A stretch of 64,000 nt of DNA from Paracyclopina nana (taxonomy: Eukaryota > Arthropoda > Copepoda > Cyclopoida > Cyclopettidae): the NCBI GenBank assembly GCA_019096065.1, contig JAGUCH010000005.1, positions 310,001-374,000 of the forward strand. Reading direction: 5' to 3'. Below are positions 1-64,000 of the stretch, piece after piece. Within the stretch, counting starts at the first letter, position 1; every line of letters starts with the position of its first letter. Position numbers and translations under genes: made by a program. The notes beneath the pieces are model-generated. The model was not told the DNA's origin. It was given only the letters and a program-made list of their open reading frames with translations, and made no database searches.

Positions 1-1226
1 ATGATGCTAATTGTCCTGAATGCATGTTTTCTTACATGAAACCAACAGTTTTTCTAACAAACCTTAATTCAAAATGTAGTAAATCTGACGATCCCTTTCT
101 GAGCAAGAATGATCTGGAATTTTGCCGAAATCAGCTTGGAGCTGGCCATCAGCAGACATTTTGGTTGTGGCAAGCTATTTGAAAATTAAAAGTGTGCCAG
201 TTGAACACATGATGGTTCTTCATCAATAAAAGCCTTCCAAGGCAAAGCAAGACCTTCCTGAGCTGAAGAACAGCAACCAAATACCCTTGATAGAGATAAT
301 TTTCTAGGGAGAGTGCAAAGGTAAGGCATTACAAAATTATAAAGGAAGGAAGTCATGTGACTAAACACTTAATTTTTAAGGTTTTGACACAGGAGAGGGG
401 CAGAAATTCATCAACCCTTAATTTGGATGACAAATTCCCCAATTCCCCACAACTAGCATCATCACAAAGCATGGACATCTACTAAGATCCCTACAAGCCT
501 TACAAGACCTGAATTGGCAAAAATGAGAGCAAGACAATTCATTATGTTTAAATATTATGAGAATATACATATTTCCTGTAATGCAAGGCTGTAAGAGGCC
601 AATGAGGCCACAAAGGGCAGCAAGGCCTGAATTCGCGACCTTTTTCAAGCTCCATGCAAAGACAAGTTTTCAACAAGCAAAAAAAAATAGCATCACTTTC
701 TTAGCAAGCTTTCGAGTAAAGCTGTTGAAAACATGACAGAATGCAACTGTAGATGGGCCTCGGTCATTTTACCAAATGTAGAAGCGACATTTTTGCTGAC
801 ATGAGTGGGTAAAGTTATCGCGATAACAATTCATTTAAAGTCAGTCTTCCTGAAGCTTGCATCTCCAGATTGGCTAACATGAATGTACCAGTATAGAAGA
901 TGTTTGTTAAGATTTTGTAGATAAATCAGCTCGATATTCTGAACATGTCAGCATCATTCTGACCCTTAATTTTCCTAGTTGGGTTGTTATTAAAGGCATC
1001 ATAATTAATTATTTTTGGCGAGAAATTCCGCTCTGCAGAATCTTTGAGTGTGACCGGCCCAGCTTTCAGCTGATGCTTGTTCGAGGATGACAAATGTCTA
1101 TTTTAAACGTGTCATTTTAGGCTCCAGTTGCTATGATCGACGGGGCTTGAGGGATTTACATCTACTGAGCACGATGAAGCCAACAATTTTTAAAATCATG
1201 GTGACTTTCCAAATATAGAGATGTCT

Positions 1227-1705
1227 AAAACTGGGCATTTATATAAAGCTAGGCATTTATTTAAAGCTAGGGATTTTTGAAAAACTAGGCATTTTTTGAA
1301 AAGCCAGCTTTTTTAAAAAACTAGCCATTAACTATTGAAATCTAGCCATTATTGGAAAACTAGGCATTTTTGAAAAACTAGCCACTTTTTGAAAACTAGC
1401 CACTTTTTTTAAAACAAGCCATTTTTTGAAAACAAGCCACTTTTTTGAAAACAAGCCATTTTTTGAAAAAATAGTCATTTTTGAAAAAACTAGCCATTTT
1501 TGAAAAAACTAGCTATTTTTGGGAAAACTAGCTATTTTTGGAAACTAGCCATGTCCTTTTGAAAACTAGCCATTATTAGAAAACTAGCCATTTTGGAAAA
1601 AGTAGCGTATTTTGAAAACACACCTATATTGAAGAAACAAGCGATTTTTTAATACTAGCCATTTATCATGATAAACTAGCCCTTTTTGTCTTTTTTGAAA
1701 AAACT
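1227..1705. repeat. Degenerate 16-18-nt minisatellite (AAAACTAGCCATTTTTG)
   Basis: Roughly 25 imperfect units. The 1.2 kb to its left (1-1226) shows nothing beyond AT-rich sequence. Confidence 0.75.
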
Positions 1706-2544
1706 GCCTTTTTTATTTGCACATGTCATTAGGGTCAACTTTAGATGCTTTAGTTTCCAAAATGGAGCCAGTTTTTATTTTGGTCAACTGTAGATGTAGA
1801 TCAGCATGGCTGATGCCACATCCTTGTTGATGATGGAGCCAGGTGTGATGATGAGAATTTCATGACATACCATAGTGAACCGATGAGCCATTCCAAAATA
1901 TAGACTTGCAGCCATGCCAAATGACACCGATGGGACGCGCGTCCCATCTACCCCAAAAACAAAACACTCTCAAAAACGCAAAAATAATGATGATAACAAA
2001 CCTAAAAATACCACTAAATCTTTTGATATTCACATATTTACATGAAATTAACATCAAATTGCCAAAATTCAGGCCTTGATATTTTTTAAAAAAAAAAAAA
2101 TAATTTTTGAAAAATTGAAAAAAGCATGACTGTCCACTTTTTTCTTGGAGTGAAATATTTGATTTTTGCTGCCCCACTTGAGAGAATTCCAAATATTGAC
2201 CCTTACAATTTTCAGCTTGGGCTGGAATTGGCCTCAATTTAAATTGAATCATTATAAATCTTGAAAAAAGGGAGAATATTGGCCGGTGCTCTGTGCACAC
2301 TGGTCTGTAATTAAGGCGAGCGGCTAAACAAAAGCTGGGTCTGTCAACAAATCGTTGACTCCCGCCGGGAAAGTCAAAAGGTTTGCCAACCAGGACACAG
2401 TGGGAGATTCGCTAATAAGCGGATAATCCGGGGAAAAATTCGAATGCTTCTTTGAGCGAGCGAGAATTTCTGGCAAATATTTGATTTGACGAAAGTGAAA
2501 ATCCAGTCCCAAAATTCACAACCAAGATTCCCATAAAATACATA

Positions 2545-2790
2545 ATTTGAGTTTATCTTCATATGATTCAGAATTTTTTTTCACAATTCACTACTTGATT
2601 ATTTTCATATGGTTCACAACTTGACTTTTTTCATAGGATTCATAATTTGAGTTTTTTCACTGGATTCAAAACTTTTTTCATAAGATTCATAATTTGAGTT
2701 TATTTTCTTAAAATCGTAATTTGAGTTGTTTCATAAAATTCATGAATTTTTTTCATCAGATTCAAAACTAGAATTTTCATAAGATACTCA
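2545..2790. repeat. Degenerate repeat of TTCATAAGATTCATAATTTGAG
   Basis: About eight diverged units. The interval 1706-2544 holds no supported gene; single CACAGTGG-type ends occur at 2396 and 2940-2947. Confidence 0.6.
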
Positions 2791-3116
2791 AGTTGCATTC
2801 AAAGTATATTTAAACACTTAAAAAATTGAGAACTATCACAATTTTATCATTTCAAATGCTGTAAATTACAAAAAACCACTTTTTTTCGAACGAGCATTTT
2901 ATTAAGGGAATAATGCGGATTGGAATATTTCAAAAATATCCACTGTGTCTCCTGCTTACAATTTGCTAACTTTTTATTATTAATAAAAAAGGCGGGTAAT
3001 TTGAAAAAGTGAGTCGGGCCAGTGTGGGGCAGAATGGAAGAAGTAGTCGTGGCTCAACGCTCAACTAGAGTGACGTATGGGGTTATGGATCACCCTGTGG
3101 CCAAAGATTGACCACC

Positions 3117-4059
3117 CACAGTGGGCGCAGCGGTCAAAAAGGCCGCCGCATTGCGCCGGTCAATCTATATCAGCTTTGAAACAATAACTTCATTTAACGC
3201 TGACTTTTACACAGCGCCCCCCAAAAAAAGCCACTCTTGCCACACTGGATTATTTTGCAAAAAAAAACCTTTTTTGGCATGCTGGAATATTTGCAAAAAA
3301 GCCACATTTATCACACTGGATTATTTTGCCAAAAAAGCCACTTTTAGCCACTTTTATCACACTGGATTATTTTAATAAAAAAGCCACTTTTATCACACTG
3401 GAATATTTTAATAAAAAAGCCACTTTTATCACACTGGAATATTTTAATAAAAAAGCCACTTTTATCACACTGGAATATTTTAATAAAAAAAGCCACTTTT
3501 ATCACACTGGAATATTTTAATAAAAAAGCCACTTTTGCCTAACTGAATTATTTTGCAAAAAAGTCACTTTTATCACACTGGAATATTTTAATAAAAAAAG
3601 CCACTTTTATCACACTGGAATATTTTAATAAAAAAAGCCACTTTCATCACACTGGAATATTTTAATAAAAAAGCCACTTTTGCCACACTGCATAAACTAA
3701 TTTCACAATCACTTATTTTTTAACCATTTTAAACTTTTCTTTTTTTTCCTTGCATTTAGACTAGATTAAAGAAATGACATTAGTTTGAGCATAAAAACAA
3801 AGTTTTTCATTGAAACTTATAATGTAATTTTTTAAAAAGATTTTTGCTGCACTTTTTCAGGATAATAAAAAAAGGCTGAATTTTTAAATTCTCAATGCAT
3901 GCAAATCTTCTTTGGCGAGTCTTTTTTTTTCCATTTTATGTTAGCTTCAGGGGATTTGCGGTTGTTCAGCTCGTTGATGTCACCCAAATATACAACAGCT
4001 GAAAAGGGGAGCAGAACCCACAATTACCGACTTATGTCACTCTCCAGCAGACCACTGTG
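3117..4059. mobile_element. Probable CACAGTGG-ended element, 943 bp, with 5-bp duplication
   Basis: Begins CACAGTGG and ends CCACTGTG, flanked by a perfect 5-bp direct repeat CCACC (3112-3116 and 4060-4064). The inverted repeat beyond the first 8 bp is weak, so this rests on the termini plus the duplication. Most of the interior is the 36-nt minisatellite. Confidence 0.5.
3228..3692. repeat. 36-nt minisatellite
   Basis: About twelve units of the type CACACTGGAATATTTTAATA plus AAAAAGCCACTTTTAT. Because 36 is a multiple of 3 it gives long spurious open frames on both strands. It lies inside the putative element at 3117-4059. Confidence 0.9.
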
Positions 4060-4143
4060 CCACCACCCCACTTTGGGCTGCCATTTGCAACATGATGCCC
4101 ACCACTGTGTGTGTCATGGGACAAAAGTGTACTTATAATTGTT

Positions 4144-4172
4144 GGGGCGCGCGCGGGCGCACTGCGCGCCCC
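4144..4172. repeat. GC-rich hairpin
   Basis: GGGGCGCGC and GCGCGCCCC arms (9 bp) around an 11-nt loop. No associated gene is recognised. Confidence 0.6.
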
Positions 4173-5536
4173 CTCCACACTTTTAAGAGAAAAAATGGGA
4201 AAATCCTGGCTCCAGGGTGATGGTGGTGAAAGGCGAAAAAGGGCTGTAAGCATCATTTATGGTCAATATGCAATGTCTGACAAGAGCTCAAAATTGTATG
4301 GTACACCGTGAAATTCCTTGGTATACTCCCAAGCCAAAAGAAGATCAGTCTGAAAAAAGATGTTGGCGCCAGGCCTTGTCTTTTTTGAGTGACAATCCGC
4401 GCCACTCTCTATGTATAGAGCAAAAGATGCACGCGATTGCACCTACAATAGCACTCATCTATTTTTCGTAAGGCCCTGCTCATCTGCTTGTTTTTTTCCC
4501 AAAAAAATCCAATTTTGACGCACTTTTCTTTTTTGGACGTGAAGCGCACTATTTTTGTCGAAATAACAGCAGAGAGTCATATTAATTTTTACTGAGACTG
4601 GCTGTACGCTTCTTCATTTGGGTTTCAGTTTTCGAAAAACAAATAGCGATTAGCCAAATGAAAAAGTCTGCTTGGATGTGCGTTCCATGTTTTTGAATGA
4701 ACTTCAACTGATGTTTACTTTGCTGGCGTAGATTTCAAGCACTGTATGTAGTACTCTATTTTTTGCGTGTAGTCTGGAGGTTCCCTCTCTTGTAGTTTGC
4801 AAAATATTACTAAATCTGGAACGGGCTCCTTTCAAAATGGAGCCGCCAAAGCGCATGTCTACATGCAATGATGAGCTAGACTACATATACACAAGCCGTA
4901 TCCCGAATTACACACTCAAAAGTATTTTCAAAAAGTGAAAAAAAAACCACTATTGAAAAAGCAGCAATTTCATTGAACGAACATCATTAAAGTCAATGCC
5001 TCATAACTAATCCTGATTTACCTATTGAGAACTGAAATCCAAACTCAAAGTTGGACACCGAGTCTCATCAATTGTTCAAATGACGCCCTGCAGTTTTTTC
5101 CACAAAAAAAGTGTACGCATCTCTACTAAATGAAAAGCCGATACAAATTGGATTTTTTCCTAAAAAAAGAAAAAAGTACGTCAAGCTCAGTTTTCGCACC
5201 TGGATTAGTTGATATTTTTTGCACTTACTGCAGTGGCAAACTTTCAAACTAGTTGGTGCTTTTAAAAGCTTGTCACAGGGACTTTTTACACTTAGTCCAC
5301 AGTTAGTTAGGTACTGCAAAAAGATAGCAGCACACAGTGAGGGCTTTTTGCCAGGAAATTAATTATCCCCCACCAGAAATTGATTGCCATTATTTATAGC
5401 TGCACACATTTCCGTTCTTACTCTATACTGAATCATGTCCACCATTTGTGTGGTGGTGCAAAAAGCAAAGTTTTTTTTGCTTTTAGTGGACAAATGACTT
5501 TCCCATGCAATGCTGGCAAAATATTGGTGCTTTTTG

Positions 5537-5596
5537 AATTTTTGCCCCTTGCGCGCGCGCGCATAAATTCGCGCGCGCGCGCAAAGGGCCAAAAAG
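5537..5596. repeat. Alternating-CG inverted repeat (Z-DNA/cruciform-prone)
   Basis: Two (GC)n tracts flank CATAAATT; the arms extend into TTTTGCCCCTTGCGC and its near-complement GCGCAAAGGGCCAAAA, about 25 nt each. It is an exceptional GC block in AT-rich DNA. Confidence 0.8.
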
Positions 5597-5744
5597 CCGT
5601 TAAATGATCATCTCACAAGCATCCTGATTTATTTCTTCCGGCCAAACTTGTTTCACATTAAGGCAAATCACCAAGTGACAGGTACACATAGAAATACAGT
5701 CAAATATTTTCAAAAAATGCCATAATTAAGATTTTAATAATTTG

Positions 5745-6385
5745 CTTTTTTCCAAGACCAGAATCAATTTAAGGCTTTTTTCTTTCTATAATTTAAAAAC
5801 TGACTGCAGAAATGCACATATTAGTTTTTCAAGCATCAGACTCTATTTCGAGCCCAGTTTGCTTTTTCTTGCATCAGACTCTATCTTCAGCTTAAAAGTT
5901 ACTTTTCTATTAAAGCCCCCTGTTATGAAAAAGTAGTTTTGTTATTTTTTTACTCTATTTGCATTTCTCCTAATGCAGTTTACTTTTTCAAGCATCAGAC
6001 TCTACTTTCAGGCCCAGTTTGCCTTTTCTTGCATCAGACTCTATTTCCTCCTAAAAACCTACAGTTTCTATGAAAGTTAGTTATCTATTTTTTGACACTA
6101 TTTGTACTTTTTAATGCTACAGTTTGCTTTTTCAAGCATCAGACTCTATTTCAAGTCCAGTTTGCTTTTTCTAGCATCAGACTCTATTTTCAGCCTAAAA
6201 GTTACTTTTCTATTAAAGCGTTATTAAAAAGTAGTTTTTTATGTTTTTACTATATTTGCATTTCTTCTAATGCAGTTTGCTATTTCAAGCATCAGACTCT
6301 ATTTCCTCCTAAAAAATTACAGTTTCTATGAAAGTTAGTAATCTATTAATTTAAGCTTAAAAGTTACTGAATTTCTTCCTATGAA
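5745..6385. repeat. Tandem repeat with core AGCATCAGACTCTATTTC
   Basis: Seven or so cores at 5830-6300 arranged in a higher-order unit of about 150 nt that also includes AAAGTTACTTTTCTATTAAAG. The stretch 4173-5536 before it has no recognised gene apart from a Harbinger-like end at 4472 preceded by TAA. Confidence 0.8.
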
Positions 6386-6786
6386 AGCTGGTATGTAGTA
6401 CATGTCACTCTGCCTCCTTTTCATGGGAATTTACCAGTCTATGCAGCAATTAGCCTCCATTTTTGCCTTTTGTCTGAGGGTCCTTAGTGTTGACAACAAC
6501 TGGGCCATATTGACATTATTTTCTCCTTCAAGAATGTTTGTCCACTTTGAAGGAAAAATGTGGTGTGTGACAAAACTGTCAACTTGTCTATTGACACTTT
6601 GTCAATTATGAAAAAAGTACAAAAAACCTGAATGAAAAAGGAAGGAGCCACATGTAGCAGGTGAACCGGGCCCAAAAGTATTCCACTACAGGTGATGGAT
6701 GAATTGAGTGTAGCAGAGAGAAAGGAAATTAACGTCAAACTTGGTGAGCCCCCTCATCTATTATCCACCAAAGTCCTTTTGCTACA

Positions 6787-7600
6787 TATAATATGTGTAC
6801 ACATGTTTCAGCCTTTGTTTTCATATAATACACTCCAGTCAGCCACGCCTTTCAGTATTAGCATAGACTGTATTTTTCAACATTTAAGTATGAAAAATAA
6901 TTTTACTTTCATAGGTTTAAACTGACTTTTAAGACACAGAGTTGTGTTTTAAAATAATATGTGTACACATGTTTCAGCCTTTGTTTTCATATAATACACT
7001 CCAGTCAGCCACGCCTTTCACTATTTGCATAGACTGTATTTTTCAACATTTAAGTATAAAAAATAATTTTACTTTCATAGTTTTAAACTGACTTTTAGGG
7101 CAGTGAGTTGTGTTTTAAAATAATGTGTGTACACATGTTTCAGCCTTTGTTTACATTTAACTTGTATTTTTTTAGCATTTAAGTATGAAAAATAATTTTT
7201 AATTTCATAGTTTCAAACTGACTTTTAGGGCAGTGAGTTATGTTTTAAAATAGTATGTGTACAAATGTTTCAACCTTTGTTTTTATTTACCTTGCATTTT
7301 TCAACATTTAAGTATGAAAAAAATAATTTGACTTTTTCAGTTTTAAACTGATTTTTAAGACACTGAGTTATTAAAATAATATGTGTGCAAATGTTTCAGC
7401 CTTTGTTATTATTTAACTTGGTTTTTTTAGCATTTAAGTATGAAAAATAATTTCAATTTCAAAGTTTCAAACTGAGTTGTGTTTTAAAATATTATGTGTA
7501 CACATGTTTCAGCCTTTGTTTACATTTAACTTGTGTTTTTTAACAATTTTAAATGCACTTAAAAGCATGAAAGATAATTTTAACTTTTAGGACACTGAGT
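6787..7600. repeat. Tandem array of 115-170-nt units
   Basis: Six units each starting near TATGTGTACACATGTTTCAG and containing AAGTATGAAAAATAATTTTA and AAACTGACTTTTA. The first two units (168 nt) are nearly identical; later ones carry deletions. A single GCAGGTGAACCGGGCC end lies just before it (about 6657-6673). Confidence 0.85.
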
Positions 7601-8435
7601 TATGTTTTTAATTAAGTTAGGCTTATTAACTTACTTTGTTCGCGTGTTTTTTGTTTAAAAAAAGCAATCATGATTTATTTTGAGAGAACTGACTTGCAAA
7701 TGTGAATTTGATCACCAGATCTCAGCACAAGTTAAAATGACTCAATGCAGTTATTTGGCCAAAAAAAGTGAACAAAATGTCCTAATCATTTTTTTCAAGG
7801 TTGATCTCAATTTTCCACAGGATTCCAACTTTTCAGAGAAAATGACTGTTTTTCAACCCTTTTCTCCCTGCTCCTCTTCAACCACAATTTAATGGTACGC
7901 CTTTTAACGTGAGAAATGTTGGGGGGAGGTTCAGGTGCAAAAGCCTTAGTAAACAAATGATCTTAAATTATATTGTGTGCAATATTGATTGTTATTGAGA
8001 GGAATTCTTGCTCATATTAATGCATTATTGTCTCATTTTCCATTAGCAGGGATGATGTTGATGATGTGCATGCCAAAAGCCATCAAAAGTCACAAAAATA
8101 TTATTAGCATGAATTTTTAATTTCCATTAGTTTGGTGCACAGTGACAATTGGGAGCTTTTTCTGTCTCCTTTTTGCTCATGACTGCTTATTAGGCTGCCA
8201 GTGGTTTGAGATGCCCTAGCCTACCATTAATTGATGCATTTTGGAGGACAGCCATCAATTTTTTCATGCCACGCCCATTATTCTGCTATGGAGACACTTA
8301 TTTTCTCAGGCCCCTTGACCTACCAACAAAGCCTTGAATTCCAAAAAGCAATTTTCCAATGCTGCCCAATAATTGGGAGCAAAAAATTGAAAAGTGGGCG
8401 CTAGCTCATAAGAGCTTGCTTAAAATCAAGGCATC

Positions 8436-8735
8436 TCTTTTGGATAACGCAATAATAAAAAGGTGCTGCCAGATAGCTAATTGAAACGCTCATTTATAGA
8501 CAAAAAACCAATGATAACTTTAATTTATAGTAGCTTTAAACCTAAAATAACCTAGAATTAGTCTTTGGGGGTAATGCAATAATGAAAAGGGGCTACCAGA
8601 GAGCTAATTGAAATGCTTTTTTCTAGACAAAAACCATTGATAACTTTAGTTTATAGCTGCTTTAAACCTAAATTAACTTAGAATATAAGTCTTTTGGGTT
8701 AACGCAATAATTAAAAGGGGGTTACCAGATCATTG
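8436..8735. repeat. About 125-nt unit, two and a half copies
   Basis: Units share AACGCAATAATAAAAAGG, CCAGAUAGCTAATTGAAA-like and GATAACTTTAATTTATAG blocks. The stretch 7601-8435 has no recognised feature. Confidence 0.75.
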
Positions 8736-9579
8736 CTTTAAAAAGAGAAAATCCTCAACATAACTTTGAAAAAAGCCAAATTATGCTAGGTTTTTGAATG
8801 AAGAAAGCAGAAAACGATTGTTTTACACATGTTTTTCAAGCGAGTAAGGTGAGCTTTGCCCAAATGTGCATGAGATTTTTAAACCTTTTGTTCATAAACA
8901 AGAATTAGAGCTTCAAATCGGATTATTCTTTGTGTGTGCATATTCAGAAAACAGAAAACAGCCAAGTGGCGCCACCGAGAAAATCATCTCATTTTACTCA
9001 TTTTTGTCTCTCCGAGCACAATTTCCCATTATTATGATTATTTTGATTAGCAAATTCTGAATTGCACATGAGAAACTCAGAGAGAAGAAGAAGGCATTAG
9101 CATGATTATGCTAGAAGACAAGGGGCAATTTCAGTTGACATCACCAAAACCCAATTTTGGCATTTTTTAGCAATCATCGGGAGATTCACACGATTCTGAG
9201 AAATCACAGATATATCAGAGTCATTCTTAACGATTTTTGTGGCATTTTTGAGAAGACAATTGAGGTAATTAGCGCCACGCGATCAAGTATGGTGTTATTT
9301 TCTGATCCCTCATTAAATTATTGAGAAGAACAAAAAGTCGACGGTTTTGGTGGTGAAAATTGCAATTTTGCCTGATTATTTCGTCATCAGTCAACTCGGC
9401 TTGAACTTTGAGCTTTACATTCTTCTTGCTGTTGCACCCACCAATTAAGTTTTTGGTAAGAAACACAAATTAATTACCCGGCTCCTTGCACAAGGAAGCT
9501 TCATTTTTCCCACTAATTGAATAGTTTCTAAAATGTCCTCACATCAAGTTGGCATTATATTTTATGATCACTTTGCTTT

Positions 9580-10060
9580 GTCTGCGCTCACTCGTTCACT
9601 GTACTCACTCGTTTATAGTGCTCACTAGTTTTTTGTGCTCACTCGTTCACAGTGCTCACTCGTTTATTTTGCTCACTCGTTTATTTTGCTCACTCGTTTA
9701 TTTTGCTCACTCGTTCATTGAAACTGAGCTCACTTGTTCACTGAGCTCACTTGTTCACTGTGCTCACTTGTTCACAGTGCTTATTTGCATACTGGTTCTC
9801 TGCGCTCAATTGTCATTCTACTAACAAGTTGCTAATAATAATGAGTCAATGATATTTTGTGGACATGGAAGGTTGTTACTTTACCTCACTTGTTCACTGT
9901 GCTCACTTGTTCACAGTGCTTATTTGCAAATGTGTTCTCTGGCCCAATTGCCACTCTACTAACAAGCTGCTCATTATAATGAGCCAATGAATGATATTAT
10001 ATTTTGTGGACATGGAAGGTTGTTACTTTACCTCACTCGTTCATTGCGCTCACTCCTCAA
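9580..10060. repeat. GCTCACTCGTTCACTGT minisatellite with a 145-nt segmental duplication
   Basis: A 15-16-nt core repeated about fifteen times, then two direct copies of a longer block (about 9746-9888 and 9889-10035) containing TTTTGTGGACATGGAAGGTTG. Decayed cores continue to about 10480. Confidence 0.85.
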
Positions 10061-13000
10061 ATTGCAAGCTACATACATATTTGTGAGCAGCTATGCTTAA
10101 TTGAAAGTTAGTGGCTCCCACTTTTTGCTCCTTGTTTGCTTGTTTGGCTAACTCGTTCAGTGCGCTCATTCATTATTATGCAACCTAGTATTGGAAGTTA
10201 ATTATGACTTTCAATGAGTGGTTTGGTTGATAACTCTGCTTGCTCGTTGATTTTGCTTGTTCACTCGTAGTTGTAATAAGGAGGGAGTAAATGGTGCCAT
10301 TTTCACCTTACCTGAATATGTGAGCACACTCATTCAATAACTTGTCATGGTGTAATGTCTCTTTGCCATTGTTCCCTATATTTCAAATCGATAATTTTGT
10401 TGTTTACTTATAGAACATCACCAAAACTGATTGTGTTGTCACTTGTCAGTTACGCTCACTCGTCAATTATGCTCACTTGTTGCCTACAAATCTCTACTTA
10501 GGCAAACCAAAGAAATTCCTTTTTTCTTCCCTCGATGATTGGGCCAAATTGACAGCTTCTACAAAATGATGATTCACCTTTTATAACAAGATGTCCTGCT
10601 CACCTGGTCTAAAAAATTGCAATTTTCCCCCAAATAGATTAAAAACCAGCCATTTTAAGCCATTTGCCTAATTATGAGGGAGTCATGTAACTGAAAAAGC
10701 ATAAATAATTAGCAGCTGAGCTCAGCCTGAAACTCTCTTGTTTCACAGTTTAGTTTTTTGTACATTTTCTCATAAATGGCTACTCCTATTATGGATTGCA
10801 TTATTCATCTGCACAAGCATGTCAGCATAGCAGAGAAGTATATTTTTGCAGCAAAGCTATTTTTTGCATACTTTTTTGGTGAGTGTGTATGTATATTATG
10901 AGTATATGTACAGTGTGTGTCATGAGTCCCCCGCTTCCCAGATGACTAATGTACAATGTTATGGCTTGGCCTTTGAGGCATATTCTATGTGATGTGAGGA
11001 GGCCCTGCTCATCTGACCAAAATCAATTTAGCAATGCACAAAAAAATCCCTTTCAAAATATGACTATTGATCAAAATTGTGATTTCTAAACTTCTACTAC
11101 AAAATAAACTTGCATTTAAAGCCCAGAAACATAATTAAAATATGAAAATTAATTTTTTAAAAATTGAATATTTGGTTTGAATTTTTTTTTAAAAAAGTAG
11201 TAAACCAGAATGTGAACTAGGCTTGCTGCCTTACAACTGCTACAGGGTGGTTCTTCAACAAGTTTTTGGTGCCTCTTCATCATCAGTCTACCTCAGTCAA
11301 TGATGGATTATCAATTTCCACCTGTGATGGTCTGAAATGCCAACCAGGGCAAATAGACACTCATTTCTCTTCAAAAGTATTTTAGGAAGGCACAGGAAAA
11401 TGATCCCCTACGTGTTTCCTTTTTTTAATAAAGCATATCCTTCCAGCCAAAAAAGTAAGGACTTTATGTGATTGCTTGTTGACACTTGACAATAAGTCAG
11501 ATTAGTTGGAAAATGCTCCACTTAATTACATTGATTAACTTTACCAGTTCACAAGTGCCCATGCTATTATGTCGTCATACATCAAAAGATTGTGTGAAAA
11601 AATTTGGGAAATAAGCTGGATGAAATTCATTCTATAAAAATGTGGTACATATTGATTTTTGATGTATCAAGTCGATTACTTTTATGTGGCCATCTTTGCA
11701 ACTGATAACAATCCCACTTGGTCAATTTTTGTCAATTATAAGGCATGACAAGTTTGATACCAGGCTGTTTTGAAAAATCGACAAAAAATGTGCATCCCTT
11801 TTTTTGAATTCCACACTCTGCGTTATGCAACAGCGCTACTCAGCTTTGAGCCACTCCGTTATCAGCATGCACGGAATCTGCTCATCTAAAGTAGGTGCAT
11901 AGCGACATTCATTTTATTTTTTCGTTTTGTCACTTATGAACTCTCATGCGTTTGGCCAAAAAATGCCGACACATTAGTTGTTCATTGCTAAATGACAAGT
12001 TGTACTGATTTTATGATATGAAACCAACATGCCGTTTCACAACAAACATCAAATGCTCTGAGATTTTTTGACTTAATGCCAGAGAGTTCATAAGTGAAAA
12101 AAAAAAAAACTTTCATGTACCTGCTGCATGTATGTAGAAGCTGTAGATGAACTTGCGCTGTAAGCTCAACTTTTGTTGAACACTCCCATTTTGAGTGCCA
12201 TGCAAGCTTCTCACATGTGGGCAGCAACTTACGACGATGATCTTGACTCTTCGTGCTGAGCATTGAATTCCAGATAAGGTGGACTTGGGCCAATCACAGA
12301 CCTCAGCTGTACGCTGCTGTGTGGGTGTTCACTCCATCTCACCACAACATTGCATAGTATATACACATTTTATGCGCATTTTTCAAAACATCCTGTTCTC
12401 ACTTTTGTCATGCCTTAAAATCGACACAAATTGAGCTGTGGAGATTGTGATCAGTTGGAGTGATGAACACTTAAAAGCAATCACCTTGATTCTCTTGGCG
12501 ATGACAAAATAATACATTGACGATACATTTTCTCTTCTTCAATTTCTATATGGAAAAAATACCTGGTTAATCATGGTAGGTTTTTGGGGGCTTTTTTATC
12601 GATACACTCAAAGATATAAATGAGTCCCTGAGGAAAGTTCATTTGGTGCCTAGAAATGTTTTATGGCCTGTAAATGTCACGTAATTGAAAACTGTGCACT
12701 GCATCTGTTATGAAGCCATAACTCAGCACACAGGGAATCAATTATATAATAATGTAGTAGCTTATAAATTACCAAGCCTTGAATGATAACAGTATGATTG
12801 CCATAAATTCTAACCAAGATTTATATCCCAATCATGGTTATTGGTTTTGGACATTTCATGCTCTGTCACCCCAATATTCTGATTTATTGATCATTTCAAC
12901 ACTTTTCACAGCCAAAAAAAAATCTGTTAAATGGCCAGGTTAATTAAGGCTCTTTGTAGCTAATTATTAGCTGCACAAGCTCCAACTTGAGTAGGTACAA

Positions 13001-13500
13001 ATTATTGTTGCAAATATACACATTAAGAGTGTCTGCTGACAATTTCACATTCATACACTTTTGCTTAGAATCTTTGGCCTTAATGAAAATTACTGAGACA
13101 ACCATAAAAAGGCTAATAGGATGTAGTAAAATGGTGATCACACACTTCCATTCAAATTTATGGCTGGCCAGCACTCATAAATATAGCACTATTGACCTAA
13201 ATGTCTCATTAGTGTCATTTTATGCCCTGCTAGTTTGCAGGTAAATCAATTTTTAATGGGAGCCAAAAAATGCATTTTTCACATGATTGTGGTAGCACTT
13301 CGAGTTGTTGTTGATCTGTATCACAGAGGAAGTCCTCTTAAAAATGCTCCAAAAAATGTCTCACCTTCACTCTCTTGTGCTGAGAGTCAATACTCAGTTT
13401 TGGCAGCTGACACACCAAGGTAACTCAACTTTTGAGGAGGTCAACAGCCACATAACTGAGTCTGATAATAGGCTTGAAATATTGTATGAAATCTAATTTT
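10061..13500. other. Intergenic stretch without recognised gene
   Basis: AT-rich sequence. The only visible item is a single Harbinger-like end GGCCCTGCTCATCTG at 11001. Open frames here are short and match nothing. Confidence 0.6.
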
Positions 13501-13639
13501 ATTCTTAGAAAAAAAGTACTCTCAGCTTTATGGTTAATTAGTCTCAGTAAGAGCTGAGCTGAGAAACAAAGTTATCGCTGAATAGTCTCAGTTTCAACCT
13601 TCATCACAATTCAAATTGACTAAATGAGCTAAGTGGTGG

Positions 13640-14105
13640 CCCAGTCTCAGTTAGAGCTGAGTAATCTAAGTTGGAATTGAGAGAATTAGTTTGAGCAGAG
13701 TAGACTCAGTTTTAGCTGAGTAGACTCAGTTTTAGCTGAGTAAACTCAGTTTTGGCTGAGTAGACTCAGTTTGAGCAGAGTCTGCTAAGTTTGAGCTGAG
13801 TCGTCTCAGTGAGAGCTGAGTCTGCTCAGTCTTAGCTGTGTAGACTCAGTGAGAGCTGAGTAGACTCAGTCAGAGCTGAGTACACTCAGTGAGAGCTGAG
13901 TTAACTCAGTGACAGCTGAGTAGACTCTGTGAGAGCTGAGTCTGATCAGTTTGAGCTGAGTCTGATCAGTTTGAGCTGAGTCTGCTCAGTTTGAGCTGAG
14001 TCTGCTCAGTTTGAGCTGAGTCTGCTCAGTTTGAGCTGAGTCTGCTCAGTCTTAGCTGTGTAGACTCAGTTTGAGCTGAGTAGCCTCATTATGTGCTGAT
14101 AAACT
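13640..14105. repeat. 20-nt minisatellite GAGCTGAGTCTGCTCAGTTT
   Basis: More than twenty units, each itself a near-palindrome (CTGAGT...ACTCAG), so the array can fold extensively. Looser units start from about 13510. It lies downstream of the Dll 3' end. Confidence 0.9.
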
Positions 14106-14516
14106 CAGCCTAAGTTCATCTTCCAAATCATCCATTATACCATTAAAAGTGGAAAAAAGTGCAATTTATTCAATTTTAAAGAAAAGGCCACATTTGGAGC
14201 TCGGTAGTTGCAAAAACTCTCCGATTTCATCTATTTTAAGAGTGTTGAAGAAGCTGGGTATTATTTCCTGCATATTTTGACACAATGGGCTCCAAGATAG
14301 AATTGAATGCAAGTTTTGCATGAGAGGAAGTGGATGAGCTCGAATTTCTTACTGTCAAGGTTTTTGAGTGAGGGCCACGCCCTCTTGGAGTCGGTCGGTC
14401 TCACCCTCAATTTGGAGCCAAGCAAGGCCAACAGCTGAAATCGACCCTCAGCAAGGATTAAGGTCGATTCACCCGAGTGAAGAAAATCAAGGCCAATTTT
14501 TTTACACTTAGTGGAT

Positions 14517-14522
14517 TTTATT
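14517..14522 (-). terminator. Candidate Dll poly(A) signal
   Basis: AATAAA on the minus strand about 0.9 kb past the Dll stop codon. It is the first canonical signal I found downstream, which would give a 3' UTR of roughly 900 nt (14.5-15.43 kb). No other feature was seen in that stretch. Confidence 0.3.
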
Positions 14523-15427
14523 ATTATCCTTCTTTCAATAATAATGATAATATTTCTAGACCAAAAAGTAAAATAGAGTGAAAGATGATTGTTGTTGTTG
14601 TTGTAGTGTAAAAACAAGGCCTGTAAAACGAAAAAATGCTTTGGTTTTTTGCTTTCTGTGGCTAATATGGCCAATTCCTCTTTACAGCACTGCTTTTAAA
14701 TATTTTTGTACACTTTTTGGCCTTCTTTAGGTGTGTGAACTGTGTTATAGATTGGTTGTTTGGTGGGGGCTTGGGGAGGGCTGAAAAACATCTACTCTAT
14801 CATCTAGGGTTATTATGATCTATTTCTCCACATTGCACGGGGGTGAAAAATGAACAACAGCACAACATCACACATTGAATATTATGTAGCAATATTACAA
14901 AAAACACAGGCCTGCTAAACATATGCTTAATTCTTCTCTTATAGTACAACGAAATTTTTTAGTAGTAGTAGTAGACCTTGATAATATAGTAGTATAGTCG
15001 CTTGAAGAGATCGCCTTATATCCCACAGCAATTGAGATCTGCTGAGAAGGTGTAGAACATAACAGTCGATCTTAATCAACGCCCCACTCACACTGCTGCA
15101 GGATATACAGAACATATTGGAACTAGATCACAGATAACAACGACAGACGCGGACGTGTATGCACTCGTCAAAATATCCATGGGTTTTGCGCTGTACTTAG
15201 TCGACACTTATCATCTTCACCGCATAGCTCATAAGTGACGCACGGATGTACCGCACTACATAACTACTGCAAGAGCCGCGTACATTTCAATGTCACTTAA
15301 TGAAAAGGAGTGCAAAGTTTTAAGTGTACCTTAAGTACATCTCAGAACCCATGGAACAAAAAAGGGCGCACGTCGCGACACATCAACAATTTGTAGCAGT
15401 GGCGGGTTTGAACATGTTTAGACACGT

Positions 15428-15997
15428 CTAAGTCAGCAGCCCCTGGTTCATGTTGTTGTCCGTTGTCGGGTACCACGAGTACTGGTTAAACATGCCGTGT
15501 GTGGCCGCTGCAGCTGCCGCAGCTGCCGCGGGGTTCATCGGGGGCTTGATGTCCTGCTGTTGGTGTATCGAATGCCAGCCCGGAGGGCTGTTGCCCCCGT
15601 GGTGCATATGGTGGTGGGAGGGGCTCATGTCGCCGCCAGGCGAGGGCGTGGCCTGTGGCACATGTCCATAGCCCCCGTTGGGGATCCCATGATGCCCTGG
15701 ATGGTACTGATGTTGTTGGTGTTGTTGATGTAGGTGCTGTTGTTGTTGTTGATGCTGGTGGTGCTGCTGCTGCTGCTGAGGGGAGTGGTTGGAGGGCGGG
15801 ACAGGAGACATTTGGCCTTGAGAGGAGGTGGGCGTGGCGGAGTGGCCATGCATCCCGCCCATGGGTGAGTCGCCAGGGGGCGGGGACCCGCTGTTGAGGG
15901 GCTGGCCGGTCAGCATGTTGGGCGGGGCCACGCCCCCACCGGGCGCCTTCATGAGCTTCTTGTATTTCGACCGTCGGTTTTGGAACCAGATTTTCAC
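15428..15997 (-). CDS. Dll: Dll last exon: homeodomain helix 3 and C-terminal tail
   Basis: The acceptor is TTTTTTTGCAG before 15997; the frame runs 189 residues to a TAG at 15428-15430. It opens with [19 protein letters not shown], completing the homeodomain recognition helix (W48, F49, Q50, N51). A Pro/Ser/Gly-rich segment follows, then a Gln/His-rich block of about 35 residues, a further Gly/Pro/His stretch, [11 protein letters not shown], a run of about nine alanines, and the C-terminal Dll signature NQYSWYP ... NQGLLT. Gln/His and Ala runs are common in developmental transcription factors and are length-variable. The high GC content makes several other frames open here; those are shadows. 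Confidence 0.95.
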   Translation of the reverse strand: MKIWFQNRRSKYKKLMKAPGGGVAPPNMLTGQPLNSGSPPPGDSPMGGMHGHSATPTSSQGQMSPVPPSNHSPQQQQQHHQHQQQQQHLHQQHQQHQYHPGHHGIPNGGYGHVPQATPSPGGDMSPSHHHMHHGGNSPPGWHSIHQQQDIKPPMNPAAAAAAAAATHGMFNQYSWYPTTDNNMNQGLLT

Positions 15998-18900
15998 CTG
16001 CAAAAAAAAGCAAAGGTGCGTTTTAGCTATGAGGCATTTCTGGTTAATCCATGTGTGGATTGTATGACTACTGCATGGCATGTGTGAACCACACCGAGGA
16101 ATAAATTATTACAAAGGGTGAATAAATAACTGGTACTAATCGCAAAATTACGTGCCACAATGGGGAGGGTGTACTACTAGCTGCTTTCCCTTTTTTGTGG
16201 ATCCCCATTCATATTGAAGGACATTGACAATATCCATCAAGTCCTTTGAGGACAGCTGTAAGAACGCCCTCTACTATATTTTCTTCAAACTACATGTGTC
16301 CCCCCCCTTCACATTATTATTTACAGTGGCCCTAATTACAGCCTTCTCCCATCTAGCGCCTCTCTGGCAAACATTCATGAGCATTTTTAACCAGCCTCAA
16401 AAATGTGCTGACAATGGCTTGAGGTGACAAAAAAAGTTGTATTATTTATGTATTTAAAGCGTGAGTGAGTGGCGTAACAAGCTTTAAATAAATCAGCCAA
16501 GGCCTTTACATATTTATGCCAAAAGGCCATCAAACAGCGGGAATGTGTGACAACAGCAGAGAAGACGCATGCTTGAAAAAGCGTTTGTCATTAATTGTTT
16601 ACAAGTTGACGTTGCCGGTATGTCATTAGCTTGAAAAAGGCCCATCAAAGCATTTGGAGTGAGGAAAAATCGCCTGCATTCAACTGCACGAGCAGTAGGA
16701 AAAAAAAATCCGACTTGTTGTGTAGTAGTAGTACTTTCTTGACGAGAAATTCCAGTTACTTGTGCGACAATAATTGCTCCTCAGCAGTGATGTTTCTCAG
16801 AATTGCTGAGCATTTTCTTTGCTCAGCTTTTTCCCAACGACTCAGGTTTCGCAGAAGAAAAATTCTTGAGGCAAATCTCACACGCCACTTTGCCTCTGAT
16901 TTTTTTCATTATTATTGGTGGTCACATCATGTGATTTGGATGCTGCCACCACTACCACCACGCTGAAGATTCTGAGAACAAATGCAAATCTTTTTGCATG
17001 CAACCTCACACTTGATGGCCCTTGGAATTTACTGCATCGATTTTTACACATTTCAATTGCAGCAGCAGCAGGGAGAAGCATGGCACAGTTTAAAGCATGC
17101 AATAATGTTTAGTTCTAAGAAAACAAGGCCTGCTGGGCTGCTTCCCTATGATTATGGAATATTTGGAGATTTCTCGACAACAAAGCAACTGACGTTGTTC
17201 ATTTTTACCACTGCACAAGCAGTTGAGTGCAGGGGATTTTGCCAGAGCACCAATGCTTGCAAGAGCCTATTTCAAGACTCCAGGAAGCCAACAACGGATA
17301 CTTGTAAACAATTAGCGACAAAGCAAATTCAAGCTGATATCGAGGTATCGTAAACCAGCCAATCCCAGGAAAACTCACTCAGCACAGGGTCGTACACTTT
17401 GAGAGAGGAAATAGAAAGGACCCTGTGTGGTGTCGCAGTTTTTTCGCCTGCAGGTCATGCGATGTCAACTAGGCATCATGATAATTTTTGTCACCTCAAG
17501 CCATACTCAGCACATTTTGCCAGATTGTCAAAAAAGTGGGAGACAATTTCTCAGAAAGGAGACTGGAGGATCAGAGGCACTACTTCTTCTTCTTCTGTAT
17601 CTTTTGAAAAGAAGTAATAATAATGGACTTTTCAACACACACACACATGATTTGGATCTTCTTTTCAGCCCCCCTCAAAAAAGGGACCAGATTCCTTTAT
17701 AAAATGACAGTCACGAAAAGATCCAGCAGCAGCATATTTGCAAGCCAGTGCAGCTCAGCAGCAGAGTGACCATAATTTTTTTCTTCTGTGGTTTTTGCCA
17801 AAATTCCTGCGCTTAACAAGTTTATGGCATGTTTTCCCCAGGTTGTGGCCAACAAATATAAATGACATTATTATGCCTGAGACTTCTTGGTTGTGGCCAC
17901 AAACGAGCAACACCATGAAATGAGATTATGGTTAACTCAGCAGCTGCTTACATTTGTGAAAAACATAAATAAAGCAGTTGGCAAATATGCTAACTTGAGC
18001 CAATCAGCCATCACAATTGTATGTAGATAGTATGCAGGAAAATGCAATAAAAGTTCAATGTCAAATGTGTGTGCTGCTATAAAAGGTTGCGACAAAGATT
18101 TTTTTCCATATTGGGAAAATGAAGGAACTCATGCGATTCAAGCCAACAGAGCAAAACAAGCTGATACTACTACAGCTACACTAGCGGAATTATGATAGAC
18201 GATGAGTGACGAGATTCGGTGTAATTAGTGAGAAAAAGTGGCCACAAAGTCTTGAAAGTGACCAGTAGCAGTGAGGAAACTGGGACAAGTCCAGCAGCCA
18301 CTTCCAAATCAATGCCTCAACTGATGAAGAAATTTTGCCACCAAAATCTTCTAAAAGTGTATAAATGGTAAAGTAGAGTCCAATTTCCTGCAAACTGGGC
18401 AGCTATGCAGTGGTTACATGACAACTTGTCGCTTTGAAGCGCCTTGCTTCACGCTACGATCTCAGCTTCTGGCCGAGCTGAGAAGTAGGTTAAGGCTTCA
18501 AAAGTCTCCTCTGGGCCAGAGAAGGCAATCTTATTTTATGCCAGAACCAGCTAGGAGCCCTCCAATGCCTGGATTTTGCCAGCTTCCACCTGTCGCGAAG
18601 ACAGATCTGGAAGCCTTGAAGTCAAGCAGTATTTGTGGATCCCACATGTGTGTGATTGTGCGTCAGACTTGGCTCTGCCTGTGTACATGAATTTCCGAGA
18701 ACCAGCCTTATTGCATGCATGTCATGCCACCATATTTTTTTCATCTTTCATGCTACTTTGAAAAAAAAGGAGTGTACTTGTACATAGGGGGCATTGCAAT
18801 AGTTATAGGAAGCTTGTGTCTGACGTTTCCACAGCATTGTGTTTCAATTCCTTCTAGTGCTGCTAGTAAATGTCCTTCATAAAGATATATACTACTACAC

Positions 18901-21900
18901 TATGCATGACTACATTTTGTTGAAGAGACCGGACGTCCCCTCATCCTGTGATGAGAATGATGTAGTAGTAGTAACAGAGTGTCCTGGCAAGTGCCCTAAA
19001 TATACTGCTAGCACAATTTTGCAGGCTTAGCTGGGCTCTGAGAGGGTCTTGTATAAAATAACATTTCATTCACTCACTGCATTGAGGCTGTGGAAGCCCT
19101 AATCTGCCTCTCAGCTTGGCCATGAGCTGAGAAGTTAGCGTGAAGTCAGCCGCTTTAAAAGCGACAACTCAGCCCTAAATAGTCTGGTAGCACAATTTTG
19201 CAGGCTTAGCTAGTCTTGTATTAAATAATAATTCATTCACTCACTGCATTGAGGAGGCTATGGAAGCCCTAATCTGGCTCTCAGCTTGCCCAAGAGCTGA
19301 GAAGTTAGCGTGAAGTCATCTGCTCTGCTGAGCCTTAAAAGCTAAGTGATGGCTTCTGCCTTTGATTCAGCCAATGTTTGGTGATGTCAGTGTAATTTTG
19401 AGACATGTATCTAGCTGCTCCTCTCCTGTCATGATGTTAGGAGCCGTTGCTCACAATCTGTAGAGCCTCAAGCTACAACAAGGGTTTTTTTTACATAAAC
19501 TTGTGTTTCTGAATTGAGGCTCAAACTTGTTGAATGGAACAGCAGATAGAAGTACAGGGTGAGTCAAAGGCACTATATGTTTCAATTCAAGTAGCTTTAG
19601 CCCTGAAAAAGGCCTTTAATCTATCGCCTAATCCATAATGTGACATTCGCCATTTATGATCGACCCTGTGGTTGTCGTCAAAAAAAAAGCAACGAACAAA
19701 ATATGCTTTGAGCTCAAAGTCCTGCAGCAGGCCGCGCTTGGGTGTCTCAAATGTAGATATGATACAACAAAACATGAAAAGGGAAGAAATGAAGTCTCAT
19801 TCTCATTTCAACTGTTGTTGAAGTTGTTTCTTCATTCACTCCACCAGTACGAATGTTGGTTAAGTGCTGATACTATCAAAGGGAGAATGACGACTAGCTA
19901 GCAATAAAGTACCAAGAGTGATAAATTGTCATGTGTGGTTTGTGGTGGCTCTTTTTGTTCTGTATGTGTGTACTACTGCATTCAAGTTCCGAACATGAAC
20001 ACCTCATAAATAAGAATGAAATAAATAGCTGAAGCCACAAGTATGAAAGTATATGGCACTTGACATTTGGCAGGCCACAAATGCATAATTCCACATGTAA
20101 TATCGCTTATTTCTACAAGTGTGTTGCATTGTCTTTATCGACACTTGACTTCAACAACGCTTGGCATGAGACAAGCACTCCTTGTGTACCCTTGAAATGT
20201 TTTGTGCAGCCCTAGTTACATTTGGGCAACCACAGAGCAGCCTGCTGAAGGACTTTGAGCTGCAAGCAAAAAAGTTCGATTGCTTTTTCCTGACACACAA
20301 GCTGAGTCTATCGTTATGATCTCAATCGACACTTTTGGCTAGGCTATAACAATAGATGTCAATATACATGGATGATGTGCTTTCGAAAGCAGGGAAGACA
20401 GGTGAGAATAGGAACACCTGTAGGCTTGAGGACAACAAGCCTTTCATGCTGCATTTAGCTAATGATGGCAGCTATAGCCCCGAAAGGGTGTACATATCAT
20501 CATATAAAGCACATGTTGGTGAAGATCAACTCAAGCACAGTAGCCCATGGTTGAAAATCCCTTGAGGGAGCTTGAATGTCTATCAGAGAGGATTAAGTAC
20601 TCAATCCATAATCGCCTATGGGTGAAAAATCTCTGCTCTAGTAAACATAATGTTATCTGATGCTCTGCCAAGCAAAATCATATTGTGCATCTCATCTCGC
20701 AAGACTGATCATATTAGCTACTGCCAAAAAAATGGAAGGTGAATCTGGCCTACAAATCTCTGCTACATTTTTTTAGAATGCTTCCAGATGCTCATCAGCG
20801 TTGAAATTACTTGGTGTTTTGACAACTGCAAGTCTTCTTTATGATGGATGATGGACTAGGGAAAATGTGTGTGTGTGCAAAACTGCCATGGAAAATGTCA
20901 ACCAGATACTTGCTATCAAAGCCACAAAAACAGATGACCAGAGGGGCTTTACTTCTTCAAAACCATGAGTTAGGAGAAGAGAGAGAAATAAAATTGCTAC
21001 CTTTGCGGTCATGTATCATGTGCATGTGAACTCATTCCCAGTGTAGCTGCGGCGGCGGAGCGGCATATACGAAATGGTATAAAATACAGGGTGCCCCACA
21101 TACGCATCATGCCAATGTTCGACATAAAAAAAGTCACTGCAAGAGTTTCGCCTAAGCTCTTCAAACTTGACGCATGACGCAAGAGTTGAAAAAGGGTAAA
21201 CAGAGGCCCATGTTCAAAATTGTTTACATCCAAAGAGGATCACTGATCATCGTCATTTGGAAAGAAACATTGATGCCTTCAACGTCAAATGAGTTGATGC
21301 GCAGAAATTACGAAAAGTCGCCACCCTGTATACCATTGCACGGTCGGTTGCCTTTGGCTATGGTAGTTTAGGAGCGTGATGCAGCCGAGAGGACCTCACT
21401 GTGTCTCATGCATCATCTAATGCTAGACTACAGGCCGTTTTCATATTGGCAAAAAGAGCAAAGCAAAGCTCATGAAAGCTAATGCTCAATGGTTAAAGTT
21501 ATTTCGCTCCATGATAATTTACAGAAGCAGCTGATTTGTTTTTGATGATGAGCATTTCCCTAGCTTTTTCGAGCTTCACTTTGCTTTCTTAGCCAATATG
21601 AGAACGACCTGATATGAAAGTAGTCCTTCTTCGATAATACTTAAAACCGCCCCGAGCCACGTGGATTTTTTCCCCAAGTTTCTTACCTGCAAAACAAATG
21701 AACAGTCAACATTAATACTGCATAGTGATTCATTGGTCGCATTAGGCGTCAATATTTCATTTGGTCTGAGAATGAAAAAGGATCCTTCGCAACTGGAATC
21801 AATTTCAAGCATGGCTCACTGAAAACCCCGAAAGAACTTTTGGCACATGCGTCAAATTTCCAGATCGTGGGTGAAAATCCTGCATGAACAATTGTTGAAT

Positions 21901-24900
21901 AAAACGCATGTCGTCGCAGGTTTTAACGACTCTTTTCTCCCTCTCTCAAGATCCATTAGGAGGCCAAGCATGACCAACAGCGACAACAAATGATAGATCC
22001 TAAGCTATGTGGTTCTGAGAACATTTCGACAAAATTTTTCCACCAGCCACAAATATCACATTTTTTTGGTACCACTGAGTGTGACACTTTGGTCCCACGC
22101 CCCCGTAGTGATGTGTGTCCCATTAAAGCCTAATTACCTGAGCCTCAGAGGAAGAAAGCCTGATTTTGAATACCAATACAACAGAGTCAAGCAGGAGCAA
22201 GTAGTGGGACAAAACCACAAGAATGACAAATTGGCTTGGCTTGTTAACCACATGTGGATCAAGATCAAGTTTTATGGGACACTTAAGCATGTTTTTGGTG
22301 TATGGGTTGCAACAATTCTCTCTCTCAGTTGACACATACATTGCGTGTTGTTGCACCTCCACTAATTGCCATTACACTTCGATCCATAAAGTATAAAGTA
22401 AATGCCTTTTCCCCCACATGAAAAAGTACTTTTTTAAAATTTTCCAAGGTAGCCCTGGCCAGCTTGTAATAGCCCTTGGGGAACATATGCAAATGAGACA
22501 AAGGCCACCTAGCTTAGCTATTTTTATGTGTGTTGCTGAAGCAGCAGCTGAAGTAGAATAAGGAACCCATTAACATAAAAGATGTATGAAAGAGATAATA
22601 ATAGCAAGAGCTGCAACAGCTGATGATAGTTGACATCCTGATGTTATTGAAGAAGAAACAGCCAAAATCCTAAATTGAGTGGTGATAGATTGATGTGCCA
22701 TTTTGTGGTTGGCCTGTAGTCTATTGGATTAGGGTCTACTCAACCATTGGTGTCATGCATAATTTATGGCATCAGCTGCTGCCAGCTTTTGACCAACTTT
22801 TTGGGACACTTTTGTATTGATCCACTCAGTCAACCACCAACAACAGGTACAATTTCAAATGGGTTCAAAACTTCTGTCTCTCTCTTCATTATTCCATTTA
22901 TCAAAGTCAGGCAGTACAAAAAAAATACAAGGTACAAAAGCCCAGCATGAAAATGCCATTGACTGATGACACAAAAGAAGGATATCATTCTTAAACAGCA
23001 CACACAGCTCTTAATTCATTAAAGCATATCAGCACTGAAATTTCTCCATTAAAAATTAGCCACTTCTGAACTTTTTCTGGGCCAGAAATTTGACCCAGGA
23101 TGAATTGTTGTAGGCTGGTAGCCAAGCTTCTGACCTCCTGGAGGGCTCCTAATATATTACTTGTCTCATACCAAATTAAAAGTGATGGCTTACAAAAAAA
23201 CCAGAAGGTCTTCTTCTTCATGGGAATCTGATAATTGGTCCCTTTTCAGGGCCAGCAGCAGCCAAGCCCCCCATGGGTCAAAATTATTACTATCACTGAG
23301 CATCATCAAAGAGCCAAAGAATACATTAATTAATCTCTTGGTTTTTTTGTCATGTCGACAACTCAGTTTGAATGAGTCGAAACTCAGCATGAGGACAAAT
23401 TAGCTCATCTTCACATTTGTGGCTTTTTGAGGCTGCCAATGGCTTGCTTTCGAGCATTGAATGCATGAAACTACAACTTTGTCGAGAATAAATTTGACTC
23501 AGTTTTGATCTGCTACTTTTTTTTGCCACCAATTGGCTTGCCAATGCTTTTTCAGCAAGGCATTTTCACTACATAAAGCCATTAGCAAGCCATTAGCTAG
23601 CAAAAACTGCTCGCAGATCAGCCATGAGCCTGATTGTTTTTTTGTTTTTTTTCCAGAGTGAATTAAACGCTGAGGAATTCAATCGCAATAAATCCTGCTA
23701 CTTGTTTCTGGCTCACAGATGTCTAGCTAAGCCGAATCATAAAGGTGTAAAAGTTACATTTCCTCCCATAAAGTTTATTGGCAGAAACTTCTTCCATGAT
23801 GTCTATAAACTAGTTGAATTGACCATAGTGAACAACATCAGAAAAGCCGCAAAAGAAGGTGAAGTTGAAGCTGTAGTAGTAGCCTCACTAACAGTTTACC
23901 CTCTGGCAAGGATAGGAAAAACAACGACCTGTGAGAACTCATCTACATCCACAGCAGCAGCAGCAGAGTCCAATTTACAATGCTGGAGAGGAGTCATTCA
24001 GTTCAGGAAAAGCCTCAAGGGCCAACTCATCTGCTCTGCTCTTGGAGCTGCTATGATTTATTGGACTTGATCTGACCTAATGGCAAAAGCCTAACAAGCT
24101 GCTTTCAAGGCTCAAATGCTGGTTTTTTAAAGATTTGCCTACTTTTTAATCACCCCGGGTCGCGGCACCAATTTTACGTATTTTGACAAATGTGACTATG
24201 AAAAAATTGATACATATTTTTTTTGAAACACATGACAAGGGCCAGAGTTCTACCGTTGGTAAAGCAGGTAGTTAGTTCTCAAAATAGAAGTCAGTAGCTT
24301 GAAATTGACCTTTTTTTCCCTTCGACTCTGAACAAATTGCAAAAAAAAAGGAGAAGAAGGCAATAAATGGAAATAAGACGCACTAAAAGAATCTTTTTCA
24401 TGCAACATTGACTTTTCATGATTCAGAACGCGTGCCACAAATTGATTTTTGTCGAATTTTTCGCCATGAAGAAATTTCCCAAATCATATTGAGTTGTCTG
24501 TAATGCATACAACATCCAGCTTAGTCACATGACGAGGCAAGTTCCCAAAGAGCAGCAGCAGAGGCAGGCCCAAGTCATCTGTATTTTTACCTAGTTAGCC
24601 CTGCCAATAATTAGTGTGGGGGGCGGGCCTGTGGGCCACCCCCAAATCTCCAAAGTAAGCCAAAATTGCTTTTTCCCAATTTTAAAATGTGAGGCAGGTG
24701 AGAGGGGCTTTCGGTGTATTATTTGTTGGCTCCTTTGCTACTGTTGAAGCCACAATTCGACTATATACAAGAGTGAATATGCCTTGGAGCTATGAACTAG
24801 CAGTATAACATAAAGTGCTTGGGATCTCTCACAGCATTCTACTTCATGCTTGATTGCTCTCATGATCAAACTACTTACAGCAATCAGCAATCTAATAAAC

Positions 24901-27900
24901 AGCTCACCTAATTTTTAGCCCAATAATTTTTTTTTTGAAATTCATGTATAGACGGCCACGCTGTGCGCGGGTGCTAAACGGCTTGGCCAAAAATGTTCAA
25001 AGATCCATTTACTTTAATGATCTTGATATCATTACTGCTCATATGTTGCTGCAGTTGTTGCTGCTGTGTGGTAAACATCCACGGAAGCCGCAAAAAAGTG
25101 GCCACAAAGTAGATAATCGCCCTTATTTCTTTCTTGAGATAAAGAAGCCTCTGACAATTCCGCGAAAACTGACTTTTTTTCAAAAAAAACCCAAAATTAA
25201 TTTTAAAAAAGAATTTTTTCATTTATTTCTAAGTCCATAAATTAATTCTTTTTCATTCAAAAAAATTGAATTTTTTCTCTTTTTTTTCTTTTTTCCTTTT
25301 GGAAAGTGAAAATTTGAGAGGGCAGCAAAAATTTGGCTGGAATTGGATTTTGATTAAATAGACGCCAAAATGTGACACATCTTTTGACGAACTTTTTCTG
25401 GAGTGGTGGAAGAAGACGGAAATGGCAGCATTATAATCCTTTCCAACAATGGTCGGCACAATGGCCGACAATTGACTGCACTTTGGGACACCCCAGGACC
25501 AAAAGAATGGACTGACCACTGTGTAAGAACTATTAATTCTCCCTTTGAAAAAGTGATTAATGCCATTATTAAAAAAAGAGTAAATAATTTGACTGTTCCT
25601 CAGATCAACTTGGTAAATAAAAAGCCTGTTTATGGTCAAGTTGGCCACAATTGTATTTTTGTGTGCTTCAAAATGCTTTTATTTTGTGTCTTCATTTTGA
25701 GGGGGCTTTAGACATGCAATGTCAATGCACAGTGGACTGTTGCCCCCCAAAAAATCCCCATTAAATATTTTTTCTTTGATCAATTGAAAAAACCAGGTTT
25801 TGGATTTTATGAAAATAAAAACAAGGTTTTATGTGCATATCCTGTGCTGTTGTGTGAGATTTTTCAGGGATTTATTCCCACAGTGGAAGAGAGAGAGGAA
25901 GAGTTCGTGATATTCTTTTTAGTTCCATTTTTGTAGGGGAGAACACAACCAAAACAACTGAAAGTGCAACACTCTGCAAAGCAACACTTTTTCCGCTCAA
26001 AATTAGCCGGAATCGATAGTTTTGACTAAATCATGGCGCTCTCATTTCACCCCGAGTCGCGCCAACTGGTATGAGTAAAATACGGCCGCCATGAAATGAT
26101 TTATGGCCGAACTTTGTCTATTATTGATGGGCATTCTTTTGAGTAGTTTGTGGAGAGGCTCTATAATTTGCTTATTCGGCCATTTGTCACCCGGATCATC
26201 AGCTGATTTTAAACATTTTCCTACCTGAGTTTGTGTAATTCCCAAACTGGCTGCCAACTCAGCCCTTTCTGGCAGTGCCAAGTACTGAGTCCTTTGAAAG
26301 CGTCGCTCCAATTGTTGAATTTGTAACGAAGAATAAATGGACCGGGGCTTCCGGATCTTCTTGCCTTTCCCGTTGACCCGGGTGATAAGCTCGCCATGCT
26401 CCACCACAAGTTCTGGATCACCTGCGAAGATAGCAGGAGATGTTTTTTTTAGCAAAGCGGTTTCCCAACTTTTTTCCATTCAAAGCCAAGTCAGCAACTG
26501 CATCAAGAACTTGTCGAGAACTTGTCGAAAAGTTTGAAAATATCTCGATAAATATACAAAAACAAAGATGCTTTCTTTACAGGAAAATAAAGTTTTCGAT
26601 AACTTCTTTAAGAAAGTATCGACAACTTCTTTAAGAAAGTCTCGACAACTTCTTTATAAAAGTCTCGACAACTTCTTAACAAAAGTATCGACAACAAATT
26701 TTGATTTTAAGCAATCAAAAATGGTCTAAAGTAAGAATTATCAGGGTAAAGAAAGTGTTGACAATTTCATTTGAGCTAAAAAAAAAGCATCGAGAACTTT
26801 TCGAGAATGGCATCGAAAACTTGTTGAGAATTGCATAGAGAACTTGCTGGACTTGACTTTGAGGCATACACAACACAACAGGCGAAATTGAGAAAAACGG
26901 ATGATGATACTCTATGTTTTCCCAGACAACTTTTGTTTGTCTGAGAAGCTTATTTTGCGGAGCTTTGGAGCAGACGGGTCAACGGCAAAAGTCAAGAAGA
27001 TGTCCGGAATGGATTGAGATTGGCAGCCAAGTTTGGTGTGGTAAAGGAAAGATCCTACCTGAGTCTGCGTCAAGCCCAGCGTGGATGCCAACTCTGCTCT
27101 TTCTGGCAGTGCCAAGTACTGAGTTCTTTGGAACCTGCGCTCCAATTGCTGAATTTGCAGCGAAGAGTAAATCGTTCGGGGCTTCCGCATCTTCTTGCCT
27201 TTGCTGTTGACCCGGGTCAGCTCACCATTTTCAATGGACTCTTTGATGTCATCCTCTGAAAAAGGGCCTAAGTGAAATTTCAAATTTTAATAGATTCAAA
27301 AAAACTGAGTTCATTCAAAATGAGGATAATTGAGCAAATTACTATAATAAAGGGCAATTTTAAAAAATTCCATTTTTCCGCCAAATCGCCAGCGCGTTCG
27401 AATCTCGGAAGAAATATCGCACTTTTACGCCTTGAAAAGCGTGAGGCAATTCGGCCAAGATTTCCGGCTCAGAGCGCGAAAAACGCTTTCCGGATCAGCG
27501 GCCAAATTGGCCGGAAAATCGGGCCGGAATTTTTTTAAAAAATATATTTTTTTTTAAATCTTACCGTCCCGACCAGGAGATTGACTGGTGGGGTATCCCA
27601 AGTGGTGATACCCCGGGTAGGAGTTCTGCCCGGGCATCGGGGCAAACGGGTAGCTGCCCAGATGACCCGCCCGGTTTCCGAAGCCCGCCTCTGCCCCTCC
27701 CGCCCCGGCGGGATTTCCGTAGGGCGAGCGGTAGAGGCCGTAGGACTGTTGGTGCTGCAGCTCCATCAGCGACTTGACCTGATCGGCAGCTGACGCGACA
27801 GCTGACGCAGCTGACGACACCGGCGGGTTGCCCGCCGCCGACCCGCTGTTGGCTGACCCGCCCCCGCCGCCCGTCGACTCATTGTCAGAGCCCCCGCCCG

Positions 27901-27952
27901 AATACGGGCCGGAGCCCGACAATTCTCCGAAATTCAGCGTCGTGGCGACCGG
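15428..27952 (-). CDS. Dll: Distal-less homeobox transcription factor gene (gene span, 5' end unresolved)
   Basis: Gene-level entry. Dll is a nuclear sequence-specific transcription factor of the Dlx/Dll homeobox family, required for distal limb and appendage outgrowth in arthropods. The minus strand carries an N-terminal exon (27565-27952), two alternative homeobox exons A (27059-27255) and B (26225-26421), and a shared last exon (15428-15997). Splice phases agree throughout: phase 1 into A or B, phase 0 into the last exon. Either choice gives about 374 residues from the open frame, normal for the family. Introns are 309 nt (1 to A), 637 nt (A to B) and 10,227 nt (B to last exon). The intron at homeodomain position 44/45 is the classical Dlx/Dll position. 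Diagnostic motifs are MELQ near the N-terminus, [11 protein letters not shown] before the homeodomain, the LPERAEL homeodomain core, and QYSWYP/NQGLLT at the C-terminus. Identity is very secure; the start codon is not. Confidence 0.96.
18995..19345. repeat. About 180-nt direct duplication in the Dll intron
   Basis: Two copies sharing GCACAATTTTGCAGGCTTAG, TTCATTCACTCACTGCATTG and GAGCTGAGAAGTTAGCGTGA. The second copy has small deletions. Confidence 0.8.
21085..21330. mobile_element. Mariner-like MITE (weak)
   Basis: Begins TACAGGGTG and ends CACCCTGTA, the terminus common to many arthropod mariner elements, with TA at both edges. Inverted similarity beyond the first 9 bp is poor. A matching single end, TACAGGGTGAGTCAAAGGC, lies at 19553. 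Confidence 0.35.
23639..24070 (+). CDS. Unrecognised open frame inside the Dll intron (doubtful exon)
   Basis: A plus-strand frame of about 143 codons follows a near-perfect acceptor (a T-rich tract with TTTTTTTTCCAG ending near 23655) and ends at a TGA at 24068-24070. The product would begin [20 protein letters not shown] and includes a basic middle and an Ser/Thr/Ala stretch. I recognise no domain. It is long for this base composition, and the acceptor-like start is suggestive, but codon use is unremarkable and no partner exon was found. It may be a chance ORF. Confidence 0.18.
   Translation, partial: FLFFFQSELNAEEFNRNKSCYLFLAHRCLAKPNHKGVKVTFPPIKFIGRNFFHDVYKLVELTIVNNIRKAAKEGEVEAVVVASLTVYPLARIGKTTTCENSSTSTAAAAESNLQCWRGVIQFRKSLKGQLICSALGAAMIYWT
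26225..26421 (-). CDS. Dll: Dll homeobox exon B (alternative, distal duplicate)
   Basis: This second homeobox exon is also exactly 197 nt. Its acceptor is TCTTCGCAG before 26421 and its donor CAG then GTAGGA at 26225/26224, so it has the same phases as exon A. With the leftover G of exon 1 it encodes [20 protein letters not shown], then homeodomain residues 1-44 from [10 protein letters not shown] to GITQTQ. It is uninterrupted with intact splice sites. Between homeodomain residues 7 and 35 it differs from exon A at nine of 29 codons, and every difference is synonymous. That is the mark of two exons both kept under protein-level selection, not of a decaying copy. Both copies share the unusual Ile13 and Glu17, so the duplication probably postdates those changes. 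Confidence 0.92.
26575..26700. repeat. About 23-nt tandem repeat in the intron between Dll exons A and B
   Basis: About four and a half copies of a 23-nt unit of the form ATCGACAACTTCTTTAAGAAAG lie between the two alternative homeobox exons. Looser relatives containing TCGAGAACTTGTCGA continue on both sides (about 26505-26560 and 26790-26850). Each unit includes the near-palindrome TTCTTTAAGAA. The position makes it a candidate for RNA structure or splicing-factor binding that helps choose between the exons, but it could be an ordinary minisatellite. Confidence 0.7.
27059..27255 (-). CDS. Dll: Dll homeobox exon A (alternative, proximal to exon 1)
   Basis: The exon is 197 nt, bounded by a strong acceptor (CCCTTTTTCAG before 27255) and a donor (CAG then GTAGGA at 27059/27058). 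With the single G left over from exon 1 it encodes 66 residues: [20 protein letters not shown], then homeodomain residues 1-44 from [10 protein letters not shown] to GLTQTQ. The key homeodomain residues R5, L16 and F20 are present. Residue 13 is Ile and residue 17 is Glu, where Dll usually has Leu and Asn (family recollection). The third helix, with W48 and N51, is supplied by the shared last exon. Exon B differs inside the homeodomain at positions 1, 6, 36, 37 and 40 and strongly in the 13 residues upstream. Confidence 0.93.
27565..27952 (-). CDS. Dll: Dll exon 1: N-terminal region
   Basis: The frame is open from just after an in-frame TAA (27953-27955) to a donor at 27565/27564 (GACG then GTAAGA), leaving a phase-1 junction. 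From the TTG at 27922 it encodes 119 residues: a Gly/Ser-rich start, an Ala/Ser stretch, [13 protein letters not shown] (related to the conserved KSAFMELQQ of Dll), [20 protein letters not shown] (related to YPFPPMHQNSYSGYHLG), then SPGRD at the junction. No in-frame ATG lies between the TAA and the conserved part, so translation must begin in an upstream exon or at a non-AUG codon. One candidate upstream mini-exon is listed at 28384-28408. The exon is strongly GC-rich against an AT-rich background, as is its upstream flank. Confidence 0.88.
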
Positions 27953-28383
27953 TTAAGTCCAACCGGAAAAAAGGAGCCGCTAGATGGCGCTGCTAGACAC
28001 ACTCCTCGCAGATATTGGTTAGTTTTTGCTGAGACTCGGCGGGAAATGCTGAGCCTCTCGATCTCTGGTAGACTCAGTAGCACACGTCTACTGGGTTGAG
28101 CCAATGTCAAGCACGAACTGAGTTCCAGTTGAGCGTGGCGGAAAATTCGTGCCAACGCGCGCAGCTGGCGCCGCTCCTTCTTCAAAGTAGTGAGTGTGTG
28201 CGGGGCGCGCTTCTTCGCGCCCGCCGCCCGCCGCAATAAAGCAAAAGTTGGCGCTGAGCGCGCCGCAACTGCAGGAGTTGAGCGGCAATGGCGGCCGGAG
28301 CCGTGTGAATGCCGCCACTCACGAAAAGCTGAGTGAGGGACTCCGCCCTTGGGCAGACAAGGGCAAAAAGAGATGATGCTCAC
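27953..28383 (-). promoter_or_regulatory. GC-rich 5' flank of Dll (UTR, promoter or first intron)
   Basis: This roughly 430-nt CpG-rich block lies directly upstream of the Dll N-terminal exon and contrasts with the AT-rich surroundings. It has no convincing protein of its own: a 149-codon minus-strand open frame through it matches nothing recognised and is expected from the base composition. Its position suggests 5' UTR or promoter, or the first intron if the candidate mini-exon at 28.4 kb is real. No TATA box was identified. Confidence 0.4.
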
Positions 28384-28408
28384 TTTCTGCTGCTGATGGC
28401 CCCATCAT
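28384..28408 (-). CDS. Candidate 5' coding mini-exon of Dll (speculative)
   Basis: Two consecutive ATG codons (28408-28403) lead into GGG CCA TCA GCA GCA GAA A, followed by GTGAGC, a good donor at 28383. This would encode MMGPSAAE plus one base (phase 1). An AG at 27926-27925 just upstream of exon 1 could accept it in the matching phase, giving MMGPSAAEKLSGSG and a 459-nt intron. The acceptor has a poor pyrimidine tract. Reading frame and phase fit; nothing else supports it. Confidence 0.2.
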
Positions 28409-29471
28409 AAAAAGGGGAGGAACATCAGCTGGTTTTTTGCATATTTTCTTCCCTCTGTGCAGGACTTGGAAATCCAGTTATTTGGCCGCAAATTGAAAGC
28501 TGAGACCGGCTAATTCGACTCAATGGGTTAACAGGCGTCTGTTTACATGAGTATTATCAGAAATGTGCGCACTATTTCCATTAGACGAGCTTTCGTTAAA
28601 GCCTTTTGGCAAATATGCTTTTTGGTGACAAGCATATCGACTTGGAGGACTTTTGAGCTCTGTGAAAGCAAATGTGACCCAACTGCTCTTGAGAAACTTG
28701 ACAAATCTGTGTCTGCTCAAGATTTGTTCCAAGTTGCTAAAAATTGAAATGACGTCAACAGCTTTATGTTAAAGTGCATCAGGCATTTTCTGAGCCATTC
28801 TGGAGGATGGAAAAAGGGCATTAGTTTTGAGGGGATGCCATAAATTCTGGGTATGCCCTTTTTAGTCGGTGTGTCACGATTCCCTAGAAGATAATGGACA
28901 GTAACAGAAGTAGTACCAATAATCATCATCATCTTCTTCTCGTGAGTTCAAGTTCAAAAATGTAACTTTTCTCTCACTGGCAAAAAGAAAGAAAAATGAA
29001 GTAATTTCATTAATGAAGCCTTAAGCTGACAGCCCTGGGCTCATTGATGTTGTGATAATTACAATATAATTGTCGACTATAGACTTTTCTGCCAAAACCC
29101 CGCACAAAACTCTTGAGACTTTGACAAGTTTCCACAAAGCAAAAAAAAACATTGATGGATGGCAATGGAAGCCAACCATCACTCTTATGCTGGGTGATGT
29201 ATGAATACTGAGAAAGCGGTTTTTTAAATGCGTATAAACTTTGTTTAATTGACGACAATTACCCAAACTTGAAACTTGAAAATAATCCGGGGCAGAGACA
29301 AATTATGTCAACTTTGCTAAATGCAGATGGGTCACATTTGCTTTCCAAAAGAGTCCCACTCCTCTTTGCCGATTTGCTTTTCAGCAAAAAGCAATTTAAG
29401 TAACAGGCTTTTTCAAACTAAAAACATCGTTAGCATAATTTTTAACACGATACAAACATAATATATTTTGT

Positions 29472-29503
29472 CACCCTGTATTATTTATGATCCATACAGG
29501 GTG
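29472..29503. repeat. Perfect inverted repeat CACCCTGTAT...ATACAGGGTG
   Basis: 10-bp arms with a 12-bp spacer. The arms are mariner-type ends in back-to-back orientation, as if two elements abut, or a solo palindrome. Confidence 0.6.
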
Positions 29504-30376
29504 TTATTGTTGCTGAAGGCCATGCTTTGATGATGGATGAGTTGGCTAATGATAAGATGCCTTTTTCTGCTTGCGATAGCCAATCACTCACTTTCGTATG
29601 ATAGACGAAATTTTCATATGATTTATGCCTCGATTTGATTTTAATACACTTATGACTTTTATTGATCACTGAGCCTCCTTTTTTCGCACCCTTGGCAAAT
29701 TTGCAGCTCAATGCTCAGTCTCCATTTTGTTGCTTTTCAATCAAATGTCTTGGTCAACAACCCAAAAAAACTTGAAATCACATAGCATACATGTTTATTC
29801 AACCTACTAAATATAAGTAAAAATAGGCAATTTTATTGAATTTGTTTAGTTTACTTTAATTACTGATAAAATATGTTAACTTTGATTGATTTTTCTAAAA
29901 AAAACCCTTTTTTTTGGCATATAAGTAATAAGAGTAAAAATAGGCAATTTTATAGGAAAAAATAAAGCAACTTCATGAAACTTAAGTTTAAGTTCATATT
30001 AGAGGAAATTCTGATAAAATATGTTAACGTTGACGGATTTTTCTAAAAAACGCCTTTCTTGCATTGTTGATGATCAAGACATACTTGCAAAAAGCAACAC
30101 TGTGGAAAATGATGAATGAGCTCCAAATTTGCCGAATGTGCGAAAAAACTCGGCACAGTGATCAATAAAACTCACGTCAAAAATTCATACCTTTCGCATA
30201 CTATTCCAAAAGTTTCAATTAGCAAATTGAACAACTTTTGCAGTTTTGCAGTGCAAATGTCGTAATTTGCACAACACTTATCTCACACAACTTACAAATC
30301 CAAATTAGCTTAAGGAAAACTTAGCCAAGGTAATTTTTAAGCTTCAGTGCTAAAAAATTGTGATATATACTACTAA

Positions 30377-30485
30377 CACAGTGGATTTTTTGAATATTTA
30401 GACGCGCATCTTGCTATCCTATATTGCCTATCAAAAATGGAAAAAGATCCGATTTTGCTGTATGCGCGCCAAATAGTCCACTGTG
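30377..30485. mobile_element. Short CACAGTGG-ended MITE-like element
   Basis: 109 bp bounded by CACAGTGG and CCACTGTG. The left end has an 18-nt spacer before ACGCGCATC; the right end, read inward, has a 9-nt spacer before GCGCGCATA. No target duplication is visible (ACTAA against GCTGA), so it may be old or rearranged. Confidence 0.55.
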
Positions 30486-32282
30486 GCTGACTTTTGTTGC
30501 CTTTAAGGTAGTCCTAAGTTTGTGGTAGGCCGAAATCATGCAATCCTCCGATTATCAACTCACCAATGTGTTTGTGTCGAAGCCTTTTTGCCCTGAGCTC
30601 AAAACCTGACGAGAACACTGAATATGGAGAAAAAAACATTATAAAAAAAATATGTATTTTTTCAAAAATTCAATTTTTTGCTAAACATTTCCATTTGCTT
30701 CTGTGAGCTCATCAATAACAGCAAAAACCAGGGTGATAATCAATATTCTGGCCATCAAGTCTGCGGCTAAACCACAAAGCTAAGCTAACCTAGCTTCTTA
30801 TATTTTAGACTTTTTATTGAAAAACAAAACATAAACAAATGTTTTAAAAAGCATGCATTTTACTTGTAATTAGAATTGATGAATTAATTAAAAAACAATT
30901 TAGAATACCAAAAAGGTCATTTTATAATCAAAGTTGACCAAGGTCATAAAAATGAACTTTTATGAGAGCAAGCGTGGCAAAATAGTCCACTGTGCTCATA
31001 AACGTATTAAGCAGAAAAATTGCTGCAAACAAATCATTAGTTATATCTTAATCAATTATGGCTGTATGACCGATTCCACTGATTGTTTCAACACACTGCG
31101 CTGACAACTTTATAAGCAAAAGAAGTTACAGTTTTCATTCATAAGCTAAAAAAAGTAATCAGAAAACAATGCTTAAATTGACTTAATGACAGAAATTCAC
31201 TCCATTGAATTATGTCAGCTGACGTCCGTGCGTGCTAGCTTGGACTGGGCGTGCCAGTACGCGGCGCGCACACTAGGCGCGTCAACAAATGAAATCGCTT
31301 AAATAATATGTTAAAAAGCTAATAAGTCAATTAGCTATTTAGCTACCAATGTAAAAAGGCTAACTCAATAGACCAATTCGATAATAGATCTTTAAAAAGG
31401 TCAAAAAGCTATTTTGTTAAAAGGCCAAATATCAATTAGCAAATACTGCAAAAAGGCTACTTACTCAAAGGAGTTTAAAAAGCAATTTTTAACTGTTGTG
31501 GTATAAAGCTATTACGGAAAAAAGGCTAGTGGAACAATTCTTTCAAAAAAGGTAAAAAAAAACTATTTTGGTAAATAGCCACATTTCAGGACACTGAAGC
31601 ACAAAAAGGGCAAAAACTCAAATTGGTTATTATTAAACAATTGATATAGTAGTAAATTATAAGTAAAAAAAAAACATGTCAATTAGCTAAAACTGTAAAA
31701 AGGCAACTGGCTCAAAAGATAATTTTTTTCCAATCTAAACTTACTTGGAGTGAAAAAAAGGCTTCTTTTAGTGAAGCAATGCTCAAGAAGGAAAGTTGGC
31801 TTACTTGCTAGGGGGTCTCAAATGAGTCCTGAGGGAGCTTTGATGTGAGCTTTGCGGGTAAAAGTCCCACCTACCATGATATTTGCTCATGGCAAACAAC
31901 AGCTTGATTTCGCGTCAAAACAAACTGCCACTGCTCCTACTTTATTAGCATAATTTTTGCCAATCCCACAGAAGCTTCTTCCTTAAAAGTAATAATCAAT
32001 GAAGATTTGAAATGTATGGTTTGGCAGTCAGTGACCCAGAAATTTGCCTGCCAATATGCAAATGAGGCTCATTTGAGTATCACAGTGGCTATATTTAGTG
32101 CATTAGGCAAGTGGTTCATTAGTAATCAGGGAGAGGAGTGAGTCAATAGATTTCAAAACTCACCAGCCCCCTTTTTTTCTTCCCAAAACCCAAAAGGGTC
32201 TCAACAAAGTCATAAATCAGTGCTGAAACAAAAGCTACTGCTTCCAAAGGAACTCTACCAGTTTTTGTAGCCCATCCAAAAA

Positions 32283-32900
32283 AGGAGCAACTTTGAACTT
32301 GAAAATTGTACACAGAAAATGCTGTTGCGTTAAAAAGTTTTTTAGCGCTGTTTATTGTGTTTGATATGATGTCCAAATATCGGTGTAAAAAATAGGCCCA
32401 AATTGCTTGAAAGTGAAATTTAAATTTCTGCCTCTGCACAAAAAGGCAACTTTAAGCCAAAAAATCTTTGTAAATCCTGAAATAATGTATGCTTAATGCT
32501 TTGCTATTCGCGACATTTTGCTGAAATGCCGCATAATACCAAGCAGGTGAGCAGGGCCCAAGTGCCTTCTACTTGCAAGCGTTTTTTCAAAACCCGTTCT
32601 AAAAGGGACAACTTTGAACTTGAGAATTGTAAACAGATTTATGCTATCGTGATAAATAGTCTTTCAACGAATATCGATGTAGTTGATATGATGTCAAAAT
32701 ATCGGTGTGAAAATCAGGCCCAAATTGCTTGAAAGTGAAATTTAATTTTCTGCTTCTGCACAAAAAGGCAACTTTAAGCCAAACAATCTTTGAAAATCCT
32801 GAAATAATGTATGCTTTATACTTTGTCATTCGCGACATTTCAGTGAAATGTCGCATAATACCAAGCAGGTGAGCAGGGCCCATGTGCCTTCTTCTCGATA
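32283..32900. repeat. Tandem duplication of a roughly 310-nt unit
   Basis: Two direct copies (about 32283-32577 and 32610-32900) sharing AACTTTGAACTTGA at the start, GGCCCAAATTGCTTGAAAGT in the middle and CATAATACCAAGCAGGTGAG followed by CAGGGCCC at the end. The last block is the inverse of the Harbinger-like end. Confidence 0.75.
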
Positions 32901-33419
32901 TGTAGCATTATTCAAAAATATGTTAAAAAGCTCGATCTGAATTTTAACATGATGCAACAACACATTATTTGGTGGCTTATGAATAATCTTTGTCAAGCTG
33001 ATCAGGGCCCTCGTCATCAGTGGAAAATCGAGTTTGGACAGGTCCAGACAGGCTTTGACAAGTCGCAGACAGATTGCATTTGCAGATGACTCGGGCCAGC
33101 AACCAAAGCTCAAGACCGGAGGCATTAAAAGCCGGTGGGGTGATGAATATTCAAGTAGTTTCTTAACCTTATCAATATTGGCCATCTTTTCAAATCCCTC
33201 CACCAAAGGGCAATTAAGACCGTAGACCCCGTGTGGTCGCTACTTCTACTACTGCTGCTCTAAGCTGAAAGACAAAACTTTTGACCGTGAGAAAACGCAA
33301 ATGAGCCAAGCTTGATTCGAAGCTGACCCAAAAGGGGCATATATATATATATTTTTTTTTTTGGTGGGGAGTGAATAAAACTAATTTGATGAAGGATCAA
33401 TATGGGAACTATTCTTTGG

Positions 33420-34340
33420 ACTTGAGAATTAGCATATTTTTGGAAAAAGGGGTTCATTTTTGCAAAATGAGGCTTATTATTGGAAAATGAGGCACTTTTT
33501 GGAAAATGAGGCACTTTTTTAGAAAATGAGGCACATTTTTGGGAAATTAGGTTAGGCACTTTATTAGCAAATGAGGCACATTTTTGGAAAATGAGGTAAG
33601 TTATTTGAAAAATAACGCACAATTTTGGAAAATGAGGCACAATTTTGGAAAATAAGGCACATTATTGGAAAATGAGAATTTTTTTGGGCACATGAGGCAC
33701 ATTTTTGGGCACATGAGGCACATGAGGCACATTTTTGGAAAATGAGGCACATTTTTGGAAAATGAGGCACATTTTTGGAAAATGAGGCACATTATTTGTA
33801 AATGAGGGACAATTTTGGAAAATGAGGGACAATTTTGGAAAATGAGGCACATATTTGGAAAATAAGGCACATTTTTGGAAAATAAGAATTTTCTGGGAAA
33901 ATGAGGCACTTTTCTGAAAATGAGGCACATTTCTGGGAAATTTGATTTGGCACTTTATTAGCAAATGAGGCACACTTTTTAGGAAAATGAGGCATATTTT
34001 TGGAAAATTAAGATAATTTTTGGAAAAAGAAGTATAATTTTTGGAAAATGAAATATAATTTTTGGAAAAAGAAGTATAATTTTTGGAAAATGAAGTATAA
34101 TTTTTGGAAAATGAAGTATTATTTTTGTAAAATGAGGCACATTTTAGGAAAATGAGGCACATTTTAGGAAAATGAGGCACATCTTTATGAAAATGAGGCA
34201 AATTTTTGGAAAATGAGGCAAATTTTTGGAAAATGAGGCACATTTTAGGAAAGTGAGGCACTTTTTTGAAAATGAGGCACATTTTTTGAAAATAAGGCAC
34301 ATTTTTGCAAATTGAGGCACCTCATTTGCAAATGAGGCAC
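33420..34340. repeat. 20-nt minisatellite AATGAGGCACATTTTTGGAA
   Basis: About forty-five units over 0.9 kb. A variant block at 34010-34130 reads AGTATAATTTTTGGAAAATG. Sixty-nt triplets of units give spurious open frames of up to 212 codons on the minus strand. Confidence 0.92.
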
Positions 34341-35689
34341 ACTTTTGCGTAATGAATCCCAACTCTTCAATGTGGCAAAATCGAACCTTTTTCTTACCGC
34401 CAAATATCACGCATTAAAGTTACTTAAAGCCGATGATAAAACAGCCCAAAATTGGAGGCAGAAAGAGGAGAATCATTGCTGAAGACAGTCATCGTTTTGA
34501 ATTGAGACCAAAGAAGTCAAGAGTCACTGTTTGTTATTTTTGTGGCTAATTATGGGCTGGATGATGAAATGAGTCTTTTCCTTGGCAGAAGAAATCTGCA
34601 TAGCAAAAAGGCTCTGAAATGAAGCAGCTCTGGGCCATTTCCCACTGACAACATCTGCCAAGGCTGCTTATGGCTGCTGATGCATAATAATAAAGACAGC
34701 AGTAAACAAAAGCACTTTTGCCATTCCACTATGGGCAATCTGCCCACAAAAATGCACTAGAATATTATATCCAGCTCAACCTCAAAAATAGATATATGCA
34801 TGCAAAATCAGATATAAAAAAGGTAAAAAACATTCAGAATTCAAAATTAAGAGAAATTTTTAGCACAGCAAATTATTGATCTAACTTTTTGAAATGTCAA
34901 ATAGCCTAAAAATGGTAATATTATAAAAACTACTAAAATAAAATCTCCCTAAATTGCGCTTTTTCCCAAAATGAGCCGTTTTGAAAAAAGTTAAAAATTT
35001 GATTTTTTTTTTAAATTGATTTTTTTTTAAAAATACAAAAAATGGATTTTTTAAAAAAATATTCAGAAATGGATATTTTTGAAAAATTGAGGTGTATCTC
35101 TTTAAAATTGCAACACATTTGGCGCAAATGAGCAAAGTTCCCAAGAAATGATTTGAATTTGCCCAAAATGAGTCCGATTTAAAAAAGTGTTTTTTTACAG
35201 CCTTGCTCCCCAGTGTGTCCTCGTCAGATGCCGCCGGCTTTTTTGCGCTCTACATTAGCCTTAGAAGAGGTCAGCACATCTTTTCCACAGAGCTGAGCCC
35301 ATTATTACACATTATTGTTCTCTAATCAGGCGTGAAGCTTCTGCTCTTCACAAGACATTTACAATCCACTTTTTCAAGCATACAGAGATTTCCTCATTCA
35401 ATTGCAATGATAAACGAGTTTGGAAAATAAATCAGCTACTGAAAAACTGGCCTTCATCCATTTGGACAGGGTTAATTATCACACATCCATTCCCACAAAA
35501 GAAGCGCAACTAGTACATAAACAACTTTATGTGCTCTGTAAAACGATTTCCCTAGGGTATAATTCAGTTTACACATCATACTCAGCTACTTTATGCCATG
35601 GTTCTTTCTAAGCATTTTGGGAGATATTATGCTTTACGGCTCGCCAGGAATCAGGAAAAGTAATTGTATTGCAGTTTAGAAAAAAGTGA

Positions 35690-35763
35690 CGGCGCGACCT
35701 AGATTCAAACCTCAGAAAGTTGGATTAAGAAACCGATGCTCTAACCACTGAGCTATACAAACC
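35690..35763 (-). tRNA. tRNA-like sequence (Lys-CTT-like), probably a pseudogene or SINE head
   Basis: On the minus strand: a perfect D arm GCTCAGTGGTTAGAGC (box A TAGCTCAGTGG), an anticodon loop TTCTTAA with CTT, and a box B GGTTTGAATCT with two departures from GGTTCGANTCC. The anticodon and T stems have mismatches and the acceptor halves (GTTTGTA and TCGCGCC) do not pair. So it is tRNA-derived but unlikely to be functional. Confidence 0.55.
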
Positions 35764-35847
35764 TATTAAGGTCAAGTAGTTGCTTAGCTTTTGTGAGACT
35801 TTCTTTGCTTTTAGCGGCAAAAAGAGAAGAAATGCCTAAAGAATTAA

Positions 35848-36069
35848 GGCCTGGTTCACCTGCGATATTATGATCAAAATATCGAGCGATATTATGCTGA
35901 TATTTGCAAATATCAGGTACTTCCAAAATCATTTTTTAATTTTTTTCTTCGGATTCGGTCTTTTGGCGCCAAAAGCCATCCTACAACAGTATCTAATTTC
36001 TCAGTTTCTCAGTATTTCGCTCCGATATTTTGTCAAAATATCTGATATTATGAGCAGGTGAACCATGCC
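35848..36069. mobile_element. PIF/Harbinger-like MITE
   Basis: 222 bp. Ends are GGCCTGGTTCACCTGC and, inverted, GGCATGGTTCACCTGC, with further inverted similarity (GATATTATGATCAAAATATC region against TCATAATATCAGATATTTTG). It is flanked by TAA on both sides (35845-35847, 36070-36072). A TWA 3-bp duplication with GG-starting ends is characteristic of PIF/Harbinger. No transposase is present. Confidence 0.7.
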
Positions 36070-36299
36070 TAAGAATGCTAAGATGCATTTTTTTCAGAAA
36101 ATAACGCTTTGCAAAGCTAGCGCAATGTAATTATAATTGTAATTGAAAAAGTACCACAAATAATCAAATGCCACAAAACAACTAAAACAGCCAACAAGAA
36201 TATTCACATAGCTTACTAAAGTAGTCAAAATCGAAATGCATCAAATAACATCATAACCCATCAAATTGCATCATTACAGCCAGAAAAAACCAAAAAGAG

Positions 36300-38165
36300 C
36301 ATAAACAAGCTTTGAAAAGCTTACTCGAGCAAAGCTCAAGCAACTAGAATCGCAAAGCATCCAAAAGCATCAACTCATCAAATTACATCAATTTTTATCA
36401 AAACAAAAAAGAGCTTAAGAAACCCGAGCAAAGCTTACTCAAGCAACCTAAATTCAAAATTAATTACAAATCATTGAAACACATCAAAGTGCATCAAAAA
36501 ACAAATCAAAACACGTCAAATTACATCTAACCACATCAAATCACATCAAATTGGATCAAAACAAAAGAGAGCTCAGAAACCTCAGCATAGTTTGCTCAAG
36601 CAGCCTAAATTAAAAGTTAATCGCAAAGCATCAAAGTGCATCAAAACGCATCAGATCACATCAAGGCACAAAAAGAGCTTGGGAAACCCGGGCAAAGCTT
36701 GCTCAAGCAAAGCAAAGTCAACAAGATAAAAAGGCTGGGGAAAAATCTGAAGTGACTTATAGTCTCTTTGAGAGGCAAAGTTGCACATCATGATGATTAA
36801 TTTATTGTAAAGAATCAAAACGCATCAAAGTGCATCAAAACACATCAAAACACGTCAAATTACATCTAACCACTTCAAATCACATCAAATTGGAAAAAAA
36901 AACAAAAAAGAGCCTATAAAACCTGAGCAAAGCTTGCTCAAGCCACCTAAATCCAAAATTATTTGCAAAGCATCAAAACGCATCATAGTACATCAAAATA
37001 CATAAAAACACGTCAAATTACATCTAACCGCTTCAAATCACATCAAATTGGAAAAAAACAAAAAGAGCCTATGAAACCTGAGCAAAGCTTGCTCAAGCCA
37101 CCTAAATCCAAAATTTATCGCAAAGCATCAAAACGCATCATAGTACATCAAAACACATAAAAACAAATTACATATAAACCACATCAAATCACATCAAATT
37201 GCATCAAAACAAAAAAGCGCTTAGAAACCTCAGCAAAGCTTGCTCAAGCAACCTGAATTAAAAATTAATCAAAACACATCCAAGTGCATGAAAACGCATC
37301 TAAACACGTCAAATTACATATAAACCACATCAAATTGCATCAAAACAAAAAAGAGCTAAGAAACCTGAGCGCAGCTTGCTCAAGCAACCTAAATCCAAAA
37401 GTTAATCGCAAAGCATCAAAGTGCATCAAAACACATCAAATTACACCTAACCACTTCAAATCACATCAAATTGCATCAAAACAAAAAAGCGCTTAGATAC
37501 CTGAAAGCAACTTGCTCAAGCAACCTAAAATCAAAATTAATCTAAACGCATCAAAACACATCAAAGAACATCAAAACACATAAAAACACATAAAATTACT
37601 TATAAACCACATCAAATTGCATCAAAACAAAAAAGAGCTTAAGAAAGCCGAGCAAAGCTTGCTCAAGCAACCTGAATTAAAAATTAATCAAAACACATCA
37701 AAGTGCATGAAAACGCATCTAAACACGTCAAATTACATCTAACCCCATCAAATCACATCAAATTGGATCAAAACAAGAGAGAGCTTAGAAACCTGAGCGC
37801 AGCTTGCTCAAGCAACCTAAATCCAAAAGTTAATCGCAAAGCATCAAAACACGTCAAATTACATCTAACCCCATCAAATCACATCAAATCACATCAAATT
37901 GGATCAAAACAAGAGAGAGCTTAGAAACCTGAGCGCAGCTTGCTCAAGCAACCTAAATCCAAAAGTTAATCGCAAAGCATCAAAGTGCATCAAAAGGCAT
38001 CAAAACGCATCAAAACGAATCAAGGCAAAAAAAGGGCTTGGGAAACCTGAGCAAAGCTTGCTCAAGCAAAGCAAGGGCAAAAAGAGAAACAGGCTGGGAA
38101 AAAGTCCGAAGTGACTTATTGTCTCTTTGAGAGGCAAAGTTGCACATCATGATGATGTGTTTTCA
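36300..38165. repeat. Composite satellite with CATCAAAA runs and AGCTTGCTCAAGCAACC cores
   Basis: About a dozen units of 110-160 nt. Each has a CATCAAA/ACATCAAAT-rich part, then AAGAGCTTAGAAACCTGAGC, AAAGCTTGCTCAAGCAACCT and AAATCCAAAATTAATCGC. A roughly 100-nt block with GTCTCTTTGAGAGGCAAAGT and TGCACATCATGATGAT occurs twice, at about 36710-36810 and 38050-38160. Confidence 0.9.
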
Positions 38166-38189
38166 GGTCCTTGTTTTGGGGCCATGATG

Positions 38190-38335
38190 ATGGTTTGACC
38201 CGCCCCGGCGCCAAGCGGGTCCGTTTGTGGCGTGACCATGGCGGCGGCCCGAGGGGGCGTAACCGGCTGAAACAGCAGCAGCAGCAAAAGAAGCGGCTTT
38301 GCCCTTTGTGCCGCAAGCTAGCTATACAGACCAGA
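38190..38335 (+). CDS. Isolated GC-rich open segment (doubtful exon)
   Basis: An isolated GC-rich island follows GTGTTTTCAG, an acceptor-like site near 38166. The open frame reads FWGHDDGLTRPGAKRVRLWR, a Gly/Arg stretch, a short Gln run and KKRLCPLCRKLA. GC-rich islands in this window otherwise coincide with Dll exons, which is why I note it. No domain is recognised and no partner exon was found. Confidence 0.2.
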
Positions 38336-38372
38336 ACTTGTTGTGTTTCTGCTACGCGGCAGCAACAACAGC

Positions 38373-39829
38373 CACAGTGGCCGATTTCGGGACTTGAGCG
38401 CGCATACTTTTTTCTTCGGAAATTAAGGATGTGGACTCATTGTTGGTTTTTTTGCTCGGATAGGGATTATTTTTTTTATGTTTTTTTTGATGCGATTTTA
38501 GGCCGATTTTGGGTACGGAAATAGGTTTAAAAATTGGTAGAAATTGAAATTTTGGGGTTTTTTTCGGAGTATTTTGGGTGATGTTCGAAAAAATGCTGAT
38601 GTAAAAAATCAGCCAAAAATGCTTGAAAGAGAGACAAAATTACCTGGTACAAAATGATTGGGACGATTTTGGCGGATAAATATGCAAAAAGTTGCTAATA
38701 AATAATAGGGTATTGATGCCATATTTTTGGCGGGATGTTTAGCCAAATTATTGTTGATTTTTAGGTATACAGGGCCAAAATCCGGTATATTATGTAAAAA
38801 ACTTCCTGCTTATGCCCATGTCATATCGGCATTTCACCATTTATTTTGCCAAAATCGGCCTAATTATACAGCAACAGAAAACCAAATCGACCTTTCAAGC
38901 AAATTCAAGTAATTTTCAACGCTGCAGATATTTCGTCAAAATATTTGTTTGAATGGAAAAAATACATCAATTGGTAATCCAGTTTAATAATCATTAAATA
39001 TAACGCATTTCAAGCCTTGTTTCTTAACAAAAGCTCAGTCAAACACGATGCAATATGCGGGGCACAATTAAAGAATAGCCCACTGTGCACAACTGAAATG
39101 TATTTTATCTTATTGGATTGCTTTTTTTTAACATCACGCGTTTTTTTTTCATTGACTTTTCAACCCATTGAGAAAAGGTCGAAAAGCTGCTCTTTTTATG
39201 GCCTTTTTCAGCCAAAAATGTGTCACATTTTCGGTCTTGTTCAAACAGGACTTTTATGGCCAAAACTTGGCTTGTTTCACACACAAAATGACTGTAAATA
39301 ACTCTGTAAAGAAAAAAGGCTTTGGTTTCTCCAGAAACAACCGCCGCGAAAATTCAGTTTATTAGCTCATAAAATGATCCTTTTGTGGGGTGATTTTTAT
39401 TGTTTTTGAAATCCAGACATGATAAATCATCAGGATGTCGCCATTCTGGTCACTGAATGGCAAGTGTTTGTTTACCACTTGCTGTTTGGCGGAAAAACTA
39501 ATTACGGGGCCTGCGCCGTCCGGGACGGCCGGCACACAGGTCAAACTTGACAGCGCTACCAGACATTTTCTCCTAATTATTTGTCCAACTCTCAAAATGT
39601 GTAGAATATTTGAAAATTGCTTTAAATCACGCTTAGATGGATTTTTCTAGCAGTAAAGGGCCAAATTTGGCCAAAACCCTCAAAAAATGCCAAAATTCAA
39701 ATTCGGGAATGAATTCCAGATTATCATAAAAAACGACTAAATAATAAAAATATTTATTTTAAAAAAATTCGCCACAAAAACCGTGAAAAACGCCAAAAGT
39801 CGAGTATGCGCGTCTAAATAGCCACTGTG
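38373..39829. mobile_element. Possible 1.46-kb CACAGTGG-ended element
   Basis: The left end is CACAGTG, an 18-nt spacer, then GCGCGCATAC. The right end, read inward, is CACAGTG, a 9-nt spacer, then ACGCGCATAC. This is the same left-18/right-9 layout as the element at 30377-30485. An extra outward-matching end at 39080-39087 suggests a nested or composite structure. No target duplication is seen. Confidence 0.4.
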
Positions 39830-42800
39830 CAATGTTTATGGTGAAAATGTGACTTTTTCCCTCAAAAAATAAGACTAGCTAATGAAAAGACGGAATTGCT
39901 TACCTGGCAATTATTCATAGATGTCTAGGCGCGCCTTGGCAGGTTTGACCGGCACACGGGTCAACTTTACTGCTGCTGCTGTCATCGTCGTCGAAAAGTC
40001 AAAGTCGGCAATTTCACAAAAGTGGTCAACTGCGGGGAGCCAGAAAGGAGTCTCACTCGCAAAAATCGCACGAAAACCGCAAAAAATTGGTAATTAACGC
40101 ACAGCTGATTCACTGCGCGCCGCATGGCGATGTTTACAAAACACTGACTTTGTTTACGTTTCGGCACTTTCGCGAGATTGAGCCCATGAAGGCTCCAAAT
40201 TAATCGATTATAAATAACTTTTTTTCTGATAATGCAAATATTATATTTTTCGGAAAATGCCTTTACAATACCGATAAATAAAGGACATTTTAGAAAATTA
40301 ACAAGATCTTTCACAATTTGTTTTTTTCTTCAAAAATATCATTAGCTATTTTTTGGAAATTGCCTTGAAAATGGTGTTATACCAATATGATAAGATATTT
40401 TCGGAATTATGATTTTGTTTTTTCACTTTAATTTATCAAGTGGGCCCAAGAAGGCTTTCTTTTTCGAGACTCTGCAAATTGTAAGGAAGCCCCAAAAAAT
40501 TATTTGTAGGCAACCAAAACAAAGTTGATTGGACCCAAGAAGACCTTTGATTGATTGATTTTTTTAAATCGCAAAAATTGAAAACTCCTTTAAATGTAGT
40601 GTTTGCATACATTATTAAAATCAAGTGGGCCCTTGAAACCCTTCTTTCCTTTTTGAAATAAGAAAATGCTTCTAAAACAAAAACAAACTAAGCTAATTTT
40701 AGGCTTCAAAAATAGATAGGAAAAATTAGGTTTGTTTTCAATATCAGCTTTTCAAAGGCTTGGAAATCGGAAGGGCCCAAGAAGACCTCTCTGCTATTCA
40801 CTATATCTCAGGTGTTTGACATTTTCCCGAAATGATAGGTACCAATTGAGGCAGCTCTGCTGACATTGACAAGTGGCCATGTCATTACAATGGCGACACG
40901 TCAATCTCCTAGCTACATTCAAAAATCATGTGCAAAACTACCAATTGGAATTGAATCTTGCGAAACCACAAATCAGATGAAGCTCGCCTCTGGCTCTGTT
41001 TGTGTCATCATTTTCAAATTTGGCAGTAAACAACCAATTTTCCATCTGACTTGCAAGTAGCCAAATATCATACCCAATTGAGCAGGTCAACCAAAAAAAA
41101 GAAATAAATAAATAAAAATTTGGCCATATGTCATTTCACAACATTTTTTTAATGGCTGATGTGAAAAATGGGAAATCTTTTTTTTGCTTGTTTTACATTA
41201 TCATTGGAATAATGATGACCTTAATGGATTTTTACCCTTATGACCACTGGGCACAGTGGGGCAAATTTGTCAAAAAACATTTTTAAGCATTTTTAAGGTT
41301 GAGAGTGCACAGTGTGGCAGAAGCACCTGGTACATTTAAAAATCATTAGCCAAAAACAGAGGCCAAGTGTTTTGTGTGTGAACAGCAGCTGCTGAAATAT
41401 GCTAATATTTATGGTGAAACCATTTGGGAAAAAATCGCAGAAAATCAATCTGGACATTCTCCCATTGCTGATCCACTTCTGCTTCACCAATTCCTTTGAA
41501 AAATCAAGGAAGTGTGAGAAATTATGTCCCTCGTCCCCTAGCTCACCATAGCTGCTTTCACAACTTTTCCCCCACAGGAGAAACTCGGAGTAAAAAACCC
41601 TGTTTCTATCTGACGTGGGACTGTAAAACAGGGATGTAAAATGATCAGGAGGTATCATAAAACGCTGATTTTAGGCTGTTGAATTTCAAGCTATGAGCAA
41701 AGTGCTCTCACTCTTCTTTTGCGCAGCAAGTTTGACAACTTTACATCCCTCATGGACTGTAAAGTTTACAACCCCATCATAATTGCAGAAACTAACTAAG
41801 CAGTTGTGACTGGAAAATAATGAGTGCCAAGCGAATGCTAGCTAATTTGTCATTATGATCAAATAATATTTCGAAGGTATGTAAAGTAACTTTACAGAAT
41901 CATTAAGTGTAAAGTTCTTGCAATAAGCTAATTGAAAATTGAAATCTCATAAGTGAAATTCACTTTACTATAGTTTGTAAAGTATAAACTTTATGCCATC
42001 ATCAGGAAGGTAGTATATAAAGTGGTATGCTCAAAATAATTTTCTGTACCCTCCATGTTGTGCTTTGAGGTGGAAAAACTGAGCCACGCCTCTCCCAGTT
42101 TGAATGGCCGAAAATTGCAAAGTCGGAAAATTTAGGGACAGGAAACGACGACAACCGACTCGATAATTTGCATCTAGAAATCGTAGTCGTCTTTGTCGAC
42201 TACTTTGAAACAATGACGGTGACAAGTTGACCCACAGGGTGTCTCAACTACCAAGTAATTGCTACTTTCCAAATGTCTTTGCGGACAAGTTTTCCTTCAC
42301 GACCAATGTTTTCCCATTATTTTCCAGCTTGACTCCAAATTCAAGGATAATTTCAGGCTTTGTTTCCAATGTCATTTGCTGAGTGGCCAAAAACTCTGCC
42401 AACTCCAGTCGATATATGGAGACAAGTTATCGCTCTTTAAATAATACTTTATTATAACGTAACTCAAGTCGATATATGGAAACAAGTTATCGCTCTTTAA
42501 ATAATACTTTTTTATAACGTTCAAAAATTTTGTTCATAACCATTTAATCAATTTCAGTTTATTCCCTATTGTTTACGCTGTTTGCATTTATTGTCGGCAT
42601 GCAAAAATAAATATCCGATCGCAACTGGTGATAAACAAAAAAAGCCAATTTTCTTGAGACACTGCACAAATCTTTGCATTGGTAAATATTTGGAGCAAAA
42701 GTGAAGGAAGCAGAGCAAAATATCGAATGTCTAATTGTAGAACTAGGATGTGGTGCTCACTATGTCTAGACCTTTGACAGATATTACCAGTGGTTTTCCA

Positions 42801-44436
42801 TGGAATTTCCAAAACCCAAATTCTGTCCAGCAGCAGCATTGCAAGGCTGTTTTTATGTAGCAAAAGCACGAGCTCAGCGATTAGAGAGACTCAGCTCATT
42901 TGTGCGAGGTTTGACCCCATTAAAACAGAAAAAATTGCTCCTTTCCGCCACACTTCCAAAGAAAAGTGTGTTAGCGTACACCAAAAATTGTCTCATCTTC
43001 AAATCACTTTTGCTCCATTATTGAACCATAATCAAGATTTGTGCGAGCACTCAAGTAAGTTGGCATTTTTTGTGCCACGCCAACTATGATCAAAGATTTA
43101 CCTCGGCAAGTTGACAAAAAATAATTGCCGTCAAAATAGTAACGTGAACAAAAATGGAAGCGCATAATTGTTATTCAAATGAGCATGCATGTGTATACAG
43201 CGGCTATGACGCTAAAACTTGTTAACTTTATACATATATTTTTATATTCTTAAAGATTGCACGTGCATCATTAAATCGACTAATCACATCAAAGTTTTTG
43301 CCTTTTGAACAAATGAAATTTATCAAGAAGCCTGAAATGATCATTGAATTTGGAGCTAAGCTCAAAATTGGGCAACTAACCCTAGTAGAAAAAACCCCAT
43401 TTGGTATGACCATCATAATTATCTCTTGAGTAATTTTGTGGTGAAAGCCATTTTGTGGTGGTGAATTTTTCCATTTTTCCACTAGAAGCCTATTAGTAAA
43501 AGCTTGATTATAGGTTGAGATTTCCTCTAGTTGGGAAAGCTCAATTTTTATTTGACGAGAACAAAAGAAGAGATGCAGCGCAGTAGTAACTTGGAGGTCA
43601 TAAAAGTTGAGTGCTATTGCACCAATCAGACTTTTGAATGGAAAAGTCATAAAATCCGGATTCTAAAGCCAAATCATCGCAAGTCATGCACATTTTCAAG
43701 CCTTTATGGACTTCCAACGATTTCCCATCTTTGACCTATAAAAGTCCCAAGTGGATTTCCATTTCAAAATCAATATAGTAAAATAGTACATTTTTTTTTC
43801 AAATTGCACTTTTGAAAATTCAAGTCAGCAAGCTTTCCATTTTGCAAAATTGGAGTTTTCCATGGATTTCTTCAACAAAAAAGAACACATCATTTAATAG
43901 GCTTTCCAAAACTTGGCGAGGCTTCCCAAGCTCATTCATGCTGTCTAAATTAGCTTTCCAACAATTAAAGTAAGATTTCTCAATATTCTGGCTTTCCGAT
44001 AATTTCAGTTATGGCTTTCCACTCTCTTTTCTTGTCTTGGCATAAGGGATTTCCAAAGCAGCTGACGGCTTTCCACTCAACACCTAACTTAACTCAATTT
44101 GTCAAACTTCCTGATAAATATTGAAGCTTTCCACGAAATTCAGTTGGGGCTTTCCACTCGCTTGAAATGAGGGATTTCCAAAACAGCTGACTTGGACCTT
44201 ATCTGGCATTGACTTTAGCCAACATGCCCAATCATCTTTATCACTGAAGGAGCTCGGGCTTAGAGTTGTTACGGCAAATGAGAAAAGGAAGTCGTATGTA
44301 ACACGTTTACAGCGAAAATGATGATGAAGACGCGAGCAAGCTTAAATTCCCTTAGGGCACTGAGCCAATTTTGAAAACTGGACAACAAACCGTTTTTAGC
44401 CCCATTCATTCAAGTTTTCAGCCTTCTTAACATTGA
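39830..44436. other. Intergenic region without recognised gene
   Basis: Contains diverged repeats around AAGTGGGCCCAAGAAGGC (40437-40800), a 60-nt tandem duplication at 42405-42525 (GATATATGGAGACAAGTTAT and CGCTCTTTAAATAATACTTT), repeated GGCTTTCCACTC motifs at 43855-44190, and single CACAGTGG ends near 41252. Confidence 0.55.
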
Positions 44437-44442
44437 TTTATT
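44437..44442 (-). terminator. Poly(A) signal of the GT31 gene
   Basis: AATAAA on the minus strand, 35 nt after the proposed stop codon, at a normal spacing for a compact 3' UTR. Confidence 0.65.
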
Positions 44443-44476
44443 AGTATGCATGTTTTAATTGCTGCATACCACACAT

Positions 44477-44664
44477 TCAATATGCCTGGCTATTTTTGGT
44501 ATCCCACTTGGCTCTTTTCCTGAATAATTCATGCCATTTTGCAGCTCTTTGCTCAGCTGTCATTCCATGCAAAAGCATGGCAATAAACTCGGTTGAGTTG
44601 TCATCATCACTGGTGAATAATTCAAAGTGTTCATGCTCCAGTCCAAGTTTGGAGGGCAAAATAC
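44477..44664 (-). CDS. GT31 C-terminal segment in a shifted frame
   Basis: Open in the frame that reads (P-G-)ILPSKLGLEHEHFELF, TSDDDNSTEFIAMLLHG, MTAEQRAAKWHELFRKR, AKW ... SQAY, then TGA at 44477-44479. A canonical AATAAA lies 35 nt further on (44437-44442), which supports this as the true end of the gene. The frame joins the previous exon only if 23 nt (44665-44687), or an interval of equal length modulo 3, is removed. Alternatives are a 29-nt or a 77-nt intron starting at 44664, or a real frameshift that would make the gene defective. Confidence 0.65.
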
Positions 44665-46062
44665 CTGAAATGTAACTGGAGTTATACCTGGGTTATTCAA
44701 GTTATGCCATGAGTTGCCTGTTAGGTATAAATCCTCAATCCAAATGTAATCTTGGTGGAAAAAAGTCGCGAAACCCTCATAAATGGCAACAGCTGATTGT
44801 GGGCTCATTATGTAAGTTGGACCTGCGCAATAATTCGGGTATTCATTTGGGCTCCAGTCCATTTTGGAAACAAACCTGGATAAAATACAGGGATTTGTTA
44901 ACTTAATTTCCAATAAATGTTTCCCGCTGTTTGTTTTTGATTTTTTTGCTTAAAAAACTTGCCAAAAAGTCGGCTGTTTGTTGTGGTTTTAATTGTGTTG
45001 AAAAAACGCGCCAAAAAGTCAGCTGCTTGTTATTGTTTTTGTGCAAATGAAAGAAACTTGCCAAAAATGTCAGCTGTTTTATTGGTTTTTAAAATAATTT
45101 CTAAAAAAACCGGTGAGACTTAAAAGTCAGCTGTTTCTTATTGATTTTTTTTGCTTAAAAAACTTGCCAAAAAGTCAGGTGTTTGTTGCAGTTTTAATTA
45201 TGTTAAAAAAGTGCCACAAAGTCAGGTGTTTGTTATTAATTTTGTACAAAAAAAAAGAAACTTACCAAAAATGTCAGCTGTTTTATTGGTTTTTTAAACA
45301 ATTTAAAAAAACCGGTGTGACGTCATAATAACAAACAGCTGAACAAACAGCTGACTTTAAGGTAAAGTCAGCTGTTTGTTATAATTTTTCGTTAGCTTAA
45401 AACACTTGCCAAAAATGTCAGCTGGTTAATTTTGTTTGTATTGTGTCGAAAAATCTTTTACAAAAAGAAAGTCAGCTGTTTGTTTGTGGTTTCCCATAAA
45501 AATCAGCTGTTTGACTTTCTATTACATTTTTTTAAATAAAAGGTTCTTTGTTTTGTTTACCATTTGGATTCAGGCCATCTCATGGGAATCAGCTGATCTG
45601 GCTGAGTCAGCACATTGCAGTGAATTTTGCGCGGATTTGCACTGGCCAAATAGTTATCCAAGAAGTCCAAATTGACAATGACATCATCATCCAGTTTGAT
45701 GAGCCAATCTATTTTGGCAGTTTCCACTGTGGAAATCCAATGAAAAGCAGCCAACAGCTTCATTGCCACAGTGTGGTAATTATCTTCAACTTGCGGTATA
45801 AGCAAGTCATGGTATACCTCATTTTCATACCATATAACCCTGGTATACTCCTCAGGTATACCAACATCTCCTGCTTGAAGTATACCAAACAAGAACAACA
45901 ATTGGTAATTGTAATTGGGCAATTTGTGAGTTCTTCCAAAAGATTGCCTAATTTGATACCTGGTATCCCAAGAATACCATCTGGTTATAACCAGCATAAT
46001 CACGTTGGTATCTTGCATCACCTCTCTTGAAGTTATACTAAAATTGCTGAGGGTCAAAATAC
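44477..46062 (-). CDS. Beta-1,3-glycosyltransferase, GT31 family (3' part of gene)
   Basis: Golgi enzymes of this family (Pfam Galactosyl_T) transfer galactose, GalNAc or GlcNAc in beta-1,3 linkage using UDP-sugars and Mn2+. Two exons are clear: 45561-46062 and one starting at 44875. Motifs in order: LVITRWYSWDTRYQIRQSFG (the family RxxIRxTWG block), FLFG, ENEVYHDLLIPQVEDNYHTV with MKLLAAFHW, the metal-binding KLDDDVIVN (the DxD motif), MRWPESKW split by the intron, YPNYCAGPTYIMS, and IEDLYLTG (family EDVYxG). Exon junctions are phase-consistent (AAATG/GTAAAC donor; TTTTATCCAG acceptor). The transmembrane N-terminus lies in upstream exons not found. The exact donor and acceptor substrates cannot be told. 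The last 60 codons are in another frame (see the separate entry). Confidence 0.9.
44665..44875 (-). CDS. GT31 exon with YPNYC and EDLYLTG motifs
   Basis: It starts after the acceptor TATTTTATCCAG at 44876 and continues the previous exon's split Trp codon: FVSKMDWSPNEYPNYC, then AGPTYIMSPQSAVAIY, a FFHQDYIWIEDLYLTG stretch, and GNSWHNLNNPG. Two donors are possible: CCCAG/GTATAA at 44688/44687 and TTTCAG/GTATTT at 44665/44664. Choosing the first, with an acceptor at 44665, leaves a 23-nt intron and restores the frame of the C-terminal segment. Confidence 0.85.
44935..45520. repeat. Tandem repeat filling the GT31 intron
   Basis: Imperfect units of about 60-70 nt with the core AACTTGCCAAAAAGTCAGCTG followed by TTTGTT. 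Around ten cores are visible. The repeated CAGCTG is an E-box-like palindrome, but the array looks like an ordinary intronic minisatellite. Confidence 0.75.
45561..46062 (-). CDS. GT31 exon carrying the DxD motif
   Basis: The exon is 502 nt. Its acceptor TGTTTGTTTAG precedes 46062 (one upstream base completes the first codon) and its donor is at 45561/45560. It encodes the N-terminal two-thirds of the catalytic domain from the IRQSFG block to MRWPESK, and its last two bases TG pair with the first G of the next exon to make the Trp of the conserved KW. The DDD motif occurs about two-thirds of the way along. The downstream intron (44876-45560) is filled by a tandem repeat. Confidence 0.9.
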
Positions 46063-46310
46063 CTAAACAAACATAACTGAGTTTAACCAGTTTGCTTCCA
46101 GTTACAAATTACCCAAGTCTTGAATTTGATGATTTTTTGTCTGGTATTCTTTGCTTAAAATTTTCTGGCAGCTGAAAATTATTGCAAAAAGGGCCAACAT
46201 TTTGGCAAAGAATAGCATCACTTGCTTTCTCTTCATTGTGCTTTTGTACTCTGAATGCCAAGAACACTTGTGGCTTTATTTGCAAAAAATGTGCTCCACA
46301 CAATCTTCTA

Positions 46311-46957
46311 GGCCCTGCTCACCTGCTCTATGTTATGTGCAATATTTTGTTTTTTATCCAAATTGGCCGGATTGTTTTTTAAGCCGATATGTCACCCTAA
46401 AATTCCAACAAATACAAGCATGCAGCCTATACTTATTATTAAAATTCAATTAGAGCTATATGTTATAGTGAAATATCATTTTTATGCCATAAAATTAAAA
46501 AAACCTAATTTTGAATTTGGGCCATTCTAGCCAAATAACTTATTTTGGCTAGTTGATCAACTGGGCTTACAAATCACTGATTTCAAAATACTTGATCAGT
46601 CAAAAAAGGCACTTAGAAAAAAGCAATTTAAAATTTTGCGCCATTTTTTGGCCAAAAATCTATTTTTGTGGAGCAGGTGAAATGGCCCTTACAAATTTTA
46701 TCTCATTTTCAATAAAGAACCTAAATCATTAAAAAAAATCTATCATCAAAAGTGTTTTTTTGTTGTTTAACATAATATTTAACTTTTTTGACATATTTTG
46801 AGCTGTTTTTATTCAGCAGGTGAATCGGGTTTATAAACCTCACTGATTTTCTATTAAGTTAAGCATAAATCAGCTAAAAAAGGTTATTTTTCAAAAAAAA
46901 ACTTAAAAAAACTTTTAAAATTTTTCCCTTTTTTGGACGTAGCAGGTGAACCGGGCC
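46311..46957. repeat. Region of repeated GGCCYGGTTCACCTGC-type ends
   Basis: Begins GGCCCTGCTCACCTGC at 46311. Three inward copies of GCAGGTGAAnCGGGCC-type ends follow at about 46672, 46816 and 46942, spaced 126-143 nt apart and each preceded by a T/A-rich stretch. It resembles a MITE of the 35.8-kb family whose 3' end has been tandemly amplified. Confidence 0.5.
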
Positions 46958-47464
46958 TTTAAGCTTTTCTCTGATTATTCAGCAAAAAAAGGCAAAATCA
47001 ATAGTTTTTCCTCCTTTTTATAAAAAAAAGGAGGAAGTTCAACACGTGGAAAGATGTCTGAAAAACGACTTCAAGGCTTGGAAAATTGCTCGAATTATCT
47101 GTCATTATCTGTTGCCCCCGTGAAGGCATTAACCCACGCGAACTTATTTCACCGTTTAGTAGCTTGGTGCTGCGGGCTCTTTTTCGATGCCTCACCGGGC
47201 AGAGAACCGCACAATTCGAGGCAAATTATTCCTCTCCTTAGGCCTGTCATAGCATGACATCTAAAAATCATGCATTTCATTCAGATTCACTTTTTTGGGG
47301 ATTTGTTTTGATCGAAAAAAAGCAGAGTGGCGCATCTCTTTTTTTCATAGTGAAGTGAACTAGGTTTTTAGTGTTGATGGCACATCTCCGATTTACGAGC
47401 TTTCCTCGTGCAACCAAAACTCATAAAAGCTCTGACTTTTGCGACAACTCGTTTGTTTTGCTGA

Positions 47465-48045
47465 GCGTGCTGAGAGAATCAGCAATTCTCAGCAAAGATC
47501 AGTCTAAGTTGTTCAAACATTTAACTGAGCTGAGACTTTTGAAGATAAATTTGAAGGCTGAGCCAATGAATTTTGTTGTGAAGTCTCAGCAAATTTATTT
47601 GTTGTGAAGTCTCAGCAAATTTATTTGTTGTGAAGTCTCAGCAAATTAATGTGCTATAAAGCCTCAGTTAATCAGTTAATTTAAGTCGCAGCAAATTTAT
47701 TTCAAGTGAAATCTCAGCATTGAGAAATCATAACATTTGTCTTTGGTCAGGAATCTCAGCAGTTATTTTTTTATGTACGTAACTCAGCAGTAATTTGTTA
47801 TGAGGCATCTCAGCAGTTCTTTGTGCACCTCAGCAGTTTTTTGTGCTAAGCTACTCAGCAGCTCTTATTCAATAAAAGCCTTGAGATATGTCTCAGCATT
47901 TCTCAGTTCTGATATGTCTCAGCACTACTCAGTTTCGAAAAATCTCAGCAAATCGCAATCTCAGCACTTTTCAAATTTGGAGGCATTTTAAGCACTTCTG
48001 AATTAAAGCCAGGCACTATTTAGTTTTGACATGTCTCAGCAGAAA
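47465..48045. repeat. Irregular CTCAGCA-based repeat
   Basis: Starts with three near-identical 26-nt units (AAGTCTCAGCAAATTTATTT plus GTTGTG), then degenerates to spaced CTCAGCA motifs. Confidence 0.75.
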
Positions 48046-49946
48046 AGATGCCTTGTTGAGTTGTCGTGATCTAGCGAGTTGTCGGCGGTACATAAAGATT
48101 TTGATGCATCCTGTTCTTTGAAGAAATGATCCAGTACTTTTTAGGATAGACGCACGTCTTAGGTCAAAAGTGTCATCCGGTAGCTCAGCACAGTAATCAA
48201 CTTTCTTCTACTGGTCTCTATATATAAGATATCTCGCTGTGCTTTGTTGTTAATGATCACCATCATTCATCACAGTCTTTCTTTAACTGCCTTATTCCTA
48301 CTGGTTAATTTGATTCTTTGTTATATAATTTGAAAAAGTTGGCTTATTCTTCTGATGTTGAGAAATCTCAGCAAAATTCAAGACTAATTGGCACTATGGC
48401 CTTATTTGTATTTCAAATGACTTTTTTGGCAGTTTTTGGCCCAAATTGGCAAACTTGTGCTGCAATGGAAAATCCTGTTGTATTTTTGAGCAGTTTGCGC
48501 AAATAATTTTTTTTTATAAAATAAGCTTAGAATAATCCGATAAATGCTCAATAAAAAAGTTGATTTATTTCATTACTTACTTTTTTAATATATTTCATAG
48601 ACGTAAACATTAAATTGTTAAATTGTTATATTGACGTAAGCAAGAGCTTCACATTGGTTACAAATTTCAGTTTCGCAAACTGAACCCAAAGTCAACTTGG
48701 TACAAATGAGTCTCACCTAACTTTATTTGTTGCAAACAAGTGAGATTGCCAAAAAATCCAGTGCAAATGACGTGATGCGAAATTTTGACAAATGCCAAAG
48801 ATGAACACCGAATAAAAATGGTAAAGTAGCTCACTCTTGAACTTGTAGCTTTGGTTGCTTAAAAAAAGAGTTAACTTTTAAATCAGTAAAAATGAAACAG
48901 ATTTCTGTTTGAATTTACAGATTTGAGGACAGGCGTCCTCGCCCGAGGTCAAGTCACATGCATCCGGTTGAGCAAAGCGTAGCAAGGCAGCTTCTTGGAC
49001 ACACAATGATCCTTCTGTGTTTTGTTGTTGATGATCATCCATCAAACTGGGTTCTGTTCAATCTCAATCACCGACTGCTCAGGCGTCAGCTTTGCTTCTT
49101 GTGACAGTTGATGGGAGCCTGAATCATGCCAAAATTTCATGTTCTTCAACTCACTCAATTGCAGCGCTCCTTTTGCCAAAAAACGCACTTTTCCATTGAG
49201 CATAGATTTTTTGGGAAAATTAGCTAGTTGAGGCCAATTTCCAAAAAATGAAAGTCATTTGGTAAGCATCAACTTTGCGTTCAGTTTCCTCGACTGAAAT
49301 TAAGAACCATTCAAGAACTTTTTTTCTTACATTTTTACGACATTAAAAAATACTTATTTTTAGGTTTTGCGATAATTATTTTATACAATTTCAAATTACT
49401 CAGCTACTTATTATACTGTATATATCGTTAAAATATGAATAAGAACAACATGTTGAAATGTCTTGAAAATACGACAAGATTTTCCATTGCTTCTCAAATT
49501 GGACAATTTTGGCCAAAAAATTGCAAAAATTTCAACAAGCTTGAATTAATCCTTTTCTTGTGATATTTTGATTATTATTGAAAAATAAAGTTGAAAAACT
49601 GAGGGTGTGATTGAAGAGGCCAAAATATGGAGCAACTCGAATGCAACTGAGTGAGTTTCTCTGACTTGGACAATGGCGCCAGACTATCAATGTCTGACAC
49701 TTTGCCAAAGGCTCTCAGTCGTTGTGGCTTTTTGATGAGCACCAGAAATTGAGAAAGGCATCATCAAATTTGGATGAGAAAAACTGATTTTTTTTTACTC
49801 TCCCAAAATTTTCCTAGCTCAGCTTGCTTAAGATTGACGGGTGTCGACTTTTCGTTGACAACCTGACAACTAAACTTCAGCTCCTCAAAATGAGACTTCC
49901 TCGTCTCATCAAGTTGGGATCGATCCCACCATCCTCCATACTTGAC
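48046..49946. other. Intergenic stretch
   Basis: AT-rich sequence with no gene, repeat array or RNA gene recognised. Confidence 0.5.
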
Positions 49947-50093
49947 CACAGCGGGGCAAACGGCACCTAAAAAAGCCTAATTTCGATGCAAGATTTTTTG
50001 AGGATTTAGCTGAGATAAAATTATCCATTTTAACCTGACCGAAAGAGTGAGTAAATCAGTTTTGGTGGTTTTTGCTCCGTTTACCCCGCTGTG
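49947..50093. mobile_element. Short inverted-repeat element with CACAGCGGGG ends
   Basis: 147 bp with ends CACAGCGGGGCAAACGG and, inverted, CACAGCGGGGTAAACGG: 16 of 17 bases match. It lies directly next to the 131-nt tandem array whose monomers carry the related CCCCACTGTGCA. No target duplication was found. Confidence 0.6.
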
Positions 50094-50099
50094 CAACTG

Positions 50100-50800
50100 T
50101 TTAACCAATTTTTGTCAACAAGTTGCAGCAGTGAAATAATTTAATTACTGCCCTAATTTCGTGTTGATTTAGCTTTTAGCTCTCACATTTATGTAATGAA
50201 AAAATAAAGTTAAAAGTTTTTTGATCAGGTTTCCCCACTGTGCATTAAACTGCTGATTTGTTTAACCGGTTTTGTCTACATATTTTATTTAGGCCTCAGA
50301 CTTACATATTTGAGTGATTATAGGTATAAATGTTAATTTGACATTAGTTGGACATTTTTGATCTGGTTTCCCCACTGTGCATGAAACAGCTGACTTGTTT
50401 AACCGGTTATACCAACAATATTTTATTTAAGCCTTAGACTTACATTTTTCAGTGATTATAGCAATTTTACAAAAGTTGGATATTTTTGATCAGGTTGCCC
50501 CGCTGTGCATGAAACAGCTGATTTGTTTAACCGGTTATGCAAACAATTTTTAATTTAAGCCTTTGACCTGCATATTTGAGTGATTTTAGGTATAAAAAGC
50601 AATTTCGCATTATTTGGACATTTTTGATCAGGTTTCCCCACTGTGCATGAAACAGCTGATTTGTTTAACCGGTTTCGTCAGCAATTTTTTATGCAAGCCT
50701 CAGACTTGCATATTTTACAATTATTAGTAGGTATAAAAAGCAATTTCTTTTAATCTCGACATTTTTGATCATTGTTCCCCACTGTGTAATCAACAGCTGA
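50100..50800. repeat. About 131-nt tandem array, each unit holding a transposon-like end
   Basis: Five to six units with cores near 50233, 50366, 50503, 50636 and 50777. Each contains TTGATCAGGTTTCCCCACTG followed by TGCATGAAACAGCTGATTTG and an ACCGGTT. The CCCCACTGTGCA core is the inverse of the CACAGTGG terminus. Confidence 0.8.
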
Positions 50801-50969
50801 CAATCTGGCTCAACTTGTTTCGATATAGATTAATAGATTTGCATTTTTTGGCTAGAGTAACAACGATGGCACAGCATAATTTTCCCATGCTTGATTGGCC
50901 AATTATTGGAAAACCCCTCTCAATTATTGTCAGCAAAAACGGCCGCCGCGCAAATTGAGATAGTAGAGA

Positions 50970-51041
50970 TTACCCCATGCGGAATCGAACCCGCGTCCTC
51001 AATGCTGAGAGTACTATTGATTTTGCCACCACTCTTCCCAC
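50970..51041 (-). tRNA. tRNA-derived sequence, probably a SINE fragment
   Basis: On the minus strand: a perfect box B GGTTCGATTCC (50981-50991) in a 4-bp GCGG/CCGC stem, and a box-A-like GAAGAGTGGTGG (51027-51038) at tRNA spacing. No acceptor stem pairs and the anticodon arm is only 3-4 bp. Both polymerase III boxes are present, so a tRNA-derived retroelement is the likeliest origin. Confidence 0.4.
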
Positions 51042-51336
51042 GCGCGCACTTTATCATCATCCATTTCCCAAATTTTTTGGAAAAGCAAACACACAAAAAA
51101 TTTGAGCGTGAAAAGTCAACAATTCAGCCTGACTCAGTGCATGTCTACTCTAATTGGCTGATGACGTCACAGCGCATTCTCAGCTTTTGAAAGAACCTTC
51201 ATTAAAAGGGAATCCCCCAATTTTCATCCAATTACCAAAATGATGGGCCACAAAATGTGTAGTATGCCAAAAGTGGCCTCTAGCATACACTACAAGAAAA
51301 GAAAATTCACCTTTTTTCAAATTGCCAAAATGAACC

Positions 51337-51342
51337 TTTATT
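51337..51342 (-). terminator. Poly(A) signal of secreted protein copy 1
   Basis: AATAAA on the minus strand, about a dozen nucleotides past the stop codon, implying a very short 3' UTR like that of copy 2. Confidence 0.6.
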
Positions 51343-51353
51343 TTTTTCATCAA

Positions 51354-51746
51354 CTAAAAATCACAAATAAAACCTTGTTTAGTCAATTTAGCAACAGACT
51401 TTTGAAAATCAATCTCATTTTGGTTGCAAGACTGAGGATGCAATTCACAAAATTGATCTACCAAATTTTCCAAAAACAACTTCGCCTTATCTGATTCAAG
51501 CCACTCTTCAAAGATTTCACTCCATTCAGTACAAGTATTCAGCCCATTTCCTTGGCCGACATTTTGGCAAATGTCTTCAGTGTGATCGTCAATAAAATCC
51601 AATACAACAACAAAAGTATCGCCAATCAGCAGTTGTTTGAAGAATGACATCAATACATCTTGGCAAGTGTATTGGCGTATTTTGAACCCAATGTCTGAAG
51701 CTTGGCAAATGGCGAAAAGCAAAGTAAAAGCAAGGATGAACTTCAT
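51354..51746 (-). CDS. Small secreted six-cysteine protein, copy 1
   Basis: An intronless 130-residue protein with a clear signal peptide (MKFILAFTLLFAICQA, likely cleavage after A16). The mature part has six cysteines at residues 28, 60, 72, 100, 107 and 128, implying three disulfides and an extracellular or secreted role. The spacing C-x11-C-x27-C-x6-C-x20-C is identical in the paralogue at 61924-62322, as are the ICQ, WS-IFEEW and (K/E)(I/L)HP motifs. I do not recognise the family. Start choice: the upstream in-frame codons lie in the conserved leader, and this ATG begins the signal peptide in both copies. AATAAA follows 12 nt after the TAG stop. Confidence 0.85.
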   Translation of the reverse strand: MKFILAFTLLFAICQASDIGFKIRQYTCQDVLMSFFKQLLIGDTFVVVLDFIDDHTEDICQNVGQGNGLNTCTEWSEIFEEWLESDKAKLFLENLVDQFCELHPQSCNQNEIDFQKSVAKLTKQGFICDF

Positions 51747-51829
51747 TTTGCAACTGATTGCCCAACTCAAATTGTTGATGCCTTTCCCCACTAGAACTTT
51801 CAAATCTTGCAAAGATCAAATCATACTAT

Positions 51830-54800
51830 GATAGAACTTTGAAAAATTGATTCTATGTACAGTTGTTTCAAGGTTGCTTTCATAACTTTGTGGTACCTTG
51901 GACTTGTTCTTTAAATGGAATGATTTTGTGCTTTCTGATATAGCCATGTACATAACATGAAAACAAAACCATTTTGTTTCATTTCATTTCTTTGATAATG
52001 AAACTTGATTGTAATGTGCATGGGTGCTTTGCTCTTTTCTTTATTTGTTCTATGGAGCAAAGAAACGACTTTTTGAGAAGTTATGGCATTCTATGAAAAG
52101 TTGTATTCAACTCACATGAAACTACCATGCAAAAAAACAATAATTTTAGTAGCTTTTTCAGTTACTAAAAATGTTCAGAGATGGCGCTTTCATCTTATCA
52201 TCACAACTTTGATTGAAACATAATGCATAAATCCATTCAAATGTACTTTAGATTGGAAAACTCAATTGAGAATATCCTATGAAGTCAATCCCTTAACTTT
52301 TCCTAAACTTTCAATTTATATTTTACTACAAAATAACAAGAAACCACAAAAATGCTCAATAGGGTTATTGGTTGCCAAAATTGATGCAAGCTCACAACTT
52401 GATCATTATCTTTTAAAAAACAGGCTTAGATTATCCTGAATTATGTCATGACGTGAGACTTCATTGGCAAAGATATCTTTGGAAAAAGACTGAAGACGCG
52501 TTCAGGTTAAGAAAATTTTGCTATTAGGCCTCTATTTTAAATGAATGTACTCATTCAAGCATTTAACTCATGAAAACAAAGCTCACAAAGCTAGGAAATT
52601 AAATATGAAGCAATACTAGCTGAATAGAATGGTTTGAATGGTTTAAGCTCAGGAATTTGTTCTTTGACTGTACCCTGATGAAATGAATAAAAAAAAGGTT
52701 CTGTTTAAAATTGAGCTGCATGGCTATCTCATGGTACAATATCAAAGCTGTTTCATGTTACATCACAAAGTTCATAAATGATCTGTGAACGTCACATGAA
52801 ACTAATGTTTAAAAAGCAAATGGAAAATCAGTGAGGATTTTAGGAGATTCTATGATGGCAGCTTGAATGTTCTTGCGAGTTCTAGTGGGGTTTATACCTG
52901 CACAAAAAGCACAAGTCATAATGAAATACGATAACTGTATTATTGCAAATCACGACATTTTCAAAGCGTAATGCTACAACATGAGTTGTCGAATACTAAT
53001 ACATATTTATTGACCAAAAATTGCCTTTTGTGCTTTTTTTTTGGCTACCTAAAGTAGGAGTGAGTTTTTCCCTAATAATGAGAAGGCTCAAATTGAATAA
53101 TGTCTCTGATTATGTGATTATATTCAGTGCTTGATTAGCAAAGTGAAAGCGGATTCAGCGGTTGATGTGCAGCAATGGGTGAAAGCCATTGAAGTGTGAA
53201 ATCCACCAAAGTAGCAAGAGAGAGAGCGCCTTTGGCTTTCTAAATTCCCTATAATTTGGTAGTAGGAGGAGAATCTGGCTACAATAGTCATCAAATGAAG
53301 GGAGCAATTTGGCCCGAAATTGCAACGGAAGCATGTGCTGCCTTTGCCACCTACTTGCTTAGTACATATCCTACATATAGCATAGTAGCTTTTCAAAAAT
53401 GCACACAGAATGAGGAAATAATTATTGAGGCAGACAAAAAAAACCACCTCGAAAGCTTGACGGATTAGTTGAATCATCAATTTTCACCCCGCATGATTTC
53501 AAGGAGTAGGCATTTCTTCGACATAACAACTCAGCCATGGTTGTATTTTTGGCAAGTGTACTTGTCTGGGGTGTGAGTGGGTGACAAATGAGCCAGCAAA
53601 TAGAAGGAAGAGCGTATCTGGATGAAATGTGAAAATCCAAGTTGTAAATTCTGGCATGACGCACTTTTTAGTTGACGTCAGCTAACATAATTGGCGGTTG
53701 CCATGTTTGATTTCTGCTCAATTTTGACAAAGTCCGTTGAGGCATCTGCTGTATTATCCTCTCAAGACTGGTAGCGCTGCACGCATTAGGCGTTTTTTTA
53801 TATACTGTATGCAATACATATCATATTAAATACAGCGGCATGCAGTAAAAGCAGATGTGTATTTTTGACGACACGTGTTGACAACAATGAGACCCATGCT
53901 GAGTCCTTTGAAGACAACTATGATTTTCACATTTGATCAAGATCCGCTCTTTATCACATTTGCTGGCTCATTTGCAACCCGCTCACACCTTGGACAAGTC
54001 CACTTGAAAAAAATACAACCAAAGCTGAGTTGTCACTTGGAGGAAATGCCTACTTCGAAAAATCATGCGGTGCGAAAATTGATGATTTTACAAATTGATA
54101 GCAAAATAGTATGCAAAAGTCGATTGTTTTGGAATAAACTGTGCCCATGAAAAAAAGCATTGTGGTGAGGCAATTCGTGAGCCTGAACTACACAACAAGC
54201 AAACCACAGAGCTATACTTTAGGTCAGTCTCTCTCTCTCTCCTCGAAGCCTATAATTACGGGCTTATGCACACACACATCATAGCTATACTTTGAGCACA
54301 ACCGTTACCCGCACTCAAACTTGAATAATCTACAATTCTATCAAATTGAAAAGAAGGCTGACATCCTTGATTCCAATTTTCAGACATCAAAAAGACCTCA
54401 CTTCCACCTACTTTCTGCACCTGCATGAACTTAAAAAGCACCTTAAAAAGACACCTCAAATTAAGGAAAACTTTTTTGAAAAACATTATTTTCCTTTAAA
54501 GAAGAACTTTTTTAATGAAATGCCACTAATTTTGAATATTGCACCTTACACCTGATTTGCTATTGAGTCCATGAAGCACCTATTTTGCACCTTAATTTAG
54601 GCTTAAGTAGAGGTGGAGTAACTTTTTTCCTCGGCGGGTAACATTTGCATTTTTGTGTAGTTTATACGGCAGCAAACCTATTCAAAAACCGCAAGTGAAA
54701 AAAAAAAGTTGCGCTATCTAAAAACATCATCCATCCTGTACATAGTAAAAGAAGGAGAGAGCAAAATAATTTTGCAAAAAAGAATTTTGCGGCCCCTTAA

Positions 54801-54989
54801 ATAATGCAATGTGGAATCTATAGTTGGTGGTTTAGGTCTCATTTATCAATCGATATGATAAGTGTCATGTCAGAGTTGTGATTGATCATGAAAACCATGC
54901 AGAATGGGAATTTCTCGTGAGCTGAGCATAAAGCATGGCCGCCAAAAATACACACACACACATCATTATTGTATAGAGGCGGAAAAAAC
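51830..54989. other. Intergenic stretch between secreted gene copy 1 and the 466-bp element
   Basis: No supported feature. Open frames of up to 118 codons (53124-53480, minus) match nothing and lack splice or start context. Confidence 0.5.
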
Positions 54990-54994
54990 CCATG

Positions 54995-55460
54995 CACAGT
55001 GGATCAAAAAGCCGATTTTACGCGCACGAGAAATTACGTCAAATCGCAGATTTCCGATTTTAGCACCCATTTTTAGCTTCTAATTTGTAGGACTTCTAGG
55101 CTACCTGAAGAGCACAAATTAATGTTTATTGACAGATAAAGGTTCAAATTTGGTGAGGAAAACATAATTTTTGGGCAAAAGTTGATTTTGGCGAATTCAG
55201 TAGAACAGCAACTTTGCACAATTTGAGCAAAAATGAAATCTCCCATAACTTTTGAATCCAAACGACTCCAATTGAGTGACCAAGTCAGGGAAGTCAAGCT
55301 TATAGCATAAATTGATAATCCACCAGAATTGGCTGCTCTTACTTGCTCTCCCGGGTGCCAGGATGGCATATTTTTAGCTTACCACTAATGAGAAAAAGGT
55401 GCTACGTTGATTTCGCGACTTTTTTCCGTGCGCGTGAAATCGGCAAATAAACCCACTGTG
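54995..55460. mobile_element. Non-autonomous Transib/RAG-like transposon with 5-bp target duplication
   Basis: The 466-bp segment begins CACAGTGG and ends CCACTGTG. Both ends continue as an imperfect inverted repeat of about 36 bp: after CACAGTG comes an 18-nt AT-rich spacer containing GCCGATTT, then ACGCGCACG. It is flanked by a perfect 5-bp direct repeat CCATG (54990-54994 and 55461-55465). CAC-starting termini with 5-bp duplications are typical of Transib elements, and CACAGTG is the V(D)J signal heptamer (family knowledge). There is no transposase inside. Confidence 0.8.
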
Positions 55461-56599
55461 CCATGGTTTCAACATGTCGTGTTGCAGAAAAGTGCCTCAA
55501 AAAAGGACGCTCGGTTCCTCTGACTGGTTGCGCAGAGTCGAGCATTATTCGATCCTCCAACAAAGCAACAAAAACTGAAAATAACTGAGCGAAGATGAGC
55601 AAATGTGAATATTTAATGGGTAAAAATGAGAAGCAATGGTGAGCAATGATGAGAAGTGACACAGGCTGAGAAGAAACAATATTTATACATATTTTGACAT
55701 ACATTCGAGTGCTTAGAAATTGGTAGGTAAAGCCATGTGCTGTAAAAGCCCGCCCCAACCTTTACCAAAGTAGCTCTTATTTTCTCATCGAATCCTGCAA
55801 TACGCATTATATTTCTCGCAGGCTAGTTCACTGCAAAATTGCACCCTTGCCAACCTGCCAATTAAGCTGCAACAGAAGTCAAGCTAGACCTCAATAGACG
55901 ATACTTCAACGCTTACCTCATTTGACAAAAGAAATATTTTCCAATCTGGTTTTTTCGCAAAGCTGAACATCCTATCTCATTGCTGATCATTTCTTTTCAT
56001 CCAAAAACATTTTTAGTCACTTTTGACCATAAAATATCAGTTTTTTAAAAAAGTTTTAAATTGCTTCGCAATCAATATTTGTAGGTGTTTTTAAGCGGAA
56101 AATGGTTAATAATCAGGTAGATTTTGAATATTGGCAGAGTTGCCAAATCGAAACTTGTCGATCAAGTTGGGGAGAAAACTTGATCATTTTTCATTAGGCT
56201 CTTCCAAGATAAATGATTTTTTCAGACATGTCAGACTTTTTGCCAGGCACCAAAAATGCAATTATCAAATTCCTACAACAACATGGATGTGATTGATGAA
56301 GTTTCCTATATTTACAAAAGGCTTTTGCGGTTCACTCTCTTGTGTTTTTTTTTCCACAATGGGAGAAAAAATAGGAGGCCGAAAAAAAAGGCAAGTAAAT
56401 GGTTGGTGGGGATCATTACATCCAATTTTCATCACAAGAAATTGACCGACAAAAATCCATGTAAAACATTTTCTTCTTCCTACGACATCTCCTTTTTCAA
56501 ATTGCTCTCAGAGCAAATTACACTTTGCTTTCTCTAAGGAATACATTTTTTTGGGCACTTGGGCTAATTTTTGCTTTCTTTTAAAAATGTCTATTTTTG

Positions 56600-57080
56600 G
56601 AATATTCCATTCGCTCATTTACACATTGAAGCAAATTAGCGATTTGACATGATTTTAGGTCTATTTTGATATTTGTTCATTATAGGTATATTTTGCTGTT
56701 TTGACATTATTTTAGGTCTATTTTTATATTCTTTCATAAAAGGTCTATTTTGGTATGTTGACAGGATTTTAGGTCTTTTTTTGCTATTTTGCCATAATTT
56801 TAGGCCTATTTTGCTGTTTTGACATGATTTTAGGTCTATTTTGATATTTTTTCATAATAGGTATATTTTGCTATTTTGACACGATTCTCGGTATATTTTT
56901 TACCATGTTTACATTATTTTAGGCCCATTTTGTTGTTTTTAATGTTATTTTAAGTACTTTTACATAATTTTGGTATTTTTAGTTCTTTTTAGGCCTTTGG
57001 CCTAATTTAGGTCAACATGAGTGTTTTGGCATGATTTTAGACCTAATTTGGCCCTTTTACATGGTTTTAGGTCCTTTTTG
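56600..57080. repeat. Degenerate repeat GACATGATTTTAGGTCTATTTTGATATTT
   Basis: About twelve diverged units of 28-45 nt. A single CACAGTGG-type end lies just beyond (57222-57229). Confidence 0.7.
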
Positions 57081-57529
57081 GCCAATTACACCTACATAGT
57101 CAGAATTTGACTCGAGCCCTCAATTGAGCACAATTGAATTTGGCCAATTGAAGCAGAATGGATATTTAAAGAGGCGAGCAACAAATATTGTGCTAATGCG
57201 AGCGTGACAGCACTCAATTTCCCACTGTGCGACACGTGTCACACTTCCCAAAAACCACTAGAGTGACTCCAATTAAGCGAATTCCCAAGCTCAGCAGCAG
57301 CAGCAGCCAAAATAATGGATGCCATGATTCTTTTTTCACAAGCATCTGATAAAAGTGAAGTGAGTGTGTCAAATATGAGATCGAGTTGCTGCATTTGGAA
57401 TAACGAGACAGATTGCTTGCAACAGATAGAGAACCATGAGAACCATCGATTTTCGGCTCGTTTTCAATGCTGAAACTTTATTCAGAGAAAATGAGAAGTG
57501 ATGATTGAAAAGGGTTTTTAAGGCCAAAA

Positions 57530-58045
57530 ATTGTAAAAATTGGCCAAAAATGGCTAAACTTATTGAAATGGCCTAAAAGGACATAGATTATCAAAAATGG
57601 CCAAAGATGGCCAAAGATGGCCAAAATGATCAAAATGGCCAAAAATGGCCAAAATGATCAAAATGGCCAAAATGGCCAAAATGGCCAAAAATGGCCAAAA
57701 CGGCCTAAAATGGCAAAATACGGCCAAACTGATAAAAGATGGCCAAAAAAGGACAAATATGATCAAAATTGGCCATATATGGCCAAAAATAGCCCAAATG
57801 ATCAAAAATGTCCATAAGTGGCCGAAAATGGCCATAAGTGGCCGAAAATGGCCATAAGTGGCCGAAAATGGCCATAAGTGGCCGAAAATGGCCATAAGTG
57901 GCCGAAAATGGCCATAAGTGGCCAAAACGGCCAAAAACGCCCATAAGCGGCCAAAAATGGCCAAAACGGCCTTAATTGGCCAGAAAGGGCCTAAAATGGG
58001 CAAAAATGACATAAATGGCCAAAATAAGCTAAAAATGACATAATT
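57530..58045. repeat. 10-nt minisatellite GGCCAAAAAT with 20-nt higher-order block
   Basis: Dense GGCCAAAAT/GATCAAAAT units. At 57795-57920 a 20-nt unit GTGGCCGAAAATGGCCATAA repeats six times almost perfectly, showing recent expansion. Confidence 0.93.
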
Positions 58046-58559
58046 CCAATAATGGAACTTTAACACAGGGTAAATACGATAAAAATGAATCTTGTTGCAC
58101 TGTTCCCATAATTATTTCATTTATTGGCCATTTGTCCAAATTGGTATTTGCGGTTAGTTTTCTCAGTAACCACTTTTATGTACTTTTTCGCCATTATTCA
58201 TGCTCTATTAACAGCCAAGTGGCCTTTTTGTGAAGCTCAATCAAACCTCTTATCATCATGGTTGCCTGACCGCCATTTTGAGGGATGCTAGATGTTTGAT
58301 GTCATACCAATTTTCTGTTTCTGTGAGTCTGAAAATTACCCCAGTGTGTATGTGGCACAGCAAATTGCAACCAGAGCTGAGACAAGGCCAAATCAGCCAT
58401 TTGTCTCTGTGCTGCACACCAATGCTTGCTTTTAACGAAAAATGATCAAACAGCTCGCATTAATATTGATGAACTATTTTTGATCTAAAATGCTAACAAA
58501 CTTGCCTTTGAGTAAAACCCAACACATTCAATTTGTGATATCGGAAATTACTTTTTTAG

Positions 58560-59575
58560 CAATTTTTGATAACTTATTGATCTTTTGAACATATTTTGAT
58601 TATTTGATTGTTTGAGCACATTTTGATCTTTTGAGCACATGGTGATCTTTTGAGCACATGGTGATCTTTTGAGCACATGGTGATCTTTTGAGCACATGGT
58701 GATCTTTTGAGCACATGGTGATCTTTTGAGCACATGGTGATCTTTTGAGCACATTTGATATTGAGCACACATTGTGATCTCTGAAGCACAATGTGATCTC
58801 TTCTGAAGCACATGGTGATCTTTTGAGCACATGGTGATCTTTTGAGCACATTGTGATCTTTTGAGCACATTGTGATCTATTGAACATAATTTGATTTTTT
58901 GAGAACATTGAGATCTTTAGAGCACATTGAGATCTTTTGAGCACATGGATATCTTTTGAGCACATGGATATCTTTTGAGCACATGGATATCTTTTGAGCA
59001 CATGGATATCTTTTGAGCACATGGATATCTTTTGAGCACATGGATATCTTTTGAGCACATGGATATCTTTTGAGCACATTGTGAGTGTTTGTGCACATTG
59101 TCAGTGTTTGAGCACACTGAGAGTGTTTATGAATTGTGTTGTTTTTGAGCACATTGTGATCATTTGAGCACTCAGTCATCATTTAAACACATTGGCTCCT
59201 GTATCTTCTGTGTGTTTGATCTTATTGTCAGACAAGAACAAAGGCGCAGGAAATAAGGACCAGTCTCTTCATTTAAGCACATTGTGATTATTTGATCACT
59301 TTTAGATCGTTTGAGCACATTGTGATTATTTGATCACATGTAGATCATTTGAGCACATTGTGATCATTTAAGCACATTGTGATCCCTTGAGGCACTTTGT
59401 GATCTTTTGAGCACAATGCAATTGGTTGATCACATTTAAAACGTTTGAGCACATTGTGATCGTTTAGGAGGATTGTGATCGTTTGAGCACATTGTGGTCA
59501 ATTGAGCACATTGCGATCGTTTGAGCACATTTAGATCACTTGAGCACATTGTGATCGATTGAGCACATTGTCACG
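58560..59575. repeat. 19-nt minisatellite TTTTGAGCACATGGTGATC
   Basis: About forty units. Homogenised blocks carry TGGTGATC (58635-58750) and TGGATATC (58940-59070) variants, with diverged flanks. It gives spurious open frames of up to 159 codons. Confidence 0.93.
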
Positions 59576-60129
59576 ATATGTATTTTGCTTTTATTAATTT
59601 AGGCGGCATCTAAAAAGTCGAAAAAGCGCGTTTACAAAAGAAAATTGTCCCTCAGTGCAAATTGCAATCCTCGTGTCATCATTTACCTTTTACAGTTTCC
59701 TCCTTGGAGCTCATAAAAGTCTGCTCATAAAATGAAATCTGAAAACTTCCTACAACAATTTGGCTTTTGGTGTTTTTTTTTCATCAAATTTGAAATGATG
59801 AAAAAATGGGAAATGGAAAGTGCTCAGAATTCACCCAAAATATTTGTTGGCCCTGATTTAAAATGATGTGAAAATGGCCACTGCCAAAAAAAAGAAGAAG
59901 AGGGGCGTGGCCACGATCTTCATTCATACGTAAAAAGTCCTTGGATAATTGGGATAATTGCTGAAGATTACCTCAAAAGTTTGCTGCTGTTAACAGGGTC
60001 AGCTGTAATGACTGCACGTACCAACTTTGACATCCGGTCGGGCTTTTTATGGTGCCTAATAGGGACCAAGTACAATCACTTTTTTATGATGGATATTTTC
60101 TCCTCATCTTCGATATTTTCAAGTTCATT

Positions 60130-60970
60130 GCCACTTTTAAAGCATTTGAGCTCATTTAAGTGCATTTTGGCTCAGCTGTCTCATTTTGGTCCATTTTGGC
60201 TCACATCAGTACACTCTTTTTCATTTTAGTACACTTTTGCTCATTTCAGTACACTTTGGCTCATTTCAGTACACTTTGGCTCATTTCAGTACATTTTACG
60301 TGTGGGTACATTTTAGCTCATTTTTCTACACTTTGGCCTCCATTCCTTACATTTGGGCTCATTTCAGTACATTTTGGCACGTTTCAGTACACTTTGTCTC
60401 TATTTGATACATTTGGGCTCATTTCAGTACATTTGGGCTCATTTCATTACATTTGGGCTCATTTCATTACATTTGGGCTCATTTCAGAAAATTTGGGCTC
60501 GTTTCAGTACACTTTGTCGCTATTTGATACAGTTTGGCTCATTTCAGTACATTTGGGCTCATTTTAGTACACTTGGGCTCATTTCAGTACATTTGGGCTC
60601 ATTTCAGTACGTTTTGGTACATTTTCGTTCATTTCAGCATGTTTGGGTACATTGCAGCTCAGTTTACTACACTTTGCTTTCATTCGGTACATTTGGGCTC
60701 ATTTGGGCTGATTTCAGTACATTTTGGCGCATTTCAGTAGACTTTAGCTCATTTCAGCGCGTTTTGGTAGATTTTCGTTCATTTCAGCAAATTTCGGTAC
60801 ATTTCAGTTCACTTAGTCTCTATTTGATACATTTTGGCTCATTTCAGTACATTTGGGCTCATTTCAGTACATTTGGGCTCATTTCAGTACATTTTAGCTC
60901 ATTTTAGTACGTTTTGCTACATTTTAGCTCGTTTCAGCTTATTTTAGCTATTTTCAGTAGATTTTGGCAC
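60130..60970. repeat. 20-nt minisatellite GCTCATTTCAGTACATTTGG
   Basis: About forty units. Three units equal 20 codons, hence long spurious frames (184 codons, plus strand). Confidence 0.93.
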
Positions 60971-61279
60971 ATAAAGAAAGAGAAGCCTTCAGTCAAGATT
61001 TTATGTTTATGTGTCTTCATGCACATTGGAATAATTACAATGTTTCACTTTTGCAGCTTCTGTTGGTCGTGAGTCCAATGACGCCACAAATGACACTACA
61101 ACCACAGCACTCACCTATGCAGTAATGATGCTGAGCCCTAATTAAATTATTTTCCTAAAATGTCTGCCAAGGAACCCATTCAAACTCCAACTTTTGACCT
61201 CTTGCCTCGAGGTGAAAGAACAAAGAAATGGCCCCAAAATACAGCCTTTTGCTGGCGCCACTAAATTTGGCTTCCGTTT

Positions 61280-61530
61280 GATTTTCACCAAAAAAAAAAA
61301 AAAACCAATGTTTTTTATTTATAGGCTAGGTTTTGGCAAGTTTTCTCAGTGAGTCAAAAAAAATTTTTTTTTTGAAAGATAGCAAATTTTTTTTTTAGAG
61401 GTTTTATAAGTTTTGGCAAGTTTCTCAGTGAGCCAAAAAAAAAGAAAAAAATAGCCAAAGCAATGTGTTTTTATAAGCTGGGTTTTGGCAAGTTTTCTCA
61501 AAAAAAAAAAAAAAAAATGGCAGTCTGGAT
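61280..61530. repeat. Poly(A)-interrupted repeat AGGTTTTGGCAAGTTTTCTCAGTGAGCC
   Basis: Three units of about 80 nt joined by A/T homopolymers, just upstream of secreted gene copy 2. Confidence 0.75.
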
Positions 61531-61880
61531 ATAGCCTCAAAAACAAGAGAGCAATCCGTCATTTTTCAGCCTGTAATTTGACCAGATTGTCAACGGGTAG
61601 ACATGCAACTTCTTCATAGTGGTCTAGCAGTAGTAAATCCAAGGGGCAAAAAATGTCGTAGCCTTCCACATTGAAGCCCTTTTTTCTGGCTACTTGAGAA
61701 AACCTCCCATTTCTTTTGAGAAGGACAGCAGCTGCAAAAAATACTGTCCGGAATAAATTTCACCTGAAAAATGTCTTGCAACATTCTACAACTTATGTTG
61801 GAATTGTTCGCTTTGGAAATGAAGCGATTTGCTTTAATGCAGTTATCGCATTTCATTATGACTTGAGCTTTTTGTGCAGG

Positions 61881-61918
61881 TATAAAAGGTATCGACAATT
61901 TGAGTTGGGCACTCAGTT
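61881..61918 (+). promoter_or_regulatory. TATA box and initiator of secreted protein copy 2
   Basis: TATAAAA at 61881-61887 and the arthropod-type initiator TCAGTT at 61913-61918. Taking A61915 as +1 puts the TATA box about 34 nt upstream, with the ATG only 9 nt after +1. The initiator and leader are conserved in copy 1, but its TATA is not. Confidence 0.65.
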
Positions 61919-61923
61919 GTAAA

Positions 61924-62322
61924 ATGAAGTTCATACTTGCTTTTACTTTGCTTTTCGCCATTTGCCAAGCTCGTCAAATTGGGTTTAAAAGCCAACAATT
62001 GACTTGTACGCATTCACTTCAGAATGGCTTTCGTAACTTGGCTGCCTTAAGTTCACCTTCATCAGTTGCTTCATTACTTTCGTATCTTGCTGAGAAAGCT
62101 GACGACATTTGTCAAAGTATCGACAATGGAAATGCCTTGGAAACTTGTGAGAAATGGAGCAAAATATTTGAGGAGTGGGCTTTTTCCTCAAAGGGCGATA
62201 AATTTTTCAAAAACCAAATTGAAGACTGGTGTAAAATCCATCCGGATTTGTGTACACAAGAGCTGATTTATGAAATGGTGGACTTAATTGGTAGCATGCC
62301 CAAAAACTACATTTGCAATTGA
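61924..62322 (+). CDS. Small secreted six-cysteine protein, copy 2
   Basis: An intronless 132-residue protein. The signal peptide MKFILAFTLLFAICQA is identical to copy 1. Mature cysteines are at 28, 63, 75, 103, 110 and 131; from the second cysteine on, spacing equals copy 1 exactly. The mature sequences otherwise diverge (for example HSLQNGFRNLAALSSPSSVA against QDVLMSFFKQLLIGDTFV), with a 3-residue length change between cysteines 1 and 2. It is oriented away from copy 1 (divergent, 10.2 kb apart). Function unknown; a secreted effector, defence or secretion-gland product would all fit. Six cysteines in a helical protein recalls saposin-like folds, but the spacing does not clearly match. Confidence 0.87.
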   Translation: MKFILAFTLLFAICQARQIGFKSQQLTCTHSLQNGFRNLAALSSPSSVASLLSYLAEKADDICQSIDNGNALETCEKWSKIFEEWAFSSKGDKFFKNQIEDWCKIHPDLCTQELIYEMVDLIGSMPKNYICN

Positions 62323-62328
62323 TGGACA

Positions 62329-62334
62329 AATAAA
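62329..62334 (+). terminator. Poly(A) signal of secreted protein copy 2
   Basis: AATAAA starting 7 nt after the TGA stop, giving a minimal 3' UTR. Confidence 0.65.
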
Positions 62335-62339
62335 AAAAT

Positions 62340-64000
62340 ATGTATTGAAAAAGTGTGAAAATTCCCAATATTATGAAATCACACGTGCTTGAAAGAGCCC
62401 GCTTTGTTCAAGCCCATAAAGGTTTGATTTTTTTTTCATCGGTCTTCCTTTGACTAATGGGAAAATTACAGAGTAAAGCTGCTCCCCATTCATGTTTAAC
62501 ATAATTTTGATCTTGATCTTCATTTCTCCACAAAGGTTTTGACCCAAAATTATTGGAACGTTTAATCACTGCAGGCTGCAACGGAAGTTGAGCTCAGAGC
62601 TTATTCAGCCAACATTTGAGACTTGGCCGCCTTGGAGAAAAAAAAACAATTATACAGAATGCTAGAAAATGGCCGGTGCTGTAGCTTTTTTGCATTTGAC
62701 CTCGGGCTACATTGTCCCATTCAAGTGCTCTTGGTTGGTCTTTGGTTTCGAATATGTAAGCAGAGCCAAGCGCTTGAATATCCACTTTATCGCATTTCCA
62801 TGTTGTGTCCAAAAAGAAATATTTAACAATCGCAAGCAAAAGTTATTTTTACCAACATGAGATAATTTGTAGCGAAAGACTGCTAGCTCAGTTTTGGCGA
62901 AATGCTTTTTGACTCAGCTGAGCGAAAGATGATATTCATCAGTTTGGTTGCTTGACTCTGCAAGGCGAAGATGGAGAAATTTATTGCCTAAATTATATCT
63001 TTGCGCGAGAGAGAGAGAGAGCATCCAGCTAAGCAAGCCTGCGAACAAAGTATTTCAACTTGAGACCGTATTTCATTCGCTTTATATAGCAGGCTGAGAC
63101 ATAATTGCACTCCTACATTCATACATGATTTGTTATCGCAAACTGCATTGCATTCACTTTGCACACAGTTAGCTCGATAAGCATCTCACCAGAGCTGAGC
63201 GGGGCAAGCTCTCTCAACAAATTATCTCAAGTCGTCTCAACTCTTTTTAGCTTGTGATTGTTCGATATTTGTCCAAGAGCATTTCATGCACGGCTGTACA
63301 AAGAATGCGATTGTGGATTTTCCTCCCAACTTTTGTCGTCGTCTGATTAAATATCTATGTGACTTTTGTGTCACACTATGATTAGAGGCTCAAGTTGTTG
63401 CGTGATTTCTCAAAATGTGTCGCCTTGTGTCCCGAGCTGAGCAAAGCTAGCCCCAAGCTCTGATCTCGTGAGACATGCAAAACATCGACAATACCAACAA
63501 GGCTTGAGCTTGGGCATGTGTCGAAATATCACTGAGAAAAATCAACATTTCTTTTTTTTTGGTTGAGCCAATGAGGCTCAAATTCAATTATTATTGTGGA
63601 GAAAATCCAATGGCATCATCTCGAATTCTGTGAAGTTTCATATGTACCTCGTTAGCTCACGCAATGCACTAAAAGATTTCGACACAATTTTGTCAATGTT
63701 TAAACCTTTCAAAGTATTTTTATGGCAATTATTATTTGAATTTTAAAAATCTATGTAGCACCCTTTATAGTAAAGTAATCAAACAAAATTATCATTATAT
63801 TAATTATTTTTTTGTTTGTTTGCTAAAAAAGTATTGAAATTGAGAACTTTTAAATGAACTCTTGTTAAGCGCAAAGTTTCATGCATGAATCACGCAACCT
63901 CACATGCAAATTGATCAAATAAGGATCTGTGCGGCGTTTCACTAAAATGTATTTACACCACCTAAAAATAATGCTTTTTTGGCACAGTGTTCAAGTGAAA
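62340..64000. other. Terminal intergenic stretch
   Basis: No gene recognised; one short (GA)n tract at about 63006-63020. Confidence 0.5.

What the first reader, a model, noticed from the sequence alone, without database searches (positions are those of the whole stretch)
26225..27255. Distal-less with two tandem, apparently mutually exclusive homeobox exons
Two complete copies of the exon encoding homeodomain residues 1-44 lie 637 nt apart between a single N-terminal exon and a single recognition-helix exon. Both are exactly 197 nt, both enter in phase 1 and leave in phase 0, and both have intact splice sites. One gene could therefore make two Dll proteins that share the recognition helix but differ at homeodomain positions 1, 6, 36, 37 and 40 and in the 13 residues before it. 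Positions 1 and 6 lie in the minor-groove N-terminal arm; the others are near the helix 2-3 region. I know of no described Dll with this arrangement.
Basis: partly seen in the sequence, partly recalled or inferred. Interest (0 to 1): 0.95.

Follow-up and report, generated by a model that had tools for sequence, protein, structure and literature searches.

The report
Two alternative homeobox exons in Distal-less
In this copepod-like crustacean the limb-patterning gene Distal-less carries two interchangeable copies of the exon for most of its DNA-binding domain, and relatives have and use both kinds, so one master gene very probably makes two versions of its protein.

Summary
Exon A (27255-27059, minus) and exon B (26421-26225, minus) are both 197 nt, have intact GT-AG sites, and lie between one N-terminal exon and the only recognition-helix exon found (15997-15428). 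Using both or neither shifts the frame. The genome search shows no second Dll locus. The closest named relatives are copepods. Among 333 listed proteins there are two separate exon classes: 147 B-type segments (Ser6, Ile40) and 50 A-type (Thr6, Leu40), both with Glu17; 130 other Dll/Dlx segments lack Glu17 (one of three queries was exon B, which favours B). Eight A-type and 12 B-type proteins continue into helix 3. Lepeophtheirus salmonis has records with the same N- and C-termini and either exon. Two unnamed relatives pair one identical N-terminus with either exon. Three other sources encode A then B in tandem. A tree fits one origin for each class. So this is an old, constrained alternative homeodomain. 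It works like C. elegans unc-62 exons 7a/7b, in another homeodomain class. RNA from this species, regulated choice and different DNA binding remain untested. Ten searches of the held library listed no report of it.

The parts
27565..27937 (-). Dll N-terminal coding exon, shared by both forms; 3' end at 27565, 5' limit not fixed (first in-frame ATG 27766; conserved reading begins at CTG 27937)
   Evidence: corresponding N-terminal sequence precedes A or B in relatives
27059..27255 (-). exon A: residues before the homeodomain plus homeodomain residues 1-44 (Met1, Thr6, Ser36, Thr37, Leu40), 197 nt, phase 1 in, phase 0 out
   Evidence: A class conserved in relatives
26422..27058 (-). 637-nt intron between A and B, with 23-bp tandem repeats at 26596-26695 and 26787-26846; holds an ATG at 26479 in frame with B
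   Evidence: its folding energy is not unusual for this window
26225..26421 (-). exon B: alternative copy of exon A (Ile1, Ser6, Ala36, Ser37, Ile40), 197 nt, same phases
   Evidence: its 44 homeodomain residues are identical in 111 of 147 B segments of relatives
15998..26224 (-). 10.2-kb intron between B and the last coding exon, no further homeobox copy found
15428..15997 (-). shared last coding exon: homeodomain residues 45-60 (recognition helix, [14 protein letters not shown]...) and C-terminus, stop TAG 15430-15428

Best explanation
This is the single Distal-less gene of a copepod-like crustacean. Exons A and B are an old tandem duplicate used as alternatives. The spliceosome joins the common N-terminal exon to A or to B, and then to the common recognition-helix exon, giving two Dll proteins. 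Using both or neither exon breaks the frame, so only single use gives a complete homeodomain (shown from sequence). Both proteins keep the same recognition helix and therefore probably the same core DNA site. They differ in the N-terminal arm, the end of helix 2 and the linker before the homeodomain, so affinity, flanking-base or minor-groove preference, or partner contacts probably differ (inferred). Choice is probably set by tissue or stage, as for C. elegans unc-62 7a/7b (inferred by analogy).
For: Equal 197-nt exons, phases, splice sites and frame incompatibility. Purifying selection between the copies: dN/dS 0.11, 0.17 and 0.09 by three methods for codons -6 to 44. No second Dll locus and one helix-3 exon found. 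Relatives: 12 B-type and 8 A-type proteins run into helix 3. L. salmonis P0012 (A) and P0024 (B), listed with a contig of the same length, share 73 identical N-terminal residues and 249 identical residues to the C-terminus; P0001 (B) and P0134 (A) share 64 identical N-terminal residues, P0162 (A) and P0170 (B) share 71. Tandem A-then-B: P0016 and P0020 read through A, intron and B; the tail of P0176 (A) is exon B in another frame, 63 of 63 positions against at most 8 in 200 shuffles. Class separation: 0 of 147 B segments have the A-type NSK; 48 of 50 A segments have ENG/NSK. One origin for each class fits the tree: A 83/67, B 90/93, A+B against 30 other Dll 99/96.
Against: No RNA from this species. 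Most supporting sequences are unnamed clusters at 90% identity, so counts are not species counts. That jgi and lgn contigs are RNA is inferred from their lacking the intron. Protein reads cannot show double inclusion, which would be out of frame. P0134, P0135, P0162 and P0170 stop within three residues after Gln44, as if the next intron were retained; of the two unnamed pairs only P0001 continues to helix 3. L. salmonis P0024 has about 40 extra residues between the shared N-terminus and B, so the two records differ by more than the exon swap, and they may be predicted models. Of the eight A-type helix-3 proteins, P0012 and P0022 are one species and P0026 lacks the linker; P0002 and P0021 come from a source that, as I recall, assembles at protein level, and P0021 looks chimaeric. 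An in-frame ATG at 26479 would let a transcript starting in the A-B intron make a B-only form. No regulation was shown.
Confidence: 0.88

Rival explanations
1. Exon B (or A) is a relic or rarely used copy that is no longer made into protein in this species, although relatives use it.
For: No transcript of this species was available. Divergent A- and B-like copies occur in some unnamed relatives, for example P0178, P0187 and P0288.
Against: Both exons here have intact splice sites and open frames, low dN/dS, and each keeps its class's residues; the 44 homeodomain residues of window B match 111 of 147 B segments and those of window A match 19 of 50 A segments exactly.
Confidence: 0.06
2. B has its own promoter and start inside the A-B intron, or A and B are separate neighbouring genes, rather than splicing alternatives behind one first exon.
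For: B's open frame begins with an in-frame ATG at 26479, 19 codons before the exon, right after a stop at 26482. Tandem homeobox genes do occur here: two homeobox exons 4.6 kb apart on contig C8 belong to two adjacent otd/Otx-like genes.
Against: The Otx-like pair has a helix-3 exon for each copy; A and B share one. B follows the ordinary Dll N-terminus in P0001, P0008, P0009, P0013, P0017, P0018, P0019 and P0024. The reading upstream of B differs among relatives, so the ATG looks like chance. Promoters were not tested.
Confidence: 0.05
3. The duplication is an assembly artefact.
For: Another part of the assembly looks doubled (C6 against C10).
Against: The copies differ at 17% of bases over codons -6 to 44 and their introns do not align; both classes recur in independent sources.
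Confidence: 0.005

Closest known systems
Caenorhabditis elegans unc-62 (Meis/Homothorax) exons 7a/7b
   Same: Alternative splicing chooses between exons 7a and 7b, which encode the N-terminal region of one homeodomain; the two forms have different tissues (7a intestine, 7b neurons and hypodermis), and RNAi against 7a but not 7b lowers a vitellogenin reporter (passages of PMC3585033; legend passage of PMC4448998).
   Different: unc-62 is a TALE-class cofactor in a nematode; this is an ordinary-length Distal-less homeodomain in crustaceans. Regulated use is shown for unc-62, not here. That the two exon pairs arose independently is inferred.
Distal-less / Dlx genes of other animals
   Same: Same family and homeodomain; nearest solved structures are DLX-5 (4rdu, 2djn) and DLX-3 (4xrs).
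   Different: The 130 other Dll/Dlx segments examined lack Glu17 and all have Thr6 and Leu40; of the 129 proteins that hold them only P0027 holds two segments.
Other tandem mutually exclusive exons in transcription factors, such as mammalian FOX and Drosophila srp, as named in PMC9013439 (passages)
   Same: Mutually exclusive exons in a transcription factor gene.
   Different: Different protein families; that their alternative exons lie in the DNA-binding domain is recalled, not read here.
Vertebrate COE/EBF duplicated HLH exon (abstract and outline of PMC2394523)
   Same: Tandem duplication of an exon for a functional motif of a transcription factor, kept over long evolution.
   Different: There the duplicated exon became obligatorily included; here inclusion of both would shift the frame.

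Membership tests
Distal-less/Dlx family | Dll/Dlx-type homeodomain | tested here: met
   The named best matches are Dll/Dlx proteins; DLX-5 best in PDB; Pfam Homeodomain 76.9 and 74.2 bits.
Distal-less/Dlx family | Conserved sequence outside the homeodomain | tested here: met
   Alignment to Tigriopus Dlx-6-like, 60% identity over 100% of the query; shared N-terminal and QYSWY C-terminal stretches.
Mutually exclusive exon pair | Tandem homologous exons with equal phases and intact splice sites | tested here: met
Mutually exclusive exon pair | Joint inclusion or joint skipping does not give a working product | tested here: met
   A+B reaches a TGA at the junction with the last exon and loses helix 3; skipping both shifts the frame and loses the homeodomain.
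Mutually exclusive exon pair | mRNAs carry one or the other exon | tested here: inconclusive
   Met by protein records and intron-less contigs of relatives; no RNA of this species, and double inclusion is invisible to protein searches.
Mutually exclusive exon pair | Choice is regulated | not testable with these tools
   Needs stage- or tissue-resolved RNA.
unc-62 type alternative homeodomain | Alternative exons encode the N-terminal part of one homeodomain, recognition helix shared | tested here: met
   unc-62 as described in passages of PMC3585033
unc-62 type alternative homeodomain | TALE-class (Meis) homeodomain | tested here: not met
   Homeobox_KN (the TALE-type model, recalled) scores below its cut-off (20.3 and 19.8 against 24 bits); ordinary Homeodomain well above. 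It works like unc-62 but is not a member.

The most novel reading that the evidence does not exclude
A two-way homeodomain switch in Distal-less arose once in the copepod stem or early in copepods and has been kept across the class. Exon B, nearly frozen in sequence, and exon A run separate Dll programmes (for example appendage against neural or sensory development) from one gene, doing by splicing what vertebrates did with several Dlx genes.
Probability: 0.55. Interest if true: 0.88.

Novelty: new variant of a known kind. Interest (0 to 1): 0.8.

Why it matters
Distal-less is the textbook gene for animal appendages (general knowledge), and outside the A and B classes all 130 Dll/Dlx segments examined here, from arthropods to vertebrates, have Thr6 and Leu40. 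A lineage that keeps two versions of that domain in one gene offers a clean test of how arm and linker residues change a transcription factor's work while the recognition helix is held constant. It also means that expression or knock-down work on copepod Dll that does not separate the two exons would mix two proteins.

Tried and rejected
RNA-structure switch in the A-B intron: it folds better than its shuffles (z -4.3, -3.6), but 6 of 49 same-sized stretches of the window score as low or lower, so competing RNA structure is not supported; without relatives' DNA covariation cannot be tested. Steric or U12 incompatibility: introns of 309, 637 and 10,227 nt with ordinary GT-AG ends give no sign of it. 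Splicing-factor motif scan over 25700-27600: a single TGCATG, at 25718 downstream of B; not informative. Third homeobox copy in the locus: none found. Another tandem alternative pair in this genome: the C8 candidate is two adjacent otd/Otx-like genes; other close pairs of homeobox hits were not examined. Rfam: 0 matches in the window.

Classification: a first rule based on ENG/EHG mislabelled B-like exons with ENG as A; I replaced it by residues 6 and 40. Four Glu17 segments fit neither class (P0015 first copy, P0177, P0303, P0305), and P0287 has a B-type linker with an A-type homeodomain; conversion, further copies or short-read chimaeras, not resolved. 331 segments were counted from 327 of 333 proteins; six without a complete segment were dropped (P0003, P0005, P0006, P0007, P0023, P0086). 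The 333 are the best 120 listed by each of three searches with 2004, 2230 and 844 hits, of queries A form, A-intron-B frame P0016, and exon B; the last favours near-identical B exons. The tree used only the first two searches, the earlier rule (so P0015 first copy and P0177 counted as A, P0026 left out), duplicates removed and other Dll cut to the first 30; window A and B enter only as the identical rows P0004 and P0001; its bootstrap had not settled and it has 64 columns.

I lowered the main confidence from 0.90 to 0.88 and raised the own-start rival from 0.04 to 0.05 for it.

Not done: structure prediction, a search for the Tigriopus B exon (only A-type Tigriopus records were seen), any check of stage or tissue, promoters.

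Full report
WHAT IS THERE. On the minus strand, a Distal-less gene reads: N-terminal exon ending at 27565; exon A 27255-27059; exon B 26421-26225; last coding exon 15997-15428. A and B are both 197 nt, begin after AG and end before GT. The introns are 309, 637 and 10,227 nt. Spliced with A or with B, the gene gives a Dll protein with a complete homeodomain. With both, the frame shifts and a TGA appears at the junction with the last exon, so helix 3 is lost. With neither, the frame shifts and no homeodomain is made. Homeodomain differences are M1I, T6S, S36A, T37S and L40I; positions 45-60 are shared.

MORE THAN CHANCE. Over codons -6 to 44 the copies are 83% identical, with 7, 1 and 18 changes at codon positions 1, 2 and 3, and dN/dS of 0.11, 0.17 and 0.09 by three methods. 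No intron alignment reaches E 0.01. In the 92-Mb genome the only matches of the Dll query above 70 bits are the N-terminal exon, A and B of this locus; the recognition-helix exon of this locus also matches, and the rest are weaker homeobox matches elsewhere. A scan of the window finds no third copy.

WHOSE GENE. The best named matches of the A form are Tigriopus californicus (60% identity over the full length) and Lepeophtheirus salmonis, both class Copepoda, orders Harpacticoida and Siphonostomatoida. I therefore call the source copepod-like; its species is not known to me.

RELATIVES HAVE BOTH EXONS. Three protein searches listed 333 proteins; 331 complete 44-residue homeobox segments from 327 of them were classified. 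147 have Glu17, Ser6 and Ile40 (B class); 50 have Glu17, Thr6 and Leu40 (A class); 4 with Glu17 are mixed; 130 lack Glu17 and are other Dll/Dlx. The linker agrees: none of 147 B segments has the A-type NSK, and 48 of 50 A segments have ENG/NSK (one has no linker, one, P0287, is B-like). The other 130 segments all have Thr6 and Leu40. B varies less than A: before the exon-B query, 45 B segments had 5 kinds of homeodomain and 39 A segments 15 (window included, earlier rule); with it, 12 kinds in 147 against 14 in 50. Entries are 90% clusters, mostly unnamed, so these are not species counts, and the exon-B query inflates B.

ONE GENE, TWO PROTEINS. Eight A-type and 12 B-type proteins run on into the helix-3 sequence. 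L. salmonis P0012 (A) and P0024 (B), both listed with a contig of 50,690,067 bases, share 73 identical N-terminal residues and 249 identical residues from TQTQV to the end; P0024 has about 40 extra residues before its B exon. P0001 (B) and P0134 (A) share 64 identical N-terminal residues; P0162 (A) and P0170 (B) share 71. P0134, P0135, P0162 and P0170 stop within three residues after Gln44, which looks like retention of the next intron; they show the exon 1 junction to A or B but not the next one. No listed entry shows A joined directly to B, but such a product would be out of frame and invisible to this search.

SAME GENOMIC ORDER. P0016 and P0020 are open frames that read A, then intron, then B. 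The tail of P0176, after its A exon, matches the B exon read in another frame at 63 of 63 positions; 200 shuffles reach at most 8. The intron after A in P0160 and P0172 matches the intron before B in P0167 and P0165 (E 1e-7 to 3e-11). P0015 holds two A-like copies in tandem, so arrays may have grown in some lineages.

AGE. In a tree of 63 exon sequences, A forms one side of a branch (83/67), B another (90/93), and A plus B are separate from 30 other Dll (99/96). Support for A is moderate, columns are few and the bootstrap had not settled. With L. salmonis carrying both classes, the duplication should predate the split of its lineage from the window's. Whether it covers all copepods is not shown: for Tigriopus only A-type records were seen. 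For codons -6 to 44, dS between A and B is 0.75, 0.50 and 0.67, low for so old a pair; for codons 1-44 alone it is 0.87, 0.49 and, by maximum likelihood, 23.7, that is saturated. Gene conversion or constraint on silent sites are possible and untested.

HOW IT LIKELY WORKS. Shown: frame, splice sites, conservation, and use of both classes by relatives. Inferred: the spliceosome includes A or B; both proteins read the same core site, since the recognition helix is common; arm, helix-2 end and linker differences change affinity, flank preference or partner contacts. Residue roles rest on general knowledge of homeodomains. How exclusivity is enforced is open: the A-B intron is not unusually structured for this window. 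Against a pure splicing model, B's open frame has an ATG at 26479 inside the A-B intron; A's has none. The upstream reading of B differs among relatives, so I take this ATG as chance, but a B-only start is not excluded here.

COMPARISON. The nearest precedent is C. elegans unc-62, in which alternative exons 7a and 7b encode the N-terminal region of a TALE homeodomain and have separate tissues (passages of PMC3585033; PMC4448998). This gene works like it but is not TALE class. Ten library searches (those aimed at Distal-less, Dlx or crustaceans are 7, 15, 24, 29, 30 and 47) showed no title or abstract start that reports it. Lists were capped, and the library lacks most subscription papers. Two listed papers were checked by passages: a Calanus transcriptome that measures one DLL unigene and names no isoforms (PMC7460014), and a prawn study with mutually exclusive exons in another gene and no mention of Distal-less (PMC9767951).

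Noticed in passing
window 27937-27766 (-): The Dll N-terminal reading shared with relatives (LNFGEL...) starts at a CTG (27937) 15 bases after an in-frame TAA (27955-27953), with no AG between for a splice site and no in-frame ATG until 27766. Some relatives have an ATG at that place (P0018, P0036). Possible non-AUG start.
   Followed up: partly
window exons A and B, codons 21-35: Long identical DNA stretches between A and B despite apparent great age; chimaeric exons P0287, P0303 and P0305 in relatives. Gene conversion, silent-site constraint or short-read chimaeras.
   Followed up: partly
window 26479-26477 (-): ATG in frame with exon B, directly after a stop at 26482, inside the A-B intron; chance or a B-only start.
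   Followed up: partly
P0015, P0177, P0187, P0288-P0300, P0310-P0333 (some of these database proteins): Further divergent A- and B-like exons in unnamed relatives, some with many different downstream intron reads, suggesting larger homeobox-exon arrays in some lineages.
   Followed up: no
P0027 (Notodromas monacha, ostracod): Gene model with two copies of the same canonical Dll homeobox exon in tandem: a recent independent duplication or an assembly error.
   Followed up: no
P0134, P0135, P0161, P0162, P0170: Open frames ending two to seven codons after homeodomain residue 44, as if the last intron were retained; could encode a Dll lacking the recognition helix.
   Followed up: no
L017 (G000:C8:3704800-3714600): Two adjacent otd/Otx-like genes on the same strand, each with its own helix-3 exon: tandem gene duplication (the name is from the sequence, recalled).
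   Followed up: partly
G000 contigs C6 (about 6.96-7.05 Mb) and C10 (about 0.08-0.16 Mb): Four homeobox hits in the same order and with the same scores on both contigs, spacing different: uncollapsed haplotype or segmental duplication.
   Followed up: no
window 45557-46108 (-): Open frame with a galactosyltransferase domain (PF01762, 48.7 bits), a probable neighbouring gene.
   Followed up: no
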